From assembly GCA_026398815.1 (NCBI GenBank), contig JAPLSA010000004.1, positions 1 through 64,000 on the forward strand: 64,000 nt of DNA, in the 5' to 3' direction. Both the position numbers and the translations under genes were made by a program. This DNA is from Gammaproteobacteria bacterium. GTDB taxonomy: Bacteria > Pseudomonadota > Gammaproteobacteria > Nevskiales > Nevskiaceae. This document shows positions 1 through 64,000 of this stretch, in pieces (positions within the stretch are counted from its first letter, which is position 1; each line of letters starts with the position of its first letter). Below the pieces are notes generated by a model, which saw only the letters and a program-made list of their open reading frames with translations, made no database searches and was not told where the DNA came from.

Positions 1-1616
1 ACCTGCGCGAACAGCTGCTTGAAGTAGCTGTACAGCGGCTTGAGCTTGTTTGACATCACCGGCAGCGGCGAGTCGTTGCCCATCGAGCCGGTGGCTTCCT
101 CGGCCTGCACGGCCATCGGCGACATCAGCACGCGGATGTCTTCCTGCGTGTAGCCGAAGGCCTGCTGGCGGTCGAGCAGCGAGGCCGGCGGTTCCGGCAG
201 CGCCACTTCGCGGCCGGCGAGGGCTTTCAGCTCATCAAGCTTGATGCGGATGCGGTTGATCCAGGCCTTGTACGGCTCGGCACTGGCGTAGGTGTCCTTG
301 ATTTCCTCGTCGTCGATGATCCGGCCTTCTTCGAGGTCGATCAGGAACATGCGGCCCGGCTGCAGGCGCCACTTCTTGGTGATCCGCGATTCCTCGATCG
401 GCAGCACGCCGGATTCCGAGGCCATCACCACCAGATCGTCATCGGTCTCGATGAAACGGCATGGGCGCAGGCCGTTGCGATCCAGCGTGCCGCCGATGTA
501 GCGGCCATCGGTGAAGCAGATCGCCGCCGGGCCGTCCCAGGGCTCCATCATCGCCGCGTGGTACTCGTAGAACGCGCGCCGGTCGTCGTCCATCAGCGTG
601 TGGTTCTCCCACGCTTCCGGAATCATCATCATCACCGCCTGGGCGATCGGGTAGCCGGCCATCACCAGCAGTTCGAGCGCATTGTCGAAGCAGGCGGTGT
701 CGGACTGACCCTCGTAGATCAGCGGGTACAGCTTCTTCAGGTCGTCGCCGAGTTCGGCCGACTTCATCACGCCTTCGCGGGCGCGCATCCAGTTGAAGTT
801 GCCCTTGACCGTGTTGATCTCGCCGTTGTGCGCGACCAGCCGGTACGGATGGGCCAGCGGCCACTCGGGGAAGGTGTTGGTCGAGAAGCGCTGATGCACC
901 AGCGCCAGCGCGGACACGCAGCGCTCGTCTTGAAGATCGAGGTAATAGACGCCGACCTGGTCGGCCAGCAGCAGGCCCTTGTAGACCACGGTCTTGGCCG
1001 ACATCGACGGCACGAAGAACTCCTGGCCGTGGATCAGGTTCAGCGCGCGGATCGCATGTCCCGAGGACTTGCGGATCACGTACAGCTTGCGTTCCAGCGC
1101 GTCGGTCACGGTGATGTCCGCGCCACGGCCGATGAAGATCTGGCGGATCACCGGCTCCTTGGCGCGCACGGTCGGCGACATCGGCATGGTCAGATCGACC
1201 GGCACATCGCGCCAGCCGAGCACCACCTGGCCTTCGTCGACGACGGCACGTTCGATTTCCTGCTCGCAGGCGATGCGCGACGCGGTTTCCTTCGGCAGGA
1301 ACACCATGCCGACGCCGTACTCGCCGAGCGGCGGCAGCTCGATGCCCTGCTTGGCCATTTCCTCGCGATACAGCTGGTCCGGCATCTGGATCATGATCCC
1401 GGCGCCGTCGCCCATCAGCGGGTCGGCACCGACCGCGCCGCGATGCTCGAGGTTCTTCAGGATCAGCAGGCCCTGCTCGACGATCGAGTGCGCCTTTTCG
1501 CCCTTGATGTTGGCGATGAAGCCGATGCCGCAGGCGTCATGCTCGTTGGATTTGCGGTACAGGCCGTGGGTTTCGGCGTGCTGGCGTTCGGCGGCGGATG
1601 CTGGCTCGTGCGACAT
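1..1616 (-). CDS. gltB: Glutamate synthase (NADPH) large subunit, N-terminal part
   Basis: Partial gene; it runs off the left edge, so only about 538 of roughly 1,500 residues are visible. The ATG at 1616 opens a short propeptide followed by DACGIGF, where Cys29 would become the N-terminal nucleophile of the class II glutamine amidotransferase after processing. Further amidotransferase signatures are NLEHRGAVGADP, HQRFSTNTFPEWPLAHP and AHNGEINT. The central domain begins near the window edge. The enzyme transfers the amide of glutamine to 2-oxoglutarate, making two glutamates. gltB downstream of a pilMNOPQ-aroKB block is a common gammaproteobacterial arrangement. Here a RAYT element separates gltB from dgt, so gltB probably needs its own promoter or reads through. 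Confidence 0.96.
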   Translation of the reverse strand, partial: MSHEPASAAERQHAETHGLYRKSNEHDACGIGFIANIKGEKAHSIVEQGLLILKNLEHRGAVGADPLMGDGAGIMIQMPDQLYREEMAKQGIELPPLGEYGVGMVFLPKETASRIACEQEIERAVVDEGQVVLGWRDVPVDLTMPMSPTVRAKEPVIRQIFIGRGADITVTDALERKLYVIRKSSGHAIRALNLIHGQEFFVPSMSAKTVVYKGLLLADQVGVYYLDLQDERCVSALALVHQRFSTNTFPEWPLAHPYRLVAHNGEINTVKGNFNWMRAREGVMKSAELGDDLKKLYPLIYEGQSDTACFDNALELLVMAGYPIAQAVMMMIPEAWENHTLMDDDRRAFYEYHAAMMEPWDGPAAICFTDGRYIGGTLDRNGLRPCRFIETDDDLVVMASESGVLPIEESRITKKWRLQPGRMFLIDLEEGRIIDDEEIKDTYASAEPYKAWINRIRIKLDELKALAGREVALPEPPASLLDRQQAFGYTQEDIRVLMSPMAVQAEEATGSMGNDSPLPVMSNKLKPLYSYFKQLFAQ

Positions 1617-1695
1617 GGCTAACCTTTCACAGGTCTTCGGGGAACGGGAGCGTACTGCGCCGCAACATCAATGCCAAGCCACCTCCCACCAAAAT

Positions 1696-1781
1696 AATTG
1701 GGGTCAGATACACATTAACGCGCGTCTCACTTTGGTCTGCAAAAAATTGGGGACAGAATAAAATCGGGCATAAGCGCCCGA
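1696..1781. repeat. REP-like repeats beside the RAYT gene
   Basis: Two copies of AATTGGGG[T/A]CAGA lie 49 bp apart (from 1696 and 1745). A small hairpin TCGGGC-6 nt-GCCCGA follows at 1764-1781, just past the 3' end of the RAYT gene. GGGGACAGA-type motifs are commonly seen at the flanks of this transposase class. They probably represent the element end or the REP-type site the protein recognises; that role is inference. Confidence 0.5.
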
Positions 1782-1804
1782 TTGACTTGAGGATTTCCGG
1801 CCGA

Positions 1805-2512
1805 TCAGCGCTGCAGATCGGTCGATTTTCGCGAGATGGGTCGCCCGGGACGGGCCCGCGCCGTCCGACGACCGGCCTTTGCTTCCAGTTCGCCGAGAAA
1901 GTCACCGTCGCCGAGCGCCCAGCCTTTCAGCGTCGCGTCGGTCAGCGCGCGCTGCTGGTCGACGGCGATGCCCTGCTGCACCAGATCGGCATACGCGGCC
2001 TCGCGGGCGAACGGGGTATTGCCCAGCCCCCAGCACAGCGGATGCGGCGTCACCAGGCGGTCCTGGGTCTGTCCGATGTAGTGCCGATGGCTCGACCAGC
2101 GGTAGTCGGCCGGCCGCTGCACCATTCCGGCGCGCACCGGATTGAGGTCGATGTAGGCCATGCAGGCGAGCAGATAGCGGTCGGTCTGCACAAGCGTTGC
2201 GCGGTAGCGGCCTTCCCAGAGGGTGCCGGTGCGCTGATGGCGGCGATTGAACAGCTGCACGTAGCGGCGCCCGACCGCCTGCATCATCTGCGGCAGGCTG
2301 CGGTCGGTGGCCGGCGTGGCCAGCAGGTGGAAATGGTTGTCCATCAGCACCCAGGCGTGGATCGCCACCTTGTGCCGCGCCGCCGACTCGGCCATCAGCC
2401 CGAGCAGCGTTTCGCGGTCTTCATCGTCGACGACCACCGGCTGACGGTTGTTGCCCCGCTGGATGATGTGGTGCGGGTAGTCCGGAACGGTGAGGCGCGG
2501 CAGGCGGGCCAT
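1805..2512 (-). CDS. REP-associated tyrosine transposase (RAYT, Y1 family)
   Basis: 235 aa, typical RAYT length. The N-terminus reads RLPRLTVPDYPHHIIQRGN, a hallmark start of the IS200-like REP-associated transposases. The HUH motif is HFHLL within WVLMDNHFHLL, and the candidate catalytic tyrosine is in RRYVQLFNRR. GTLWEGRYRATLV and YIDLNPVRAGMV are strongly conserved family blocks. Such proteins process REP hairpins by single-strand transposition and are usually single-copy, domesticated-looking genes. It sits between gltB and dgt on the same strand, with REP-like repeats on its 3' side and a duplicated scrap of the dgt 3' end on its 5' side, so it is an insertion into an otherwise conserved gene order. 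Confidence 0.93.
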   Translation of the reverse strand: MARLPRLTVPDYPHHIIQRGNNRQPVVVDDEDRETLLGLMAESAARHKVAIHAWVLMDNHFHLLATPATDRSLPQMMQAVGRRYVQLFNRRHQRTGTLWEGRYRATLVQTDRYLLACMAYIDLNPVRAGMVQRPADYRWSSHRHYIGQTQDRLVTPHPLCWGLGNTPFAREAAYADLVQQGIAVDQQRALTDATLKGWALGDGDFLGELEAKAGRRTARARPGRPISRKSTDLQR

Positions 2513-2524
2513 GGGCGTGGCCGT

Positions 2525-2575
2525 TCAGCGCAGTTGCTGGAGGTCGTGGAGGCGAGCGTGTTCGTCTGCCGCGTA
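2525..2575 (-). pseudogene. Duplicated fragment of the dgt 3' end
   Basis: Read leftward, this stretch encodes YAADEHARLHDLQQLR and a stop. It nearly copies the true dgt C-terminus YAADEHARLYDLRQLR-stop at 2677-2730, with two residue differences. It lies about 100 bp beyond the dgt stop, next to the RAYT start. The simplest reading is a duplication of the dgt end made when the RAYT element arrived, or a scar from recombination with a related sequence. It is too short to be functional. Confidence 0.6.
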
Positions 2576-2676
2576 CCGGTGGCGGCGCGAACCCGGGAGC
2601 GGGACCCGCGTGCTGTTTGCGGGTGCGACCGAGGCGAGTCGACGACCGACCGCGATTGCCAGGCGAGCACGTGTAC

Positions 2677-3816
2677 TCATCGCAGTTGCCGCAAGTCGTA
2701 AAGCCGCGCGTGCTCGTCGGCGGCGTAGCGGTCGGTCATGCCGGCGACGTAGTCGGCGACCACCCGGGCGCGGCTGGCATCGTCGTCGGCCTTCAGGGCA
2801 GCGGCCTGGAACTCCGGCGGCAGCAGCCGAAGATCACCGAACAGCGCCTCGAACAGTTCGCGCACGATGCGGCGCGCCTTGTACATCACCCGGTAGACGG
2901 CGTGGTGCTTGTACAGGTGCTCGAACAGGAAGCGCTTCAGCTCGCGGTTGTCGCGCTCCATGCCCTCGCTGAACGACACCAGCGTTTCCGGCCAGGCGCG
3001 CACGGCGTCGACGTCCGGCAGCTCGGCCGAGGCCAGTCGCCGCGCCGTCTCGCCATGCAGGTCGATGACCAGCGCATTGATCATCCGGCGGATCGTCTCG
3101 TGCCGCAGCTGGCGCGGCGTCAGCGCCGTGTAGCGGGCGGTGACTTCGCCGTGGAAACGTGCGAACAGCGGCACGTCGAGCAGCTGCTCGATGCTCAGGA
3201 TGCCGGCGCGCAGGCCGTCGTCGACGTCGTGGTTGTTGTAGGCGATCTGGTCGGCGATGTTGGTCAGCTGCGCTTCAAGGCTCGGCTGCTGGCGGCGCAG
3301 GAAGCGTTCGCCGACATCGCCGAGCGTCGTCGCCCGGGTCAGCGAGCAGTGCTTGAGGATGCCTTCGCGGGTTTCGAAGCTCAGGTTCAGGCCGGTGAAC
3401 TCGGCGTACTTGTCTTCCAGTTCGTCGACCACGCGCAGGCTCTGCGCGTTGTGCTCGAAGCCGCCGTAGGGCTTCATGCAGTCGTCCAGCGCGTCCTGCC
3501 CGGCATGGCCGAACGGCGTGTGGCCGAGGTCATGGGCCAGCGCGATGGCTTCGCTCAGGTCTTCGTTCAGCGCCAGGCCGCGCGCCAGGCTGCGAACGAT
3601 CTGCGCGACTTCCAGCGAATGGGTCAGCCGGTTGCGGTACAGGTCGCCTTCGTGGCTGACGAAGACCTGGGTCTTGTATTCCAGCCGCCGGAACGCCGAG
3701 GAATGGACGATGCGGTCGCGGTCGCGCTGGAACTCGCTGCGTCCCTGCGGCGGCGCTTCCGGATGGCGCCGGCCGCGCGAACGGTCTTCCCGTGCGGCGT
3801 ACGGCGCGAGCGTCAT
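2677..3816 (-). CDS. dgt: Deoxyguanosinetriphosphate triphosphohydrolase-like protein
   Basis: 379 aa HD-domain dNTPase. The start ATG at 3816 overlaps the aroB stop as ATGA, implying translational coupling. The N-terminal region has FQRDRDRIVHSSAFRRLEYKTQV, a family signature. HD metal ligands are in RLTHSLEVAQ and AHDLGHTPFGHAG, followed by FEHNAQSLR. The family cleaves dNTPs to deoxynucleoside plus triphosphate and so trims dNTP pools. Length and motifs match the type-2 dGTPase-like proteins. Longer upstream reading frame exists but it only shadows aroB. The extreme C-terminus is duplicated downstream at 2525-2575. Confidence 0.93.
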   Translation of the reverse strand: MTLAPYAAREDRSRGRRHPEAPPQGRSEFQRDRDRIVHSSAFRRLEYKTQVFVSHEGDLYRNRLTHSLEVAQIVRSLARGLALNEDLSEAIALAHDLGHTPFGHAGQDALDDCMKPYGGFEHNAQSLRVVDELEDKYAEFTGLNLSFETREGILKHCSLTRATTLGDVGERFLRRQQPSLEAQLTNIADQIAYNNHDVDDGLRAGILSIEQLLDVPLFARFHGEVTARYTALTPRQLRHETIRRMINALVIDLHGETARRLASAELPDVDAVRAWPETLVSFSEGMERDNRELKRFLFEHLYKHHAVYRVMYKARRIVRELFEALFGDLRLLPPEFQAAALKADDDASRARVVADYVAGMTDRYAADEHARLYDLRQLR

Positions 3817-4991
3817 GCGATCGGCGAGGCGGCGGCGCAGAAATGATCGAGCGTGGCGTCGAGCGCCGCGGCGTCGAAATCGGCGGTCGTCACCGCTTCG
3901 CCGAGCGAGCGCATCAGCACCAGCCGCAGCTTGCCGGCGGCCACCTTCTTGTCGCGCGCCATCAGGCTGCGGAAGTCGTCCGGCGTCATGCCGGCCGGCG
4001 GCCGGATCGGTAACCGCGCGCGTTCGACCAGACGAACGCAGCGCTCGGCATCTTCGGCCTTCAGCCAGCCGAGGCGCGTCGACATATCCGCAGCCATCGC
4101 CAGCCCCAGGCCGACGGCTTCGCCGTGCAGCCAGGTTTCGTACTTCGTGTAGGTCTCCACCGCATGCCCGAAGGTGTGGCCGAGATTCAGCAGGGTGCGC
4201 GGGCCGCCGGCCAGCGACTCGCGTTCGTCGAGCGCGACGATCCGCGCTTTCAGCGCGCAGCAGCGTTCGATGGCTTCGGCGAGTGCGACGGCATCGAGCG
4301 CCAGCAGCGCATCGATGTCGCGTTCCAGCCGCGCGAACAGGCCGGCATCGCCGAGCATCGCGCACTTGATGACCTCGGCCAGCCCGGCCGACAGCTCGCG
4401 CGGCGGCAGGCTGTTCAGCGTGTCGGTGTCGGCGAACACCGCGATCGGCTGGTGGAAGGCGCCGATCAGGTTCTTGCCGCGCGCATGGTTGACGCCGGTC
4501 TTGCCGCCGACGCTGGAGTCGACCTGGCTCAGCAGTGTGGTCGGCATCTGCACGAAGGCGATGCCGCGCTGGTAGATCGAGGCGACGAAGCCGGTCAGAT
4601 CGCCGATCACGCCGCCACCGAGGGCGATCAGCACGCCGTCGCGGGCGATGCGCTGCGCCAGCAGCCAGTCGAGCACTTCCTCGGCATTGGCCCAGGTCTT
4701 CTGCAGTTCTCCGGCCGGCAGCACGCAGGCGTGCTCGCGGGTCAGACCGAGGGCGTCGAGCACCGGGTCCAGATAGCAGGCGGCGACATTGACGTCGGTG
4801 ACCACGCGCAAGGTGCGGCCGCGCAGTTCGGCATAGGAGGCCGGGTCGGCCAGCAGGCCAGCACCGATGTTGAGGTCGTAGCTGCGCTCGCCCAGCTCGA
4901 CCCGCAGCCGCCGGCGCGCAGCCTCAGGATGCCGGCGTGGCGACCGGACGGACGAAGTGGTCTTCGATCTCGCGGGCAAGAGCTCGGGCAT
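3813..4991 (-). CDS. aroB: 3-dehydroquinate synthase
   Basis: Converts DAHP to 3-dehydroquinate, the second shikimate step, in the cytoplasm. Recognisable blocks are the NAD-binding [14 protein letters not shown], the active-site [17 protein letters not shown] and the metal-site [13 protein letters not shown] and [10 protein letters not shown]. The start is unclear. The conserved fold begins near [13 protein letters not shown], just upstream of 4900, but no ATG, GTG or TTG lies in frame between there and the aroK stop at 4924. I give the in-frame ATG at 4991, which overlaps aroK by 68 bp; ATG 5000 is equally possible, as is a non-standard start nearer 4900. It is downstream of aroK and coupled to dgt. 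Confidence 0.93.
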
Positions 4992-5475
4992 TGCGTCCAT
5001 CGGTGTGGACGACGAGGTCGGCGATTTCACGATAAAGAGGATCGCGGAGCGTGAAGAGGCGGAGGAGGGTGTCACGGCGATCCCCGACCTGCAACAGCGG
5101 CCGGTTGTCGGTGCGCTCGGTGCGCGCCAGCTGGTGATCGACGCTGGCGTGCAGGTAGACGACGAAGCCGTGGGCCGCCAGCAGGGCGCGGGAATCGGGG
5201 TTCATCACGGCGCCGCCACCGGTCGACAGCACCACGCCTTCGCGCTGCACCAGCTCGGCGATCGCCGCCTGTTCGCGCCGGCGGAAGCCGGCTTCGCCTT
5301 CCTTCTCGAAGATGAAGGCGATGTTGACGCCGGTGCGCGCCTCGACTTCCAGATCGGAGTCGATGAACTCCATGCGCCGCGCCTCGGCCAGCCGCCGGCC
5401 GACCGTGGTCTTGCCGGCACCCATCGGGCCGACGAGGTAGATGTTGCGCTTGTTGCTCACCGGCCCGGACACCAC
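4924..5475 (-). CDS. aroK: Shikimate kinase
   Basis: 183 aa, normal length for AroK. It phosphorylates shikimate at O3 with ATP. The Walker A loop is [11 protein letters not shown], shikimate contacts are in FIDSDLEVE and STGGGAVM, and the lid arginine lies in RTDNRPLL. The aroK-aroB pair behind pilQ is the usual gammaproteobacterial order. The start is ATG 5475; a GTG at the VSNKRNIYL position would trim six residues and is also plausible. Confidence 0.95.
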
Positions 5476-5518
5476 GCCATGAGGAATGTCGGGGCTCGGG
5501 CGAGCCTCGACGGGGCGC

Positions 5519-7762
5519 TCAGTTTACCTTCAGGCCTTCGCTGAGGATTTTCGGCGTGATGAAGATCAGCAGCTCGGTCTTGTTCTGCACCTTGCTCTTG
5601 GTGCGGAACAGCGCGCCAAGCAGCGGCACGTCGCCGAGCAGCGGCACCTTGGTGACGCTGTCGTTCGAGGTCTGCTCGTAGATGCCGCCGAGCACCACGG
5701 TCTGGCCGTTGTCGACCAGCACCTGGGTGGTCACCTTGCGGGTGTCGATCGCCGGCGCCGAGCCACCGCCGCTCTGGGCGACATTGGCGCCCTGCGAATC
5801 GTTGGTCACCGCCAGGTCCATGATCACCCGGTTGTCCGGCGTGATCTGCGGCGTCACGTTCAGGCTCAGCACCGCCTTCTTGAACTGCACGGCGGTGGCG
5901 CCGGACGACGTCGCGTTCTGGAACGGAATCTCGCGGCCCTGCTCGATCGCCGCCTGCTTGCCGTTGGCGGTGATGACTCTGGGTGAGGAAATCACTTCGC
6001 CCTTGCCTTCCGACTGCAGCGCGGAGAGCTCGAGGTCGATCAGCGAGTTGCGGCCGAGGATGGCCAGCGCGATCGACCCGGCCGGGTTCAGCACCGGCAG
6101 GTTGACGTTGTAGCGATCGCCGATCGCGCCCGCCGTGACCGGCAGGCCGCCGGCGCCGCCGATGGTCGGCTGTCCGCTGCCCGAGCCGCCGGTGCCCGGC
6201 AAGGTGGCATTGGTGCCTTCGCCCGAGCCGCCGACCGACACCAGCCCGCCGTTGCCGCCGTCGCGGCTGCGCACGCCGTTGACGCCGAGCCGGGCGCCGA
6301 AGTCGCGTTGGAAATTCGAGCGGGCGACGACGATGCGCGATTCGATCAGCACCTGCCGGACCGGGATGTCGAGGCGCTGCACCAGCGTCCGGATCTCCGC
6401 CAGCTTCTCGCGGGTTTCCAGCACCAGCAGCGTGTTGGTGCGTTCGTCGACGGTGACGCTGCCGCGCTCCGACAGCACCGAGTTGTCCTTCGACTTGACC
6501 AGCGTCGCCAGCTCGCTGGCCTTGGCGTAATTGACCTGGATGATCTCCGAGCGCAGCGCGGCCAGCTGCACCTTCTGCTTCTCGTTTTCCAGCTCGGCCT
6601 TCTCGCGCTGGGCCAGTTCGTCGAGCGGGGCGACCAGGATCACGTTGCCGCTGGTGCGGCTGCCCAGGCCCTTGGTGCGCAGGATGATGTCCAGCGCCTG
6701 ATCCCAGGGCACGTTCTGCAGCCGCATCGCGATCTGGCCGGTGACCGAATCCGACACCACCATGTTGGTCTGGGCTACGTCGGCGATGATCTGCAGCAGC
6801 GAGCGGATGTCGATGCTCTGGAAGCTCAGGGAAATGCGCTCGCCGGTGTACTTCGGCTCCTGCCGGCGCCGTTCCTCGAGCTTTTCCGGCGATACCGGCT
6901 GCAGTTCCAGCGTGAACACGTTGGCCGACTGGTAGGCGACCTGCTCGAAGTCGCCGGCGGCGATCGGCGTGACGGTGATCAGGCTGCCGATGCCGTCGCG
7001 GGCGGCGTCGATGAACTTCACCGGTGTGGCGAAGTCGAGCACGTCGAGGCGGCGCGCCAGCCGCTCCGGCAGCGAGGTGTCCTTGAAGCGGACCAGGATC
7101 TTGCCGCCTTCCTCGCGGACGTCCACGGCATTGCGGGCGTCGGCGAGGGTGATCAGCACCCGGCCTTCGCCCTTCTCGCCACGGCGGAAATCGATATTGG
7201 AAATCAGCCCCTGGCGCGGTGGCGCCACCGGTGCCACGGCTGCAGCCGCGACGGCGGCCGCTGCAGGGGCCGGCGTGGCTGCCACCGGGCTGGCGGCCAG
7301 CGAGGCGCCCTGGCCGGCCAGTTCGATGAACACCTTGTTGCCGTCGACCCGCACCCGATGCGCGGTCAGCGCCGCCATCTCGACCACCACCCGCGAGCGG
7401 CCGCGCGCCTCGGCGGCCGAGATCGAGCGGACCTGGCCGATGTTGACCTTGCGGTAGCGCTCGGCCAGCGACAGCGCGGTGTCCGGCAGGTCGATCGACA
7501 GCCGGGCCGGCTTGTCGATGCTGAACACCACCGGCTCCGGCGACGGCGCCGACAAGGTCAGCGTCAGCAGCACGCGGTCGCCGTCGAGCGCGACGAAGTC
7601 CATGGTCTGCAGCGCGCGCACCGGCTCGGCCCGCGCCGGCAGCGCGGCGACCGCCAACAGCAGCAGCGCGGCCAACCAGCCGGCCGTGGCCTGCAGCCAG
7701 TGCCGGCTCGGCAGCCCGGCGTTCGGCTGCGGTCCCCGGCCCGCGACGGTTCGAGTCGACAT
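5519..7762 (-). CDS. pilQ: Type IV pilus secretin PilQ
   Basis: About 747 aa outer-membrane secretin through which the type IV pilus exits. A signal peptide ([21 protein letters not shown]) is followed by AMIN domains (around LSIDLPD), an alanine/proline linker, a secretin/TonB short N-terminal domain and NolW-type repeats ([17 protein letters not shown]). The C-terminal secretin domain follows, with [30 protein letters not shown] and [14 protein letters not shown] glycine/serine-rich insertion near 6130-6290 sits inside the secretin region. ATG 7762 has a GGAG 11 bp upstream; ATG 7816 would add 18 residues before the signal peptide and is less likely. Last gene of pilMNOPQ. Confidence 0.95.
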
Positions 7763-7823
7763 CGTAGTGCTCCAGGGCAACGCGCTTCGGAAGAGGAGGG
7801 CGGGACGGCAGGTCATGACAGGT

Positions 7824-8345
7824 TCATTCCGTTGTGGCCAGCGCCGCCGGGCGCTCGAGATAGCCGCCGAACCCATCGGGAATGATCTCGGTGAGCCGGA
7901 CTTCGGCTTCGCTGACCTTGTTGATCCGGCCGTAGTTCTGGCCCATGTGATCGCCGATGGTGACCCGGTGGATCACCGAATCCGGCGCGCGGACCATCGC
8001 GTAGGTGCGGGCATTGAAGGTGACGACGCCGACCAGCCGCAGCGCATCGAGCGGAAATTCCTCGAGCGGCTCGCGGCTGCGGTTCAGGTCAGGGCGCAGC
8101 GCCGTCAGCTCGCCGGCAGCGTTCGGCCGGCCTTCGCCGGACGAGGCCGCGAAGGGATCGCGACGGTTCTCGCCGACATAGGCGTAGGCCTCGTACGGCT
8201 TCATCTGCGGAATCGGGTCGATCTGCGTGCTCTTGCGCGCCTTGACCTCGGCGACCCAGGTTTCCAGGTCGCGCATGTCGCGGCTGCAGCCGGACAGCAG
8301 CAGTGCCAGACCGAGTGCCGCGAGCGGTAGCGGCCGGCGGATCAT
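7824..8345 (-). CDS. pilP: Type IV pilus assembly lipoprotein PilP
   Basis: 173 aa inner-membrane lipoprotein linking the PilMNO alignment complex to PilQ. The signal peptide ends in a lipobox (LLSGC, Cys20). The family-specific segment ENRRDPFA is present, and the C-terminal beta domain includes LRLVGVV and VTIGDHMGQNYGRI. The start overlaps the pilO stop (ATGA), so pilO and pilP are coupled. Confidence 0.94.
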   Translation of the reverse strand: MIRRPLPLAALGLALLLSGCSRDMRDLETWVAEVKARKSTQIDPIPQMKPYEAYAYVGENRRDPFAASSGEGRPNAAGELTALRPDLNRSREPLEEFPLDALRLVGVVTFNARTYAMVRAPDSVIHRVTIGDHMGQNYGRINKVSEAEVRLTEIIPDGFGGYLERPAALATTE

Positions 8346-9034
8346 GGCGTGCCCCGGCTGCGCGAGGCGCTGCGGCGCACCGGCTTGCCGTCCGCGCCGA
8401 CGGCCGGCCGGGCGGCGATCTCGCTGTCGTCGAGATAGCGATAGGTCTTGGCCAGCGCGCTCATCCGCAGGCTGCCGCGCGGCAGGGCCTGGCTGCCCTG
8501 GCCGGTGGCCGGCCGGATCTCCACCTCGTCGATGGTGACGATGCGCGGCAGTGCCGCGACACCGCCGGCGAATGCGCCCATCTCGTGATAGCTGCCGGTG
8601 ACGACGATCCGGTTCGGCACCTCGGCATAGAACTCGCGCGGAATCTCCGCCAGCGGCTGGAACAGTTCCTCTTCGAGGCTGGAGGCGACGCGGGTCTGGG
8701 AGATGTCGTTGAGCAGGTTCTCCACTTCGGTCTTCGACGGCAGCTGGCGCAGCATCGCGCCGAAGTCCCGCTCCATGGTGTCCAGCTGCGCCTTGTAGGC
8801 GTCGAGCGCGGCGACCTTCTTCTGCTTGTTCTCGAACTCGCTGCGCAGCGTGGTTTCCCGGCCTTCGGCGGCCTGCAGGGTGTCGTACTCCGGCACGATC
8901 AGCGTCCAGATGCCGAGGCCGAGCAGCAGCAGGAAGGCCAGCACCGAGGCCGCCACGTGCACCCAGCGCGGCCAGGCGCCCGGATTCTTGGCGTCCAGCG
9001 ATTGCAGCTCCGCATAGGCCTGCGCCAGCGTCAT
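8342..9034 (-). CDS. pilO: Type IV pilus inner-membrane protein PilO
   Basis: 230 aa. One transmembrane helix at about residues 26-48 (HVAASVLAFLLLLGLGIWTL) is followed by a coiled coil and a ferredoxin-like periplasmic domain with the conserved LPSKTEVENLLNDIS. PilO pairs with PilN in the alignment complex. It overlaps both pilN (ATGA) and pilP. The C-terminus carries a short basic, low-complexity tail (RRSASRSRG) that is likely disordered. Confidence 0.94.
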   Translation of the reverse strand: MTLAQAYAELQSLDAKNPGAWPRWVHVAASVLAFLLLLGLGIWTLIVPEYDTLQAAEGRETTLRSEFENKQKKVAALDAYKAQLDTMERDFGAMLRQLPSKTEVENLLNDISQTRVASSLEEELFQPLAEIPREFYAEVPNRIVVTGSYHEMGAFAGGVAALPRIVTIDEVEIRPATGQGSQALPRGSLRMSALAKTYRYLDDSEIAARPAVGADGKPVRRSASRSRGTP

Positions 9035-9618
9035 GGCGCACCTCCGGCGCTGCCGCCGTCACCGTCGGCCGTGGCTTTGGTCAGGTTGGTGACCTGCAAG
9101 GTGAACTCGCTGTTGCGCTGCTTGTTCTTCTCGCCGGTCTTGATCACCACCAGCTTCGGGTTGCGGAACCACGGGCTGGCGTCGAGGTTCTTGATGTATG
9201 CGGAAATGCGGCCGGACGATTCCGCCGTGCCCTCGATGGTGACGTTCTGGCCGCTCTGCTTGATCGATTCCAGGTTCACGCCATCGGGCAGCGTGTTGAC
9301 GATCTCGTCGAAGAAGTGGACGGTCGCCGAGCGGCTTTCCTGCAGCTGCTGGATCACGTTCATCCGCGACACCAGGTTCGCCTTGACCTTCTCCAGCTCT
9401 TCGATCTCCTTGATCTGCTTGTCCAGATCGCGGATCTGCGCCGTCAGGTAGGCGTTGCGCTGGTTCTGGTGGTCGACCGCGCCGGTCATCGTCACATAGC
9501 CGAGACCGAGCAGCGCCACGCCGGCACCGAGGCCGAGGCCGAGCATGGTCAGGAATTCCTTGCGCCGCCGCGCGCGCCGGGCAGCGCGCCAGTCGAGCAG
9601 GTTGATCCGGGTTGCCAT
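9031..9618 (-). CDS. pilN: Type IV pilus inner-membrane protein PilN
   Basis: 195 aa. The short cytoplasmic N-terminus starts with INLLDWR, the conserved peptide that binds PilM. It is followed by a transmembrane helix around residues 24-45, a coiled coil (residues about 50-95) and a small periplasmic domain. It heterodimerises with PilO. Coupled to pilO by a 4-bp overlap. Confidence 0.95.
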   Translation of the reverse strand: MATRINLLDWRAARRARRRKEFLTMLGLGLGAGVALLGLGYVTMTGAVDHQNQRNAYLTAQIRDLDKQIKEIEELEKVKANLVSRMNVIQQLQESRSATVHFFDEIVNTLPDGVNLESIKQSGQNVTIEGTAESSGRISAYIKNLDASPWFRNPKLVVIKTGEKNKQRNSEFTLQVTNLTKATADGDGGSAGGAP

Positions 9619-9630
9619 TGGCGTGCGGCC

Positions 9631-10716
9631 CTAGTTGTCGAGATCGAAGGCGCGCAGCGCCAGGCCGGCGGCGATCAGCATCGACGCCTGATCCTGCCCG
9701 AGCTGCGTCGGCTTGGCGCGGGCACCGATGCTCATCTTGGCGAACGGCTGGGCGATCACGCAGGGAATCTGCAGGCGCTTCTGCATCGCCACGTCGATGC
9801 CCGGAATGTGCGCGCAGCCGCCGCCGAGGATCAGCTGGTCGATCACGTTGTGGCGCGAAGCGGCGGCAAAGAAGAACTGCAACGAGCGATCGATCTGCTG
9901 CGCCATGTCGGCGACGAAATGGCTCAGCACCTCGGTTTCGTAGTTCGGCGGCAGGTTGCCGAGCCGCTTGGCCTTGCCGGCTTCCTCGTAGCTCATGCCG
10001 TAGAACCGCATGATGTCCTCGGTGAGCTGCCGGCCACCGTAGGCCTGGTCGCGGGTGTAGACGCTCTGCAGGTCGTGCAGCACCAGCAGCGAGGTGGTCG
10101 AGGCGCCGACGTCGACCACCGCCACCGTCTTGCCGACGCCGTTGGCCGGCATCTGGTGGGTCAGCAGCTCGCAGGCGTTTTCCAGTGCATAGGCCTCGAT
10201 GTCGACCACCTTCGGCGTCAGCCCGGCGATCTCCAGCGCCGCGATCCGCGATTCCACCTGCTCCTTGCGGCAGGCGGCCAGCAGCACCTCGACGTTGTCG
10301 CGGTCGCGTGCCGACGGACCCAGCACCTGGAAGTCGAGGTTCACTTCGTCGATCGGGTACGGGATGTACTGATCGGCTTCGGCCTTGATCTGTTCCTCCC
10401 GGTCGTTGTCGGTCAGCGCCGCCGACATGGCGATCACCTTGGTGATCACCGAGGAGCCGGCGACGGCGACCGCTGCCTGCCGGTTGCGGGTGCCAGCCCG
10501 GCTGACGGCCCGGCCGATGACTTCGCCGACCGCGCGCGGATCGGTGATCTGGCGATCGGTCACGGCGCCGTGCGGCAGCGCTTCGACAGCAAATGATTCG
10601 ACGCTGTAGCGATCGCCGCGCCGGGTGAGCTCCAGCAGCTTGACGGCGCTGGACGAGATGTCGAGGCCGATCAGTTCGCGGCTGGCACCCCCGAACAGCG
10701 CCTGTTTGATCGACAT
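9631..10716 (-). CDS. pilM: Type IV pilus actin-like ATPase PilM
   Basis: 361 aa cytoplasmic FtsA/actin-like protein that anchors the PilN peptide. The N-terminal ATPase signature is LIGLDISSSAVKLLEL. The second phosphate motif is VAVVDVGASTTSLLVL, and the adenosine motif is LILGGGCAHIPGID. First gene of the pilMNOPQ operon, divergent from mrcA, which is the standard arrangement in gammaproteobacteria. Confidence 0.96.
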   Translation of the reverse strand: MSIKQALFGGASRELIGLDISSSAVKLLELTRRGDRYSVESFAVEALPHGAVTDRQITDPRAVGEVIGRAVSRAGTRNRQAAVAVAGSSVITKVIAMSAALTDNDREEQIKAEADQYIPYPIDEVNLDFQVLGPSARDRDNVEVLLAACRKEQVESRIAALEIAGLTPKVVDIEAYALENACELLTHQMPANGVGKTVAVVDVGASTTSLLVLHDLQSVYTRDQAYGGRQLTEDIMRFYGMSYEEAGKAKRLGNLPPNYETEVLSHFVADMAQQIDRSLQFFFAAASRHNVIDQLILGGGCAHIPGIDVAMQKRLQIPCVIAQPFAKMSIGARAKPTQLGQDQASMLIAAGLALRAFDLDN

Positions 10717-11009
10717 GAGCCGCGTCCCCCGGTGATTCCTTGCTGAACAGCCCTTATCGGCGTGGTCTTGTCTTGCTTTAACCGTGTCGCGAGCCGGCTG
10801 GATGACGGCATCCGGGGCAGGACTTAATATAGCCCACGTGGTGTACGGCGCAACGAGAGCAACCGTCTCTAAGTGTCTGATCGAAGTCCTAAAGCAGGCG
10901 ATGAACGGCGGCTGGCAACGCCCGGCGCCGAAGCCTGCAAGGCCTGTCCCGCAGCCTGCGCCGACGCGCGATCGCGTTCGCGCTCCGGCCTCCCAACCGA
11001 GACTCCCGA
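10717..11009. promoter_or_regulatory. Divergent promoter region pilM / mrcA
   Basis: 293 bp without a gene, between leftward pilM and rightward mrcA, so it must hold both promoters. A TAATAT stretch near 10827 is a candidate -10 for mrcA, but I cannot pair it with a clear -35. Reading frames here are short and unsupported. Confidence 0.45.
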
Positions 11010-13442
11010 TTGAATCCTGAAACCCGCAGTCGCGGCAGCCTGCTTGGCCGGATCGCGCTGATCGGCGCGGCCCTGGTGGTGGTCCTTTCGATCGGCGGCT
11101 TCTTCGCCATCAAGGCCTGGGTGACGCCGCAGCTGCCGTCGGTGGAAAGCCTGCACGAGATCCGTCTCGGCGTGCCGCTGCGGGTCTACACCCGGGACGG
11201 CAAGCTGATCGGCGAATTCGGCGCCGAACGGCGCGAGCCGCTGCGCTACGACCAGCTGCCGAAGCCGCTGGTGCAGGCCTTCCTGGCGGCCGAGGACGAC
11301 CGCTTCTTCGAGCACTCCGGCGTCGATGTCGCCGGCCTGGCCCGCGCGGCGGTGGTCCTGGCGTCGACCGGCGAGAAGCGGCAGGGCGGCTCGACCATCA
11401 CCATGCAGCTGGCCCGGAACGTATTCCTGAGCAACGAACGCAGCTTCTCGCGCAAGTTCAAGGAGATCTTCCTGGCCCAGAAGATCGAGGCCGAGCTGAG
11501 CAAGGAAGCCATCCTGGAGCTGTACCTGAACCGCATCTTCCTCGGCAATCGCGCCTATGGCGTCGGTGCGGCGGCATCCGTCTACTACGGCCGCGAGGTC
11601 GCCAAGCTCAGCCTCGGCGAGATGGCGCTGATCGCCGGCCTGCCGAAGGCGCCGTCGCGCGACAACCCGCTGAGCAACCCGGTGCGCGCCAAGAACCGCC
11701 GCGACTACGTGCTGCGGCGGATGCACGACCTCGGCTACATCGACGACGGCGCCTGGAAGACGGCGGTCGCCGAGCCGATCACCGCGTTCGAGCACGCCAC
11801 CCAGGTCGATGTCGAAGGCCGCTACGTGGCCGAGATGGTGCGCGCGGAGCTGTTCGCCAAGCATGGTGAGGCGACCTACACCGACGGCTTCGTGGTCACC
11901 ACCACGCTCGACAGCGTTCGCCAGCAGGCGGCGACGGCGGCGCTCAGAGGCGGCCTGCTGGCCTACGAGGAACGCCACGGCTACAACGGCGCGGAAGCGA
12001 AACTGCCCGCTGATGTGCGGACCCGGCTGGCCGGCAATCCGGCAGCGCCGGAAGTGCTGGCTCAGCTGGCGGCGCGGCCGCCGGTGGCCGGGCTGCTGGC
12101 GGGTGCGGTGCTCGGCTACACGCCGGAACTGCTGCGGGTGATCACCGAGAACGGCATCGTCGAGCTGCCGAAGAAGGCCTTTGCCTGGGCCGGCTTCAGC
12201 GACAAGCGCCAGCCGGCGGTCGGCGACATCGTCCGGGTCGCCAAGATCGGCAGCGACTGGCGGCTCACCCAGGTGCCGGCCGTGCAGGGCGCGCTGGTGG
12301 CGCTCGACCCGCGCGATGGCAGCGTGCAGTCGCTGGTCGGCGGCTACGATTTCTTCCTCGGCAACTTCAACCGCGTCACCCAGGCGCGCCGCCAGGTCGG
12401 TTCCGGCTTCAAGCCGTTCCTGTACACCGCCGCACTCTCGAAGGGCTACACCCCGGCCTCGGTGTTTCTCGATGCGCCAGTGGTGTTCACTTCCAGCGTC
12501 AATCCGGACGACGACTGGCGGCCTGGCAACTACGAAGGCAAGTTCCGCGGCCCGATGCGGCTGCGCGAAGCGCTGGCGCTGTCGCGCAACCTGGTGTCGG
12601 TGAGAGTCGCGCAGGCGGTCGGCATCGAATACACCCGGCAGTTCGCGACCCGCTTCGGCTTCGAGAAATCGCGCCTGCCGGCGGACCTGACGGTGGCGCT
12701 CGGCAGTGCCTCGATGACGCCGATGGAGCAGGCGCGCGCCTATGCGGTGCTGGCCAACGGCGGCTTCCTGGTCGATCCGTACTTCATCGACTCGATCCGC
12801 GACGGCAGCGGCAGGGAAATCTTCCGCGCCCGCCCGAAGCGCGCCTGCCCGGCCTGCGACGCACCGCCGCCGGTCGACCCGGTGACCGGCGAGGTGATCG
12901 CCGCCGCGCCGGCGCCTGCCGAGCCGCCAGCCCCGCCGCCGGTGGCCGAGGAGGACCGCGCGCCGCGCGTGCTGTCGGCCGATCTCGACTACCTGATCAC
13001 CAGCATGCTGCACGACGTCGTCACCCGCGGCACCGCGCCGCAGGTCAAGGCGCTCGGCCGTGACGACCTGGCCGGCAAGACCGGCACTTCCAACGACGAG
13101 ACCGACGCCTGGTTCAACGGCTATTCGGCCTCGCTGGTCGGCGTCGCCTGGGTCGGCTTCGATCAGCCGAAGCCGCTCGGCAAGGGCGAGGTCGGCGGCC
13201 GCGCCGCGGTGCCGATGTGGATCGATTACATGCGGACCGCGCTCAAGGGCGTGCCGCAGGAAAAGCAGCCGAAGCCGCCCGGCCTGACCGAGATCGCGAT
13301 CAACCCGGCCACCGGCAAGCTGGTGTCCGGCGACACCCCGGGCGCGCTGTACGAAGTGGTGCAGAGCGATCACGTGCCGCCGGCGGATGACGGCGTCAAC
13401 CCGTACGGCAATGCCGACGACGCCAGCGGCGACATCTTCTGA
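11010..13442 (+). CDS. mrcA: Penicillin-binding protein 1A (bifunctional transglycosylase/transpeptidase)
   Basis: 810 aa class A PBP that polymerises and cross-links peptidoglycan. One N-terminal transmembrane helix (residues about 14-35). The GT51 transglycosylase has the catalytic EDDRFFEHSGVD and GGSTITMQLARN. An OB-like insert follows. The transpeptidase has SxxK in GSGFKPF (about residue 463), SxN in SRN and KTGTS (about residue 690). A proline/alanine-rich insert (around 12850-12960) precedes the KTG motif. The start is TTG 11010 (LNPETRSRG); no better ATG precedes the membrane helix. Confidence 0.96.
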   Translation: MNPETRSRGSLLGRIALIGAALVVVLSIGGFFAIKAWVTPQLPSVESLHEIRLGVPLRVYTRDGKLIGEFGAERREPLRYDQLPKPLVQAFLAAEDDRFFEHSGVDVAGLARAAVVLASTGEKRQGGSTITMQLARNVFLSNERSFSRKFKEIFLAQKIEAELSKEAILELYLNRIFLGNRAYGVGAAASVYYGREVAKLSLGEMALIAGLPKAPSRDNPLSNPVRAKNRRDYVLRRMHDLGYIDDGAWKTAVAEPITAFEHATQVDVEGRYVAEMVRAELFAKHGEATYTDGFVVTTTLDSVRQQAATAALRGGLLAYEERHGYNGAEAKLPADVRTRLAGNPAAPEVLAQLAARPPVAGLLAGAVLGYTPELLRVITENGIVELPKKAFAWAGFSDKRQPAVGDIVRVAKIGSDWRLTQVPAVQGALVALDPRDGSVQSLVGGYDFFLGNFNRVTQARRQVGSGFKPFLYTAALSKGYTPASVFLDAPVVFTSSVNPDDDWRPGNYEGKFRGPMRLREALALSRNLVSVRVAQAVGIEYTRQFATRFGFEKSRLPADLTVALGSASMTPMEQARAYAVLANGGFLVDPYFIDSIRDGSGREIFRARPKRACPACDAPPPVDPVTGEVIAAAPAPAEPPAPPPVAEEDRAPRVLSADLDYLITSMLHDVVTRGTAPQVKALGRDDLAGKTGTSNDETDAWFNGYSASLVGVAWVGFDQPKPLGKGEVGGRAAVPMWIDYMRTALKGVPQEKQPKPPGLTEIAINPATGKLVSGDTPGALYEVVQSDHVPPADDGVNPYGNADDASGDIF

Positions 13443-14077
13443 TGAAGGCCCGCGGCGGCGGTAGCAGCGGCGAGGCGGGCCGCGAGCTGATCGCGGAGTG
13501 CGCGCGCATCGTCTGCGAGGAAGACGTGCTCGACTACCGCGCCGCCAAGCACAAGGCGATGCAGCGGCTGGGGCTGTCGCCGCGCAGCGCGATGCCGGAC
13601 AACGCCAGCATCCAGGCGGCCGTGATCGAGTACCAGCGCATCTTCGGCGGCAGCGACTACGCCGAGCGCCTGATCGCGCTGCGCCGCACGGCCGTGCAGG
13701 CGATGAAGCTGCTGCAGCCGTTCGATCCGCGCATGGTCGGCGCGGCGGTCAGCGGCGCGATCACCGCCGCCCACCGCGTGCAGATCCACGGCTTCGCCGA
13801 TCGCCCGGAAACGCTGGACCTGTTTCTCGAAAGCCGCAGCATTCCGTTCGAGCAGGACGAGCGCGACTACCGCTATCCGGATGGCCGCGAGGACGCCGTG
13901 CCGCTGGCGCGCTTCGAGGCCGGCGAGATCGGCGTCGACGTCGCCATGTTCGGTCTCGACGACCTGCGCCGCACGCCGCTGTCGCCGAGCGACGGCCTGC
14001 CAATGAAGCGCCTGAAGCTGGCCGACGCCGAAGCGCTGGCGGCGATCGGCGTCGCCGAGATTCTCGGCGCGGCGTGA
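13442..14077 (+). CDS. Conserved hypothetical protein downstream of mrcA
   Basis: 211 aa, its ATG sharing one base with the mrcA stop (TGATG), so co-translated. I do not recognise a domain. The N-terminal half is helical and rich in Ala/Arg (CARIVCEEDVLDYRAAKHKAMQRLG; FDPRMVGAAVSGAITAAHRVQIHGFAD). The C-terminal half has an acidic segment (QDERDYRYPDGRED) and a conserved-looking ending GEIGVDVAMFGLDDLRRTPLSP. The blocks look like a conserved small family of unknown function. No signal peptide or membrane helix is apparent. Confidence 0.75.
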   Translation: MKARGGGSSGEAGRELIAECARIVCEEDVLDYRAAKHKAMQRLGLSPRSAMPDNASIQAAVIEYQRIFGGSDYAERLIALRRTAVQAMKLLQPFDPRMVGAAVSGAITAAHRVQIHGFADRPETLDLFLESRSIPFEQDERDYRYPDGREDAVPLARFEAGEIGVDVAMFGLDDLRRTPLSPSDGLPMKRLKLADAEALAAIGVAEILGAA

Positions 14078-14153
14078 GGCCTGCAGGCCTTCGAAGCGAT
14101 ACGCCGGGCCGGCGCAGCGTCGACGGCGGTCAGGGCTTTTTCATGATCCCGGC

Positions 14154-14879
14154 ATGACCCCGATTCCGCCGCTGCCCGGCCGTCCGCCGGGCGACGCGAT
14201 CGAACTGGCGGGCGAAGTCCTGATGCCGCTGGCCGACCGCGCGCTGCTGTGGCCGGCCGCGCGCACGCTGATCGTCGCCGATGTCCACCTGGGCAAGGGT
14301 GCTGCGTTCCGGCGCGCCGGCGTGCCGGTGCCGAGCGGCGCCACGTCCGATGATCTGGCCCGCCTCGATGCGCTGATCGCCGCGCACCAGCCCGATCGGC
14401 TGCTGGTGCTCGGCGATCTGTTCCACACGCGGCTGTCGCAGGACGAGCCGGCGATGGCCGCGATCGACGCCTTCCGCACTCGCCACGGCGGGCTGCAGAT
14501 CAGCGCCGTGCGCGGCAATCACGATCGCCAGGTCGAGCGGCTGCCGGCGGCCTGGCGGATCGAGTGGATCGCTGGCCGCCGGCACCAGCCGCCGTTCGTG
14601 TTCGCCCACGAGCCCGAACCGGACCCGCGCGGGCTGGTGCTGGCCGGGCACCTCCACCCGGTGCTGCTGCTGAAATCGCGGCGCGACGCCGCGCGGCTGC
14701 CGGTGTTCTGGTTCCGCCACGCGCAGCGGATCGGTGTGCTGCCGTCGTTCGGCAGCTTCACCGGCGGCTATCCGGTGCGGCCCGAAGCGGCGGATGCGGT
14801 GATCGCCGTGACGCCGGACGGACTGGTTCCGATACAGTCCGGCAAATCTTTCGATCCCTCTGCGCCATGCATGTCTTGA
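14154..14879 (+). CDS. pdeM: PdeM-type metallophosphoesterase (ligase-associated)
   Basis: 241 aa calcineurin-like phosphoesterase. The metal ligands are in order: VADVHLGKG (DxH), LVLGDLFHTR (GD), VRGNHDRQ (GNHD), VFAHEPEP and LAGHLHP (GHxH). The pattern fits the family called PdeM, often next to a DNA ligase and a helicase and proposed to act in DNA repair. Neither partner is in this window, so the repair role rests on family membership only. It overlaps the next gene by 13 bp. Confidence 0.82.
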   Translation: MTPIPPLPGRPPGDAIELAGEVLMPLADRALLWPAARTLIVADVHLGKGAAFRRAGVPVPSGATSDDLARLDALIAAHQPDRLLVLGDLFHTRLSQDEPAMAAIDAFRTRHGGLQISAVRGNHDRQVERLPAAWRIEWIAGRRHQPPFVFAHEPEPDPRGLVLAGHLHPVLLLKSRRDAARLPVFWFRHAQRIGVLPSFGSFTGGYPVRPEAADAVIAVTPDGLVPIQSGKSFDPSAPCMS

Positions 14880-15769
14880 TCACCGGCGGTACCGGATTCA
14901 TCGGCCGCGAACTGGCCGCCAGCCTGCTGGCCGATGGCCATGCGGTGACGGTGCTGACGCGCGAGATCACTTCGTCCGGCAACCGGGTGCCGAACGGTGC
15001 CAGGGCGATCCGCGACCTGGCCCGCGCCGATGCCGTCGACGCCGTGGTCAATCTGGCCGGCGCCAATCTCGGCGGCACGCGCTGGAATCCGGTGACCAAG
15101 ATGGGTTTCCGGACCTCACGGATCGACACCACGCGGCGGCTGGTCGACTGGATGAGCCGGCTGGGCACGCGGCCGAAGGTGCTGGTGTCCGGCTCGGCGA
15201 TCGGCTGGTACGGCCCGCAGGGCGACGAGATGCTGACCGAAAGCGCGCCGGCCGGCGGCGATTTCTCCGCCACGCTGTGCCGCGACTGGGAAGCCGAGGC
15301 GCTGAAGGCGGCGGCGCTTGGCGTGCGTGTCTGCACCTTGCGCACCGGCATCGTGCTCGGGCCGAGCGGCCCGGCCGGCGGCGGCGCGCTGGCGCAGATG
15401 CTGCCGGCGTTCCGGCTCGGTGGCGGCGGCCCGATGGGCTCCGGCCGGCAGTGGATGAGCTGGGTCCATCGCGCCGATCTGGTGACGCTGATCCGCTTCC
15501 TGATCGAGCGCGAGACCGCGTCCGGACCGTTCAACGGCACTGCGCCGGAACCGGTCACCAACGCCGAATTCGCGAGGACGCTGGGCCGGGTGCTGAGGCG
15601 GCCGGCGATCCTGCCGATGCCGGGTTTCGCGCTGAAGCTGATCGTCGGCGAAATGGCCGAGATCCTGTTGAGCGGCCAGCGGGTAATTCCGCAGGCGGCG
15701 CTCGATCAGGGCTTCCGGTTCCGCTTCCCGACGCTGGACGCTGCGCTGCGCGACGTGCTTGGCGGCTGA
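14867..15769 (+). CDS. TIGR01777-family NAD-dependent epimerase (YfcH-like)
   Basis: 300 aa extended SDR. The N-terminus MHVLITGGTGFIGRELA is the Rossmann GxxGxxG. Family blocks include VNLAGANLGGTRW, SGSAIGWYGPQGDE and the C-terminal DUF1731 region (LPMPGFALKLIVGEMAEILLSGQRVIP). The usual catalytic site reads WYG rather than YxxxK, as in other TIGR01777 proteins; the substrate is unknown. ATG 14867 lies inside the pdeM end, suggesting coupling. Confidence 0.9.
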   Translation: MHVLITGGTGFIGRELAASLLADGHAVTVLTREITSSGNRVPNGARAIRDLARADAVDAVVNLAGANLGGTRWNPVTKMGFRTSRIDTTRRLVDWMSRLGTRPKVLVSGSAIGWYGPQGDEMLTESAPAGGDFSATLCRDWEAEALKAAALGVRVCTLRTGIVLGPSGPAGGGALAQMLPAFRLGGGGPMGSGRQWMSWVHRADLVTLIRFLIERETASGPFNGTAPEPVTNAEFARTLGRVLRRPAILPMPGFALKLIVGEMAEILLSGQRVIPQAALDQGFRFRFPTLDAALRDVLGG

Positions 15770-15787
15770 AGTCACGCGGCTCCGCCG

Positions 15788-16291
15788 TCAGCGCTGCCGC
15801 AACTGGCGTGCTGCGGCCAGCCCGAGCAGCGCCAGCGCGATGATCGTGAACGGAATGGTGCTGGCGCCGATCAGATAGCCGGCGATGCCGGCCGGATCGG
15901 CTTCGCCCAGCCGGGTGCTGCCGGCTGACAGCGCGCGGTTGCTGGACGCGTTGGCCAGATGGAAGAACACCGTGTTGCCCCAGCCGGTCCAGACCAGCCC
16001 GCCGACGATCCAGCGCTGCGCCACCGGGCCGGGCGCGGTCGGCACCAGCGCCAGGCCGCCGAGCATCATCAGCATGCCGTTGAGCACGCCGGCCACATGG
16101 GCGACGCGCCAGCCATGTTCGCTGCCGGGCACCGACAGCGTGATCGGCAAGGTCACGGGCCAGACATGCCAGGCGTCGAGAATCGCGAACACCAGCCCGA
16201 AGCCGGAGACCAGGCCGATCACGCCGATCGCCGCGCCGTGCATCAGCAGGATCAGCCGGCCGCGCTCGGTGCGACTTGGCAGGCTGCTCAC
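15788..16291 (-). CDS. Styrene-oxide-isomerase-like membrane protein (copy 1)
   Basis: About 167 aa with four predicted transmembrane helices. The pattern resembles StyC, the heme-containing styrene oxide isomerase: HGWRVAHVAGVLNGM parallels its GW-RAH...LNGM segment, where the histidine binds heme, and GNTVFFHLANASSNRALS parallels its GxxFYWFSNFSGNRALT. It starts at GTG 16291, overlapping the upstream gene as GTGA. It is the last gene of a TetR-led operon with a paralogue and a PF10118-type hydrolase. No styrene monooxygenase is nearby, so the substrate is unknown. Confidence 0.7.
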   Translation of the reverse strand: MSSLPSRTERGRLILLMHGAAIGVIGLVSGFGLVFAILDAWHVWPVTLPITLSVPGSEHGWRVAHVAGVLNGMLMMLGGLALVPTAPGPVAQRWIVGGLVWTGWGNTVFFHLANASSNRALSAGSTRLGEADPAGIAGYLIGASTIPFTIIALALLGLAAARQLRQR

Positions 16292-16776
16292 GAAGACCGG
16301 GGCTCCGGTCGCAGTGAACGCCAGGCGATCAGCGCCAGGATCGCCATCACTACTAGGATGCCGACGTAGAACAGGCCGAAAGCGATGTTGTTGGTCAGCA
16401 GCGCGTTGGCGGCGAGGCCGCGGCTGTCCGGGAACAGCGCGTCGCACATCGAACCGGCGACCAGGGTCCAGCCGGTGAAGATGATTCCCCAGGTGATGCG
16501 CCGCAGGCCGGTGATGGTGAACGGCAGCTGCGGTAGCAAGGCGGCGATCAGCCAGATGATCGAGCCGTTCAGCAGTGCTTCCAGATGCGACATGCGCCAG
16601 GCCTTGTAGCTGCCGGGCATCTGGAATTCGATGACCCCGGGAAACGGCCACAGCTTGATCGCGCCGATCAGGTGGAACAGGAAGCCGAAACCGATCACGC
16701 CACCGGTGAAGATCAGCAGCGCGCCGTGGCCGATCAGCAGGCGGCGCAGCGGCCGGAGCGGGTCGGTCGGCGTCAT
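16288..16776 (-). CDS. Styrene-oxide-isomerase-like membrane protein (copy 2)
   Basis: 162 aa, four hydrophobic helices. It is paralogous to the downstream gene: FQMPGSYKAWRMSHLEALLNGSI keeps the PGS...W..xHxxxxLNG pattern of StyC, including the putative heme-ligand histidine. It lacks the SNRALS-type motif and instead has DSRGLAANALL at the matching place. Two tandem non-identical copies suggest a heteromer or divergent functions, which is inference. The start ATG 16776 overlaps the hydrolase stop (ATGA). Confidence 0.65.
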   Translation of the reverse strand: MTPTDPLRPLRRLLIGHGALLIFTGGVIGFGFLFHLIGAIKLWPFPGVIEFQMPGSYKAWRMSHLEALLNGSIIWLIAALLPQLPFTITGLRRITWGIIFTGWTLVAGSMCDALFPDSRGLAANALLTNNIAFGLFYVGILVVMAILALIAWRSLRPEPRSS

Positions 16777-17699
16777 GCGGGCAGGCGGGCCGACGTGGCT
16801 GCGGGGGGGGGCGCGAACGGCACGGGAATGTCCGGGTGCAGGGTGTCGAGCAGCGGCGGTTCGTCCTGGGCGGCGGTGGCGTGGCCGGCGATCCAGTCAT
16901 CGACCCAGACCGGATTGGCTTCCTGGCGGGGATCGTGGCCGGGCAGCATCGCGCGCAGCAGGTAGGGGCTGACGTGGCGGACGAAGCTGCCGAGGCGGCG
17001 CGCCAGCCGCAGCCGTGACGACAGCCGGAACCACAGGCCTTCTTTCTTCAGGATCAATCGGTAGCCGCGCATCGAGTACCACATGACGTCGAACGAGCCA
17101 TGCAGCACGCCGACGGCGCGGACCAGATAGTTGACCAGGCCGCCGCCGTACAGCGCGTGGTAGACATCGTGGGCCACGCACTTGTGCTCGGATTCCTCGA
17201 CGAAGTGCCAGAGGATGAACGAGGCCACGCGGCTGTCGGCGCCGCCGAACAGCGGCTGCCGGTAGTCGACCAGCCAGCGGGTGACGCCGAGCGTCATCGC
17301 TTCGAAGCCGGCGGTATAGGCCATCCGCGTGCGCAGCGAGCGTTTGGCAAGCCGTGCGTACGACGCCGTCATGTCGGCCTCGATCTGCGCCAGCTCCGGA
17401 TAGCGGCTGCGCTTCAGCAGCTCGTTGAACCGGCGGTGCGCTTGGTAGTGGTGCTGCTCCTGGGTGTTGAAGGCACGGCCGCTTTCGGCGATGGCCGGGT
17501 CTGCCACCTGCGGCAGCGCCTCGCGCATCGTGCGGATCAGGAACGGCTCCAGATACGGCATCACCAGCGAGGCGCCGTTGACCATCGCGGTGAATTCCGG
17601 ATCACCCGGCTTCCACTGCGGATTCAGGTCATCGGGGAACGCGAACGGGATGCGCCGGGGAATCGGGATCATCACCGGCAGCGGCGTGGGTTGCGACAT
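16773..17699 (-). CDS. Predicted metal-dependent hydrolase (PF10118 family)
   Basis: 308 aa, usual size for this family. Helical protein with conserved metal-ligand-like segments FNTQEQHHYQAHRRFN and FILWHFVEESEHKCVAHDVYH, reminiscent of diiron carboxylate/histidine sites. The biochemical activity is not established for the family. The C-terminus contains a tract of nine G on the plus strand (16803-16811), giving Pro-Pro-Pro near the end. The start ATG 17699 lies 71 bp inside the TetR gene; ATG 17672 would shorten it by nine residues. Confidence 0.82.
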   Translation of the reverse strand: MSQPTPLPVMIPIPRRIPFAFPDDLNPQWKPGDPEFTAMVNGASLVMPYLEPFLIRTMREALPQVADPAIAESGRAFNTQEQHHYQAHRRFNELLKRSRYPELAQIEADMTASYARLAKRSLRTRMAYTAGFEAMTLGVTRWLVDYRQPLFGGADSRVASFILWHFVEESEHKCVAHDVYHALYGGGLVNYLVRAVGVLHGSFDVMWYSMRGYRLILKKEGLWFRLSSRLRLARRLGSFVRHVSPYLLRAMLPGHDPRQEANPVWVDDWIAGHATAAQDEPPLLDTLHPDIPVPFAPPPAATSARLPA

Positions 17700-18372
17700 G
17701 GCGTATCTCCTCGGAAGCAGTGGCGCGCCGTGATGCCGGCGTCTCGTCGAAATGTTCCAGCCCGGCGCGCAGGCAGCGGATCAGCGTTGGCACCAGCGCC
17801 GGCAGGTCCCGGCCCATCACGAACTGGCCGGCCACCTGCAGCGACACCAGCCCGTGGGCGCCGATCCAGAACAGATGGGCGGCGGTCAGCGGGTCGACCC
17901 GGTCCGGCAGGTGGCCGCTGGCCTGGCCGGCCGCGATCACGCGCCGGCAGACATCCAGCGCGTCGCGGCGCGCGGCCTTCAGCTCGATCGAGCGACGCGC
18001 CACGTCGGTGTCGTCGAGCTTGAAGAACATCAGCGCGTAGCGGTCCGGCCGTTCGATGCCGCTGCGGATGTAGGCCGCCGCCAGCGCTTCCAGCTGCGCC
18101 TCTGGATCGTCGAGCCCGGCGATGGCCGTGAGCATCGCCTGCTCGATCCAGCGGAACGCACGCGCCCGAAGCGCGTTGACCAGTTCGTCCTTGCTCGCGA
18201 AGTAGCGGTACGGCGCCGAATAGCTCAGCTCCATCTCGGTCGCCAGCCGCCGGAAGCTCAGCGCTTCGAGCCCGCCGTGCTTCTCGAACACCGCCATGGC
18301 GGCTTCCAGGATGTCATCGCGCTTCTTCGCGCGAACGTCGTCGGATTGTCGGTTGCGGGCCATGGACGACAT
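17629..18372 (-). CDS. TetR/AcrR-family transcriptional regulator
   Basis: 247 aa. The N-terminal helix-turn-helix reads ILEAAMAVFEKHGGLEALSFRRLATEMELSYSAPYRYFASKDELV. The C-terminal ligand-binding domain (residues about 80-200) includes RPDRYALMFFKL and HLFWIGAHGLVSLQ, a TetR_C-like pattern. It is the first gene of the operon with the PF10118-type hydrolase and the two StyC-like proteins, and probably controls it and itself. An inverted repeat lies just upstream. The start may be ATG 18372 or the inner ATG at 18363 (MARNRQSD). Its 3' end overlaps the hydrolase start by 71 bp. Confidence 0.9.
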   Translation of the reverse strand: MSSMARNRQSDDVRAKKRDDILEAAMAVFEKHGGLEALSFRRLATEMELSYSAPYRYFASKDELVNALRARAFRWIEQAMLTAIAGLDDPEAQLEALAAAYIRSGIERPDRYALMFFKLDDTDVARRSIELKAARRDALDVCRRVIAAGQASGHLPDRVDPLTAAHLFWIGAHGLVSLQVAGQFVMGRDLPALVPTLIRCLRAGLEHFDETPASRRATASEEIRHVATHAAAGDDPDSPAHPVRVPR

Positions 18373-18385
18373 GCTGCCGCCATTA

Positions 18386-18405
18386 ACGTAACAGTGTCAA
18401 CACTA
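18386..18405. promoter_or_regulatory. Candidate TetR operator
   Basis: The sequence AGTGT-CA-ACACT, a perfect 5-bp inverted repeat with TAAC/GTTA-like flanks, lies 15-30 bp upstream of the TetR gene. On the minus strand it contains TTGACA, usable as a -35. TetR regulators commonly bind such palindromes at their own promoter. The assignment is inference. Confidence 0.45.
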
Positions 18406-18452
18406 ACGGCGGATACGGGTCGGCCGTCGGCGTTCGTCGTTGCTGGTCGCCG

Positions 18453-20006
18453 TCAGGCTTGCGGTGCAGGGCGGTCGGCGGCCAGGTGCGTGCGCAGCAG
18501 CGCGGCCTCGCCGCGGATCGCCTCGAGTGCTGCCGGCTTCATCCGGTCCAGATTGCGCAGCTGCATCACCAGTCGAGGATGGCCAGCGAAGCGCTCGCGG
18601 TGGCGATCGAGGAAATCCCAGTACAGGGTCGTGAACGGGCAGGCCTTCGGGCCGGTGCTCTGGCCCGGATCGAAGCGGCAGCCGCGGCAGTAGTTGCTCA
18701 TCTTGTCGATGTACTTACCGCTGGCGATGTACGGCTTGGAGCCCATCAGGCCGCCGTCGGCGAACTGGCTCATGCCGATGGTGTTTGGCACCTCCACCCA
18801 TTCCACCGCGTCGACATAGACCGCCAGGTACCAGGCATGCACCTCGCGCGGCCGCACGCCGAGCAGCAGCGCGAACAGACCGGTCACCATCAGCCGCTGG
18901 ATGTGGTGTGCATAGCCGTGGCGCAGCGTGTCGCCGATGGCGCCGCCGAGACAGCGCATCTCGGTGTTGCCGGTCCAGTAGAACGCCGGCAGCGGCTGAT
19001 CTGCGCCCAGCGCGTTGTCATCCAGATAGGCCGGCATATGCCAGAAGTACAGGCCGCGGACGTACTCGCGCCAGCCGATGATCTGGCGCACGAAGCCTTC
19101 CACGCTGGCAATCGGCGCCTGCTTCGCACGATAGGCGGCGATTGCCGCGTCGATCACCTCGCGCGGGTTCAGCAGCTTCAGGTTCATCGCCGCCGACAGG
19201 CGGGAGTGATAGAGCAGCGGCTCGCTGTCCCAGATCGCGTCCTCGAACGGCCCGAAGGCCGCCAGCCGGTGTTCGATGAAATCGTCGAGCGCCAGCAGCG
19301 CATCGGTGCGCGTCACCGGCCAGTCGAAGTGCTGCAGTTCGCCCGGATGATCGACGTAGCGCGTCTCGACCAATGCCAGCACCTCGGCGGTGATCGCATC
19401 GGGCAGGAAGCGTCGCGGCTTCGGCACGTAGCCCGGGCCGGCCTTGCCGAAGGCCTCGCGGTTGTCGTGGTCGTAGTTCCATTCGCCGCCTTCGGGCTGG
19501 CCGTCGGCGTCCATCAGCACGCCGGTGCGGCTGCGCACGGCGCGATAGAAATGCTCCATGCGCGGCTGCTTGCGGGCGCCCATCCAGCTGCGGAACTCGG
19601 CGACCGTGGTGATGAAATGACGATCGACGCGGATGTCCAGCGGCACTCCGGCCGCCGCGCAGACCTGTTCGATGTCGCGCGCCAGCCGCCATTCGCCCGG
19701 CTCGACGACGATCAGCCGGGCCGGCTTCAGCGAGGCGAGCGAAGCCGCCAGCGCTGCGGCCAAGGTGGCGTGCGGATGGGCATCGGTGGCGAGGTAGGTG
19801 ACGGGCCAGCCGCGCGCGTCCAGCGTGGCGCGGAAATGCCGCATCGCCGACAGGAAGATCGCGATGCGGGTCTTGTGGCTCCAGACGTAGTTCGCCTCGG
19901 CCGTGGCCTCGCACATCCAGATCTGGTCCTGCGCCGGGTCGAAGCCGTCAAGGGCTGCGGAATGTTCGTCCAGTTGATCGCCGAGCACGGCGATGAGATT
20001 GCGCAT
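18453..20006 (-). CDS. Cryptochrome/photolyase-related protein, FeS-BCP type
   Basis: 517 aa, the expected length for the iron-sulfur bacterial cryptochrome/photolyase (PhrB, (6-4) photolyase) group. The N-terminal DUF523-like half starts with LIAVLGDQLDEHSAALDGFDP. The FAD domain includes EGFVRQIIGWREYVRG, GGAIGDTLRHGYAHHIQRLM and TIGMSQFADGG. Four cysteines expected to bind the [4Fe-4S] cluster are in EMRCLGG and YCRGCRFDP...KACPF. It repairs UV (6-4) photoproducts or acts as a light sensor. A DUF2256 gene directly upstream is the usual neighbour of this family. Confidence 0.93.
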   Translation of the reverse strand: MRNLIAVLGDQLDEHSAALDGFDPAQDQIWMCEATAEANYVWSHKTRIAIFLSAMRHFRATLDARGWPVTYLATDAHPHATLAAALAASLASLKPARLIVVEPGEWRLARDIEQVCAAAGVPLDIRVDRHFITTVAEFRSWMGARKQPRMEHFYRAVRSRTGVLMDADGQPEGGEWNYDHDNREAFGKAGPGYVPKPRRFLPDAITAEVLALVETRYVDHPGELQHFDWPVTRTDALLALDDFIEHRLAAFGPFEDAIWDSEPLLYHSRLSAAMNLKLLNPREVIDAAIAAYRAKQAPIASVEGFVRQIIGWREYVRGLYFWHMPAYLDDNALGADQPLPAFYWTGNTEMRCLGGAIGDTLRHGYAHHIQRLMVTGLFALLLGVRPREVHAWYLAVYVDAVEWVEVPNTIGMSQFADGGLMGSKPYIASGKYIDKMSNYCRGCRFDPGQSTGPKACPFTTLYWDFLDRHRERFAGHPRLVMQLRNLDRMKPAALEAIRGEAALLRTHLAADRPAPQA

Positions 20007-20032
20007 GGGAAAGGTTCATGAGGGAAGGGAAT

Positions 20033-20257
20033 TCAGGGCCGGCGCGGCGTGCCGGACGGTGTCCGCAGCCCTGGCGTCGGCGCGGCCGACGCGGCGCTGG
20101 ACCCGGCCGCTGCCGCAGCCGACGGCCGCCGGCTACGGCAGGCATCGGAGCAGTAACGCACCTCGTCCCAGACCTTCTCCCACTTCTTCCGCCAGGCGAA
20201 CGGACGCTGGCAGACGGCACAGGTCTTTTCGGGCAGATGGGGCTTGCGGTGGGGCAC
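20033..20257 (-). CDS. DUF2256 small zinc-ribbon protein
   Basis: About 74 aa from GTG 20257. The core is [42 protein letters not shown] with a CxxC...CxxxC metal-binding pattern, diagnostic of DUF2256. The tail is Ala/Ser/Pro-rich. It lies 26 bp upstream of the photolyase-related gene, an association seen widely; its function is not known. Confidence 0.85.
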
Positions 20258-20386
20258 GGTGCGGCTGGCGGCGGCGTGATGGCCGGATTGTGCATGAGGT
20301 CCGGCGCGCGCTTGGCAAGACCTGGAAGCGCCCGGCGACAAGGCCGGGCGGATGGTTGCCGCGCGCCGGATCGCGCGCCGGCGCCT

Positions 20387-21886
20387 TCAGGCCGTGGCGG
20401 TGGCCGACGACAGGGCCTGCCCGATGCGGCGTGTCCGGATGTCATCCAGCGTGCGGCCGATCGCCGACTGCAGCCGTACCATTTCCAGCTGCTGCCAGGT
20501 GGCGCGTTCGCCGCTGCGGATCAGCGCCAGCACTTCGGTTTCGCTGCGCAGGCGCATCAGCTTGCGGGGATCGACCAGGCGGTAGTCGGGGAAGATGTTG
20601 ATGTCGCCGGTGTAGCGCTGGTTGATCACCGAGCGGGTCATGGTCAGCCAGCGTTCGAGCGCCGGATGGCGTTGCGCCGGGCCTTGCAGCGCGGCGAGGT
20701 TGGCGTCGACCACTTCCAGGGTGATCCGCCGCAGCGCCTTGCGGTAGCGGCCGAGCGCGCCGCTGCTGCCGCCGGTGGCGGCGCGCAGGAACGGCAGCAC
20801 CAGTGGATTGGTCTGGCTGACGATGAAGTGGTTGACCGCGTAGAGCCGGCCGATGCGCTTGGTCGGCAGGTCGTCGCTGACCGAGCCGTCGACCCAGCGG
20901 CGGCTTTCCAGATACGGCAGCCGTTCGCCCTGCGGGCCCTTGGCCATCAGCATCACCGGCGGCAGGATGCCGGGCACGGCCATGGTCGCCAGCAGCGCTT
21001 CGCGCAGGCAGACCGATGGCGAGGCGATGGCGTTCAGCAGCCGCGAGGTCTGGTGGCGCTCGGCCGGGGCGATGGAGATGTTGATGCGCCGGCCGGTCAG
21101 CGCCTGCGCCTGCTGGAAGCTCAGGTCGGGCACCAGGCGTTCGACCATGTCGCGAACGCCGGCGGGGGAAATCGACGACGGCCGCAGCGCCGACATCCGC
21201 TGCCACAGGCTGGTTTCGCGGCGCACTTCGGCCAGCAGGAAGCCGGGCTCGAACATCCGCACCAGTTCGTCGTCGGTATGGGTGCCGGCGATCGACGCCA
21301 CCAGCGCGCCACCACTGGAACCGCACATGACGTTCGGCAGCAGCTGCTGTTCCCACAGCGCCTTGACCACGCCGACGTGGAAGTAGAACAGCGAGCCGGA
21401 GCCGCTGAGCATCAGCGCCGAGCGGCCGTAGCAGGCGCTGGCGCGCTCGAAGAAGTCGTGGCGGACCGGCCACGGCAGGTCGTCCGCCGCCGGGCTGGCC
21501 AGATGCTCCAGCACCGCGATCACTTCGGCGACGTAGTCGTGGATCAGCTGCTTGGTGCCGTAGCGGGCTCGCCGGTACAGCGCCGAATTGCCCATGCCGT
21601 CGAGGTTGCCGTGCACGCCTTCGTTCAGCGTGTACAGCAGGCCGGCGTTGTCGCCGGCTTCGCGCAGCGCGCGCAGCTGGGTCAGGCGCTTGCGCACCGA
21701 GCGGAAGTCATAGCGGGCGGAGGCGTCGCGCTGCTGCCAGCCGGCGGCGCCGGAGTGGCGATCGTGGGCTTCGGCTGCTTCGCGCCATTCGGCGTGGCTG
21801 CAGGCCTGGGCCATCTGCTGCTCGTAGCGGGCAAGGCGGGTCAGCGGGGGCATGGTCAGGCGTCGAACGAGGGCGGGCGCCGGCAC
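20387..21886 (-). CDS. Patatin-like phospholipase with DUF3336 domain
   Basis: 499 aa. The N-terminal DUF3336 region (RYDFRSVRKRLTQLRALREAGD; LYTLNEGVHGNLDGMGNSALY) precedes a patatin domain with the nucleophile elbow CGSSGGALV and the catalytic dyad Asp in DGSVSDDLP. It resembles yeast/plant-type TAG lipases such as SDP1/Tgl and bacterial homologues acting on lipid stores. No signal peptide. The start could be ATG 21886 or ATG 21853 (MPPLTRL). Confidence 0.9.
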   Translation of the reverse strand: MPAPALVRRLTMPPLTRLARYEQQMAQACSHAEWREAAEAHDRHSGAAGWQQRDASARYDFRSVRKRLTQLRALREAGDNAGLLYTLNEGVHGNLDGMGNSALYRRARYGTKQLIHDYVAEVIAVLEHLASPAADDLPWPVRHDFFERASACYGRSALMLSGSGSLFYFHVGVVKALWEQQLLPNVMCGSSGGALVASIAGTHTDDELVRMFEPGFLLAEVRRETSLWQRMSALRPSSISPAGVRDMVERLVPDLSFQQAQALTGRRINISIAPAERHQTSRLLNAIASPSVCLREALLATMAVPGILPPVMLMAKGPQGERLPYLESRRWVDGSVSDDLPTKRIGRLYAVNHFIVSQTNPLVLPFLRAATGGSSGALGRYRKALRRITLEVVDANLAALQGPAQRHPALERWLTMTRSVINQRYTGDINIFPDYRLVDPRKLMRLRSETEVLALIRSGERATWQQLEMVRLQSAIGRTLDDIRTRRIGQALSSATATA

Positions 21887-22027
21887 CGGAGCGGTATCGG
21901 TCTGAAACCCGGATTCGCGCAGGATAACGGGGGCGACGGGCCGTCGGCACTTCGAACCGGCGGCGGGTCGCCGCCTGCCTGGCAGCGGTGGCGACGGGGC
22001 GACGATCCGCCCCGTCGCTGGCCGGGC

Positions 22028-23677
22028 TCAGGCCAGCTCGAAGCCGGCGTAGCCCTTGCGCTGCACTTCGCTGCAGGCCTCGCGATACGCCGGCAGGCCG
22101 CCGATGTAGCTGAGCAGGCGGCTCGGCTTGCCTTCGATGTTGGCCCCCGTGTACCAGGAGCGGGTCTTGGCGACCAGCGTCTGCGCGGCCAGTTCGTCGT
22201 GGTGCGCCAGCCAGCTGGCTTCGGTTTCGGCCGCCGGCTCCATGCGTGTGCGGCCTTCCTTCACCAGATGCTCGATGCATTCGGTGATCCACTGCACCTG
22301 GTGCTGCAGGCAGGTCGGTGCGTTGCAGAACGCGGCGGCCGGGGCGTACGGCGCGCTGGTGGTGAACAGGTTCGGATAGCCGTGGATCTGCAGGCCCATC
22401 GTGGTGCGGACCTCGCCTTTCCACTCGCTGCGCAGGCTGCGGCCGCCGGTGCCGCGGATGTCGATGGCGGTGAGGCCGCCGGTGCCGGCGTCGAAGCCGG
22501 TGGCCAGGATGATCACGTCCAGCGCGATCTCGCCGGCCGAGGTGCGGATGCCGGTTTCGGTGATCTCGACGATCGGCGTTTTGTGCAGGTCGACCAGCGA
22601 CACGTTGTCGCGGTTGTAGACATCGAAATAGCCGTTTTCCAGCGGCACCCGGCGCGTGCCGAAGCCGTGGTCGGTCGGCACCAGCTTGGCGGCGAGCTTC
22701 GGATCGCGGATGCGGGCGCGGATCTTCTCGCGCACGAATTCGGAGATTTCCTCGCTGACGGCAGCATCGGTCAGCAGTTCCATGAAGCCGGCCACCCAGA
22801 TGCGCAGCGAGCCGTCGGCCCACAGCCGTTCCAGCGTGGCGCGGCGCTGTTCGGGCGTCAGGCTGAAGTACGGGCTGCTTTCGGCCGCTTCGTCGAAGCC
22901 GACGAAGGTGGTCCAGATCGCTTCGCGGGTCTGCGGGTAGCGGGCGCGCAGCGCGGCACGCTCGGCTTCGCCGTAGGTCGGGTTGATCATCGGCACCGCG
23001 TAGTTGGCGGTGCGCTGGAACACGGTGAGCTGCGCCACTTCCGGCGCGATGGTCTGGATCACCTGGATGCCGGTGGCGCCGGTGCCGATCACGCCGACCC
23101 GCTTGCCCTTCAGGTCCACGCCTTCGCGCGGCCAGCGGGCGGTGTGCACCAGCCGGCCCTTGAAGCGGTCATGGCCCTTGAACGGCGGCACCACCGGCGC
23201 CGACAGCGGCCCGAGGGCGGTGATCAGGAAGCGCGCGGCGATGGTTTCGCCGGTGCTGGTCGTCACCTGCCAGCGGCGTGCCGACTCGTCCCAGCGGGCG
23301 CTGTCGACCCGGCTGTTGAAGGTGATGTCGCGACGCAGGTCGAAGCGGTCGGCCACGTGGCGGAAGTACGCCGAGGATTCGGTGTGGTCGACATAGCGCT
23401 GCTTCCAGTCCCAGTCCGCCAGCAGTTCGTCGGAGAACCAGTACTGGTAGATGTGCGACGGCGAATCGGTGCGGGCGCCGGGATAGCAGTTCCAGTACCA
23501 GGTGCCGCCAACGTCCGATGCGGCGTCGACCACCCGCACGTTGAGCCCCAGCTTGCGCAGGGACCAGAGCTGGTAGAGGCCGGTGAAGCCGGCGCCGATG
23601 ATCAGGGCATCGACGGTGGCGCTGCGGTTGACTGCGGGGCTGCCGTGGCCAGGGGCCGTGGCTGGAACTGCGCTCAT
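22028..23677 (-). CDS. Flavin-containing Baeyer-Villiger monooxygenase
   Basis: 549 aa class B flavoprotein monooxygenase of the cyclohexanone/phenylacetone monooxygenase type. FAD-binding Rossmann DALIIGAGFTGLYQL near the N-terminus, the fingerprint FKGRLVHTARWP (FxGxxxHxxxWP) and the NADP-binding VGVIGTGATGIQ follow in order. ATFID-like ILATGFDAGTGG is near residue 380. It inserts oxygen next to a ketone using NADPH and O2. ATG 23677 has the ribosome binding site GGAGGAGATCAGC. It is divergent from an AraC regulator, the probable activator. Confidence 0.94.
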   Translation of the reverse strand: MSAVPATAPGHGSPAVNRSATVDALIIGAGFTGLYQLWSLRKLGLNVRVVDAASDVGGTWYWNCYPGARTDSPSHIYQYWFSDELLADWDWKQRYVDHTESSAYFRHVADRFDLRRDITFNSRVDSARWDESARRWQVTTSTGETIAARFLITALGPLSAPVVPPFKGHDRFKGRLVHTARWPREGVDLKGKRVGVIGTGATGIQVIQTIAPEVAQLTVFQRTANYAVPMINPTYGEAERAALRARYPQTREAIWTTFVGFDEAAESSPYFSLTPEQRRATLERLWADGSLRIWVAGFMELLTDAAVSEEISEFVREKIRARIRDPKLAAKLVPTDHGFGTRRVPLENGYFDVYNRDNVSLVDLHKTPIVEITETGIRTSAGEIALDVIILATGFDAGTGGLTAIDIRGTGGRSLRSEWKGEVRTTMGLQIHGYPNLFTTSAPYAPAAAFCNAPTCLQHQVQWITECIEHLVKEGRTRMEPAAETEASWLAHHDELAAQTLVAKTRSWYTGANIEGKPSRLLSYIGGLPAYREACSEVQRKGYAGFELA

Positions 23678-23856
23678 GCTGATCTCCTCCTCGTGGGTGC
23701 GGACCGGTGGTCCTTCGCGTCTGCCGGCATCGGCGGTGCGGCCGCAATGCAGGGACAGCCGGATCATGCGCCGCCGGGCCAGCTTCCAGTTGGCAGAACG
23801 CGCAACACTGTTGGCATCATGCGCAAGCCCGGTCCCCGTCTGGTTCGCCCTAGGTC

Positions 23857-24879
23857 ATGCCTGGTTACCTGATTCGCAGCGTGATTCTTGAAGGCGCCGA
23901 TGCGCTCTTGCGCAGCCACGGCCAGCGGCCGGCCGTGCTGGCCCGTCGCGCTGGCCTGCCGCCGGCAGCGCTCGGCGATCCCGACCAGCGGGTGCCGGCG
24001 GCGGCGGTGATCCGCTTCTTCGCGTTGGCCTCGGACGCCGCCGGCCTGCCGGATTTCGGCTTGCGGCTGGCCCGCAATGCGCGGCTGGCGGCGCTGATCG
24101 GCCCGCTCTGGGTGCTGCTGCGCAACGCCCGCAGCGTGCGCCAGCTATGCGACGAGCTGGTCGACAACTTCGATCTCTACAGCGATGCCGCGCTGATCGG
24201 CCTGACGCCGCTGCCCGGCGGCCGCGCCGCGCTGCTGTCCTGGTCCACCACCCAGGGCCAGGAACTGCAGGAGCTGCAGATGGCCGAGTTCTCGCTGGCC
24301 GTGCTGGCCGCCGAACTGCGCGCCCGCCTCGGCCGTGACTGGCAACCGCAGGCCGTACTGTTCCGCCACGCCCGGCCTGCCGGCGCGCTGCACCTGCACC
24401 GCGCGGTGTTCGGCGACGACCTGCGCTTCAACCAGGACGTCAACGCGCTGCTGCTCGATGGCGACACCCTCGACACCCCGCTGACCCCGCGCAGCGCCGC
24501 CGCCCGCGCACTGGCCAGCCGGCTGGTGCGGATCGAGGAACAGCGCGAGAGCCCGCACGCCGTCGCCCACAACGCCGAGGCCGTGATCCGCGCGTTGATG
24601 CCGTACGCGCCGTGCACGCTCGCCGCCGTCGCCGAAGCGCTCGGCATCGCTCCGCGCACCTTGCAGCTGCACCTGCAGCGCGAGGGCACCGCCTTCGCCC
24701 GCCTGCGCGACGCCGTACGCGCCGACCTGGCCGGCAAGTTCCTGCACGACTCCCGGCTCGGCGCAGCGGAAATCGGCGAAATCCTCGGCTACGCCGACCC
24801 CACCTCGTTCAGCCGCGCCTTCCGCCGCTGGAACGGCAATGCCTTGCGGCGGATGCGCCGCCCCGGCACAAAACCCTGA
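23857..24879 (+). CDS. AraC-family transcriptional regulator
   Basis: 340 aa. N-terminal arabinose-binding-like domain (PF12625 type, GLPPAALGDPDQRVPAAAVIRFFALASDAAG). The C-terminal AraC helix-turn-helix pair includes LAAVAEALGIAPRTLQLHLQREGTAF and KFLHDSRLGAAEIGEILGYADPTSFSRAFRRWNG. Regulators of this subtype are often next to monooxygenase or lipid genes, and this one is divergent from the BVMO gene with a 179-bp shared promoter region. Confidence 0.92.
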   Translation: MPGYLIRSVILEGADALLRSHGQRPAVLARRAGLPPAALGDPDQRVPAAAVIRFFALASDAAGLPDFGLRLARNARLAALIGPLWVLLRNARSVRQLCDELVDNFDLYSDAALIGLTPLPGGRAALLSWSTTQGQELQELQMAEFSLAVLAAELRARLGRDWQPQAVLFRHARPAGALHLHRAVFGDDLRFNQDVNALLLDGDTLDTPLTPRSAAARALASRLVRIEEQRESPHAVAHNAEAVIRALMPYAPCTLAAVAEALGIAPRTLQLHLQREGTAFARLRDAVRADLAGKFLHDSRLGAAEIGEILGYADPTSFSRAFRRWNGNALRRMRRPGTKP

Positions 24880-24930
24880 CACCGTTCCCCGCTTTCCGGC
24901 GCGCACCTGCGTGCTAAACTTCAGCCGTTC

Positions 24931-25003
24931 GCGCTCGTAGCTCAGCTGGATAGAGTGCTTCCCTCCGAAGGAACGAGTCTGACCTCATCCCTCGGGCCCG
25001 CAG
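24931..25003 (+). pseudogene. tRNA-Arg(CCG) pseudogene: intact 5' half, decayed 3' half
   Basis: Bases 24931-24973 match the complete tRNA at 25024 except for one base in the acceptor (GCGCTCG instead of GCGCCCG), through D-arm and anticodon CCG. From 24974 the variable loop and T-arm are corrupted and the 3' acceptor does not pair. The acceptor GCGCTCG pairs perfectly with CGAGCGC at 54263-54269, at the far end of the island, indicating that this is the original chromosomal tRNA split by insertion. Confidence 0.8.
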
Positions 25004-25023
25004 CGTAGTATCCTTGCCGTCCT

Positions 25024-25100
25024 GCGCCCGTAGCTCAGCTGGATAGAGTGCTTCCCTCCGAAGGAAGAAGTCAGAGGTTCGAATCCTCTCGGGCGCACCA
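25024..25100 (+). tRNA. tRNA-Arg (anticodon CCG)
   Basis: 77 nt with encoded CCA. Acceptor GCGCCCG/CGGGCGC, anticodon stem CTTCC/GGAAG with loop CTCCGAA and anticodon CCG at 34-36, T-arm AGAGG-TTCGAAT-CCTCT. All stems pair. It follows the broken copy by 20 bp and looks like the tRNA restored or brought in by the integrated element. It reads CGG codons. Confidence 0.96.
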
Positions 25101-25102
25101 AA
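25076..25102. other. Left attachment-site repeat (attL)
   Basis: The 27-bp T-arm/acceptor end of the tRNA, starting GGTTCGAATCC and ending GCACCAAA, is repeated at 54249-54275 with one mismatch. Such direct repeats of a tRNA 3' end mark the borders of integrated elements. Confidence 0.75.
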
Positions 25103-25116
25103 ATCAATAACTTAGA

Positions 25117-25149
25117 GCCTGCCTCAGCCTCGCTGACGCGGGCTTTTTG
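25117..25149 (+). terminator. Terminator after tRNA-Arg
   Basis: An imperfect GC stem (GCCTGC...GCGGGC) is followed by TTTTT at 25143-25147, a rho-independent terminator for the tRNA. The stretch 25150-25306 holds nothing else I can recognise. Confidence 0.6.
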
Positions 25150-25306
25150 CTGTCTGAGGCCAAAGAGGACAGCGACGCCACGACCTCATCTTCGCCAATC
25201 AGGGAACAAGTCGTCGGGACAGTTGCGGGCCCGTATCGGGCCACTTCAGGGACAGCGGAATCTGCATCTGCTCCGGAGTGACGACATCCCCACGGGACAG
25301 TCACAG

Positions 25307-25537
25307 TCAGGCCGACGTGCCAGGCGAATACTCAATGAGTTGCTCGATCCGGCACTCGAAGTACGTGCACAGGCGATCGAGATTGTCTGTCCCGGTGTTG
25401 TAGCTCGGGTCATTGGCAATCTTGGAAAGCGTCGCCCGGTGGATCCCCGTTGCGGCAGCAACTTCAGCAATCGTGATCACGCGCTTCTCCCGGTATTCCC
25501 GGTCGGCAAGAAGCTCCTTGAATCGGAATCGGATCAT
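25307..25537 (-). CDS. Cro/CI-type helix-turn-helix regulator (element repressor)
   Basis: 76 aa from ATG 25537 (MIRFRFKELLAD). The helix-turn-helix is VITIAEVAAATGIHRATLSKIAND, followed by LDRLCTYFECRIEQLIEY, the pattern of HTH_26/XRE small regulators. It is divergent from xis-int and the region between carries matching palindromes, so it likely represses the integration genes and itself. A longer upstream frame adds an unsupported extension. Confidence 0.87.
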   Translation of the reverse strand: MIRFRFKELLADREYREKRVITIAEVAAATGIHRATLSKIANDPSYNTGTDNLDRLCTYFECRIEQLIEYSPGTSA

Positions 25538-25550
25538 TTTTGTTGGCGAA

Positions 25551-25632
25551 CGTCGAATAAACGCGACGAAAACAATTGACACGCGACATGCGATGTCTAT
25601 AATTGGCCCCAGATGTCGAGCAAACGCGACAT
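25551..25632 (+). promoter_or_regulatory. xis-int promoter with repressor palindromes
   Basis: TTGACA (25576-25581) and TATAAT (25598-25603) are both perfect sigma-70 hexamers, spaced 16 bp, pointing to xis-int. Three inverted repeats frame it: CGTCG-8-CGACG at 25551-25568, GACAT-GCG-ATGTC between the hexamers (25585-25597) and ATGTCG-8-CGACAT at 25613-25632. The first and third share the spacer core AAACG. These are probable operators for the small helix-turn-helix protein; a strong promoter held shut by a repressor fits an integrated element. Confidence 0.75.
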
Positions 25633-25670
25633 CGGAAAGCTTTTATCGACAACCGATGAGGAGGCTAACA

Positions 25671-25909
25671 TGACCCCCACCTACCTGACGACCGATGCTC
25701 TGGCCGAGCGGATCCACTACGACGCGCGGACCATCCGGGATCGTCTCAAGGATTCCGTCCTGATCGAAGGGACGCACTATTTCCGCCCGTTCGGCGGCCG
25801 CAAGATTTTGTACATCTGGGAGGCCATCGAACGCGACATGCGCCTCCCGACTGGCGACAACGGCGCCGTGATCATTCCGATGGCCAACGGCGGGGTGTGC
25901 AATGCCTAG
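25671..25909 (+). CDS. xis: Excisionase-like helix-turn-helix protein
   Basis: 79 aa with an AlpA/MerR-like DNA-binding segment (YLTTDALAERIHYDARTIRDRLKDSVLIEGTHYFRPFGGRKILYIWEAIERDM). Ribosome binding site GAGGAGG. It overlaps the integrase start by 8 bp, so both are co-translated. Position and size indicate the recombination directionality factor of the element. Confidence 0.8.
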
Positions 25910-27173
25910 CGTCCGTGTTCGACCGGAGAGCAACAAGCTGTACTTCGACTTCCATTGGAAGGGCGTTCGCTGCCGGGAGTATTCGACCCTCGATAATTCG
26001 CCGGCCAACAAGCGAAAGATGGAAGCGGTTCTGAAGAAGATCGAAGGCGAGATTGCCCTCAACACCTTCGATTACGGCCGCTACTTCCCGGGTAGTCCGA
26101 ATGCCCTTCGCTTCGCCGCCGAGGCGCTCGGATCGTCGCCTCCGGCGGAGGCGAATCGCGCGCCGTCGCCTACCCCGGACACGCCGCTGTTTCGCGATTT
26201 CGTGACGATCTGGAAGTCGGAAAAGGAGGTCGAGTGGCGGCACAGCTACCGGCTTGCCGTGGCCTCGATGCTGGAGACCCACCTGCTGCCGGCGTTCGCC
26301 GATACGCCGATCGGGGCGATCGATCGCGCTGCGCTGCTCGGGTTCCGGTCGAAGCTCGCCGAGAAGCGTCTGCGTGACGCCAAGAATGCCGCGGGGCGGA
26401 CCCTCAACCCCACGACCATCAACCGGATCATGGGCATCGTGCGGCAGATCCTCGAAGAGGGCGCCCTGCGGTACCACTACGAGAACCCGGCCCTCAAGAT
26501 CAAGCGCCTGAAGGTCAAGCGCATCGACATCTCGCCGTTCGACATGACCGAGGTGCGCAAGATCGTCGAGACCATCCGGCCCGACTACCGCGACTACATG
26601 ACGGTCCGCTTCTTCACCGGCATGCGGACGGCGGAGGCGCATGGCCTTAAGTGGAAGCACATCGATTTCGAGCGCCGTGAGATCCTGATCCGCGAGACCT
26701 ACTCGCATGGCCGGACCGAGTACACCAAGAACGACGGCTCGCAGCGCGAGATCCACATGTCGCAGCCGGTCATGGATGCGCTGATGCGGCTCAAGCCGTC
26801 GCCCCCCGACGCCGAGACCTATGTGTTCCGGACTAGGAACGGCCTTCCGATCGACAACGCCAACTTCAACGACCGCGTCTGGAACCCGCTGCTTCGGCAC
26901 CTGGGCCTGAAGCCGCGTCGTCCGTACCAGATGCGTCATACCTGCGCGACGCTGTGGCTCGCCGCCGGCGAGAACCCGATGTGGATCGCCCGGCAGCTCG
27001 GCCACACGACGACCGAGATGCTGTTCCGCACCTACAGCCGCTTCGTTCCCCACCTGGTGCGTCGTGACGGCAGTGCCTTCGACACGCTGGTGTCGGGTGT
27101 GGTCAACGGCGGGGTGAAGGCCGCCAACGATCCCGACGCGCAGTCGCCCAAGTTCCTGCGCATCGGCGCCTGA
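25902..27173 (+). CDS. int: Tyrosine recombinase / integrase with DUF3596 arm domain
   Basis: 423 aa. The N-terminal Arm DNA-binding domain DUF3596 (VRVRPESNKLYFDFHWKGVRCREYSTL) precedes a core-binding domain (residues about 90-190) and the catalytic domain with Arg in FFTGMRTAEAHGL, Lys in the EYTKNDGSQREI hairpin, HxxR in YQMRHTCATL, the second His in QLGHTTTEM and Tyr in RTYSRFVPH. All catalytic residues are present. It sits 800 bp inside the tRNA-proximal end, as expected for an enzyme that inserted the element into tRNA-Arg. Confidence 0.96.
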   Translation: MPSVRVRPESNKLYFDFHWKGVRCREYSTLDNSPANKRKMEAVLKKIEGEIALNTFDYGRYFPGSPNALRFAAEALGSSPPAEANRAPSPTPDTPLFRDFVTIWKSEKEVEWRHSYRLAVASMLETHLLPAFADTPIGAIDRAALLGFRSKLAEKRLRDAKNAAGRTLNPTTINRIMGIVRQILEEGALRYHYENPALKIKRLKVKRIDISPFDMTEVRKIVETIRPDYRDYMTVRFFTGMRTAEAHGLKWKHIDFERREILIRETYSHGRTEYTKNDGSQREIHMSQPVMDALMRLKPSPPDAETYVFRTRNGLPIDNANFNDRVWNPLLRHLGLKPRRPYQMRHTCATLWLAAGENPMWIARQLGHTTTEMLFRTYSRFVPHLVRRDGSAFDTLVSGVVNGGVKAANDPDAQSPKFLRIGA

Positions 27174-27187
27174 CCCGGAGGATTCCC

Positions 27188-27529
27188 ATGTCGAATCATC
27201 ATTCCAGGGATCTGCGCAAGCTGTCCCGCGAGCAGCTCATCGCCCAGCTCGAGGCCGAACGCGAGTCCATGGCCCGCGCACGGTTTGCCCGCCGGATCGC
27301 GCCGGAGTTCATCCGCGCCTACGGGCTCTTTCCCTACGGCGTGAACCTGATCCCGTGGCTGACGCGCTCGCGCTGCCGGACCAATTCCGAGGCCCTGGTC
27401 GACTGGATCGAGCGCCAGCTCGTTGATGCCGGCTTTGCCGACGACGCCCGCGAGACGCCGAAGTCGATCGTGCTCGCCTGCCGCCTTCAGAAGCTGCTCG
27501 CGACGGTGGAGGCGGCGCACCCGTGGTGA
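27188..27529 (+). CDS. Hypothetical protein of the element
   Basis: 113 aa, 14 bp after int. Starts SNHHSRDLRKLSREQLIAQLEAERESMARARFARRIAPEF with a predicted N-terminal helix, then a compact basic/hydrophobic domain with two cysteines. No family recognised. It overlaps the next gene by 7 bp, and similar small genes follow integrases in related islands, so it is probably a maintenance or accessory factor. Confidence 0.65.
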   Translation: MSNHHSRDLRKLSREQLIAQLEAERESMARARFARRIAPEFIRAYGLFPYGVNLIPWLTRSRCRTNSEALVDWIERQLVDAGFADDARETPKSIVLACRLQKLLATVEAAHPW

Positions 27530-28509
27530 TCCCGGCGCTGGGACCGATCGATACGCTCGCCGGTCAGGCAGATAAGACCGGGCGCGGCGTCTATCTCCTC
27601 ACCGAATGCGCGGAGCGGGAAGGCGACAGCGGCCAGTCGCGGCTGCAGCTAATGCTCGAAGACGCGACGGGGCGCATCACGGCCTTCTCCTGGCCGGAGC
27701 GCCGGCCCTACGTGCGGCTGCCGCCGGTCCCGTCGGCCGTTGCCGTGCAGGCACGGGTGCAGATCTTCGATGGCAAGGTGCAGTTCAAGCTGCTCAGCCT
27801 CGACGCCGTCGATGCGGACCAGGTCGACCTTGCCGCAGCCCTGCTGCCGCGCCGCCGTTGCCCTGAGATCGCGCATGGCGGCCTCGACCGTCTGATCGCG
27901 CTCGAACGGGACCTTCCGGCGCCGTTGAACGGCTTCCTTAAGCAGGTCCTGCTGGATCCGGAGATCGGCATTCCGTTCCTTCGTTGCCGGGCGAGCGTGC
28001 GCCATCACCACGCCTATGTCGGCGGCCTGCTGGTCCATTGCACCGAGCAGCTCGACCTCGCCGCCTCGATCGTGCGGACGGCACTTCCCGACGACATCTG
28101 GGCACCGCACATCGCGAGGCTTGGGTACCTCCTGCACGACATCGGCAAGGTCCGGTCCGTCGGCGAAACCCGTCGTGCCGAGCATGGCCTCGTCCTTCGT
28201 CACGAAACGATCGGCAGTGATCTGCTGGCGCCACACCTCCGTTGGCTCGATCAGCGGGACAGCGAGCTGGCGATCGCCTTGCGCTACGTCTTTGAGCACC
28301 TCGCATGCCCCTCGGCCATGCGGCGCATTCCGGACTATCTGGTGGCCGAGGTCGTGGCCACGCTTGATCAATGGAGTGCGGCCGCGCATGGCGGTCGGGA
28401 TCTGCAGCACCTGCTGCGGCGCGGCGTGCCGGCGGCCGTGGCCGCGATTGCCGGCACGAGCGCTGCCAACGATCACACCCATGCACAGGAGGTGCGTCAT
28501 GCGGGTTGA
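27523..28509 (+). CDS. OB-fold plus HD-domain protein (YhaM/TraI_2-like)
   Basis: 328 aa from GTG or nearby start at 27523. An N-terminal OB-fold nucleic-acid-binding segment (LQLMLEDATGRITAFSWPERRPYV; VQIFDGKVQFKLLSLDAVD) precedes an HD phosphohydrolase domain with HHHAYVGGLLVHCTEQ, RLGYLLHDIGKVRSV and LVLRHETIGSDLL. The architecture matches the YhaM-type 3'-5' exonuclease/TraI_2 group seen on integrative elements. It probably processes nucleic acid; its role in transfer is inference. Confidence 0.8.
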   Translation: MVIPALGPIDTLAGQADKTGRGVYLLTECAEREGDSGQSRLQLMLEDATGRITAFSWPERRPYVRLPPVPSAVAVQARVQIFDGKVQFKLLSLDAVDADQVDLAAALLPRRRCPEIAHGGLDRLIALERDLPAPLNGFLKQVLLDPEIGIPFLRCRASVRHHHAYVGGLLVHCTEQLDLAASIVRTALPDDIWAPHIARLGYLLHDIGKVRSVGETRRAEHGLVLRHETIGSDLLAPHLRWLDQRDSELAIALRYVFEHLACPSAMRRIPDYLVAEVVATLDQWSAAAHGGRDLQHLLRRGVPAAVAAIAGTSAANDHTHAQEVRHAG

Positions 28510-29113
28510 CGTCATGCCGGTTCGGAACGGTTCCGAACTCTCCGTTCCGAACGGTCCCGAAAGCCGGAAGGCCAGCGCACTCGATCCGAAAGGGCGTCCG
28601 CCGGTCATGGACGACATGCAGTTGATGGCGCTGGCAATCGCGCTCGCGGAACGTCTCGGTCGCCCGCCGACGCTTGAAGCGCTGATCGAGGCCGCAGGTG
28701 GGTGCCAGCGTCAGCGGGCCAGCCGGACCCTGAAACTGCTGCGCGAGCAGCTGGCCGCCCAGGCGGTCCGGAGCCGGATCGAGCTGCCGGCGGAGTTCGA
28801 ATCCGAGTTGCGTGGCTGGCTGGATCGTTGCCAGACGCTTTGTGCACAGCAGCTTTCGGCCGAACAGGCGCGCATCGACGAACGCCACGAGCAGGAGCGC
28901 GCTGCTGACCGGGACCTCGTGGCCGAGCTACAGGCCACGTTGCGCGATCTGCGCGAGGCGCTCGCGGATCAGACGCGCGTCGCCACTGAGGTGATCGCCG
29001 CCAACCGGAAGCTGGAGGACCAGGTGATGCGACTGAAAGCAGAACGGGACATCGCAAATGCGCTGTCCGCAGACCGGATGGCGATCATCCAGGCCTGCCG
29101 TATGGGGACCTAG
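28499..29113 (+). CDS. KfrA-like DNA-binding coiled-coil protein
   Basis: 204 aa. The segment MALAIALAERLGRPPTLEALIEAAGGCQRQRASRTLKLL resembles the KfrA_N helix-turn-helix, followed by a long charged coiled coil (residues about 110-200; AEQARIDERHEQERAADRDLVAELQATLRDLREAL). KfrA-type proteins bind their own promoter and shape plasmid or element DNA. Start ATG 28499 overlaps the HD gene; ATG 28609 is a serious alternative because the first 35 codons coincide with palindromic DNA that looks like an operator. Confidence 0.75.
   Translation: MRVDVMPVRNGSELSVPNGPESRKASALDPKGRPPVMDDMQLMALAIALAERLGRPPTLEALIEAAGGCQRQRASRTLKLLREQLAAQAVRSRIELPAEFESELRGWLDRCQTLCAQQLSAEQARIDERHEQERAADRDLVAELQATLRDLREALADQTRVATEVIAANRKLEDQVMRLKAERDIANALSADRMAIIQACRMGT
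28520..28551. promoter_or_regulatory. Palindromic operator-like cluster
   Basis: GTTCGGAAC-G-GTTCCGAAC at 28520-28538 is a perfect 9-bp inverted repeat. A further CGTTCCGAA follows at 28543-28551, the complement of TTCGGAACG. It lies at the beginning of the KfrA-like reading frame, a plausible autoregulatory site. Confidence 0.55.
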
Positions 29114-29346
29114 TCGGCGAGGGGCTGCAACAGCGAATAGGCCGGCTCCCCAAACGCTCGGGCCAGCTTTTCGAGGGTATCGACCGTCGCGGCAGCTTTC
29201 GCGGTTTCGAGCCTGCTGACGAAAACCTGGGTCAGCCCGGATCGCTCCGCCAGGTACTCCTGAGACCAGTCCCGCTGCTCCCGTGCGTGCCGGATGTTGC
29301 GTGCGAGGACGGCGCGAAGCGAGCGCAGGGAAGCAGAAGAGGACAT
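29110..29346 (-). CDS. XRE-family helix-turn-helix regulator
   Basis: 78 aa. HTH_3 fold: LRAVLARNIRHAREQRDWSQEYLAERSGLTQVFVSRLETAKAAATVDTLEKLARAFG. Convergent with the KfrA-like gene (4-bp overlap) and divergent from the lipoprotein pair. A solitary XRE protein of this size could be an element regulator or an antitoxin, but no toxin is adjacent. Confidence 0.88.
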   Translation of the reverse strand: MSSSASLRSLRAVLARNIRHAREQRDWSQEYLAERSGLTQVFVSRLETAKAAATVDTLEKLARAFGEPAYSLLQPLAD

Positions 29347-29450
29347 GCCGCAAGCCTTTGCTTACGGCTTCACACAATCTATAAACGATGCTTTATAAAA
29401 TGAACGAACCTGCTGTTGATCAACCGCCCCGCTGCCATGGAAGGAAGCTG

Positions 29451-30020
29451 ATGACCGGCGTGAAACATCTTGTCCAGGTTGTGGGCCTCGCGGTCCTTGT
29501 CTCGGGCTGCACCCCGAACAACGGAAGTGCCGGCAACGGCTCGCCGATCACGATCGCGGAAGCGTCGGTGATCGACAGCGACGGCTTCAGCAGCACCGGC
29601 ACGTCCGTCTTGGACATCCGTCCCGATGACTGGCCCGATCAGGGCTTCTCCCTGCACTGGACCGTGACCGGTGGCCGCACACCCGTGCACCGGGCCGACT
29701 GGTTCATCAGTGCCGACGACACCCTGCAGGCTGACCTTGCCGGCGCCGACGTCGACGTCCGGATCCTCGGCCGCAACTGCGGCATCGACTTCAGCGATGT
29801 CTGTCTCGGCAACAGCGGTGACGCGGCCTGCAGCTACCGGACCGATCGCACCGTCTACTGCGGCGACCTCGGCGCGCTGGCCGACCGTCGTCCAACGGCT
29901 GTCGGGCCCTACTTCGCCAACACCCGCGGCCTGCCGGGCCGCTACTACCTGCTGTTGCGGATCCAGGACCCCTCGAATGGGGAGACCGTCGTCCGTTCCT
30001 TCCCCGTCAACTTCGAATGA
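29451..30020 (+). CDS. Putative lipoprotein of the element
   Basis: 189 aa. The signal peptide ends in a lipobox LVSGC. The mature part is a beta-rich domain with several cysteines (RNCGIDFSDVCLGNSGDAACSYRTDRTVYCGD), suggesting disulfides in the periplasm. ATG 29451 follows GGAAG. No family recognised. It overlaps the next lipoprotein gene by 4 bp (ATGA). Confidence 0.75.
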   Translation: MTGVKHLVQVVGLAVLVSGCTPNNGSAGNGSPITIAEASVIDSDGFSSTGTSVLDIRPDDWPDQGFSLHWTVTGGRTPVHRADWFISADDTLQADLAGADVDVRILGRNCGIDFSDVCLGNSGDAACSYRTDRTVYCGDLGALADRRPTAVGPYFANTRGLPGRYYLLLRIQDPSNGETVVRSFPVNFE

Positions 30021-30730
30021 GGACGCCTGCGATGCTCCGTCATGCCTTCCTTGCCTCGGTGGCGCCCTGCGCGCTTTCGCGCTCTATCCGCGCTGCCGGT
30101 CTCCTGAGTGTGGCCGTGGTGCTCTCCGGCTGCGCCGCCATCGACGGCGCCCAGTCCGCCATTGGTCTATACGACTCTGCGAAGAGCGTCACCAGCGGCT
30201 ATCACGCCTACACCTCGGTCAAGGACCTGAAGAACGCTTCGCCCACCTTCGTTGGCTACGACGGGGTGGTGGTGCTGGCCGACATCCGGCCGCGCGAGAA
30301 CGCGGACCATCTGGCGGCGGTCTTCGCCAGCAATCTCGCCGGCTACACGACGGCGGTGGCGAAAGCTGTCCGGGCGCCGCTGCAGGTCTGCTCCTCCCTG
30401 ACCTCGTGCAGCGGCAAGGTTCTGGTGCTGAACTTCCGTGAGGATGCCTACGACCGCAATCTGGTCCAGCGGCTCACGGTCGGCGACAAGATCCGTGGCC
30501 GGCTGGTGTTCACCGACGCCACGTCCGGCAGGATCCTCGACGAAAAGCAGGCCGAGATGGGCGAGAACTACGCCTCGCTGGCGCGTCTGACCTCGGGTTT
30601 CGTCATGGGTGCGATGTACAAGAGCTTCCCGCCGGCAACCGATGCGGAGGGCGAGCGTATCGGCAAGGCGCTTCAGCAGATCCCGGTCGTCGCGCCCGAG
30701 TACGAGCCGGTGCTCGGGAAGGCGGGCTAA
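30017..30730 (+). CDS. Putative lipoprotein of the element
   Basis: 237 aa. Long basic leader then a hydrophobic segment and lipobox VLSGCAAIDG. The mature domain (ASPTFVGYDGVVVLADIRPREN; GDKIRGRLVFTDATSGRILDEKQAEMG) looks like a DUF4410-type lipoprotein, but this is tentative. It is coupled to the preceding lipoprotein and followed after 3 bp by the start of a third one that is truncated. Confidence 0.72.
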   Translation: MRTPAMLRHAFLASVAPCALSRSIRAAGLLSVAVVLSGCAAIDGAQSAIGLYDSAKSVTSGYHAYTSVKDLKNASPTFVGYDGVVVLADIRPRENADHLAAVFASNLAGYTTAVAKAVRAPLQVCSSLTSCSGKVLVLNFREDAYDRNLVQRLTVGDKIRGRLVFTDATSGRILDEKQAEMGENYASLARLTSGFVMGAMYKSFPPATDAEGERIGKALQQIPVVAPEYEPVLGKAG

Positions 30731-30733
30731 GCG

Positions 30734-30826
30734 ATGGCCATTCAAGCGCGCGCGGTTCTCCTGCTGACGGCTCTGGTCGGCCTGGGCGCATGCAGCACCT
30801 CGCCGCCGACGCCACCAGCGCCCTGA
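30734..30826 (+). pseudogene. Truncated third lipoprotein (30 codons)
   Basis: ATG 30734 opens AIQARAVLLLTALVGLGAC, a clear lipoprotein signal with a GLGAC lipobox, then STSPPTPPAP and a stop. It directly continues the lipoprotein operon but ends where a convergent MazG-like gene begins on the other strand. The most likely reading is a lipoprotein gene cut off by the junction between element backbone and cargo. Confidence 0.55.
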
Positions 30827-31433
30827 GGGGGCGGCTGCTGGCGCTCGGCTTCCTTCTGGATCTCTTCGTCGACCAACGCGAGGATTTCGGTGGCAATCCG
30901 AAGCGAGTCGACACTCGACTGCGCAGTACGCGCCTCGAACATCTTCTCGGTGATGGCCTGCGTCAGATCGTCGCCGATCTTTTCGCGGAGCACCCGTTCT
31001 GCTTGCACAGCATGGTTCAAGAGCGGTTGCTCAAGGACCTCCGCACGAAGGCGGTAGAGGACGTAGCCCTGAAGTGCCGACAAGGACGAATCCTCGTCGG
31101 TGACCGTATGTTGTTCGAAAGCTCGTCGCTTCCCGAGAGCTCGGCCTGCCGGAAGCGAAGATCGCTCAGAAGGATGTTGAAGTCGGGCCCGTTTTCGAGC
31201 CCATTCATCAGGAACGTGTACCAGAGGGCGTCACCGAGCTCGTCGACGATCTCGCGGTTCGCTTCCCACAAGTCGACGCCGTCTTCCGACAGCATTCGCT
31301 TCTTCACCGCGGAGATCAGCGAGCCCACCTCGCCAACCACTCCATAGACGGCAATGTCACGACGTGTCGCTTCCGACTCTTTCTTGGTTTGATCGGTCGA
31401 TCTGACGAAGTCCTGAAACGAAGCAACGAGCAC
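30742..31433 (-). pseudogene. MazG-like nucleotide pyrophosphohydrolase, frameshifted
   Basis: The first frame (from 31433) has YGVVGEVGSLISAVKKRM and REIVDELGDALWYTFLMNG, matching the ExxE/ExxD metal sites of MazG-type all-alpha NTP pyrophosphatases. Near 31100 the coding sense moves to another frame (DEDSSLSALQGYVLYRLRAEVL...ALVDEEIQKEAER), so a 1-nt indel breaks the gene. The last roughly 30 codons are antisense to the truncated lipoprotein, so the original 3' end is probably lost. Alternatively the shift is a sequencing error. Confidence 0.6.
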
Positions 31434-31445
31434 GGCTGACCCCTT

Positions 31446-32000
31446 GATCTATCGCTTGAAGCATGCCGCGCTCACCTTGGAACGATCGACGTGATCGTGA
31501 CCAGCACCGGACCCAGCGAGCCGCCGCGCCTGATGCACAACATTCCGCTCGAGAACATCCGGACTCGCATCGAGGAAATCATGCTTCCGCCGCTACACCT
31601 GATCCACGCTGCGCTCCCGGCCATGCGCAGGCAGCGCAGCGGCAGCATCGTCGTCGTGGCTTCGGATGCCGGGAAGATTCCGACGCCGGGCGAGACGATG
31701 GTCGGCGCCGCGATGGGCGCGATCATGATGTATTGCAAGGCAGCCGCCATCGAGGTCAAGCGCGAGAACGTCCGCATCAATCTGCTGACGCCCTCGTTGA
31801 TCGCGGGCACGCCGGGCGCGCAGTTGATCTTCAACGAGCCTTTCAGCGCCAAGATGTTCGAGAAGGCTTCGGCGATGGCTCACCTCGGCGTGTCCGACGC
31901 CGCCGACCAGGCCGCGATGATTCTGTACCTGGCGAGCCCGGCGGCGAAACGGATGACCGGACAGGCGATCAGCATCAACGGGGGAATCTCGGTGGCCTGA
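31446..32000 (+). pseudogene. N-terminally truncated short-chain dehydrogenase
   Basis: The frame reads LEACRAHLGTIDVIVTSTGPSEPPRLMHN..., the middle of an SDR, with IVVVASDAGKIPTPGE, a YCKAAAIEVKRENVRIN active-site block (YxxxK) and the ending GQAISINGGISVA. The N-terminal glycine-rich NAD-binding half (about 80 residues) is missing, replaced by the 5' end of the MazG-like gene. A GTG at 31491 could start an internal fragment of 169 residues, unlikely to work. It marks a cargo junction. Confidence 0.75.
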
Positions 32001-32062
32001 TCGTTCGTTGGCTATGGCGGTAAATGCACGCGGCGGATTGCGACGTATGTGAGGAGATCGAA

Positions 32063-33208
32063 ATGAACGACTACCTGAAGTACTGGACCGGCGTAGCGGT
32101 ACTGGCCGTGGCCTATGGCGGCATGATCGCCGGCGGCGACTGGGTGTGGGCGGGCTTCCTGATGTTTCCGTTCCTGACCATCGTCGATTCCCTGCTGCCC
32201 CGGGACTACGCGCCGCGGAAGATGACGAATGAAACCCTTGCGGACATTCCGCTCGTCATCTGCGCCGCAGGTCCGATCGTGCTGTATTGGGTTTTTGCAT
32301 GGCGCTACGCAGCAGGCGCCTACACCGACACGTCCCAGCTCGTCGGCGGCGTGCTGAGCCTGGCCTGGACCTCCATCGTTCCTCTCGCGCCGGCAGCCCA
32401 CGAGCTGTACCACAAGCGAACGCCATTCGGCCGCACACTGGGGCGCTACGCGCAGATCTGCCAGTTCGACACCATGCGCGATATCGCCCACGTCGTGGGC
32501 CATCACATCGACGTCGCTACCACCAAGGACGGCGATACGGCCGCCCGCGGCACCACGCTCTACAAGTTCGTCATCAAGGCGGTGTGGGAACAGACGATGT
32601 GGGATCTGAAGACCGAGTCCGAGGCGCTGCACAAGCGAGGCTACAGTCGCTGGAACTGGCGTCACCGCGTCTGGCGGTCGCTGGGCGTGCAGGTGATCTT
32701 CCAGGGCATCGTGGTCCTGATCGCGGGCTGGTCCGCAGCGGCCCTGACCACGGGGGCGATGCTGCTCACGCGCGTATGGGCCGAATCCTTCAACTACTTC
32801 CAGCACTACGGCCTGGTCCGCGTCGAAGGCACCACGATCGGCCGTCGCCACCTTTGGAACCACCTGAGCTGGCTGTCGCGCGTGCTGTCCTTCGACATCA
32901 CCAACCACGCCGACCATCACCTCAATTCCTACAGGCGCTACTACCAGTTGGTGCCGCACAAGGAATCCATCCCGATGCCAAGCTTGTTGATGCCAAGCTT
33001 GTTCATGTGCTTCTTCGCGTCCCTGATCCCGCCGCTGTGGCACCACATGATCGCCATGCCGGCATTGAAGCGTTGGGACCTGGAGTTCGCCACGCCGGAA
33101 GAACGGGAACTGGCCGCTGCGGCGAACAGGGCCGCAGGATGGCCGGATTGGATCAACAAGCCGGAAGGCCGGGCCACGATCGGTCGTTCGGCAACGCAGG
33201 GTTGCTGA
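32063..33208 (+). CDS. XylM/CymAa-type alkyl-aromatic hydroxylase (AlkB family)
   Basis: 381 aa integral-membrane diiron monooxygenase, with hydrophobic segments around residues 7-27, 63-83 and 200-225. Histidine boxes are HELYHKR, HVVGHH, NYFQHYG and NHADHHLNSYRR, as in xylene monooxygenase XylM and p-cymene monooxygenase CymAa. It would hydroxylate a benzylic methyl group with electrons from a flavin/[2Fe-2S] reductase. ATG 32063 follows GAGGAG. It is more divergent from XylM than the copy at 44678. A 15-bp tandem duplication repeats MPSL[L/F] at 32975-33004. Alone among the cargo, it runs rightward with the ligase gene. Confidence 0.88.
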   Translation: MNDYLKYWTGVAVLAVAYGGMIAGGDWVWAGFLMFPFLTIVDSLLPRDYAPRKMTNETLADIPLVICAAGPIVLYWVFAWRYAAGAYTDTSQLVGGVLSLAWTSIVPLAPAAHELYHKRTPFGRTLGRYAQICQFDTMRDIAHVVGHHIDVATTKDGDTAARGTTLYKFVIKAVWEQTMWDLKTESEALHKRGYSRWNWRHRVWRSLGVQVIFQGIVVLIAGWSAAALTTGAMLLTRVWAESFNYFQHYGLVRVEGTTIGRRHLWNHLSWLSRVLSFDITNHADHHLNSYRRYYQLVPHKESIPMPSLLMPSLFMCFFASLIPPLWHHMIAMPALKRWDLEFATPEERELAAAANRAAGWPDWINKPEGRATIGRSATQGC

Positions 33209-33310
33209 CATCGACCACGGGCCGCCTTCTCCGGCGTCTGCGGGTGGGCGCGGCAAACAAAACATCACTGCGAACGTCGTAGAACGTCCGCATGGCGATC
33301 TGGAGGCGGC

Positions 33311-34873
33311 ATGTGGCTCTATTCTGAAATAAAGACCCTCGGCGACATCCCGCGGCACTACGCCAGCCAGACGCCGGAAAAGCCCGCCCTGATCGATCAA
33401 ACGGGCGCGACGTCCTGGTCCGCGCTGAACGAACGATCGAACCGCATCGCCCACGCACTGCTGGCGCTCGGCGTGACGTCCGGCGCGCGAGTCGCGTTTC
33501 TCGGCAAGAACACCGCGCGCTACTTCGAGCTCCTGTTCGGGGTGAACAAGGCCGCCGCCGCACTGCTGCCGCTGAATTGGCGACTCGCGGTTCCGGAGAT
33601 GGCGGCCATCATCGAGGATGCCGATCCGATCGTGCTGGTCGCGGATCACGAATACGCAGAAACCGCCAGGTCCATTGCCAAGGCCAGCCGCGAGTCCTGC
33701 AGGACGATCATCCTGGACAACGCGAGCCCGGAACGCTCCGAACTCGACGCGCTGATGCGCGAGGCCCCCGCAACCGATCCCGTGATCGAGATCAATCCCT
33801 GGCAGACCGCCATCCTGATGTACACGTCGGGGACCACCGGCAAGCCCAAGGGCGTCCAGCTCTCGCACCAGGGGACGCTGTTCCTGCGTCTTTGCGAGCA
33901 CCTTGAAACCTCGTTCCGGTACGACGCCGACGACGTGATGCTCACCGTGATGCCCTTGTTCCACGCGATGGGCACGAGCCTTTCGCTGCAGGCGTTGTAC
34001 AACGGCGTGCCCGTCGCGATCTATCCAATGCCCGAGCCGGGCGAACTGCTCAGACTGATCGCCCGTGACCGTCCCACGGTGCTGCCTCTGGTTCCGACCG
34101 TCATCCAGATGCTGCTGAATCACCCGGAGGCCGCGAACGCGGACTTCTCCTCGGTGCGCGTGGTCATCTACGCCGGCTCAGGCATCGCGCCGCACACGCT
34201 CACGCGGGCGCTCAACGAGATCAAGTGCGACTTCATCCAGTTTTACGGCGCCACCGAAACCGCCTGCGGCATCACGTTCCTGCGGCCGGCGGACCACAAC
34301 GTGCGCAACGAGACACGACTGAAGTCCTGCGGCAGCACCTTGCCGCTGATCGAGATCAAGGTCGCCGACGCCGACGGCAACGAGGTTCCGGTCGGCACCG
34401 TCGGCGAGTTTCTGATCCGCTCGCCTTCGCTGACCACCGGCTACTTTCGACAACCGGAAGTCACAGCCGCGGCCTTCAAGGAAGGCTGGTATCGCTCGGG
34501 TGACGGCGGATACCGCGACGCCGAGGGGTATCTGTACATCGTCGATCGTGTCAAGGACATGATCGTAAGCGGCGGCGAGAACGTGTACTCGACAGAAGTC
34601 GAGCAGGCAATCCACAGGCTGCCGGGTGTCCAGATGTGCGCAGCGGTCGGACTGCCCGATCCGAAGTGGGGAGAGCGCGTGGTCGCGGTAATTGTCAAGG
34701 ATCCAACCGCCGACATATCACCTGATCAGGTAATCAGCCACTGCAGGAACCTGATCGCAGGTTACAAGATCCCCAAGCAGGTTGAATTCGTCGAGTCGCT
34801 GCCCATAACTTCCAGCGGCAAGGTCATGAAGCGTGCGCTACGCGAAAAGCTGTTGCGGGATGAATCCACGTGA
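33311..34873 (+). CDS. AMP-binding acyl-CoA synthetase
   Basis: 520 aa adenylate-forming ligase. AMP motif MYTSGTTGKPKGVQLSH, then GATETACGI (A5-like), RSGDGGYRDAEGYLYIVDRVKDMIVSGGENVYSTEVEQAI (A7-A8) and the catalytic lysine region PITSSGKVMKRALRE. It makes a CoA thioester from a carboxylic acid through an acyl-AMP. Substrate unknown; beside a methyl-arene hydroxylase, a fatty, aryl or cyclic carboxylate is possible. Confidence 0.92.
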   Translation: MWLYSEIKTLGDIPRHYASQTPEKPALIDQTGATSWSALNERSNRIAHALLALGVTSGARVAFLGKNTARYFELLFGVNKAAAALLPLNWRLAVPEMAAIIEDADPIVLVADHEYAETARSIAKASRESCRTIILDNASPERSELDALMREAPATDPVIEINPWQTAILMYTSGTTGKPKGVQLSHQGTLFLRLCEHLETSFRYDADDVMLTVMPLFHAMGTSLSLQALYNGVPVAIYPMPEPGELLRLIARDRPTVLPLVPTVIQMLLNHPEAANADFSSVRVVIYAGSGIAPHTLTRALNEIKCDFIQFYGATETACGITFLRPADHNVRNETRLKSCGSTLPLIEIKVADADGNEVPVGTVGEFLIRSPSLTTGYFRQPEVTAAAFKEGWYRSGDGGYRDAEGYLYIVDRVKDMIVSGGENVYSTEVEQAIHRLPGVQMCAAVGLPDPKWGERVVAVIVKDPTADISPDQVISHCRNLIAGYKIPKQVEFVESLPITSSGKVMKRALREKLLRDEST

Positions 34874-35165
34874 TCCGAAACGTCTCCCCCGGACGGCGAT
34901 TTGCGGGTTTGCTTTTGGACGAGAGTGGACCACACTGACGCCCGGATCAGGTCCCTATATCTACCGATGCCCGGCACCATTATTGAGAAGGGTCAGACAG
35001 TGGACGCGTTGACCACTGCTAATTCATCTGGCCGACTTGGTAGCCGCTGTCGGCATCCGAACGTGCTCCATCCAATAGTGCATTACAGAACCTTGCACGA
35101 GCGGTGGCCGCAAAAGAAGTTCGTCTTGAGTAACGGCCCAAGAGCAGGATATTCCCGCCGAGCTG
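34874..35165. other. No recognisable gene (junction DNA)
   Basis: 292 bp between the ligase and the transposase remnant. Frames are short and lack family features; base composition drops compared with the flanks. Probably debris of a mobile-element insertion. Confidence 0.5.
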
Positions 35166-35525
35166 ATGCTGTCGGAGCTGGAGGAATTCTTCCGATTCAG
35201 TCGGCGCGAAGTTTTCGACATCGGCGAAGAATTCACACCCAAGCACAGAATCGCTGTTGCCATCCAGCTTGGGTTCACCCGGATGTCAGGCCGGCGACTC
35301 GATCGATTCAAAGTTCTGCCGCGAACCCTTCTATCGTTTGTAGGCGAGCAGTTCAAACTCAAGCCGCCGTCGATCGCAACCATGCGATCAATGTACAAGC
35401 GCGGCAACACTCTTTACGACCATCAGAAGTGAGTGCTTGATCGGCTCGGGCTGAAGTATCTGAACCGGCGGCAGGAGGCCATGCTGCTTGCGACCGTGCG
35501 CACGGCAAGCCATGGAACGACAGGA
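35166..35525 (+). pseudogene. Tn3-family transposase N-terminal remnant
   Basis: The frame LSELEEFFRFSRREVFDIGEEF...RIAVAIQLGFTRMSGRRLDRFKVLPRTLLSFVGEQF...RGNTLYDHQ is the DUF4158 N-terminal domain of Tn3-type transposases. A TGA follows at DHQK-stop, but the same frame continues (LDRLGLKYLNRRQEAMLLATVRTAS) in transposase-like sequence, so it carries a nonsense mutation. About 120 of roughly 1,000 residues survive. It suggests that a Tn3-like transposon helped to bring the cargo. Confidence 0.8.
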
Positions 35526-35593
35526 ACTACCCCTTCAGATAGTCCAAGATTTTGTCCGCACCCCCCTTGGTCAACTTTCAACGCGCGGCAACA

Positions 35594-36637
35594 CTAGTTC
35601 TTCAAATAATGGTTAAGTACCGTTGCCACACGATGTACGGCGGTTACAGTGGGAATGGACAGGCCCATTTCGGACGCTTTGTCGATGAAGGGAAGGAAGA
35701 TCTCTTCGGCCTCCATCTTGCGACCGCGCAGCAGGTCGTCGTGCATGGACGTGCGTGATTGCATGCTGTTGGCCTGCATGTAAGCCCCCACGCCAATCGA
35801 AGACTGCACCGCGTCCTCGAAAGCCATTGAGTCGATCTCCTTTAGACGTGAGAACGGTGCAAAGAAATTCTGTGGCTCATAGCCCAGACCCTTGTAGACC
35901 GAGAGCAGTTCCTTGGTGAGCTGGACGAAATGCTCAGCACCCTCGCGAATCTTGATTCCGTCGACGAAATACAGTGTCCGGATTGCGGGCAAGGTGGAGA
36001 TCGACCAGGCGGAGGCGCTGGCGACCTGCGTCAACTTCTCCCAGGTCACCTGCATGATGTTGTCGACCGCCGCGGAATTGAGGCCGGCATTCGTGAACGC
36101 CGTGGCCAACCTTTTCGCACGAATGGATTCGGTTCCGTCGAGCTCGCCGAAGTAGGCCGTCGTGGTCGAGGTAAGGTGGTTGTCAACGTGCCCGGGACCG
36201 ATCAGTGTGCCTCCCTCGACGGTCACGGCACCAATCACCTTGCGTGGATCGATCCAGCGGCCGAGCTTGTCGGTGCGTAGCGGGTCATTCTGGAGCGATA
36301 GCACCGTGTCTACCCGAGGGCGCAGGCCGACGGCCCCCTCAAGCGCACTTTCGGTGTCCTTGCTCTTGACCAAGAGGATCATATAGTCGAAGTGACCGTC
36401 CGCCGCGTCTGCGGTGGTGACAGTGCTAAGGTTCTGGCAGATGCGGAATTCGCCGAGACGGCCGGTGATTCGCAGCCCATTTCGACGGATGGCCTCAACG
36501 TGTGTGGGCCTTCCAATTAACGTCACGTCGACGCCTGAGTGGGCCAAGTAGCCACCGATCACGGAGCCGAGACCGCCTGCGCCCAGAATGCAGACTCGCA
36601 TTCGACCGCTCTGGTCTGTCATCGATTCTGTGCTCAT
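35594..36637 (-). CDS. Ketopantoate reductase (PanE/ApbA)-family dehydrogenase
   Basis: 347 aa. The N-terminal Rossmann motif is RVCILGAGGLGSVIGGYLAHSG, with ILLVKSKDTESAL and the C-terminal helical domain including NIMQVTWEKLTQVASASAWS and a late block GRKMEAEEI, as in PanE C-terminal domains. NADP-dependent 2-oxoacid reductase fold. In a catabolic cluster it may act on a hydroxy/oxo-acid rather than ketopantoate. Start ATG 36637 (MSTESM); a longer frame to 36748 lacks support. Confidence 0.85.
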   Translation of the reverse strand: MSTESMTDQSGRMRVCILGAGGLGSVIGGYLAHSGVDVTLIGRPTHVEAIRRNGLRITGRLGEFRICQNLSTVTTADAADGHFDYMILLVKSKDTESALEGAVGLRPRVDTVLSLQNDPLRTDKLGRWIDPRKVIGAVTVEGGTLIGPGHVDNHLTSTTTAYFGELDGTESIRAKRLATAFTNAGLNSAAVDNIMQVTWEKLTQVASASAWSISTLPAIRTLYFVDGIKIREGAEHFVQLTKELLSVYKGLGYEPQNFFAPFSRLKEIDSMAFEDAVQSSIGVGAYMQANSMQSRTSMHDDLLRGRKMEAEEIFLPFIDKASEMGLSIPTVTAVHRVATVLNHYLKN

Positions 36638-36827
36638 GCGTTGCCCATTGGCTTGATCTTGGCGACGACCCGTTGGCTGTGGGTCCGTCTCGCCTTGCTT
36701 CCCTCTTTCCGAGGCGGCTCGCCAAGTAGCCCCGAGACCCTCCGCCACGGTCTGTAAACCTCGGCAAGAGACGCGAATAGTGGCGCGCTAACTAGGATCA
36801 TCTTGCACTACAGGTTAGACCATTCAA

Positions 36828-37898
36828 TCAGGGCATTTTCGAGATGTGCGATTCGTCGGTGAACTTGTCGTAGAAGATGCGATCAATCGTCATGCCCGCT
36901 TCGGTCATGGATGCGATACCCGCGTCGATCATCCCGGGCGGCCCGCACATGTAACCCTCGGCCTGCGACCAGTCGATGCCTGGCATCACATCGGTGATGA
37001 ATTGCGTGACCAGACCACGCGCTCCTTTCCATTCACTGTCGGCGGGCTCATGCGACAGCACCGGCAAGAACGTGAAGCGATCGGCCCAGCCCTGTTCCAG
37101 TTGCTTGATCTGCTCCAGGCCATACAGATCCCGGAGCGTGCGTGCGCCGAACAGGAAGGCGCAAGGTCGCTTGACGCGATTCTTGCGCGCATCTTCGAGC
37201 ACGCTCATCAGGGGCGCGAGGCCAGAGCCGCCTGCAATGCAGATCATGGGGCCGTTGCCGGCGTGCAGGTGAAAGTTTCCGTGCGGTCCATCGACATCGA
37301 TGGGAGTCTCGTCCAGCGCGCCCTTGAACAGGTCTTCGGTAAACGCGCCGTTGGGGACTTTGCGGATAAAGAAATTGATCTGCTGGCGACCGTCGCGCGT
37401 CGGCGCATCGGCGAAGGAATAATTGCGCGCGCGGCCGATGTTCGGAACCTTGAGGTTGGCATACTGCCCGGCCACGAAGTGGATCGGTCGATCCAGTTCG
37501 AGCCTCACCTTGAGGATGTCGTGCGTGAGTTCCTCGCGCGCCACCAACCGGGCCTCGAATTTTTCAGGCGCAGGGACATCCGCCCCACTGGCTTCGACCT
37601 CCACCTGGGTCAATCCATCCTTGGGCACCGCCTGACAGGCCAGGATGAATCCGGCGGCAATTTCCTGCTGCGAGAGTGTGTAGCCAAAATCCGTCAGCGC
37701 ACTGACCCTGCCTGCCTTGAGTCTGCACTTGCAGGAACCACAGGTGCCCACGGTGCAGTTGTGTGGAAACGGCACCTTGTTGGCCAATGCCGCTTCCAGC
37801 ATGGTCTGTCCTCGGGGGACTTCGAAGCGTGCGCCGAATGGGAGCACTTCTACGATCTTGGCTTCTTTCGGGCCAAACAGGTTTTTCAAAATTCCCAT
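36828..37898 (-). CDS. xylA: Monooxygenase electron-transfer component (ferredoxin-FNR, XylA-like)
   Basis: 356 aa. N-terminal [2Fe-2S] plant-type ferredoxin domain with CTVGTCGSC and the fourth cysteine in ILACQ. It is followed by an FAD-binding domain (RARNYSFADAP) and an NAD-binding domain (ICIAGGSGLAPLMSVLED; GYMCGPPGMIDA). The order ferredoxin-FAD-NAD and the length match XylA, the reductase of xylene monooxygenase, and CymAb. It would feed either XylM-like hydroxylase of the island. It could also serve the Rieske dioxygenase, whose dedicated reductase is absent here. Confidence 0.88.
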   Translation of the reverse strand: MGILKNLFGPKEAKIVEVLPFGARFEVPRGQTMLEAALANKVPFPHNCTVGTCGSCKCRLKAGRVSALTDFGYTLSQQEIAAGFILACQAVPKDGLTQVEVEASGADVPAPEKFEARLVAREELTHDILKVRLELDRPIHFVAGQYANLKVPNIGRARNYSFADAPTRDGRQQINFFIRKVPNGAFTEDLFKGALDETPIDVDGPHGNFHLHAGNGPMICIAGGSGLAPLMSVLEDARKNRVKRPCAFLFGARTLRDLYGLEQIKQLEQGWADRFTFLPVLSHEPADSEWKGARGLVTQFITDVMPGIDWSQAEGYMCGPPGMIDAGIASMTEAGMTIDRIFYDKFTDESHISKMP

Positions 37899-38347
37899 CT
37901 GCGTGTCCTGATATTTGGGCGAGAAATCGATCGCGCAACGCGCGCCCGATTACTAGGCCACTGACCCTTGCGGAAAACTTCTGGACGAAATTGCATTTTT
38001 CTGTGAACGCCGTATCCGGCGTTGCAGCTGAGTCAGCGGGCGATGTTGTTGTATCCCGACACCTTCATGCCAGGCTCTGTAATTAAGGGAGATACCATCC
38101 TTTCTTCCCGCCCAAAATAGTAGAGGTATACCGTGGCGTACTGCTATTCGCTGTTATCGAGTGATCACCTGATTGGCATCTCAGAATGCAGTGAATCTCT
38201 ACAGAAGGTGCTCGTGTCCTTGAGTCGGCTCACCTTAAGAAACAGGCCACAGTGATAGTCAAAACGGCATCGTCTATTCGATACAAATCGTGTGGCGTTG
38301 CTTTCGCAATGGCTTCTGGACGACTCCTGTAACCGCTAATCGCCGAT
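37899..38347. other. 449-bp gap without a recognisable gene
   Basis: Lower GC than the flanks and no coding potential. It must carry the promoter for the reductase gene and the 3' end of the upstream aldehyde dehydrogenase transcript. I see no clear promoter or terminator. Confidence 0.45.
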
Positions 38348-39796
38348 TCAACCCATGACATAGGTGGACTTGTATTGCAGGTAGCTGGACAAGGTTTCCG
38401 GACCTAGTTCACGCCCCAGGCCACTGGCCTTGATGCCGCCAAAGGGCGCGCCCACCGAGGGCACGTAGCCGTTGATCCCGATGGTGCCGGTCTGGACCTG
38501 ATCGGCCACGGCGCGGGCACGCGCGACGTCCTGGCTCCACACCGAGCCGCCCAGCCCGTAGATGGAATCGTTGGCAATCTGCACGGCGTCAGCTTCATCC
38601 CGGTAGGGAATCACCGTGAGCACCGGGCCGAAGATTTCTTCGCGTGCGATGTGGGTCTTGTTGCTGACGTCCGCAAAAATGGTGGGCTCTACGAACCAGC
38701 CCTTGTCCTGACCCTTGGGCTTGCCGCCGCCGGTCACGATGCGGCCTTCGCTGCGTCCCTTTTTAATCATGCCGAGCACCCGGTCGCGGTGCAGCGCCGA
38801 AGCCATGGGTCCGATCTGGGTGCCCGGATCCAGCGAGTCGCCGACCTTGAGGCCCTGGGCCATGGCGGCGAGCGCTTCCACCACTTCGCCGTAGCGACTC
38901 TGCGGCGCCAGGATGCGGGTGCAGGAGTAGCAGGTCTGCCCGTTGTTGAACAAGGACGTGGTGGGAAGCCCTGCGACCAACGCATTGAGGTCCACGTCGT
39001 CCAGGATGATGGCAGCCGACTTGCCGCCGAGTTCCAAGGTCACTGGGCGCAGCAATTCGCCGCAGGCGCGTGCGATGGCGCGGCCCGCGCCGGTGGAGCC
39101 GGTGAAGGCCACCTTGTCCACACCCGGATGCGAAACCAGATAAGCACCGGCTTCGCGATCCGCTGGCACCCAGTTCAGCACGCCGGCCGGCACGCCAGCT
39201 TCATGGGCGGCATCGGCAATCAGATAGCTGTCCAGAATCGTGCCGGGCGAAGGCTTGATAACCACAGTGCAGCCGGCGGCCATGGCGGGCGCGATCTTGC
39301 TGAAGGCCAGGGTGACGGGGAAATTCCAGGGCACGATGGCCGCCACCACGCCCATGGCCTTGCGCCCGACCCAGGTTTGCTTGCCCATCTGCGACGGGCG
39401 CTCTTCTTCTGCCGCCACACTCTCGGCCAGGCTGGCGTAGAACTGCATCAGGCCCACCGGCAACTGCCCTTCAAAAGTTTCACTGATCGCCACCGGCATG
39501 CCGTTTTGTGCACTGACGGCGCGTGCGATCTCGCCGCTGCGCGCGGCCAACGCTGCGACGAACCGGTTCATCACCTCGACGCGTTCGGCGGGTGTGCTGC
39601 GGCCCCAGGGGCCTTTGTCGAATGCGTCGCGCGCTGCGGCGACGGCGCGATCCACGTCGGCATCCACCGCTTCCGGCGTAGAACCCAATTCTGCTTCAGT
39701 GTTGGCGTTGATCAGCGTGAATCGACGATCCGACGAAGGGGCGACCCACTCGCCGTTGATGTAAAAATGATCGCGGTTAGAAAGATGACTAGTCAT
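38348..39796 (-). CDS. xylC: Aromatic aldehyde dehydrogenase (XylC-like)
   Basis: 482 aa NAD-dependent aldehyde dehydrogenase. Conserved VVAAIVPWNFPVTLAFSKIAPA, cofactor motif FTGSTGAGR, general base Glu in LELGGKSA and nucleophile Cys in NNGQTCYSCTR, then EEIFGPVL and APFGGIKASGLGRE. With the adjacent benzyl-alcohol-type dehydrogenase it would oxidise an aryl aldehyde to the acid, as XylC does in the TOL upper pathway. The exact substrate is inferred from context. Confidence 0.88.
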   Translation of the reverse strand: MTSHLSNRDHFYINGEWVAPSSDRRFTLINANTEAELGSTPEAVDADVDRAVAAARDAFDKGPWGRSTPAERVEVMNRFVAALAARSGEIARAVSAQNGMPVAISETFEGQLPVGLMQFYASLAESVAAEEERPSQMGKQTWVGRKAMGVVAAIVPWNFPVTLAFSKIAPAMAAGCTVVIKPSPGTILDSYLIADAAHEAGVPAGVLNWVPADREAGAYLVSHPGVDKVAFTGSTGAGRAIARACGELLRPVTLELGGKSAAIILDDVDLNALVAGLPTTSLFNNGQTCYSCTRILAPQSRYGEVVEALAAMAQGLKVGDSLDPGTQIGPMASALHRDRVLGMIKKGRSEGRIVTGGGKPKGQDKGWFVEPTIFADVSNKTHIAREEIFGPVLTVIPYRDEADAVQIANDSIYGLGGSVWSQDVARARAVADQVQTGTIGINGYVPSVGAPFGGIKASGLGRELGPETLSSYLQYKSTYVMG

Positions 39797-40030
39797 GACT
39801 TATCTGGATGGGTACGTTGAACATAAGGGATGAATCACCTCGAACAACCTGTTGGCGTCGAGGTTTTTTCAAATCGTTTGGTGAGTTACCTTTGGGGCTC
39901 TTAGGGCTGCTGAACGCGAGGAATCGGAAAAAAGCGCACAAACAATCGCGAAGCCTTGGCACCGGTCGCCCCTCTGAATAGTAAGTGACGGGCACTGGCC
40001 TCAGTGCTTGAGTCGGCCCTCATCTTTGTC

Positions 40031-41140
40031 TCAAAAGATCAGCACCGGCTTGATTACGGCCCCCGACTCAGCCGCATGCGCCGCCTCGTTGATCGATTCA
40101 AAAGGGAACTTGCCGATCAGTTTGTCGAACGGGAATTTTCCGGCGCGATACCAGCCAAGCATGGTGGGAATGAAGGTCTGTGGATTGGAGTCTCCCTCAA
40201 TAATGTATTTTGCAGTGATCCCCCGGAACAGCATGCTCATCATATTGGCAGGCAGCATCGCCTCTGGCGGCGCAGCGCCAACCATGCCGAGCACCCCTCC
40301 AGGCAATAGAGCCTCAACCGCAATGCCGACAACGCTCGGGATCCCTGTGGTGTCGAAAGCGAAATTGACGCCGCCGCCTCCCAGACGCTTGATTTCCTCC
40401 AGCACATCCTTTGTCTCGGATGGATTGATCACGTGTGTTGCACCCAATTCTTTTGCGACCGCAGCGCGATTTTCATTAGGTTCAACCACGATCACGGTCC
40501 CACCGTCGAGGGCGCGCGCTGCGAGCAAAGCACTCAGGCCGACGCCACCTCCACCAAAAATCGCAAGGCTATCCCCTGCTTTCAGCCCAAGGGAATTGGC
40601 GACCGCACCGGCCCCGGTCTGCACACCGCAACCCAGCGGCCCAAGCAATTCCAAAGGCAGATCAGCGTCCACCACCACGGTATTGGCCTCGCGTGCGATG
40701 GCGTGCGTTGCGAACGACGACTGACTGAAGAACACGGCATGGACGACATCGCCGTTCTGTTGGATCGGCGTCGTGCCGTCCATGCGCCTTCCTGAGAAAT
40801 TCCGCGGAACGAATTCAAAGCAAGTGGCGGGGCTGTCGTGCCGGCAATTACGGCATTGACCACAGGAATCAAAGCTCAATACCACGTGATCGCCCTGCTT
40901 CACGCGAGTGACCTTGGCCCCCACTCGTTCCACCACGCCGGAACCTTCATGCCCAAGTACGATCGGCATGGGTGCCGGCAGGACACCGCTGCGGCAGGAC
41001 AGATCGGTATGACAGATACCGGACCCGACCATGCGTACCAGCACTTCGTCGTCATGCGGTTCGGCGAGGTCCACTTCTTCGATTGCCCAAGGGGACCCTA
41101 CGGCGCGAGTCACCGCCGCACGAATGGTTCTTCTGTTCAC
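40031..41140 (-). CDS. xylB: Zinc-dependent aryl-alcohol dehydrogenase (XylB-like)
   Basis: 369 aa MDR. Catalytic zinc ligands in GICHTDLSC and GHEGSGVVERVG; structural zinc loop CGQCRNCRHDSPATC; cofactor motif AIFGGGGVGLSALLAA. Size and blocks such as GPLGCGVQTGAGAV match benzyl alcohol dehydrogenase. It would oxidise the benzylic alcohol made by the XylM-like hydroxylase. Separated from the dehydrogenase downstream by 234 bp. Confidence 0.88.
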   Translation of the reverse strand: MNRRTIRAAVTRAVGSPWAIEEVDLAEPHDDEVLVRMVGSGICHTDLSCRSGVLPAPMPIVLGHEGSGVVERVGAKVTRVKQGDHVVLSFDSCGQCRNCRHDSPATCFEFVPRNFSGRRMDGTTPIQQNGDVVHAVFFSQSSFATHAIAREANTVVVDADLPLELLGPLGCGVQTGAGAVANSLGLKAGDSLAIFGGGGVGLSALLAARALDGGTVIVVEPNENRAAVAKELGATHVINPSETKDVLEEIKRLGGGGVNFAFDTTGIPSVVGIAVEALLPGGVLGMVGAAPPEAMLPANMMSMLFRGITAKYIIEGDSNPQTFIPTMLGWYRAGKFPFDKLIGKFPFESINEAAHAAESGAVIKPVLIF

Positions 41141-41831
41141 TTAATTGGCTCCTCTTCCAAAAACACTATGCTCTGGTATTGCACAGTCATAAGCATGGCA
41201 GTATTACGGACGTTTCTGATTAGTATCACAATGGTTCTTTGCGCAGATCGTTCTCCTCCTGCCATTTCCCAATGTCCTGGAGAAGCGATTTAACCTAATG
41301 AGGTCGCTTCGCGTGTCCGCCTTCACAATCATGAGACGCGGGTCGTTAGTGTGATCAGTACCACTCATCAGCCTTAAGGTCGAGGCGACTCGTCGGCTAT
41401 GCGCTTGGGTGACGGGCAACATCTACACCAAGATTTCTGATTGACTGGCGTACGTAGCGGCCGCCCGGACTTATTCCAGAAAGACTTGGCACGGTCGATC
41501 CGGCAGACGATTGATCCGATCCTGATCCTGAGCGGCGTGATGTAGGCGTTTGGTCACCGGCGTCACTGATGGACCAACATACATTCGGACTTGGGCTATT
41601 AGTACCGCAGTGATGACAGGCGCCGACTCGATCAGGCCAACCGAACGCAAACGAGCATGAGTCGTCGAGCAAGCTAGTTGGACAGCGCGGTCCCCGAATC
41701 ATTCTTGGAAGGCAGGAAGAAGGAGCGTGTAAAGAAGCGGATTAATTCGAACCTCGCATCCGGGGAGCACGCGAAGGCACGCAAAATAGAAACGACCTCC
41801 TTGTCCACTAAGCCACGGAAATTACCGACTG
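41141..41831. other. 691-bp gap without a recognisable gene
   Basis: Between pdxA2 and the alcohol dehydrogenase gene. Frames are short and of non-coding character. I see no terminal repeats, tRNA or hairpin with a T-run. It likely contains the adh promoter and insertion debris. Confidence 0.45.
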
Positions 41832-42815
41832 CTAGATTGCCGAGAAGCCTTGGCCGGCAGCCAAACTCGCGGCATCCAGGATTGCGTTGAGCATCATCGA
41901 CGGGTCTGCGTGTCCGGTTCCGACGATGTCGTAAGCCGTTCCATGGGCCACGCTGGTGTGGACGTAGGGCGGCCCCAGGAACAGAACGCTATTGCCGGAA
42001 AATCCCCAGGTCTTGATGGCGATGTGACCCTGGTCGTGGTAGAGCGCGATCACGGCGTCAAACCGTCCTTCTATGCATTGCCGAAAGACCGAATCGGGGC
42101 TTATGGGTCCCTCCACGGCGATGCCCTGCGATCGGGCGCGCGCTACGGCCGGCTCGAGGGCCGCCTTCTCTTCATCGCCTGACGCATGTGGATTGAATCC
42201 GGCGACCGCAATGCGCCCCGCGCTCACGCCTCTGGCATTGAGGAAGTGCGACAGGCAGGCGATGAGACGATAGACCGATTCGACCGTTATCACCGCGGAA
42301 ACTTCCCGTAGTGGCATGTGATCGGTCAAATGCGCAATCACCAATCGTCCAGACCGAAGCAGCAGGTAGGCCGGATCCACGGGAGCATAGCTGGGGACCG
42401 AGCCGAGTGTGCCCGCGAGTTGCATTGCTTTGCCACTGATCGGACCCATCACACATGCATCGATCTGGCCCTCGCGCGCAAGCCCATCGAGATGTTCGAT
42501 CCACGCGCCGGTTGCAGCGCCGCCAACGGCGAGGTCGCCTCCGTAGTGCCTAGCGTCTCCCGCATAGGGAGCAGACTCGAGAACGTCGATGACACCTGGG
42601 TCTGAATCCGTGTCGCGCGGATCGCTGGCGGACCGAACCGCAAGGCCAAGCGCCGTGGCGCGCACCGCCTGCTCGACCACATCTCGACTCCCGACGATTA
42701 AGGGCCGACAGTGTGATTTGATGCTACCAGAGGCCCAAGCTTTGACTGTCACCTCCGGTCCGATTCCATTTGGATCGCCGGTCATGATTCCAACGATGGG
42801 TAACGCGGACTTCAT
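41832..42815 (-). CDS. PdxA2/TphB-like cis-diol dehydrogenase
   Basis: 327 aa from ATG 42815, overlapping the dioxygenase beta stop (ATGA). PdxA family features: IVGIMTGDPNGIGPEV at the N-terminus and metal-ligand blocks TDHMPLREVS, GFNPHASGDEEKAALEPA and ALYHDQGHIAIK, ending AHGTAYDIVGTGHADP. PdxA oxidises 4-phosphohydroxythreonine with decarboxylation. The homologue TphB does the equivalent decarboxylating oxidation of the terephthalate cis-diol. Coupling to a benzoate-type dioxygenase points to the second role here, replacing XylL/BenD. Confidence 0.87.
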   Translation of the reverse strand: MKSALPIVGIMTGDPNGIGPEVTVKAWASGSIKSHCRPLIVGSRDVVEQAVRATALGLAVRSASDPRDTDSDPGVIDVLESAPYAGDARHYGGDLAVGGAATGAWIEHLDGLAREGQIDACVMGPISGKAMQLAGTLGSVPSYAPVDPAYLLLRSGRLVIAHLTDHMPLREVSAVITVESVYRLIACLSHFLNARGVSAGRIAVAGFNPHASGDEEKAALEPAVARARSQGIAVEGPISPDSVFRQCIEGRFDAVIALYHDQGHIAIKTWGFSGNSVLFLGPPYVHTSVAHGTAYDIVGTGHADPSMMLNAILDAASLAAGQGFSAI

Positions 42816-43324
42816 ACGCTGTAGATGTCCAACACCGTCGGGATCAGATCGTTGAGAACCAAGACCTTTTTGCGTCGAATTTTCCAGCCAGCCGGGTCGG
42901 CGACCAGTAGATACTCGGCGTGCCCGAAGAATTGCGTCTGCTCGCCCTTGCGGAACAGATGCACCACCCAGCGTGTGCGCGCAATCACGGTCCCGTCGGC
43001 CTGCGGCAGCACGCGGATGTTGCTCATCATGTGGCAGGTGCGCGGCAGCGGCGTGGAAGCAGCTGAGCGTCCCGTGCGCAGGCGAAATACACGGTCCTCG
43101 AGACCGGCGCGGCCGTTGTAGTAGATCAGCGACATCTCCGCCTGCGGATCGGATGTCGTTTCGTACTCTGAATCCCATGCCGGAATCCAGTACTCGACAG
43201 TCTCCTCGTGCAGGCCCAGCCACGTGTCCCAGTCACGGTCGTCAATGGCCTGCGCCTCGCCCGCGAGAAAGTCAACGATCTCGCTGCGCAGTGCCACGAG
43301 GTCCACGGGAGCAGTGCCGTCCAT
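42812..43324 (-). CDS. Benzoate/toluate-type dioxygenase, small (beta) subunit
   Basis: 170 aa NTF2-like beta subunit. Starts APVDLVALRSEIVDFLAGEAQAIDDRDWDTWLGLHEETVEYWIPAWDSE, the typical BenB/XylY beginning, and continues with SLIYYNGRAGLEDRVFRLRTGRS and RTCHMMSNIRV. It supports the alpha trimer. ATG 43324 shares one base with the alpha stop (TGATG). Confidence 0.92.
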   Translation of the reverse strand: MDGTAPVDLVALRSEIVDFLAGEAQAIDDRDWDTWLGLHEETVEYWIPAWDSEYETTSDPQAEMSLIYYNGRAGLEDRVFRLRTGRSAASTPLPRTCHMMSNIRVLPQADGTVIARTRWVVHLFRKGEQTQFFGHAEYLLVADPAGWKIRRKKVLVLNDLIPTVLDIYSV

Positions 43325-44658
43325 CACTCGATCCCCCCCAACACAGGCCCCATCAATTCCGCCCAGCGTCTGTGCTGGGCAAGGAAGACGCCTTCGTCGT
43401 CGATGCGCACGCCCGACGATGAAGGTTTGATGCCGAGCGCCCGCGCCCGATCGTCTGCTCCGACGATCTCGTGCGCCGCTCCGCGGCTCATCTCGCTCCA
43501 GCGGATCACGCTGGTGTGCCTGCATCCATTGTGCGATTCCTCGAATTCGGTCAGATCGTCCGGGGTCGCCATGCCGCTCGCGTTGAAGAAGTCCTCATAC
43601 TGACGAATGCGGTGCGCCCGCGCCGCCCGCTCCTCACCAATTGGGGCGAAGCAGAAAATGGTGACCTCGGTCTTGTCCACCGTCAGGGGCCGCAGAATCC
43701 GGATCTGGCTGCTCATCTGGTCCATCAGGAACACGTTGGGATAGAGCAGCACGTTGCGCAGTCGGCCCACCGTCCACGCCATTCGCTCTGCGCCCATCTC
43801 GCGCTCGAGTTCCTCGCGCCGCGACCACAGCGGCCGCGCCTCGGGATTTGTCCAGTCCGACCAGATCATGGTGTGGCCATTGCCCAACTCGTAGAACCCA
43901 CCCGCCGCATTCGGGATGCCGCCGGCGTTCATCGCCCGGGTCTTCTCGCCTGGCGTTTTTGAGCGCGCCCGCTGCTTCATCGTCGACACATAATTCGCGT
44001 GCACCGATCCGACGTGATAGCCGTCGACGCCGTTCTCCGCCTGCAGCTTCCAGTTGCCAGCGTAGGTGTACTTGGAGTGCCCCTTGAGGACCTCTACGCC
44101 GTTTGGCGCCTGGTCCACCACCATGTCGATAAAAATTTTCGCATCCGCGAGATAATCGATCAGTGGGGGCGCAGCCTCGTTGAGTGTTCCAAAAAGGAAC
44201 CCTCGGTAGTTCTCAAGCCGGACCTTGCGCAGCCCGAGCTTGGTCTTGTCAAAGCCCGGGGGGTACCCTGCACCAATTTCCGCCATTGGAGCCGCGAGAT
44301 TTCCGTCCAAATCAAACGACCAGCCATGGAACGGGCAGTTGTAATCGCGCGCCGTGCCTTTGGACATACGGCACAAGGTGGCGCCGCGATGCGTGCAGAT
44401 GTTGACCAGGCAGTTGAGCTTCCCGTCGCCGTTTCGGTTGACGATGACGGGAACGCGGCCAATCCACGTGGTCAGGTAATCACGAGGTTTGGGAAGCTGG
44501 CTTTCATGTGCGACATACACCCACACCTTTTCCCATATGTGTTTGAACTCATGCTCAAACAGCGTGGGACAAGTGAAGATGCGACGGTCTACCGCGCGGA
44601 CGCCTCCTTCTCCTTCCAGGAGAAGTGCGTCGGGTGAAACGGCTCTGAGATCGTTCAT
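43324..44658 (-). CDS. Benzoate/toluate-type Rieske dioxygenase, large (alpha) subunit
   Basis: 444 aa. The Rieske [2Fe-2S] ligands are NICTHRGATL (CxH) and YNCPFHGW (CxxH). The mononuclear iron site is ENGVDGYHVGSVHANY, with the later acidic block YEDFFNASGMATPDDL, closely matching BenA/XylX. It adds O2 to the carboxyl-bearing carbon and its neighbour, giving a carboxy cis-diol. Start ATG 44658 has an AGGT-containing leader, 20 bp after the xylM stop; longer upstream frames overlap xylM. No dedicated BenC/XylZ reductase lies in the window. Confidence 0.93.
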   Translation of the reverse strand: MNDLRAVSPDALLLEGEGGVRAVDRRIFTCPTLFEHEFKHIWEKVWVYVAHESQLPKPRDYLTTWIGRVPVIVNRNGDGKLNCLVNICTHRGATLCRMSKGTARDYNCPFHGWSFDLDGNLAAPMAEIGAGYPPGFDKTKLGLRKVRLENYRGFLFGTLNEAAPPLIDYLADAKIFIDMVVDQAPNGVEVLKGHSKYTYAGNWKLQAENGVDGYHVGSVHANYVSTMKQRARSKTPGEKTRAMNAGGIPNAAGGFYELGNGHTMIWSDWTNPEARPLWSRREELEREMGAERMAWTVGRLRNVLLYPNVFLMDQMSSQIRILRPLTVDKTEVTIFCFAPIGEERAARAHRIRQYEDFFNASGMATPDDLTEFEESHNGCRHTSVIRWSEMSRGAAHEIVGADDRARALGIKPSSSGVRIDDEGVFLAQHRRWAELMGPVLGGIE

Positions 44659-44677
44659 TTTGACGTTACCTATCCCA

Positions 44678-45811
44678 TCAGGTGCGAGCGCCTTGAGACG
44701 CATTGGCATTGACTTCCTCATCGAGCCAGAGTGGCCATCCCGCTCGCGCATTTGCCTCCATCGCAAGCTTGCGCTCTGCCGGAGTGGCGAAGCGGCGATC
44801 CCAGTCCTTTAACCGCGGTTTCGCGACCCATGCGAACCACAGCGGCGGTACCAGTCCTAGCAGGAAGCAGAGAAAGAGAGAGGGCATCTGCGGCGCTTTC
44901 GGCTCTGGCGGCAAATCGTAGAACCGTCGATAGCTATCCAAGTGATGGTGAATATGGTTGGTAATCTCCACGCCGAGTGGGCGGACGATAGAACCCAGAT
45001 GATTCCAAGCGTGATGCAGCCTTACAGGCGTACCCTCAACTCGCTGCAGGCCATAGTGTTGAAAATAATTGAATGCCTCCACGAGCGCCTTCGCGATGAA
45101 TATCGCGCAGACACACACAACGGCTGCACGAAACCCAGCGAAAAGGGCACATGCGAAGGGCGGAAGCGCCAGCAGCGCAAGTTGCTGCCACAGGCGATTG
45201 CGCCAGCTCCATGGGCTACGGCCACTACGACGAAGGTTTGACGCCTCGCCGCGAATCGCGTCGGCATACGACCCGATCGTTGCCCGCCAGACGAAGGTGT
45301 AAAGGATTTCACCTCGAAGCGGCGTGTCGCAATCCCGCGGAGTGTCCAGATGAATGTGATGAGTCATCACGTGACCAATGTCCCGGTTTGGGTCGCCGTA
45401 GAATGCACTTGCAAGTTGGGACAGCCTGCGAGGAAGCCAGTGGCGCCGATGCATCAGCTCGTGGGCTACTGGCAGATTGGGGACGGCACTAAGCCAACTA
45501 AGGGAAAGCAGGCTCCCGAGTATTTGTGACAAGGATCCGGGACCCGTTAGGGGATTCTGCCCGCCGTGAACAGACCAAGCGAAGGCTGCATAGAGCGCTA
45601 CGATGAGTACGACATGCAGGTATAGCGCGAAATCGGCGACGATCGGTACAACACCGCTTCGTGGCGACTCGTCGCGCGGAAGCACCACGTCAAAAAACAA
45701 AAGGACTGGAAACGTAGCCAGGCCCAACCACACGGCGTCACCGCCCAGAAGGAAGCCGATCACACCACAAAGCGTCGTTGCCGGGGCCAAATAATAGCGT
45801 AGGGCGTCCAA
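44678..45811 (-). CDS. xylM: Xylene monooxygenase hydroxylase subunit
   Basis: 377 aa membrane diiron hydroxylase, very close to TOL-plasmid XylM (369 aa). Shared blocks include HELMHRRHWLPR, FYGDPNRDIGHV, EAFNYFQHYGLQR, NHIHHHLDSYRRFYDL and APQMPSLFLCFLLGL. It hydroxylates ring methyl groups of toluene/xylenes using the XylA-like reductase. The start is TTG 45811, preceded at good distance by GGAGG. First gene of the operon xylM-alpha-beta-pdxA2, divergent from a LysR regulator. Confidence 0.93.
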   Translation of the reverse strand: MDALRYYLAPATTLCGVIGFLLGGDAVWLGLATFPVLLFFDVVLPRDESPRSGVVPIVADFALYLHVVLIVALYAAFAWSVHGGQNPLTGPGSLSQILGSLLSLSWLSAVPNLPVAHELMHRRHWLPRRLSQLASAFYGDPNRDIGHVMTHHIHLDTPRDCDTPLRGEILYTFVWRATIGSYADAIRGEASNLRRSGRSPWSWRNRLWQQLALLALPPFACALFAGFRAAVVCVCAIFIAKALVEAFNYFQHYGLQRVEGTPVRLHHAWNHLGSIVRPLGVEITNHIHHHLDSYRRFYDLPPEPKAPQMPSLFLCFLLGLVPPLWFAWVAKPRLKDWDRRFATPAERKLAMEANARAGWPLWLDEEVNANASQGART

Positions 45812-46079
45812 AGCGTTCCTCCGAATAAACCGTAGTTCTAGTTGCTGCGATCCTCAACAGAGGCAGCGAAAGGTCTCGTCGTTCGTCGCCCCTTAGCATC
45901 TGACACGGTCGTCGCGGCGGCGAAGGCAGCCGCCTCAAGCCACCATCCACGCGCAATGTCATTGCACTGGAAGGATGACGCGGACCGCATGGAGGGTCCA
46001 TTGCTATTTCTGCGGATCATCCGATACTGATGTAGCATCGCCCCCCTCAAACTAGCGAGGACTGAGGCCCAAACTGACG
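45812..46079. promoter_or_regulatory. Divergent xylM / LysR control region
   Basis: 268 bp between leftward xylM and rightward LysR gene. An ATAC-like element near 46021 (ATACTGATGTAGCAT) resembles the dyads used by CatR/BenM regulators, but the match is loose. It must hold both promoters and the LysR sites. Confidence 0.5.
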
Positions 46080-47015
46080 ATGCGCATCAATTCGATTGAA
46101 CTGCGTCTCTTGCGCCACTTTGTTGCAGTCGCCGAGCAGAAAAGCTTTCGTGCGGCTGCGAAGAAAATGCACGTCTCTCAGCCCCCGCTAACCCGACACA
46201 TACAGCAGCTCGAAGACGCCCTGGGCACCCCCCTACTCATCCGTAATGTCCGCGGCGTGGCACTCACCGATGCTGGCGCCATTTATTACGACGAGGCAAA
46301 GAATATTTTGGCGCTCAACGAGCAGGCCGCTGAACGAGCACACTTGGCGGGGCAAGGACAAGTAGGGCGTATCGATATCGGCGTGTTCGGGTCCGCCATG
46401 TTCGACACCATTCCGAGAATCGTTCAACAGTTCCGCGCGCGGCATCCCCGCGTCGAGGTTGCGATGCACGATATGGATCGCGACAGTCAGACCAAGGCAC
46501 TGCGCGACCGTCGGATTTCGGTGGCTTTCAATCGACTTTTCGCTGATGAGGAAGATCTCCAGCAGGAAATCGTTCAGACCGAGCGATTGCATTTCGCAAT
46601 GCCGTCTCGCCATCCTTTGATTGATGGCGTGGAGCTGGGTTTGAAGGATGTAGTGGATCAAACGCTGATCCTTTATCCGCACATCTCGCGGCCAAGTTTC
46701 GTGGATTACGTACTCCGGCTTTTTCACCAGCGCGGCCTTCAGCCTGGAACAATCCACGAAGTTGATAGTCTGGTGACCGCTCTTTCTGTGGTCGCCAGTG
46801 GATTTGGCATCACGTTCGCGACCGATTCAGCACGCTATCTCAAATTGCCTGGGATTCAATACATTCCTATTCGTAAAGTAGATGGTGCCGTGCTGGACTT
46901 GACCGCGGTATACCGTTCAGGCGACTCCTCGACGCTGCTCGCAGCGTTTCTCGACGTCGTGCGAGGGTTCTCCGTACGGTCAAAGGGCACAGTCCGAAAA
47001 GGCCGTCGGTCGTAG
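46080..47015 (+). CDS. LysR-family regulator, CatM/BenM-like
   Basis: 311 aa. N-terminal winged helix IELRLLRHFVAVAEQKSFRAAAKKMHVSQPPLTRHIQQLEDALGTPLLIR. The C-terminal effector domain begins VGRIDIGVFGSAMFDTIPRIV and resembles the CatM/BenM/CbnR branch that responds to muconate or benzoate. Placed back-to-back with xylM, so it likely activates the xylM-dioxygenase-pdxA2 operon in response to the substrate or an intermediate. Confidence 0.93.
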   Translation: MRINSIELRLLRHFVAVAEQKSFRAAAKKMHVSQPPLTRHIQQLEDALGTPLLIRNVRGVALTDAGAIYYDEAKNILALNEQAAERAHLAGQGQVGRIDIGVFGSAMFDTIPRIVQQFRARHPRVEVAMHDMDRDSQTKALRDRRISVAFNRLFADEEDLQQEIVQTERLHFAMPSRHPLIDGVELGLKDVVDQTLILYPHISRPSFVDYVLRLFHQRGLQPGTIHEVDSLVTALSVVASGFGITFATDSARYLKLPGIQYIPIRKVDGAVLDLTAVYRSGDSSTLLAAFLDVVRGFSVRSKGTVRKGRRS

Positions 47016-47450
47016 GCTTGCCAGTTTCGGTATGGCCGCTTCTATCTATAAGGGCTGGCCGGCCTCCGGATCATTGGCTCTTAGAATCACGAGGTCTCGG
47101 ACTCTCGACGACGGTTTTCTTCTGGTCCAATTCGCAGTGGGCACGTGTGCACGACGCACAGGCGGATGTGAACAGCGATACCTTCGCATCGGGAATCGTC
47201 TTGCGATGGAGATCAACGATTCAGTCTGCCGAGTATCGACGCCGTACGCGAAGAAGGCCGCCTCTCCAAGAGGCGGAAAAAGCGCGACATGCGTGTTCGA
47301 CGCACCGTGGGGGTAGTTTGAAGCGCCACCCTCGGCCGCGTTTGGTGACGACGTGGCGCACCAAAAATCCAGTGCAGCCACCACTACAAAAATCGACTAC
47401 GGCAGTCTCATCGTCCCTCTTTTAGCGATGCGCCTAGTTGCGCGAGCCGT
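47016..47450. other. 435-bp gap without a recognisable gene
   Basis: Downstream of the LysR gene. No frame shows family features. It probably represents decayed DNA at a cargo boundary. Confidence 0.45.
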
Positions 47451-47723
47451 CTATACATCGGTGAAAATCATTCGCTGCAAGATGAGGGTTCCGCACACCA
47501 CGGCAAGCCAAAGTTGCGCAATAACTCGCATGGCAGTGGGGGCTCGGCGAACTTCCATGAAATCCAGGACGACAAAGCGGACCTTCACGAAAGTCACGAG
47601 CAGGATCGCGATGGCGGCGAATCGATGGCCGATCAAACCGAGGTCGTGGCCAAGCCACCAGGACATCAGTGTGGCGCCCACCAGGATCAGCCAGGTCAAC
47701 GTGAGACGGCGCGTCGTGACCAT
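47451..47723 (-). CDS. COX4_pro-type small membrane protein (cytochrome oxidase subunit IV / NorF-like)
   Basis: 90 aa with three hydrophobic helices. LTLTWLILVGATLMSWWLGHD and AAIAILLVTFVKVRFVVLDFMEVRRAP match the prokaryotic cytochrome c oxidase subunit IV family, also seen in nitric-oxide reductase clusters. Neither cluster is present, so this is an orphan passenger, perhaps with no function here. Start is GTG/ATG near 47723. From 47724 to 47989 I see nothing else. Confidence 0.7.
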   Translation of the reverse strand: MVTTRRLTLTWLILVGATLMSWWLGHDLGLIGHRFAAIAILLVTFVKVRFVVLDFMEVRRAPTAMRVIAQLWLAVVCGTLILQRMIFTDV

Positions 47724-47989
47724 GACCGGCTTTCAGTGAACCAGGTATCTGTGCATTCCGCCGGAGCAATGACCCGCGGAATTGGTACGGGAATCCCCAA
47801 ATCGCTGCTCGCAATCACCAACAACATGCAGGGCGTCCAACTAGCTGACACTCTCGGTGCAGCGTCGTTGGCGCTTGTGCGCATCATCCCTGGATATTGA
47901 TGTTCAACTAGGCGGCTATCCGTACTTGGCACATACCAGCCATATATCAACTCGAAGATGTAGCAGCGTCCTTAGCAGTTACTCCTGGA

Positions 47990-50935
47990 TTATTTTCGTG
48001 GGGGATAGCTTCTGTTGTGATTCAGCAAAACCCAAGTAATTGTCGCTTGAGATCTTGATCTCGTCGCCTTGGATTTCTTCTGTCTACGATTTAGCTTCTC
48101 CCGATCGTCGGCAATTCGCACGAACCAAGTGCCTTTTGCTCCCTTCAGTTCGGAAACATTGGTGATACGGCAGATTGCTGTCTTGATCGTCGTCCGATCT
48201 GCGGCTTTCTCTTGGTGCCAAGCATCAATCGGACACTCTGGCAGCAACTCGCGAAGCTGAGCAACCCATTGCCTGGCGTCATCGGGACGCATCGCTGCCC
48301 AATCCGAATCTCCGGTGCGCGCCTTCAGCCAGTCAGCGATCAACTGGTGGAGGATGTTGGGATGCATCCGATACGCATCCTGAAGCTTCGCAAGAAGACG
48401 AGCGGCCGAGTCCCGTTCGGACTGAAGCCGCGGATGTCCGCGACTGATCGCTGGATTCGCGGCGATCAGGTCGTTCAAGGACCGCAACAGCGGCGGCGAT
48501 GTTGCATGGGTGCTTGACGACGGAAGGACCGCGTCAGTGAGGTTGGGCGGCGAAGCCAGAATCGCGATGTTTCCTGGCCGCAAATTGGCGATTCGCAGAA
48601 GTAGTTCCGGTGCGTTATTGGTTTCGATTCGCGTCGTCGGTGCATACCCGAGTAGTGCAAGCAGCTGGGCGGTCTCCTGCCGCATCGGGTGCAGGTAGCG
48701 AGCCGGCTTTCGCGCCTTCGGATCAAAGCATCCGCCCCAGCAGGCGATGTAAAGCAGCAGATCGAAGCCGTGGCAGTAATGCTCGTAAGTCGTCAGTTCC
48801 GATCCATGGCCCAGCATCATCGACAGGGCATTCCCCCGCGCTGCCCTACGATGCAGTTCTCCCGAAATCGCTGCGTCGACGCGCTCGGCTTGTCGGACTG
48901 CCGCTTCCATCCATGGTTCGCGGCTCGGGTGAAATCGTAACCGTAGTTCATTGCCCAACACCCCGATCAGATGCAGCGTGGCTGCGCTGTGGCGCAGGTT
49001 GTGTGCGTGCAGGTTGGCATCGCCCGTCACCCGCTTCAGCAGCAACTTGGCGTGCCCGATCACGGCTGCCGATTCGAAGTCAGTCCGTGTTGGTGGCTGG
49101 TCGAAAAACAGCGCAGCCTCTGGTGCCTTGTCGCGACCGAGTTCCTGAATAGCGTTGAGGACCTCGGCATCCAGCGCGTCTATGGGCAGGACCCGCCGAG
49201 CGTTACCGGTCTTCAGCCCTCGATGGACGTTGCGGCGGATCGTGATCCGCCGCTCATCGATATCCGAGACGGCGAGCCCCAGCATTTCGGATCGACGCAT
49301 GCCGGTTCTGAACGCCAGGCCCCAGTAGGCGATCAACCGATGGCGGGCGACATCGTCCGGCAGCACGATCGACCGGTCCGCGATCATTCGCAGCCCCTGC
49401 AGATACTCCGACCCGATGATGATCCGGCTGCTGATGCGGTAATCAGCGCTACTGAATCCCGGTAACTCAACTTTCGGAAGCGAGGGCAGGTGGTGCGTGC
49501 GGACGTATCGATCGAATGACAGCAGTGCGGCCATGATCCGCCCGGTCTGCTCGGCCGATCGCCGGCTCTGGATCACTTCGACATAAGCGTCTTCCAGCGC
49601 ATCCGCATCGACCAGTGACAGGCTCGGCGGCAACTGGACCAGCAGCCGATTGACGATCAGTCCACGGTAGTGGCGCACGGATCCGTCGGCGAGCATTCGC
49701 CCTTTGTTGCTCCTCTGGAACGCGAGGTACTGCAGCCACGAGACGATGAGGAACGCACTTTCCGATTCCGTGCCCTCGCTGCGCAGTCGATCGACGATCG
49801 CGCCGAGCCCGGCTCCCCAGGTCCCGCGCGGCCCATCCATCACCCGTCTCAGTTCGACGATCAGGCCGCGCTCGTCCAGTTCCCCAGCAGTCAGCTGTTC
49901 CTGAAGATCCTGGTCCCCACCCGGATCGATGCCGGATAGGCCGGCGTCCTGCGTGTAGTCGCTTACTGTTTCCGGTGCCGGCGATTCGGTCGCTGCCAAC
50001 GGCCGGCATCCGATGAGTCGCGCCCAGGTGCCGGGCTCGAGTGAGGAACTGGCGACGTCGCCGCGGGCATAACTGGCCAGCAGCGGCATCGTCACCAGCT
50101 GCAGACGCTGGACCGCGCTGGTGCAGAGCTGGTCGAGCGACGCCATCCAGGCCGGATCCTGCTCGAGGATCATCGTCTGCTGAAAGGCCATGAACGACGA
50201 TCGGGCGAGGCTCCGGTAAAAGGCGTTGCGACGGCCTGCCTTGGCGTTCGGCGCCGGACGTGGCAGTGCGGCGGCGTGATCCTTTGCGATCAGCCAGGCT
50301 GCCAAGGTCGCCGGATCAAGCAGCACGCGGCGCAACTGTGCACGGCCTCCGGCACTCAGTGTGATGTCCAGCCATGCCCAATGCCGGGCAATCGCAGGCT
50401 TCGCCCCCGCCGAGAGTGCATGGGCCATCTCGCCCAGCAAGGCCGTCGCCCCCTGTCCAAGGCGCACAACCAGCAGGGCCAGCAGCCGCCCCAGCGATTC
50501 CCGTGCGAAGTTCGCGTCAGGTTCAGGAGGAGCAGATCGGAGGCTGGATCCCGGCCTGAAGTCCAGGATGTGGCGCTCAAGGGCAAGATCGAAGGCTTCA
50601 AGCGCGACGAGATCCGCCCCGACGGTCCGTGCGATCGTCGAACGGTTCTCCGCTGGATTCAGGAAAAGCCGCTTCGGAGTCGCCGGATCGACCTCCCGCA
50701 TGCGGGTCTGCAGTTGGGTCAGCGCTGCAATGCGCAGGGCGTGGTCGATCTTGGGGTTGGCGAGCGCCGCGATCGCAGCGCGCATGACCCGGTCGCCGCC
50801 GGCATTCGCCGGATCGGTCAGCACCTCCGGCGTGCGTTCCGTGATCCGGGTCAGCGTCTGCAGCATCAGCCGATGCGCCTGCCGGACGATCTCCGGCGCA
50901 TCGGCAGGCGGCGAATCCCAGAGGCCGTGAATCAT
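47990..50935 (-). CDS. Giant tyrosine-recombinase-like protein of a recombinase trio (981 aa)
   Basis: 981 aa. A C-terminal-half catalytic domain carries Arg in AFRTGMRRSEMLGL, Lys near RGLKTGNARRVLPI, HxxR in HAHNLRHSAATLHL, the second His in LGHGSELTTYEHY and the Tyr in the same block. The roughly 550 residues before it are not recognisable, and about 200 more follow the catalytic domain. Typical integrases are 300-450 aa. The start overlaps the upstream gene by 4 bp (ATGA). With 50932 and 53577 it forms a three-gene unit at the island end, probably a self-contained mobility module; partner proteins may act as one complex. Confidence 0.78.
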   Translation of the reverse strand: MIHGLWDSPPADAPEIVRQAHRLMLQTLTRITERTPEVLTDPANAGGDRVMRAAIAALANPKIDHALRIAALTQLQTRMREVDPATPKRLFLNPAENRSTIARTVGADLVALEAFDLALERHILDFRPGSSLRSAPPEPDANFARESLGRLLALLVVRLGQGATALLGEMAHALSAGAKPAIARHWAWLDITLSAGGRAQLRRVLLDPATLAAWLIAKDHAAALPRPAPNAKAGRRNAFYRSLARSSFMAFQQTMILEQDPAWMASLDQLCTSAVQRLQLVTMPLLASYARGDVASSSLEPGTWARLIGCRPLAATESPAPETVSDYTQDAGLSGIDPGGDQDLQEQLTAGELDERGLIVELRRVMDGPRGTWGAGLGAIVDRLRSEGTESESAFLIVSWLQYLAFQRSNKGRMLADGSVRHYRGLIVNRLLVQLPPSLSLVDADALEDAYVEVIQSRRSAEQTGRIMAALLSFDRYVRTHHLPSLPKVELPGFSSADYRISSRIIIGSEYLQGLRMIADRSIVLPDDVARHRLIAYWGLAFRTGMRRSEMLGLAVSDIDERRITIRRNVHRGLKTGNARRVLPIDALDAEVLNAIQELGRDKAPEAALFFDQPPTRTDFESAAVIGHAKLLLKRVTGDANLHAHNLRHSAATLHLIGVLGNELRLRFHPSREPWMEAAVRQAERVDAAISGELHRRAARGNALSMMLGHGSELTTYEHYCHGFDLLLYIACWGGCFDPKARKPARYLHPMRQETAQLLALLGYAPTTRIETNNAPELLLRIANLRPGNIAILASPPNLTDAVLPSSSTHATSPPLLRSLNDLIAANPAISRGHPRLQSERDSAARLLAKLQDAYRMHPNILHQLIADWLKARTGDSDWAAMRPDDARQWVAQLRELLPECPIDAWHQEKAADRTTIKTAICRITNVSELKGAKGTWFVRIADDREKLNRRQKKSKATRSRSQATITWVLLNHNRSYPPRK

Positions 50936-53577
50936 CTGAGCCCTTGGTCAATCCACAGCGGCATGAACCCGACGGACTTGAGCATCCGGGTGACCGCGCC
51001 CCGCGCAACCCCGTGCTGCCGCATCATCGGGTAGGTCGACAGCGGATCATGCGGTGACACCCCATCGAACCAATGCCCCATGAAGACGTCGACGTCCTCA
51101 GCGGTCAGCTTCGGGTCGCGCGCCAGTTCGGTCCTGACGAATCGTCGCAGCGCGTAAAGCTCCAGATCGAAGAATTCGCTGCACAGCGTGACAAAGTGCT
51201 GGGGCCGGAATGCTTCAAACCTATTGTTTTCAATATCGAAATGCCGGAACGGCACGTTCTGCATCGGATGTTGCCGGTCACATTCATTCAGATACTGCGA
51301 GTAGCGAAGCAGGTGTTCGGACAGCGCGTCGGGGAGGACGTTGATGCGCTGGTGGTATTCGGTCCGCGCCTTGTCCAGGAAGGTCACGACCGGCAGCCGT
51401 CCGGTGCCGCTTGCGAATTCATGGATGTGTGGCTTAACCACCGGCCGCATGCCCAGCCCCAGCACGCACCCGAGCCAGGTGTAGGCGGTGTAGTGGTCGT
51501 GACGCTGCGGGCGATCGAGCCTGAACATCCGATCCCGCAGCGTGGCAATCAGCGTCCGTACCGCATCGACGGTCGGAACCCGTCGCGCGCCATTAGCGCC
51601 AGCCTTGCCGGGTCCGTCTTTTTCCGTCGGGTTTCGGCGATTGGCTTTCTGGGTCAAGCCGTCCGCCCGCCATGCGCGCTGGTACGCGGCCTGAAGAACA
51701 TCGGTGGTGTAGTACGCGTAGTGCGCGACGCTCTCCGAATGGGAATGAGCGCGGCCGCTGATCAATCTCGCGATCCCGATATCCCCGTTGTTCGTCGACA
51801 GCAGCCGATGAAAGAGGAAGTTCGCGCATGAGGACATGACCTGATCCGCAGCCCCGAGCTGCTGCTCGGTCCAGCGAATGATCGATGTCTCTCTGGATTG
51901 TGTCAGGCGCCCGACTGGCTGCTTCCCTGCCTCGATGTCGAAGTGCTGCAACAGGGCTGCGAATTCGGTCTGATCATCGAGCACGACCGTGTCGGATCGG
52001 CATCGCTCGCTGCGAGCCGGTGGCATGTCGATCCACGCCGTCGCCGGTGCAGGCACCAGCCATTGCCGCGTTGCGACCACGTAGCGGATCCGCTCATCCG
52101 TCTCATCAAGATCCGGCATCTCGGCGGCGACAAAGAGCCGGCATCCTTCCCTGAACGGGCGGCCCGTGGCGATCGCCGCGTGCAGGCATGTCAGTGCTCG
52201 GGCGTCCTCGCTGTCTGAGGGGACGCGCATCATCGCAACCAGAAGCTGGTGAACGGCTCGCTGTTCGAGTCGGGCCGGGGTCAGTCGATGCGCGTAGTGA
52301 AACCGTCGACGCTGATCTTGCGCCCATCGCGTGGTGTTGCCCGCTGCCACGCCATGACGTCGACGCGCATGCGATTCGTCGAGCGTCGATTCAGCGAGGT
52401 TGACGAACTCGATGCTGCCGTCGGCAATCGACTCGCCCACAGGTAGCCACTCCTGCCCGTCGAGTTCTTCCTCGGCGAGCGCGAGGGCTTCCTTTTCAGA
52501 GAGCTCTCCAGGACGTCGTCTTCTTGCGGGCGTCTCCTCATCATTGAAGTGAGTGGCCAGCAACTCGAGCCGCTCATCGATCAACTCTTTGGCGCGCCCC
52601 TTGGCATCAATTGGCCTCGGAGAAAATGACTCGACCACGAGGTTGGCATCCGTGGATTCTTCGATGGCAATAGCCGGGCTTTCTGAAACCCGGACGTAAC
52701 CGTCAGCAAAGGTCCTGCGCGCCTCCCCCCGACGCACGTCGGCTGATGCAGCGGCCGCGGTGCGGGTGTTCCAATCGCCCGGACGTCGCCATCCCGGGAC
52801 AACGTCCTCAAGCAACAGACAGAGCGCGCTGACGTGTTTGTGGTTGTCCTCGCGGACATCTTTTTTCATCAGGCGCTGCAGGCGCAGGTGATATCGCCGG
52901 CCATCAGAAGCGCCTGCCAACGCATCGAAGAGCGGCCGGAACTCCGGCAGCGTCATCCGGCGGATGACCCGTGACGCCGCGGCGATGCGCCCCCCGAGAT
53001 ATTTCTGGGAATATGGCTGTCTTGATGGAACGGTGTCCGATTTCCACCAGTCGTCACAGAACTGCCGGTAGCGTGCTGTCGTCGCGGTCGACTGCGCGGC
53101 AATGACATGCATCGTGAAAACGTCCATCAGCCGCTCGTATGCTGCGGCATCCTCGTTCCCGCCCAGTTCGTCCGGCGGGATGCAATAGAACATGAGTGGC
53201 CAGAGGTGGCTGGCCGACAGGCAGTAGCCGGCAAGCGGATGCCGTTCCGATAATGACAGCCTCGCCATGGGCAGCATCCGAGGATCACTGACGGCCCAGC
53301 TCTGCTCATCGATCCACTCGATCAGCGACGCGATCTCTGCGACAAGCTGGCCGGGATCAAGTCGCGATCCCGGCACGATTCGCAGGCAGTATTCAAGTTC
53401 GTCGCCGGCGCGCTCGAGGCAGCCGCGAACGCGACGGAGACCGTCCTGCAGGTAGCGAAGGTCGGGCAACAAGCTGAGCTGGGCAGCGAGAACCCACGGG
53501 TCGAAGGACGAGCGCCTTGACCGCCGATAGTCGTCGACCAGCTGGTCGAGCGGCATCGCCGTCAAGGCCCTTGGCAT
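50932..53577 (-). CDS. Second giant recombinase-like protein (881 aa)
   Basis: 881 aa. Near the C-terminus GCVLGLGMRPVVKPHI (Arg), LDKARTEYHQRINVL (Lys-like), LYALRRFVRTEL (Arg, with the usual His of HxxR replaced) and VFMGHWFDGVSPHDPLSTY (His...Tyr) follow the order of a degenerate tyrosine recombinase. The large N-terminal region is unrecognised. Probably a non-canonical or regulatory partner of the 981-aa protein. Coupled on both sides: 1-bp overlap upstream, 4-bp overlap downstream. Confidence 0.62.
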   Translation of the reverse strand: MPRALTAMPLDQLVDDYRRSRRSSFDPWVLAAQLSLLPDLRYLQDGLRRVRGCLERAGDELEYCLRIVPGSRLDPGQLVAEIASLIEWIDEQSWAVSDPRMLPMARLSLSERHPLAGYCLSASHLWPLMFYCIPPDELGGNEDAAAYERLMDVFTMHVIAAQSTATTARYRQFCDDWWKSDTVPSRQPYSQKYLGGRIAAASRVIRRMTLPEFRPLFDALAGASDGRRYHLRLQRLMKKDVREDNHKHVSALCLLLEDVVPGWRRPGDWNTRTAAAASADVRRGEARRTFADGYVRVSESPAIAIEESTDANLVVESFSPRPIDAKGRAKELIDERLELLATHFNDEETPARRRRPGELSEKEALALAEEELDGQEWLPVGESIADGSIEFVNLAESTLDESHARRRHGVAAGNTTRWAQDQRRRFHYAHRLTPARLEQRAVHQLLVAMMRVPSDSEDARALTCLHAAIATGRPFREGCRLFVAAEMPDLDETDERIRYVVATRQWLVPAPATAWIDMPPARSERCRSDTVVLDDQTEFAALLQHFDIEAGKQPVGRLTQSRETSIIRWTEQQLGAADQVMSSCANFLFHRLLSTNNGDIGIARLISGRAHSHSESVAHYAYYTTDVLQAAYQRAWRADGLTQKANRRNPTEKDGPGKAGANGARRVPTVDAVRTLIATLRDRMFRLDRPQRHDHYTAYTWLGCVLGLGMRPVVKPHIHEFASGTGRLPVVTFLDKARTEYHQRINVLPDALSEHLLRYSQYLNECDRQHPMQNVPFRHFDIENNRFEAFRPQHFVTLCSEFFDLELYALRRFVRTELARDPKLTAEDVDVFMGHWFDGVSPHDPLSTYPMMRQHGVARGAVTRMLKSVGFMPLWIDQGLR

Positions 53578-54107
53578 CAGTCCTCCCGAACCAATGGTGT
53601 CCCACCCCGGCGGCTTCGTCGTGTGGTCAGACCTTCGATACCCGCGGCGCGGAGTTCCCGCTTCCCGTCGCGCTGCTGTCGATACGTAACGCGGCCGAAC
53701 AGCAGCGGCACGACGAGTTCCTCGACCTTCTGAAACAGTTCCAGCCAGGGGGTATCGGCATCGACGACAACGACGCGGACTTTCCTGTCGCGGTACCGGC
53801 TACCGGGCCGCCTTGACAGTTCGACGAGCCAGTCTAGGACCGCGACATTGCCGATACACTCGTATCGGCCGCCGCTTGTGCACCGAACGATGATCGGGCG
53901 CAGCACTTCGATCACGCCGAGTGCGTCGCTGCCGGGATCGATATCCGGTCTTCGCGTGAGCGTCGGCGCTGCCGGAACGCCAGGCGGGCGATCGATGAGG
54001 GTCAATGCGACCGTTCGGGTCATGCTCGCGGGACTGCATCGCGCCGCAGCCTGTTTCTTTCTGGGAACCGAGGGCAGGGATGTCGTCATTGGGCAGATTG
54101 TGCACAA
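53577..54107 (-). CDS. Small ParB-like protein of the recombinase trio
   Basis: 176 aa. The segment GVIEVLRPIIVRCTSGGRYECIGNVAVLDWLVEL resembles the VRPI.V...YE.I.G..R..A core of ParB/Srx N-terminal domains, but is short. The remainder (VRVVVVDADTPWLELFQKVEELVVPLLFG) is not recognised. First gene of the trio, its stop sharing one base with the next start. It may guide the recombinases to their site; that is inference. Confidence 0.5.
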   Translation of the reverse strand: MCTICPMTTSLPSVPRKKQAAARCSPASMTRTVALTLIDRPPGVPAAPTLTRRPDIDPGSDALGVIEVLRPIIVRCTSGGRYECIGNVAVLDWLVELSRRPGSRYRDRKVRVVVVDADTPWLELFQKVEELVVPLLFGRVTYRQQRDGKRELRAAGIEGLTTRRSRRGGTPLVRED

Positions 54108-54240
54108 ACGACAACGAGTTTCCTAGATCGTCATTATCCGTAGTGCGCGATGTAAAATATTTAGAAAAATTGCGCGTAAAACCTTGATTTATATTGATTA
54201 GCATAGGTTTTCATCGAATGCCGATGGATACCGTTATGCT

Positions 54241-54275
54241 CTCCGAAGGGTTCGAATCCTCTCGAGCGCACCAAA
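54241..54275 (+). other. Right island border: displaced 3' part of tRNA-Arg (attR)
   Basis: CTCCGAAGG, the anticodon-loop sequence of the tRNA, is joined here to GGTTCGAATCC...CGAGCGCACCA. The acceptor CGAGCGC pairs with GCGCTCG of the broken tRNA at 24931, not with the complete tRNA at 25024. It repeats the T-arm/acceptor end at 25076-25102 with one mismatch. Confidence 0.8.
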
Positions 54276-54289
54276 TTCAGGAACTTGAA

Positions 54290-54321
54290 GGCCTGTCGCC
54301 CGAACCGCGACAGGCCTTTTT
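54290..54321 (+). terminator. Original tRNA-Arg terminator
   Basis: A perfect stem GGCCTGTCGC / GCGACAGGCC (7-nt loop) followed by TTTTT. It stands just after the displaced tRNA 3' fragment, where the terminator of the uninterrupted tRNA gene would be. Confidence 0.85.
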
Positions 54322-54432
54322 GCTGTGCGCCGCTGCAAGCCGTGCAAGCGCTGAACCGGCGTCTGCACGATGGCAGACGTTCGTCGCGCGGCCCGGACGC
54401 GAGGTGTTCCGCCTGCCGACCACATTGCAAGG

Positions 54433-54515
54433 TGCATCAGCGCACAGCGGTGCGCATGCAGGGCATCGTCATCGCAGCAACTGCCGTGGTAAAGGTCCGT
54501 TCGAGATAACGGCAG
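54433..54515. repeat. Hairpins upstream of cas1
   Basis: GCGCAC-AGCG-GTGCGC (54440-54455) extended by TGCAT/ATGCA flanks, and CTGCCGT...ACGGCAG with a 21-nt gap (54481-54515). The second uses the same CTGCC/GGCAG arms as the CRISPR repeat stem, though the loop is too long for a repeat. They lie in the cas1 leader; role unknown. Confidence 0.4.
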
Positions 54516-54534
54516 CAGTGCGGCGGAGCTGAAA

Positions 54535-55509
54535 ATGGACTTGCCAGCGTCATCCGATCTGAAATCGATCCTGCATTCCAAGCGGGCCAACATCTACTAC
54601 TTGCAGCACTGTCGGGTGCTCGTCAACGGCGGCCGGGTGGAGTATGTGACCGACGAGGGACGACAGTCCCGCTACTGGAACATTCCGATCGCCAATACGA
54701 CGACGGTGTTGCTCGGTACGGGAACCTCGGTCACCCAGGCCGCCATGCGGGAGTTGGCTAAAGCCGGGGTGCTGGTGGGCTTCTGCGGTGGCGGAGGAAC
54801 GCCGCTGTACTCCGCGAACGAGGTGGATATCGACGTCGCCTGGTTTTCGCCGCAGAGCGAATATCGACCGACGGAGTACTTGCAACGCTGGATGCGATTC
54901 TGGTTCGACGATGCACGGCGGCTGGCTGCTGCCCGGGCGTTCCAGAAAGCGCGGCTGGAGAGGATTGGACAGGCGTGGTCGAGCCGTCCGTTGGTCGAGG
55001 CCGGGTTCGAGGTGGATGTCGATAGTCTCCAGCGCGCGATCCAGGCATCCAAGGCTCATCTGGATGCGGCCCCTGACACCGTCTGCCTGCTGACCGAGGA
55101 AGCCCGCCTGAGCAAGCAGTTGTACCTGTTCGCGGCGCGTGCGAGCCGTTACGGCGAATTCACTCGTGCCAAACGGGGCAGTGGCACCGATCCGGCCAAT
55201 CGCTTCCTCGATCACGGCAACTACCTCGCTTATGGCCTCGCGGCGACCGCCACCTGGGTGCTCGGTCTGCCACACGGCTTGGCGGTCTTGCACGGCAAGA
55301 CCCGCCGGGGCGGGCTGGTGTTCGATGTCGCCGATCTGGTCAAGGATGCGGCGATCCTGCCGCAGGCGTTCCTGTCTGCGGTTCGTGGCGATGACGAGCA
55401 GGAATTCCGTAGCGCCTGCATCGACAGCCTGACGCGCAGCGAATCGCTTGATTTCATGATCGACACGGTCAAGGCCGTGGCGGACGAGATCGGAGCCGAA
55501 CCAGCGTGA
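54535..55509 (+). CDS. cas1: Type I-F CRISPR integrase Cas1
   Basis: 324 aa Cas1f. DLKSILHSKRANIYYLQHCRVLVNGGRVEYVTDEG is the I-F specific N-terminus. The metal-binding triad is Glu in LTEEARLSKQLY, His in GLPHGLAVLHGKTRRGG and Asp in GGLVFDVADLVKD. It integrates new spacers together with the Cas2 domain of the fused Cas2-3. ATG 54535 follows GGAG. The stop overlaps the cas2-3 start as GTGA, so the two are coupled. First cas gene after the island border. Confidence 0.97.
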   Translation: MDLPASSDLKSILHSKRANIYYLQHCRVLVNGGRVEYVTDEGRQSRYWNIPIANTTTVLLGTGTSVTQAAMRELAKAGVLVGFCGGGGTPLYSANEVDIDVAWFSPQSEYRPTEYLQRWMRFWFDDARRLAAARAFQKARLERIGQAWSSRPLVEAGFEVDVDSLQRAIQASKAHLDAAPDTVCLLTEEARLSKQLYLFAARASRYGEFTRAKRGSGTDPANRFLDHGNYLAYGLAATATWVLGLPHGLAVLHGKTRRGGLVFDVADLVKDAAILPQAFLSAVRGDDEQEFRSACIDSLTRSESLDFMIDTVKAVADEIGAEPA

Positions 55510-58500
55510 ACGTGCTGCTGGTCTGCCAGTGCGACAAGCGTGCGTTGGTGGAGTCGCGCCGGATCCTCGACCAGTTCGCCGAGCGGCGCGGCACTCGAAC
55601 CTGGCAGACGCCCATCACCCAGGCCGGGCTCGATACCTTGCGACGGCTGCTGCGCAAGACTGCGCGCAAGAACACGGCGGTGGCCTGCCACTGGCTGCGC
55701 GGTCGTGACCAGAGCGAGTTGCTGTGGATCGTCGGCGATGCCCGGCGATTCAATGCAGAAGGTGCGGTGCCCACCAACACCACGACGCGGGACGTGTTGC
55801 GCAGCCGCGATGAGAACGACTGGCACAGCCTGCGGCTCATCCACCTGCTGGCGGCGCTTGCCGCTCTGCTCCACGACCTCGGCAAGGCCAGCCGGGCGTT
55901 CCAGGAACGACTGGCCGGCAAACGCGTGGAGCGCAACGAGTACCGGCACGAATGGACTTCGTTGCGCCTGTTCCAGGCCTTTGTCGGCCCCGATGCGACG
56001 GATGAAGGCTGGCTCAAGCGGCTGATCGAACCTTCCGCCGACGATGACCGGACCTGGACCGAACGTCTGCAGTGCGATGGTCTGGACGCGGTTGTCGACA
56101 AGCCGCTGGCCAGCCTGCCGCCGCTGGCCCGAGTCGTGGCCTGGCTGGTGGTCACGCACCATCGGTTGCCCGTGAAGCCAGCAAGCGATTCCACCGGCAA
56201 GGCGTTGTGGCTCGGTGCGCGTGATGCCAGCTTCCGGGCCGGCCAGCTCGACGACCTGCTACGCAAGATCGCAGCGGACTGGAATGAGCGGCCTGCGGGC
56301 GACGACCGCAAGCGGGTCGAGGCCTACTGGCATTTTCCGAAGGGCTTGCCGGTGACCTCGGCACCGTGGCGCAAGCGTGCCGCCCGGGTGGCCCAGCGAC
56401 TGCTGCCGCTGGCCAGCCGAGCGGACACCGAAAACTGGCTCGACGATCCGTATCTCATGCACCTGTCGCGCCTGAGCTTGATGCTCGCAGATCATCACTA
56501 CTCCGGGCTGACCGCGCCGGCGGAACGCGAGAAGGGCGAAGAGGGCCACGCGTTGTACGCCAATACCGATCGCAGCACGGGCCAGTACAACCAGCCGCTG
56601 GATGAACACCTGATCGGCGTCGAGAAGCATGCCGGCATCGTCGTCCATGCCTTGCCGGGCTTCGAGCGCGAGTTGCCGCGCCTGGCGCGGCACAAGGGCC
56701 TGCGCAAGCGGAGCCTGGACGAGCGCTTCCGCTGGCAGGATCGTGCCAGCGACACCGCCGCAGCGATTCGAGAACGCGCCGCCCGGCAGGGCGCATTCAT
56801 CGTCAACATGGCCTCCACCGGTTGCGGCAAGACCCTGGCCAATGCCCGGATCATGTACGCGCTCGCCGACCCGGACCACGGCCTGCGCTGCGCCTTCGCG
56901 CTCGGTCTGCGCACCCTGACCCTGCAGACCGGTCAGGCCTTTCGGGCGCTGCTGCAAGCCTCCGACGACGAGCTGGCGATTCGCGTCGGTGGTGCTGCAG
57001 GGCGCGAACTGTTCGAGCATTTCGAGTCCCTGGCCGAACGTTCCGGCTCGGCTTCGTCCCAGGCCCTGCTGCCGGAGGACGGCCGGGTGCTCTATGAGGG
57101 CAACCTCGACCAGCCGCTACTGCAGCGGGCGATGAAGGACCCGCAGGTCCGCGCGCTGCTGGCGGCGCCGATGCTGGTTTGTACCGTCGACCATCTGGTG
57201 CCGGCCACCGAGAGTACGCGCGGCGGCCGGCAGATCGCGCCGATGCTGCGGTTGATGAGCAGCGATCTGGTGCTCGACGAGCTGGATGATTTCGATCTCG
57301 ACGACCTGCCGGCGCTGACCCGTCTGGTCTACTGGTCCGGCCTGCTGGGCACGCGGGTGCTGGTGTCCTCGGCAACGTTGCCACCGTCACTGGTCAAGGG
57401 CATGTACGAGGCCTATCGCGCCGGGCGCGCGATCTACCAGCGGCATCGCGGCGAACCGTACGGCGCGCCGGTCGACATCTGCTGCGCCTGGTTCGACGAA
57501 TTTCACCAGCAGGCGCAGGACTGCGCCGATGACGCCGCATTCGAAGCGGCTCACCTCGCGTTCGCGGAGAAGCGTCATGCCCGCCTGGGGCAGGATCTTG
57601 TCCGTCGTCGCGCGCGACTGGAAGCGCTCGACCTGGCTGGCCTGAAGAAGGAAGCGATGCGCGAGCAGCTGGCGCTGAAGGCGCGCGACGCCGCGCTGGC
57701 GCTGCACGTCGCGCATCACACAGTCGATCCGGGGAGTGGCAAACGGGTCAGCTTCGGACTGATCCGCATGGCCAACATCGGGCCGCTGGTCGACGCGGCG
57801 CTGGCGCTGTTCCGGCTCGGCGTGCCGGTCGGCTTTCGTGTTCATCTGTGCGTCTACCACGCGCAGTTCCCGCTGCTGATGCGCTCGGCGATCGAGCGTC
57901 GGCTGGACCGGACGCTCGATCGCCGACAGCCCGACGCCGTGTTTTCGCTGCCGGACATCCGGGCCCGGCTCGAAGCCTCGGTGGAAGCCGACCAGCTGTT
58001 CGTCGTGCTTGGCTCGCCGGTGACGGAAGTCGGGCGCGATCACGACTACGACTGGGCCGTGGTCGAGCCCTCGTCGATGCGCTCGCTGATCCAGCTGGCC
58101 GGCCGCGTGCGACGGCACCGGCCATCCGCGTGCGAGACCCCGAACATCGTGATCTTCGACCACAACCTGAAGTGCTTCGAAAAGCCGGGCCAGGCGGCGT
58201 ACTGCCAGCCCGGGTTCGAAGGCGACGGACCGTTTCGGCTCGGCACGCACAGTCTGCAAGCCCTGCTGCGTGCGGATGAGCGCGAGGTCATCGATGCCCG
58301 GCCCCGGATCGTCGAGCGACCTGCAGCCGAGCGCACCCGTGACAACGCGAAGCTGGTGGATCTCGAACACGAACGTCTGCGCAGCATGATGAAAGCGCAG
58401 CAGGCCCCGCTCAACGCCAGCAGCTTCTGGGCGCGGCCGTTGCTGCACCTGACCGGCGTCGCCGCGCAGCAGCAAACGTTCCGTCAGCAGAGTGTTCCGC

Positions 58501-58820
58501 AGGTTGAAGTGCGCCTGCTGCCGAACGACGATGAGGACGACTGCCTGCTGCATCGGCTGCACGAAGAGAAGGACCGGCGCGATGACCTCTGGGTCGAGGT
58601 CGATAGCTCGCTGCTTCACCGGATTGCTGACGAAGCAGTCCGCGGTGTCGGCATCGATGCTTGGGCCGCAACCGACTATCGCGCGGAGCTGGCGCAACTG
58701 GCTGAAGCGATGGAAATGCCACTACGCGCCTGTGCCGAACGATATGGCGGCGTGACACTGCCCAAGTCCGATCAAGGCTGGTGGTTTCATCCGGCGCTGG
58801 GGTTCTCGCGGAAGAAGTGA
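55506..58820 (+). CDS. cas3: Type I-F Cas2-Cas3 fusion nuclease-helicase
   Basis: 1104 aa, characteristic size of I-F Cas2-3. The N-terminal ~95 residues are the Cas2-like domain (NVLLVCQCDKRALVESRRILDQF). The HD nuclease has LLHDLGKASRAF and VTHHRLP. The SF2 helicase has Walker A STGCGKTLANARI (about residue 437), DELDDFDLDD (about 590), SAT in LVSSATLPP and the C-terminal QLAGRVRRHRP. It is recruited by the Csy complex to degrade target DNA and also works with Cas1 in adaptation. GTG start overlapping cas1. Confidence 0.97.
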   Translation: MNVLLVCQCDKRALVESRRILDQFAERRGTRTWQTPITQAGLDTLRRLLRKTARKNTAVACHWLRGRDQSELLWIVGDARRFNAEGAVPTNTTTRDVLRSRDENDWHSLRLIHLLAALAALLHDLGKASRAFQERLAGKRVERNEYRHEWTSLRLFQAFVGPDATDEGWLKRLIEPSADDDRTWTERLQCDGLDAVVDKPLASLPPLARVVAWLVVTHHRLPVKPASDSTGKALWLGARDASFRAGQLDDLLRKIAADWNERPAGDDRKRVEAYWHFPKGLPVTSAPWRKRAARVAQRLLPLASRADTENWLDDPYLMHLSRLSLMLADHHYSGLTAPAEREKGEEGHALYANTDRSTGQYNQPLDEHLIGVEKHAGIVVHALPGFERELPRLARHKGLRKRSLDERFRWQDRASDTAAAIRERAARQGAFIVNMASTGCGKTLANARIMYALADPDHGLRCAFALGLRTLTLQTGQAFRALLQASDDELAIRVGGAAGRELFEHFESLAERSGSASSQALLPEDGRVLYEGNLDQPLLQRAMKDPQVRALLAAPMLVCTVDHLVPATESTRGGRQIAPMLRLMSSDLVLDELDDFDLDDLPALTRLVYWSGLLGTRVLVSSATLPPSLVKGMYEAYRAGRAIYQRHRGEPYGAPVDICCAWFDEFHQQAQDCADDAAFEAAHLAFAEKRHARLGQDLVRRRARLEALDLAGLKKEAMREQLALKARDAALALHVAHHTVDPGSGKRVSFGLIRMANIGPLVDAALALFRLGVPVGFRVHLCVYHAQFPLLMRSAIERRLDRTLDRRQPDAVFSLPDIRARLEASVEADQLFVVLGSPVTEVGRDHDYDWAVVEPSSMRSLIQLAGRVRRHRPSACETPNIVIFDHNLKCFEKPGQAAYCQPGFEGDGPFRLGTHSLQALLRADEREVIDARPRIVERPAAERTRDNAKLVDLEHERLRSMMKAQQAPLNASSFWARPLLHLTGVAAQQQTFRQQSVPQVEVRLLPNDDEDDCLLHRLHEEKDRRDDLWVEVDSSLLHRIADEAVRGVGIDAWAATDYRAELAQLAEAMEMPLRACAERYGGVTLPKSDQGWWFHPALGFSRKK

Positions 58821-58878
58821 GTGGCCGTTGCTATGGCGAACCTGCGGTCGGGGATGTGACGACCGCCGGCCTGCCAAG

Positions 58879-58958
58879 CCGCGTTGCTGCCTTTTCGGCA
58901 GTGGAAAGTCACTTTGGCCACCAGCAACTACTTCTGAGCTGCCTATGCGGCAGTGGTT
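58879..58958 (-). ncRNA. Candidate Cas-regulating RNA (CreR-like mini-CRISPR)
   Basis: Read leftward, 58958-58931 is a degenerate I-F repeat (23 of 28 positions identical to the array repeat, differing at positions 1, 2, 3, 13 and 28) with stem CTGCC/GGCAG and the handle CTCAGAAG intact. A 24-nt spacer follows at 58930-58907. Then a second, more eroded repeat at 58906-58879 keeps CACTGCC-GAAAA-GGCAGC. Both loops keep G and A at the ends. Cas6f could cut both to give a short crRNA. The spacer matches a site at 59077-59100 at 19 of 24 positions. I cannot identify its promoter with certainty. Known CreR RNAs autorepress cas operons; a type I-F case is inferred here from sequence. Confidence 0.75.
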
Positions 58959-58991
58959 GTTCTGCGACGGTCCAGCGATCAAGCCGCCCGC

Positions 58992-59032
58992 CCTCCGGCG
59001 CCGTCTATGACGCAGAGGCTAGGCGACGGAGG
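58992..59032. repeat. GC-rich hairpin between cas2-3 and the csy promoter
   Basis: CCTCCGGCGCC (58992-59002) pairs with GGCGACGGAGG (59022-59032) at 10 of 11 positions. It may end cas1-cas2-3 transcripts or lie in the 5' part of the leftward CreR-like transcript. No T-run follows. Confidence 0.4.
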
Positions 59033-59076
59033 TTGCCAAAAGATTCTTCGGGGTGTACCGTCTTGGTGCTGAATTC

Positions 59077-59112
59077 TGTCACTTTGACTAACAGTAACTA
59101 GGTTAAAAATCT
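59077..59112 (+). promoter_or_regulatory. csy operon promoter overlapped by the CreR-like target site
   Basis: TTGACT at 59084-59089 is a good -35; an A/T-rich stretch (59103-59112) is the likely -10 region, though weak. The minus strand of 59077-59100 is the protospacer: TAGTTACTG at its start, AAAGTGAC near its end, with CC immediately 5' (GG at 59101-59102 on plus). That is the I-F PAM. The mismatches to the spacer are at positions 6, 10, 12, 14 and 24. Binding of a Csy complex here would cover the -35 and the spacer of the promoter. Confidence 0.7.
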
Positions 59113-59118
59113 TAAAAC

Positions 59119-59148
59119 CTCCCGGCAAGACGGACATCTCGCCGGGAG
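59119..59148. repeat. Hairpin 1 in the csy 5' leader
   Basis: CTCCCGGC / GCCGGGAG, 8-bp arms. On the minus strand it is followed by GTTTTAAGATTTTT, so it resembles a terminator for leftward transcription; on the plus strand it sits right after the presumed transcription start of csy1. Confidence 0.5.
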
Positions 59149-59271
59149 ACGCAACGTCGAGCTTGTGAGGCCGACCCCTAACCCCGAGGGACTGTCGCGG
59201 GATGGAGGATAGAGATATGGCTGGCCGCCATATGACGAGAAGATAAGGATCGTCACCGGTGCTTTTGTCAT

Positions 59272-59299
59272 ATCCCTGGAGCAACGTTGCTCCAGGGAT
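59272..59299. promoter_or_regulatory. 28-bp perfect palindrome upstream of csy1
   Basis: ATCCCTGGAGCAAC immediately followed by its reverse complement, 14-bp arms and no spacer, 40 bp before the csy1 start. A second inverted repeat GTTTCA/TGAAAC lies at 59308-59327 next to the ribosome binding site. There is no T-run, so a dimeric-protein operator or an RNA hairpin affecting translation is more likely than a terminator. Confidence 0.6.
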
Positions 59300-59339
59300 T
59301 CTAAGCAGTTTCATGTGTGTCTGAAACGGAGTTCCTATC

Positions 59340-60689
59340 ATGAACAATATGATCGGGGACCGTCGCTCAGCTTTCTACTCGGCTATCCAGCGTTTTCTGC
59401 AAGAACGCCGCGACGCCAAGCTCGAGAAGCTGACGCCTGACGATCCCAAGCGCGATGAACTGATCGCGCAATTCATCCCTGAAACCTGGCTCGACGATGC
59501 CGCCCGGCGTGTCGGCCAGATCCAGGCGGTGACCCACTCGCTGAAAGCCATCCATCCGGACGCACGCGGCACCAGCTTGTATCGGCCACCCGATCAGTTG
59601 CCGGCTTTGGACGAAATCGGCAGCCACTCGCTGGGGTCGGATTTCGCCGGCGATGTGGTCGGCAACGCTGCGGCGCTCGACGTCTACAAGTTCCTGCGCG
59701 TGACGGTCGATGGCCGCAGCCTGCTGGACTGGATGCTGGCCGGTGATGCCGATCTGAAAGCAGCGATGAGCCCGAAGCCAGCGCTGGCCGAGGGCTGGAT
59801 CGAGGCATTCATTGGCCTGGTCCAGCCGCGCGGTGTCGCGGCCTCCCACACGCGGGCCAAGCAACTGTTCTGGCTGACCGGCAGCGATGCGGCCGACGAT
59901 GCGGATTACCACCTCCTGGCGCCGCTGTATGCCAGCTCATTGGCGCAAGCGGTCTACTTCAGCATCCAGGAAAGCCGGTTCAGCGAAGCCGCCAAGACGG
60001 CCCGCCAGGCCAAACGCGAGCAGCGCCAGCACGATAGTGGCTACGCCGACTACCCGAACCTTGCCATCCAGAAGCTCGGCGGCACCAAGCCGCAGAACAT
60101 CAGCCAGCTGAACAGCGAGCGGCGCGGCGACAACTACCTGTTGGCGTCCTTGCCACCGCACTGGAAGTCGGAGCCGGTCAAGGCTCCGTTCGGGATCGAA
60201 TCGGTATTTCCTCTTTTTGCCCGGCGCAAACTCGTGCGGCAGTCGGTGCGGGCCTTGAAGCGCTTCCTCGAAAGCGATCCCGATCCGACGATGGAAACCC
60301 GCGATCGCGTCGAGGACTTGCTGACCGAGATCATCGACGAACTGGTGGGCTTCGCCGCCGAGCTTCATCAAGCGTTGGAACCGGGCTGGAGCGCCGACCA
60401 TCGCTGCGAGCTGACGGAGGAAGAACAGCTCTGGCTCGATCCCGATCGCGCCGAAACCGATACTGTTTTCGCTGCTGACTGGCAACGGATGGAGTGGCCT
60501 GCTCGGCTGGGCGAGCGCTTCGGCAATTGGCTGAACGGTGCGCTGGAAGGGAAATTGCCGGTCGGCAGCATCGAACAACGGCATTGGGCGAAGGAACTGC
60601 TGCTCGATGCGCAATGGGCGGGCAAGCTTTACGAGCAGCGAACCCGGCTGGGGGCGCCGCACTACATCCCGACGCGAGGTGCGTCGTGA
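59340..60689 (+). CDS. csy1: Csy1 / Cas8f, large subunit of the type I-F surveillance complex
   Basis: 449 aa, normal Cas8f length. It binds the PAM and the crRNA 5' handle together with Csy2. Recognisable features: AIQRFLQERRDAKLEKL at the N-terminus, RGTSLYRPPDQLPALDEIGSHSLG, YADYPNLAIQKLGGTKPQNISQLNSERRG and LLLDAQWAGKLYEQRTRLGAPHYIP near the C-terminus. The start ATG 59340 follows GGAGTTCCTATC. The long structured leader upstream is unusual. The stop overlaps csy2 as GTGA. Confidence 0.96.
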   Translation: MNNMIGDRRSAFYSAIQRFLQERRDAKLEKLTPDDPKRDELIAQFIPETWLDDAARRVGQIQAVTHSLKAIHPDARGTSLYRPPDQLPALDEIGSHSLGSDFAGDVVGNAAALDVYKFLRVTVDGRSLLDWMLAGDADLKAAMSPKPALAEGWIEAFIGLVQPRGVAASHTRAKQLFWLTGSDAADDADYHLLAPLYASSLAQAVYFSIQESRFSEAAKTARQAKREQRQHDSGYADYPNLAIQKLGGTKPQNISQLNSERRGDNYLLASLPPHWKSEPVKAPFGIESVFPLFARRKLVRQSVRALKRFLESDPDPTMETRDRVEDLLTEIIDELVGFAAELHQALEPGWSADHRCELTEEEQLWLDPDRAETDTVFAADWQRMEWPARLGERFGNWLNGALEGKLPVGSIEQRHWAKELLLDAQWAGKLYEQRTRLGAPHYIPTRGAS

Positions 60690-61654
60690 GCCGGCTTCCC
60701 GACAGCAGCGGCCTGCTGATCCTGCCGCACCTGCGTATCCAGAACGCCAACGCGATCTCCAGCCCGCTTACCCACGGCTTCCCGGCGATGTCCGCGTTCG
60801 TCGGCCTGATGTGGGCCTTGCAGCGCAAATTGACACCGGTACTCGGGCCCAGGCTGCGTCTGAGCAGTGTCGGCGTGATCTGCCATGACCATGACGAGCA
60901 GGTGACAGAAGACGGTTACACGCGCGCATTTCGCCTGACGCGCAATCCGGTCGACAAGGACGGCAGCACGGCGGCGATCGTCGAGGAAGGCCGTATCCAT
61001 CTCGATATCACGCTGGTGTTCGGCGTCGACGGCGGCCTCGTCGACCAGGGTGACGCCGAGCGCGCCGGCGTCGCCAGGCAGATCGCTGACATCCTGTCGC
61101 AGATGCGGGTGGCCGGCGGCACGGTGCTGCCAGCGGCACGGACGGGGCGTTGGTCACAGCCCGAGCTGTTGCCGATCCCGGAAGACCCGTCCGATCGCGG
61201 TCCATGGTTTCGAGCGCTGCGTCGCCGTTGGCTGCCCGGTTTTGCACTGGTCAGTCGCGACGATCTGCTGGCAGACGCGGTGGCCGGCAGCACCACGCCG
61301 GACGGCGCAATCGAAGCCTGGCTGAAGTTGTCACGCCTGAACTGGTCGCCACCAGCCGAAGCGGACCCGAAGTCCGGCCGGCACGAATGGCAGCACGACC
61401 GCACACGCGGCTGGATCGTGCCGATCCCGGTCGGCTACGGCGTGCTCGCCGAGCATCCGGCGGACGCCGTCGCCAACGCCCGTGACCCGACCGTGCCGTT
61501 CCGCTTCGTTGAAAGTCTGTATTCGATCGGCCAGTGGATCGGCCCGCACCGCCTGCAGTCCTGGCACGAGCTGCTCTGGTACCCCGAACACGATCCTGCA
61601 TCCGGCCTTTACCGCGTACGCAACGGCTACGCCGTCGCCACTTCCTTCAACTGA
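60686..61654 (+). CDS. csy2: Csy2 / Cas5f
   Basis: 322 aa from GTG 60686 (SRLPDSSGLLILPHLRIQNANAISSPLTHGFPAM). It caps the crRNA 5' handle beside Csy1. The IQNANAISSPLTHGFPA block is diagnostic of Cas5f. The C-terminus VPFRFVESLYSIGQWIGPHRLQSWHELLW is also conserved. The start lies within the csy1 stop, and longer upstream frames are shadows of csy1. Confidence 0.96.
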   Translation: MSRLPDSSGLLILPHLRIQNANAISSPLTHGFPAMSAFVGLMWALQRKLTPVLGPRLRLSSVGVICHDHDEQVTEDGYTRAFRLTRNPVDKDGSTAAIVEEGRIHLDITLVFGVDGGLVDQGDAERAGVARQIADILSQMRVAGGTVLPAARTGRWSQPELLPIPEDPSDRGPWFRALRRRWLPGFALVSRDDLLADAVAGSTTPDGAIEAWLKLSRLNWSPPAEADPKSGRHEWQHDRTRGWIVPIPVGYGVLAEHPADAVANARDPTVPFRFVESLYSIGQWIGPHRLQSWHELLWYPEHDPASGLYRVRNGYAVATSFN

Positions 61655-61670
61655 ATTCTGGAGTCATTCC

Positions 61671-62699
61671 ATGTCTGACAACACGCTCAAGACTGCTTCC
61701 GTGCTGGCGTTCGAACGCAAGCTGGATCCTTCCGATGCTCTTTTCTTCTCCGGCAACTGGAGCGAACGCGCCGCTGACCACGCATGGCCCGGCGTGACAC
61801 TGCGCGAAAAGTCCGTGCGCGGCACGATTTCCAATCGTCTCAAGACCAAGGATCAGGATCCGGCGAAGCTGGATGCCGCGATCGAAAATCCCAACCTGCA
61901 AAAGGTCCATGTGGCCGCGCTTCCAGCCGAGGCTGATACGCTGAAGGTGCGCTTCACCTTGCGGGTGCTGGCCGGCACCGGCACCCCTTCGGCCTGCAAC
62001 GACGCGGCGTACCGGCACAAGCTGGTCGCCACTGCAGCGAGCTACGTGAAGACGCACGGCTTCACCGAACTGGCGCGGCGTTATGCCATCAATCTCGCCA
62101 ATGGCCGCTTCCTGTGGCGCAACCGCATCGGCGCCGAGCAGGTGGAAGTGCAGATTGCGCAACGGGTCGACGGCAAGGCCGCCCGGACCTGGACTTTCGA
62201 CGCACTGGCCCTGTCGCTGCGCGGGTTCACCGTCGAAACTGCGGCCGCCACCGGGCTGAACGAGCTTGCCGCGCTGATCGCCGGCGCGCTGGCGGGCGAG
62301 CATCACCTGTTGCTGGAGATTTCTGCTTTCGTCCGCGTGGGCGCAGGTCAGGAAGTGTTCCCATCGCAGGAATTGATCCTTGATCGCGGTCGCAGCGACA
62401 GGAGCAGGACGCTCTACGACATCAATGGCGTGGCGGGTATCCACTCACAGAAGCTCGGCAACGCCATTCGCACCATCGACACCTGGTATCCGGAGGCCGA
62501 GGAGCTGGGGCCGATCGCCGTCGAGCCTTACGGTTCGGTGACCACGCTGGGCAAGGCCTACCGGCAGCCGAAGGCCAAGGTGGATTTCTACACGCTGCTC
62601 GACAACTGGATGCTCAAGGACAAGGTGCCGGATGAAGGCAACCAGCACTACGTGATGGCAGTACTGGTGCGCGGTGGCGTATTCGGCGATGCAGGCTGA
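61671..62699 (+). CDS. csy3: Csy3 / Cas7f backbone subunit
   Basis: 342 aa. It polymerises along the crRNA spacer, kinking out every sixth nucleotide. Features: TASVLAFERKLDPSDALFFSGNW at the N-terminus, LRVLAGTGTPSACNDAAYR, LANGRFLWRNRIGAEQVEVQI and GNAIRTIDTWYPEAEELGPIAVEPYGSVTTLGKAYR. ATG 61671 has GGAG 11 bp upstream, 16 bp after csy2. Confidence 0.97.
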   Translation: MSDNTLKTASVLAFERKLDPSDALFFSGNWSERAADHAWPGVTLREKSVRGTISNRLKTKDQDPAKLDAAIENPNLQKVHVAALPAEADTLKVRFTLRVLAGTGTPSACNDAAYRHKLVATAASYVKTHGFTELARRYAINLANGRFLWRNRIGAEQVEVQIAQRVDGKAARTWTFDALALSLRGFTVETAAATGLNELAALIAGALAGEHHLLLEISAFVRVGAGQEVFPSQELILDRGRSDRSRTLYDINGVAGIHSQKLGNAIRTIDTWYPEAEELGPIAVEPYGSVTTLGKAYRQPKAKVDFYTLLDNWMLKDKVPDEGNQHYVMAVLVRGGVFGDAG

Positions 62700-62702
62700 G
62701 CC

Positions 62703-63269
62703 ATGGATCACTACCTCGACCTGCGGCTCCGGGCGGATCCGGAGCTTCCCCCTCACCAGCTGATGGATGCCCTGTTTGCGCGGCTGCATCGGGCGCTGGT
62801 GCACGGCAGCCATCGTGACATCGGCCTGAGTTTTCCCGATGCCCGGCAAGGCCCGCGCGTCAGCCTGGGCAGCCGGCTGCGGCTTCACGGAACAGCAACG
62901 GCACTGGCACGGCTGGATCCGCCGTCCTGGCTGGTCGGCATGAAGGACCACGTCGACGCCGTCGCCGGGGTGCTCGCCGTGCCCGAAGCAGCCAGCGTCA
63001 TCGCTGTCCGGCGCGTTCAAGCCAAGAGCAATGTCGACCGCCTGCGCCGTCGGCAGATGAAGCGCAAGGGCTGGACGTCCGCCGAAGCCACCGCCGCGAT
63101 TCCGGACTCGGCCGCCGAAAACCTCGACCTGCCGTTCCTGACCGTCCGCAGCCAAAGCACCGGCCAGACCTTCCGCCTGTTCGTTCGGCAACACTCGATG
63201 CCATCGGTCGCCACAGGAGAGTTCAACGGCTATGGCCTGAGCACCGAAGCGACGCTGCCCCTTTTCTGA
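62703..63269 (+). CDS. cas6f: Cas6f / Csy4 pre-crRNA endoribonuclease
   Basis: 188 aa. MDHYLDLRLRADPELPP opens as in Pseudomonas Csy4, and the catalytic His29 is conserved (ARLHRAL). RVQAKSNVDRLRRRQMKRK is the arginine-rich helix and base-reading segment. LPFLTVRSQSTGQTFRLFVR supplies the C-terminal RNA contacts. It cuts 3' of the repeat hairpin stem CTGCC/GGCAG. It should also process the CreR-like transcript, whose hairpins keep the same stem. Last gene of the operon, 129 bp before the array. Confidence 0.97.
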   Translation: MDHYLDLRLRADPELPPHQLMDALFARLHRALVHGSHRDIGLSFPDARQGPRVSLGSRLRLHGTATALARLDPPSWLVGMKDHVDAVAGVLAVPEAASVIAVRRVQAKSNVDRLRRRQMKRKGWTSAEATAAIPDSAAENLDLPFLTVRSQSTGQTFRLFVRQHSMPSVATGEFNGYGLSTEATLPLF

Positions 63270-63277
63270 CCCAAATT

Positions 63278-63329
63278 CCGGAACGGGTAGGCAAGCCAAT
63301 GAATTCAAAGGCTTGGCGACCCGTTCCGG
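63278..63329. repeat. Inverted repeat after cas6f
   Basis: CCGGAACGGGT (63278-63288) and ACCCGTTCCGG (63319-63329) are perfect arms, with inner arms CAAGCC/GGCTTG. It begins 9 bp after the cas6f stop. Likely ends the csy transcript or marks the leader border; no T-run follows. Confidence 0.55.
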
Positions 63330-63369
63330 CAAAGGGTCAGACGAAGGCTTGCGATGACTTCGGTTTGTA

Positions 63370-63382
63370 GATCAAAGCGTTA
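63370..63382 (+). promoter_or_regulatory. IHF-like site in the CRISPR leader
   Basis: GATCAAAGCGTTA fits WATCAANNNNTTR at all fixed positions but the first, 16 bp before repeat 1. IHF bending of the leader assists spacer integration in I-E and I-F systems, so this is a plausible adaptation site. The leader is about 63270-63398. Confidence 0.6.
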
Positions 63383-63398
63383 GGTATGCAATGCAGTA

Positions 63399-64000
63399 GT
63401 TCACTGCCGCGTAGGCAGCTCAGAAATGCGTGGCAGCAGTGGTGATCTGCCACCAGATCGTTCACTGCCGCGTAGGCAGCTCAGAAAGGAAAGCGCATGG
63501 GCCGGCACAAGCCGGTCATGTTCACTGCCGCGTAGGCAGCTCAGAAAATGCCGGTGAACCAGGTGCCGGGCGGCAGATCGTTCACTGCCGCGTAGGCAGC
63601 TCAGAAAGGTTTTCGGCGAGCGGGATCATGTTCGTGAGGGTTCACTGCCGCGTAGGCAGCTCAGAAAACGGTGCGGCTGTGGTGGTTCATCAGCACCTAG
63701 TTCACTGCCGCGTAGGCAGCTCAGAAAGATCGGCGTCTTGCCGATCTGCAGCGACTCCATGTTCACTGCCGCGTAGGCAGCTCAGAAAATGCTCAGCGCC
63801 CCCGCAGGCCGGGCGTGTTGGTTCACTGCCGCGTCGGCAGCTCAGAAACTGATGACCGCCCCGACCCCCAACCTGATCGGGTTCACTGCCGCGTAGGCAG
63901 CTCAGAAAAGCATCGCGGCCCGGGCGGCGGCCGGCGTGGAGTTCACTGCCGCGTAGGCAGCTCAGAAATGGCGGCACCGATCAGCACCAGGCCGCCGGTG
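63399..64000 (+). CRISPR. Type I-F CRISPR array (10 repeats visible, continues past the edge)
   Basis: Repeat of 28 bp starting GTTCACTGCCGCGTAGGCAG and ending CTCAGAAA, the standard I-F form. Repeats start at 63399, 63460, 63520, 63580, 63640, 63700, 63761, 63821, 63881 and 63941. Spacers are 32 bp except the first (63427-63459) and sixth (63728-63760), which are 33. The last 32 bases of the window are a complete spacer. Repeat 8 (63821) has A to C at position 15. The leader is on the cas6f side, so the first spacers are the newest. Confidence 0.98.

What the first reader, a model, noticed from the sequence alone, without database searches (positions are those of the whole stretch)
58879..59102. 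A CreR-like mini-CRISPR predicted to autorepress a type I-F csy operon
The gap between cas2-3 and csy1 holds, on the minus strand, two degenerate copies of the array repeat (58931-58958, 23/28 identical; 58879-58906, stem conserved) around a 24-nt spacer (58907-58930). The spacer matches minus strand 59077-59100 at 19/24, with an exact 5'-CC PAM directly adjacent. Spacer positions 1-5 and 7-9 (seed) match, and mismatches are at 6, 10, 12, 14 and 24. In type I-F complexes Cas7f flips out every sixth base, so 6 and 12 do not matter. The target overlaps a TTGACT -35 element upstream of csy1. CreR RNAs with degenerate repeats and partial promoter complementarity are established for types I-B, I-E and V-A; I am not aware of this arrangement being described in I-F. 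The short spacer and partial match would allow binding without target destruction.
Basis: partly seen in the sequence, partly recalled or inferred. Interest (0 to 1): 0.92.

Follow-up and report, generated by a model that had tools for sequence, protein, structure and literature searches.

The report
CRISPR-repressed RNA toxin in type I-F
Next to its CRISPR genes this bacterium carries a tiny built-in guide that probably silences a tiny RNA poison rather than the CRISPR genes, and the same pair, with a shared and apparently undescribed toxin design, recurs in many other bacteria.

Summary
In detail: a degenerate two-repeat mini-CRISPR on the minus strand, with a 24-nt spacer matching a CC-PAM site 146 nt away at 19/24. 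It is not chance: in a sister genome all four spacer changes are mirrored in the target. The interpretation needs changing. Between target and csy1 lies a 10-codon mini-ORF with a strong Shine-Dalgarno site, its start codon in a hairpin, two adjacent rare AGA codons and a downstream stem-loop. That is the anatomy of creTA (CRISPR-regulated toxin-antitoxin), already shown experimentally in the same cas3-csy1 gap of Acinetobacter type I-F loci. So the guide is most likely the antitoxin CreA, and its target the promoter region of an RNA toxin, CreT; autorepression of csy is at most a side effect. What looks new is the toxin. In 29 of 123 loci a mini-ORF has tandem rare codons (AGA, ATA, TTA) at exactly codons 8-9 (0-2 loci at other positions tested), and 20 of 27 distinct sequences also form the start-codon hairpin. 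It combines designs known from archaea and Acinetobacter. Expression and toxicity are untested.

The parts
58931..58958 (-). creA psi-R1: degenerate repeat giving the 8-nt 5' handle (CTCAGAAG)
   Evidence: 23/28 to array repeat; Rfam CRISPR-DR4 28.9 bits, below cut-off
58907..58930 (-). creA spacer (psi-S), 24 nt
   Evidence: 19/24 to 59077-59100 minus with CC PAM; covaries with target in L009/L060
58879..58906 (-). creA psi-R2: second degenerate repeat, hairpin kept, giving the 3' handle
   Evidence: 17/28, stem arms CTGCC/GGCAG intact
59077..59100 (-). target (protospacer) of CreA
59101..59102 (-). PAM 5'-CC (GG on plus strand)
59084..59117 (+). probable core promoter of creT, AT-rich; -35/-10 not resolved
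   Evidence: conserved in L060 except TTGACT; no hit in promoter scan on +: inference
59119..59148 (+). 5' hairpin of CreT RNA (CTCCCGGC...GCCGGGAG)
   Evidence: fold; a hairpin of at least 6 bp in this part of 24 of 26 loci (no shuffle control); the script found none in the sister (loop limit 15), where by eye TTCCGGA/TCCGGAA pair around a 16-nt loop
59204..59208 (+). Shine-Dalgarno GGAGG, 8 nt before ATG
59215..59233 (+). start-codon hairpin AUAUGGC-UGGCC-GCCAUAU
   Evidence: fold; family test
59217..59246 (+). creT mini-ORF ATG GCT GGC CGC CAT ATG ACG AGA AGA TAA
59238..59243 (+). tandem rare codons AGA AGA (codons 8-9)
   Evidence: AGA 1.73 per mille in window ORFs
59272..59299 (+). 3' stem-loop of CreT RNA, 12 bp, no U-tract
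   Evidence: scan calls no terminator there
54535..55509 (+). cas1f
   Evidence: TIGR03637 505 bits
55506..58820 (+). cas2-3f
   Evidence: TIGR02562 1293 bits
59340..60689 (+). csy1 (cas8f)
   Evidence: TIGR02564 392.6 bits
60494..61654 (+). csy2 (ORF as listed; true start further in)
   Evidence: PF09614
61482..62699 (+). csy3 (ORF as listed; true start further in)
   Evidence: TIGR02566
62703..63269 (+). csy4 (cas6f)
   Evidence: TIGR02563
63399..64000 (+). type I-F CRISPR array (continues beyond the window, to near the contig end)

Best explanation
The mini-array is creA, the antitoxin half of a type I-F creTA module. SHOWN here by sequence: the guide anatomy, a co-evolving PAM-flanked target, and a divergent small gene downstream of the target with the marks of a CreT RNA. 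INFERRED: CreA RNA is cut by Csy4, loads the Csy complex and sits on the creT promoter region without recruiting Cas2-3 cleavage, because the 24-nt guide makes too short an R-loop. If the Csy complex is lost by mutation, transposon insertion or an anti-CRISPR, creT is transcribed. Its RNA recruits ribosomes through a strong SD and a start codon set in a hairpin. They translate seven codons and stall at AGA-AGA, tying up the scarce tRNA-Arg(UCU) and ribosomes, so growth stops. The cell is thereby addicted to its CRISPR effector. Since the 3' stem-loop lacks a U-tract, creT transcripts may read into csy1-4, so mild autoregulation of csy could be a by-product. The confidence given is for the module being creTA; for the tRNA-trapping step alone I would say about 0.55.
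For: Same gap, orientation and element order as the tested Acinetobacter WCHA45 module (PMC10097628, parts 1-3 of 8 read: two psi-R, 20-nt psi-S, CC PAM, divergent 33-bp mini-ORF with SD, AUG in a 5-bp stem). Spacer-target covariation with the sister genome, 4 of 4. Mini-ORF with SD and a 4-bp start-codon hairpin in 23 of 40 target-to-csy1 regions against 0.67 expected from dinucleotide shuffles. In those 23, codons under 5 per mille sit at codon 8 (18/23) and 9 (20/22), at most 3/23 elsewhere. Reverse test: SD + start + rare codons at 8-9 found in 29 of 123 loci, against 0-2 loci at every other codon pair from 2-3 to 13-14. Of 27 distinct ones 20 form the full 4-bp hairpin, position 1-15 being G-C in 19 and A-T in 6; 0 of 2000 permutations reach this. 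A 3' stem-loop was found in 27 of 27 examined, two of them weak (no shuffle control). AGA 1.73 per mille, in-frame AGA-AGA once in 13887 codons. One tRNA-Arg(UCU) among the 42 tRNA hits.
Against: Nothing is shown to be transcribed, processed or toxic. In the only I-F CreT whose mechanism I read about (WCHA45) each codon was changed synonymously and loss of toxicity is reported for codons 2, 3 and 5, so the tandem rare codons need not act in trapping tRNA. In the archaeal CreT the AGA pair follows the start codon directly; here it is at codons 8-9. The promoter scan found no site for creT or creA. The creA RNA does not fold better than shuffles and its best fold does not show the psi-R1 hairpin. 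13 of the 36 well-supported mini-array loci lack a CreT-like ORF by my rules, so mini-arrays in this gap also serve other ends. The assembly is incomplete (no 23S found; no tRNA-Ile(GAU), His or Trp among the 42), so a second tRNA-Arg(UCU) cannot be excluded.
Confidence: 0.8

Rival explanations
1. CreR-type autorepressor: the guide represses transcription of csy1-4 itself, tuning effector level to crRNA supply and anti-CRISPRs; the mini-ORF is only a leader.
For: Target lies upstream of csy1; the 3' stem-loop has no U-tract in this locus and only 5 of 27 family members examined have a U-rich tail, so read-through into csy1 is plausible. Short-gap relatives (L048, L051, L100, L120, L127) have guide and target but less than 90 nt between target and csy1, too little for a CreT of this kind, so CreR-like use probably does exist in I-F.
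Against: It does not explain the conserved SD, start-codon hairpin, codons 8-9 and stem-loop, nor the long gap: in 23 of the 25 genome-search loci without any repeat-like element the measured cas3-csy1 gap is 128 nt or less (exceptions L016, 179, and L032, 551).
Confidence: 0.12
2. A narrower version of the best explanation: creTA, but CreT kills only through its initiation hairpin (loop pairing with 23S rRNA and blocking initiation, as proposed for WCHA45); the tandem rare codons are a minor feature.
For: Same hairpin geometry; loop position 5 is Y in 20, position 6 U in 24, position 8 R in 26 and position 9 C in 25 of 27 sequences, against loop nt 5-9 proposed to pair near 23S G502 in PMC10097628, where codons 2, 3 and 5 were the ones reported as needed.
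Against: Strict placement of the rarest codons at 8-9, with three different codon types (AGA, ATA, TTA), is hard to explain without tRNA demand. 23S of this genome was not found in the assembly, so pairing was not tested.
Confidence: 0.25
3. CrePA-like module: the guide represses a peptide or protein toxin.
For: Some relatives seem, by eye, to have a longer small ORF in the gap instead (L044, L052).
Against: Here the ORF has 9 sense codons; between the two sister genomes the peptide changes (G3D, R4H) while SD, start codon, AGA pair and most of the stem stay; across the family residues 8-9 are RR, II, LL or mixed.
Confidence: 0.04
4. Decayed remnant of an array or chance resemblance without function.
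For: Repeats are degenerate; 17/28 alone is at chance level in the window; creA RNA folds no better than shuffles.
Against: Compensatory spacer-target changes, every-sixth-base mismatch pattern in 36 loci, repeat-like elements before csy1 in 59 of 124 loci.
Confidence: 0.02

Closest known systems
Type I-F CreTA of Acinetobacter sp. WCHA45 / LoGeW2-3 / ANC3789 (Wang et al. 2023, PMC10097628; parts 1-3 of 8 of the text read)
   Same: cas3-csy1 gap of ~400 bp, two degenerate repeats, short psi-S, CC PAM, divergent mini-ORF of similar length (33 bp there, 30 bp here) with strong SD, start codon paired in a hairpin whose 3' arm holds codon 5 (CAT)
   Different: Here codons 8-9 are AGA AGA, a 3' stem-loop and 5' hairpin frame the ORF, psi-S is 24 nt rather than 20, the host is a GC-rich bacterium of the Nevskiaceae; the paper reports toxicity through hairpin and initiation signals, not rare tRNA. 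I did not see the WCHA45 sequence itself
Haloarchaeal type I-B CreT (H. hispanica AGA-AGA; H. hubeiense AUA-AUA; Cheng et al. 2021, PMC8501985; first part and 12 passages read)
   Same: Strong SD (H. hispanica), start codon, two consecutive rare codons, downstream stem-loop; CRISPR effector as repressor
   Different: Archaeal, type I-B, 4-6 codon ORF with the rare codons close to the start; no start-codon hairpin described in what I read
CreR of types I-B, I-E, V-A (review passages only)
   Same: Degenerate mini-array, partial complementarity near a cas operon
   Different: A CreT-like gene lies between target and cas operon here
Type I-E CreTA of Citrobacter rodentium (PMC12055562; passages)
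   Same: Gap between cas3 and the cas8 gene, crRNA-like guide on the opposite strand, small toxin ORF
   Different: 96-bp ORF without rare codons whose translation is needed; type I-E; number of repeats not checked
CRISPR-derived regulatory mini-arrays (Shmakov et al. 2023, NAR gkad495; title seen in a reference list; content recalled, paper not held)
   Same: Mini-arrays next to cas8, I-F1 case tested, as recalled
   Different: I could not check whether it lists these loci or their mini-ORFs

Membership tests
CreTA (type VIII toxin-antitoxin) | creA with one or two degenerate CRISPR repeats beside a cas locus | tested here: met
CreTA (type VIII toxin-antitoxin) | psi-S partly complementary to a PAM-flanked site at the toxin promoter | tested here: met
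   19/24 with CC, covarying; that the site is a promoter is inferred, the scan found none on this strand
CreTA (type VIII toxin-antitoxin) | creT downstream of the target, divergent from creA, with mini-ORF and strong SD | tested here: met
   59204-59246
CreTA (type VIII toxin-antitoxin) | CreA RNA matured by Cas6/Csy4 at repeat hairpins | tested here: inconclusive
   stem arms kept in both repeats, but the best fold of the RNA alone shows only the psi-R2 hairpin
CreTA (type VIII toxin-antitoxin) | creT RNA is toxic and is repressed by effector plus CreA | not testable with these tools
   needs expression
tRNA-sequestering CreT (haloarchaeal type) | two consecutive codons of a rare tRNA | tested here: met
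   AGA AGA; AGA second rarest sense codon in window ORFs; one tRNA-Arg(UCU) found
tRNA-sequestering CreT (haloarchaeal type) | rare codons immediately downstream of the start codon (as stated for H. hispanica) | tested here: not met
   codons 8-9
tRNA-sequestering CreT (haloarchaeal type) | stable stem-loop downstream of the mini-ORF | tested here: met
   12-bp stem 59272-59299
WCHA45-type CreT | start codon inside a stem whose other arm holds codon 5 | tested here: met
   AUAUGGC-UGGCC-GCCAUAU; 20 of 27 distinct relatives have the full 4 bp
WCHA45-type CreT | loop nt 5-9 complementary to 23S rRNA | tested here: inconclusive
   23S not found in the assembly
CreR | guide target lies in the promoter of the cas operon with no other gene between | tested here: not met
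   creT mini-ORF at 59217-59246 between target and csy1
CreR | removal of the guide raises cas expression | not testable with these tools
   needs expression
CrePA | repressed gene encodes a protein toxin | tested here: not met
   9 sense codons, peptide not conserved

The most novel reading that the evidence does not exclude
Type I-F loci of Gamma- and Betaproteobacteria carry a broad, so far undescribed family of CRISPR-repressed 'hungry-codon' RNA toxins of one design: 5' hairpin, strong SD, start codon in a 4-bp hairpin with a YUNRC-like loop, the host's rarest codons (AGA, ATA or TTA, interchangeable) doubled at codons 8-9, then a stem-loop. It merges the initiation trap known from Acinetobacter with the rare-tRNA trap known from archaea, and, lying as a leader in front of csy1, lets one guide serve both addiction and autoregulation; loci that lost the toxin keep the guide as a pure regulator.
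Probability: 0.5. Interest if true: 0.78.

Novelty: new variant of a known kind. Interest (0 to 1): 0.62.

Why it matters
CreT toxins are so small and variable that they are hard to predict from sequence (stated in PMC8501985). A rule - rare codon pair at codons 8-9 behind a strong SD, usually with a start-codon hairpin, next to a degenerate mini-array - finds them in 29 of 123 type I-F loci here and makes tRNA or ribosome trapping directly testable by codon swaps. It also means that disabling Csy in such strains, by mutation or by anti-CRISPR proteins, may be self-defeating, which bears on how CRISPR is kept in genomes and on how phages with anti-CRISPRs fare.

Tried and rejected
Chance or array decay: rejected by covariation and the every-sixth-base pattern. 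Rfam: only a sub-threshold CRISPR-DR4 match. 23S pairing of the loop: no 23S found in the assembly. Classical terminator after creT: not found for this locus. A resemblance of the 7-nt loop (U at its second place) to an anticodon loop was noted and not pursued. Reading Shmakov et al. 2023: not held. Literature searched for I-F CreR/CreTA, regulatory mini-arrays and tandem-rare-codon toxins. For tandem-rare-codon CreT I found only the archaeal ones, plus general papers on toxic minigenes (listing; passages of PMC8708949). These searches cover open-licence papers only, so 'undescribed' means not found there.

Rows dropped or chosen: L031 (csy1 fragment) left out of the 124 loci; L060 (duplicate of L009) kept in the 124 and the 50, left out; of 49 non-duplicate mini-array loci, 13 with P above 0.01 or opposite orientation were left out of the 36 (L012, L028, L052, L062, L078, L090, L101, L106, L109, L110, L111, L114, L130). 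One search took those 36, L130, and L012, L028, L062, L090 and L106 added by eye; L051 and L127 fell out as too short, leaving 40. In L035 the automatic hit there is a different ORF from the AGA-AGA one. P values are single-locus, uncorrected, from 300 simple shuffles. mixes automatic and eye-picked ORFs, so the counts rest. One search examined 27 of the 30 mini-ORFs; searches have no shuffle control. The locus pairs for the other covariation counts were picked by me, and their targets had been chosen as best matches, which favours mirrored changes; the window-sister pair is aligned independently. The SD/hairpin/codon rules were written after seeing some of these loci; searches are cross-checks (each picks by one feature and tests the other), not fully independent data.

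Full report
WHAT WAS CHECKED. The locus is a complete type I-F system: cas1, cas2-3, csy1, csy3 and csy4 match their NCBIfam models, csy2 its Pfam model, followed by an array of 28-nt repeats. In 64 kb the next best spacer match is 16/24. With the CC demanded, 0 of 300 shuffles of the 450 nt after psi-R1 do as well. Against: the creA RNA folded alone is no more stable than shuffles (z -0.5; 55 of 200 as good) and its best fold shows the psi-R2 hairpin only.

COVARIATION. Csy1 occurs in 22 of 194 genomes, the own one included; one of the others is in the same genus (G010 = L009 = L060, 'Lysobacteraceae bacterium isolate BC.045'). A member of the same family, G024, has a contig of the same length as that of L105, Hydrocarboniphaga daqingensis, which NCBI places in Nevskiaceae. 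The sister's Csy1 is 90% identical and its gap holds the same module. Its spacer differs from the window's at 4 positions and its target at 5; all 4 spacer changes are matched by the same change in the target, and the fifth target change is at position 24, unpaired in both. My hand estimate for such coincidence without constraint is about 6 in a million (5/10626 for the places, 1/81 for the bases). Ten further pairs of related loci, picked by me, also show mirrored changes, between 2 of 8 and 4 of 5 spacer differences; there the targets were chosen as best matches, which favours this.

WIDER SET. A scan of named genomes returned 80 of 502 Csy1 relatives. Together with the genome-search loci this gave 124 loci, the window itself and one duplicate included. 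59 of 124 have at least one repeat-like element of 18/28 or better within 900 nt before the csy1 match. 50 have a handle-bearing psi-R1; for 36 of the 49 non-duplicates the best CC-flanked target scores P <= 0.01 against shuffles and lies in the usual orientation. In these 36, mismatches fall at position 6 in 31 of 36, 12 in 26 of 36, 18 in 25 of 34, and at positions 1-5 in 0 of 36; towards the far end they rise also elsewhere (position 20 in 15 of 28, 24 in 15 of 22). That is the pattern expected if every sixth base is flipped out of the I-F complex (the structural fact is recalled). So crRNA-like guides beside csy1 are common and real.

WHAT THE GUIDE SILENCES HERE. Between target and csy1 the window has, on the plus strand: a 5' hairpin (59119-59148), GGAGG (59204-59208), a 10-codon ORF (59217-59246; M A G R H M T R R stop) whose start codon is paired in AUAUGGC-UGGCC-GCCAUAU, AGA AGA as its last two sense codons, and a 12-bp stem-loop (59272-59299) without a U-tract. 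The folded stretch is 3.1 standard deviations more stable than shuffles, 1 of 200 being as good. In the sister genome SD, start codon, AGA pair and 3' stem-loop are conserved while codons 3 and 4 change.

This is the anatomy of creT. Wang et al. 2023 (PMC10097628, parts 1-3 of 8) described the same arrangement in the cas3-csy1 gap of three Acinetobacter I-F loci and tested one in depth: CreA has an 8-nt and a 20-nt handle around a 20-nt psi-S, the Csy complex represses creT, Cas1 and Cas3 are not needed, and toxicity needs SD, start codon and a 5-bp hairpin around the start codon. Of the three loci, one toxin showed no effect in their host. Cheng et al. 2021 (PMC8501985, first part and passages) describe archaeal CreT that trap rare tRNAs with two consecutive AGA or AUA codons plus a downstream stem-loop. 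The window's element has the marks of both.

FAMILY TEST. Selecting only by SD and a 4-bp start-codon hairpin finds a mini-ORF in 23 of 40 target-to-csy1 regions, against 0.67 expected from dinucleotide shuffles. In those 23, codons used below 5 per mille in the same locus occur at codon 8 in 18 of 23 and codon 9 in 20 of 22, at most 3 of 23 at any other codon; codons 8 and 9 are identical in 13. Selecting instead only by SD, start and rare codons (AGA, AGG, ATA, TTA, CTA) at 8-9 finds 29 of 123 loci; the same rule at the other codon pairs from 2-3 to 13-14 finds 0 to 2 loci each. 28 of these 29 have a repeat-like element of at least 18/28 upstream, the 29th one of 17/28. Of 27 distinct sequences, 20 form the full 4-bp hairpin; position 1 and position 15 are G-C in 19, A-T in 6, G-T in 1 and A-A in 1; none of 2000 re-deals of the 3' arm equals this. 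In the loop, position 5 is Y in 20, 6 is U in 24, 8 is R in 26 and 9 is C in 25 of 27. A 3' stem-loop was found in the 27 mini-ORFs examined (weak in L090 and L093), a U-rich tail in 5 of 27, and a 5' hairpin in 24 of 26 (the sister missed by the script's loop limit); neither has a shuffle control. Codon pairs are AGA AGA, ATA ATA, TTA TTA or mixtures; in the window's ORFs TTA, AGA and ATA run at 0.58, 1.73 and 2.52 per mille, the first, second and fifth rarest sense codons. tRNA-Arg(UCU) was found once; all 42 tRNA-family hits of the genome lie on stretches run through ARAGORN. The assembly is incomplete (95.59% completeness, no 23S found, no tRNA-Ile(GAU), His or Trp listed), so a second copy is not excluded.

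MECHANISM. Most likely CreA-Csy sits on the creT promoter region. The guide is 24 nt; in a type I-F1 system truncated R-loops bind but do not trigger Cas2/3 (abstract of PMC7296934), so repression without self-cutting is expected. Loss of Csy would free CreT, which loads ribosomes and stalls them at AGA-AGA; short toxic ORFs that deplete a tRNA through peptidyl-tRNA release are known from other systems (passages of PMC8708949). Whether the harm comes from tRNA depletion, from blocked initiation, or both, is not decided by sequence. In the tested Acinetobacter CreT loss of toxicity is reported for synonymous changes at codons 2, 3 and 5; this speaks against a general need for codons 8-9, while their strict placement here speaks for it.

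AUTOREGULATION. It is not excluded: without a clear terminator, creT may be the leader of csy1-4 (inference).

VERDICT. Observation confirmed; CreR reading replaced by CreTA; the module is a new variant of a known kind because of the combined toxin design, seen by the names of the hits in Gamma- and Betaproteobacteria (lineages other than that recalled). All functional steps are inferred.

Noticed in passing
window 47990-54107 (-): Three consecutive ORFs left of cas1 (981, 881, 176 aa); the first has a Phage_integrase domain, the others no Pfam hit. Looks like a tandem recombinase element beside the cas locus (comparison with RIT elements recalled).
   Followed up: partly
L132 (Pokkaliibacter plantistimulans), 261 and 156 nt before the csy1 match: Two creT-like mini-ORFs in series, both with AGA AGA at codons 8-9, behind one mini-array.
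   Followed up: no
L044, L052 (cas3-csy1 gap): Mini-array followed, by eye, by a longer small ORF instead of a CreT-like mini-ORF; possible protein toxin (CrePA-like).
   Followed up: no
L051 (G401): Mini-array with a good target kept beside a csy1 match that carries five in-frame stops: a possibly effector-dead locus that kept its guide and has little room for a toxin.
   Followed up: no
CreT family, 3' stem-loop tail: The downstream stem-loop is followed by ATTCTA or a close variant in many of the loci, the window included, instead of a U-tract; meaning unknown.
   Followed up: no
L077, L090 (Corticibacter populi, Lampropedia aestuarii): A second mini-ORF type, ATG CGT CGA AAA CG. AAA CGT then CGG AGG or AGA AGA, without the standard start-codon hairpin.
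   Followed up: no
own genome G000:C20:55-2662 and G000:C25:63402-65468: Two long arrays with the same repeat, one at the start of C20 and one at the end of C25; two arrays or two ends of one.
   Followed up: no
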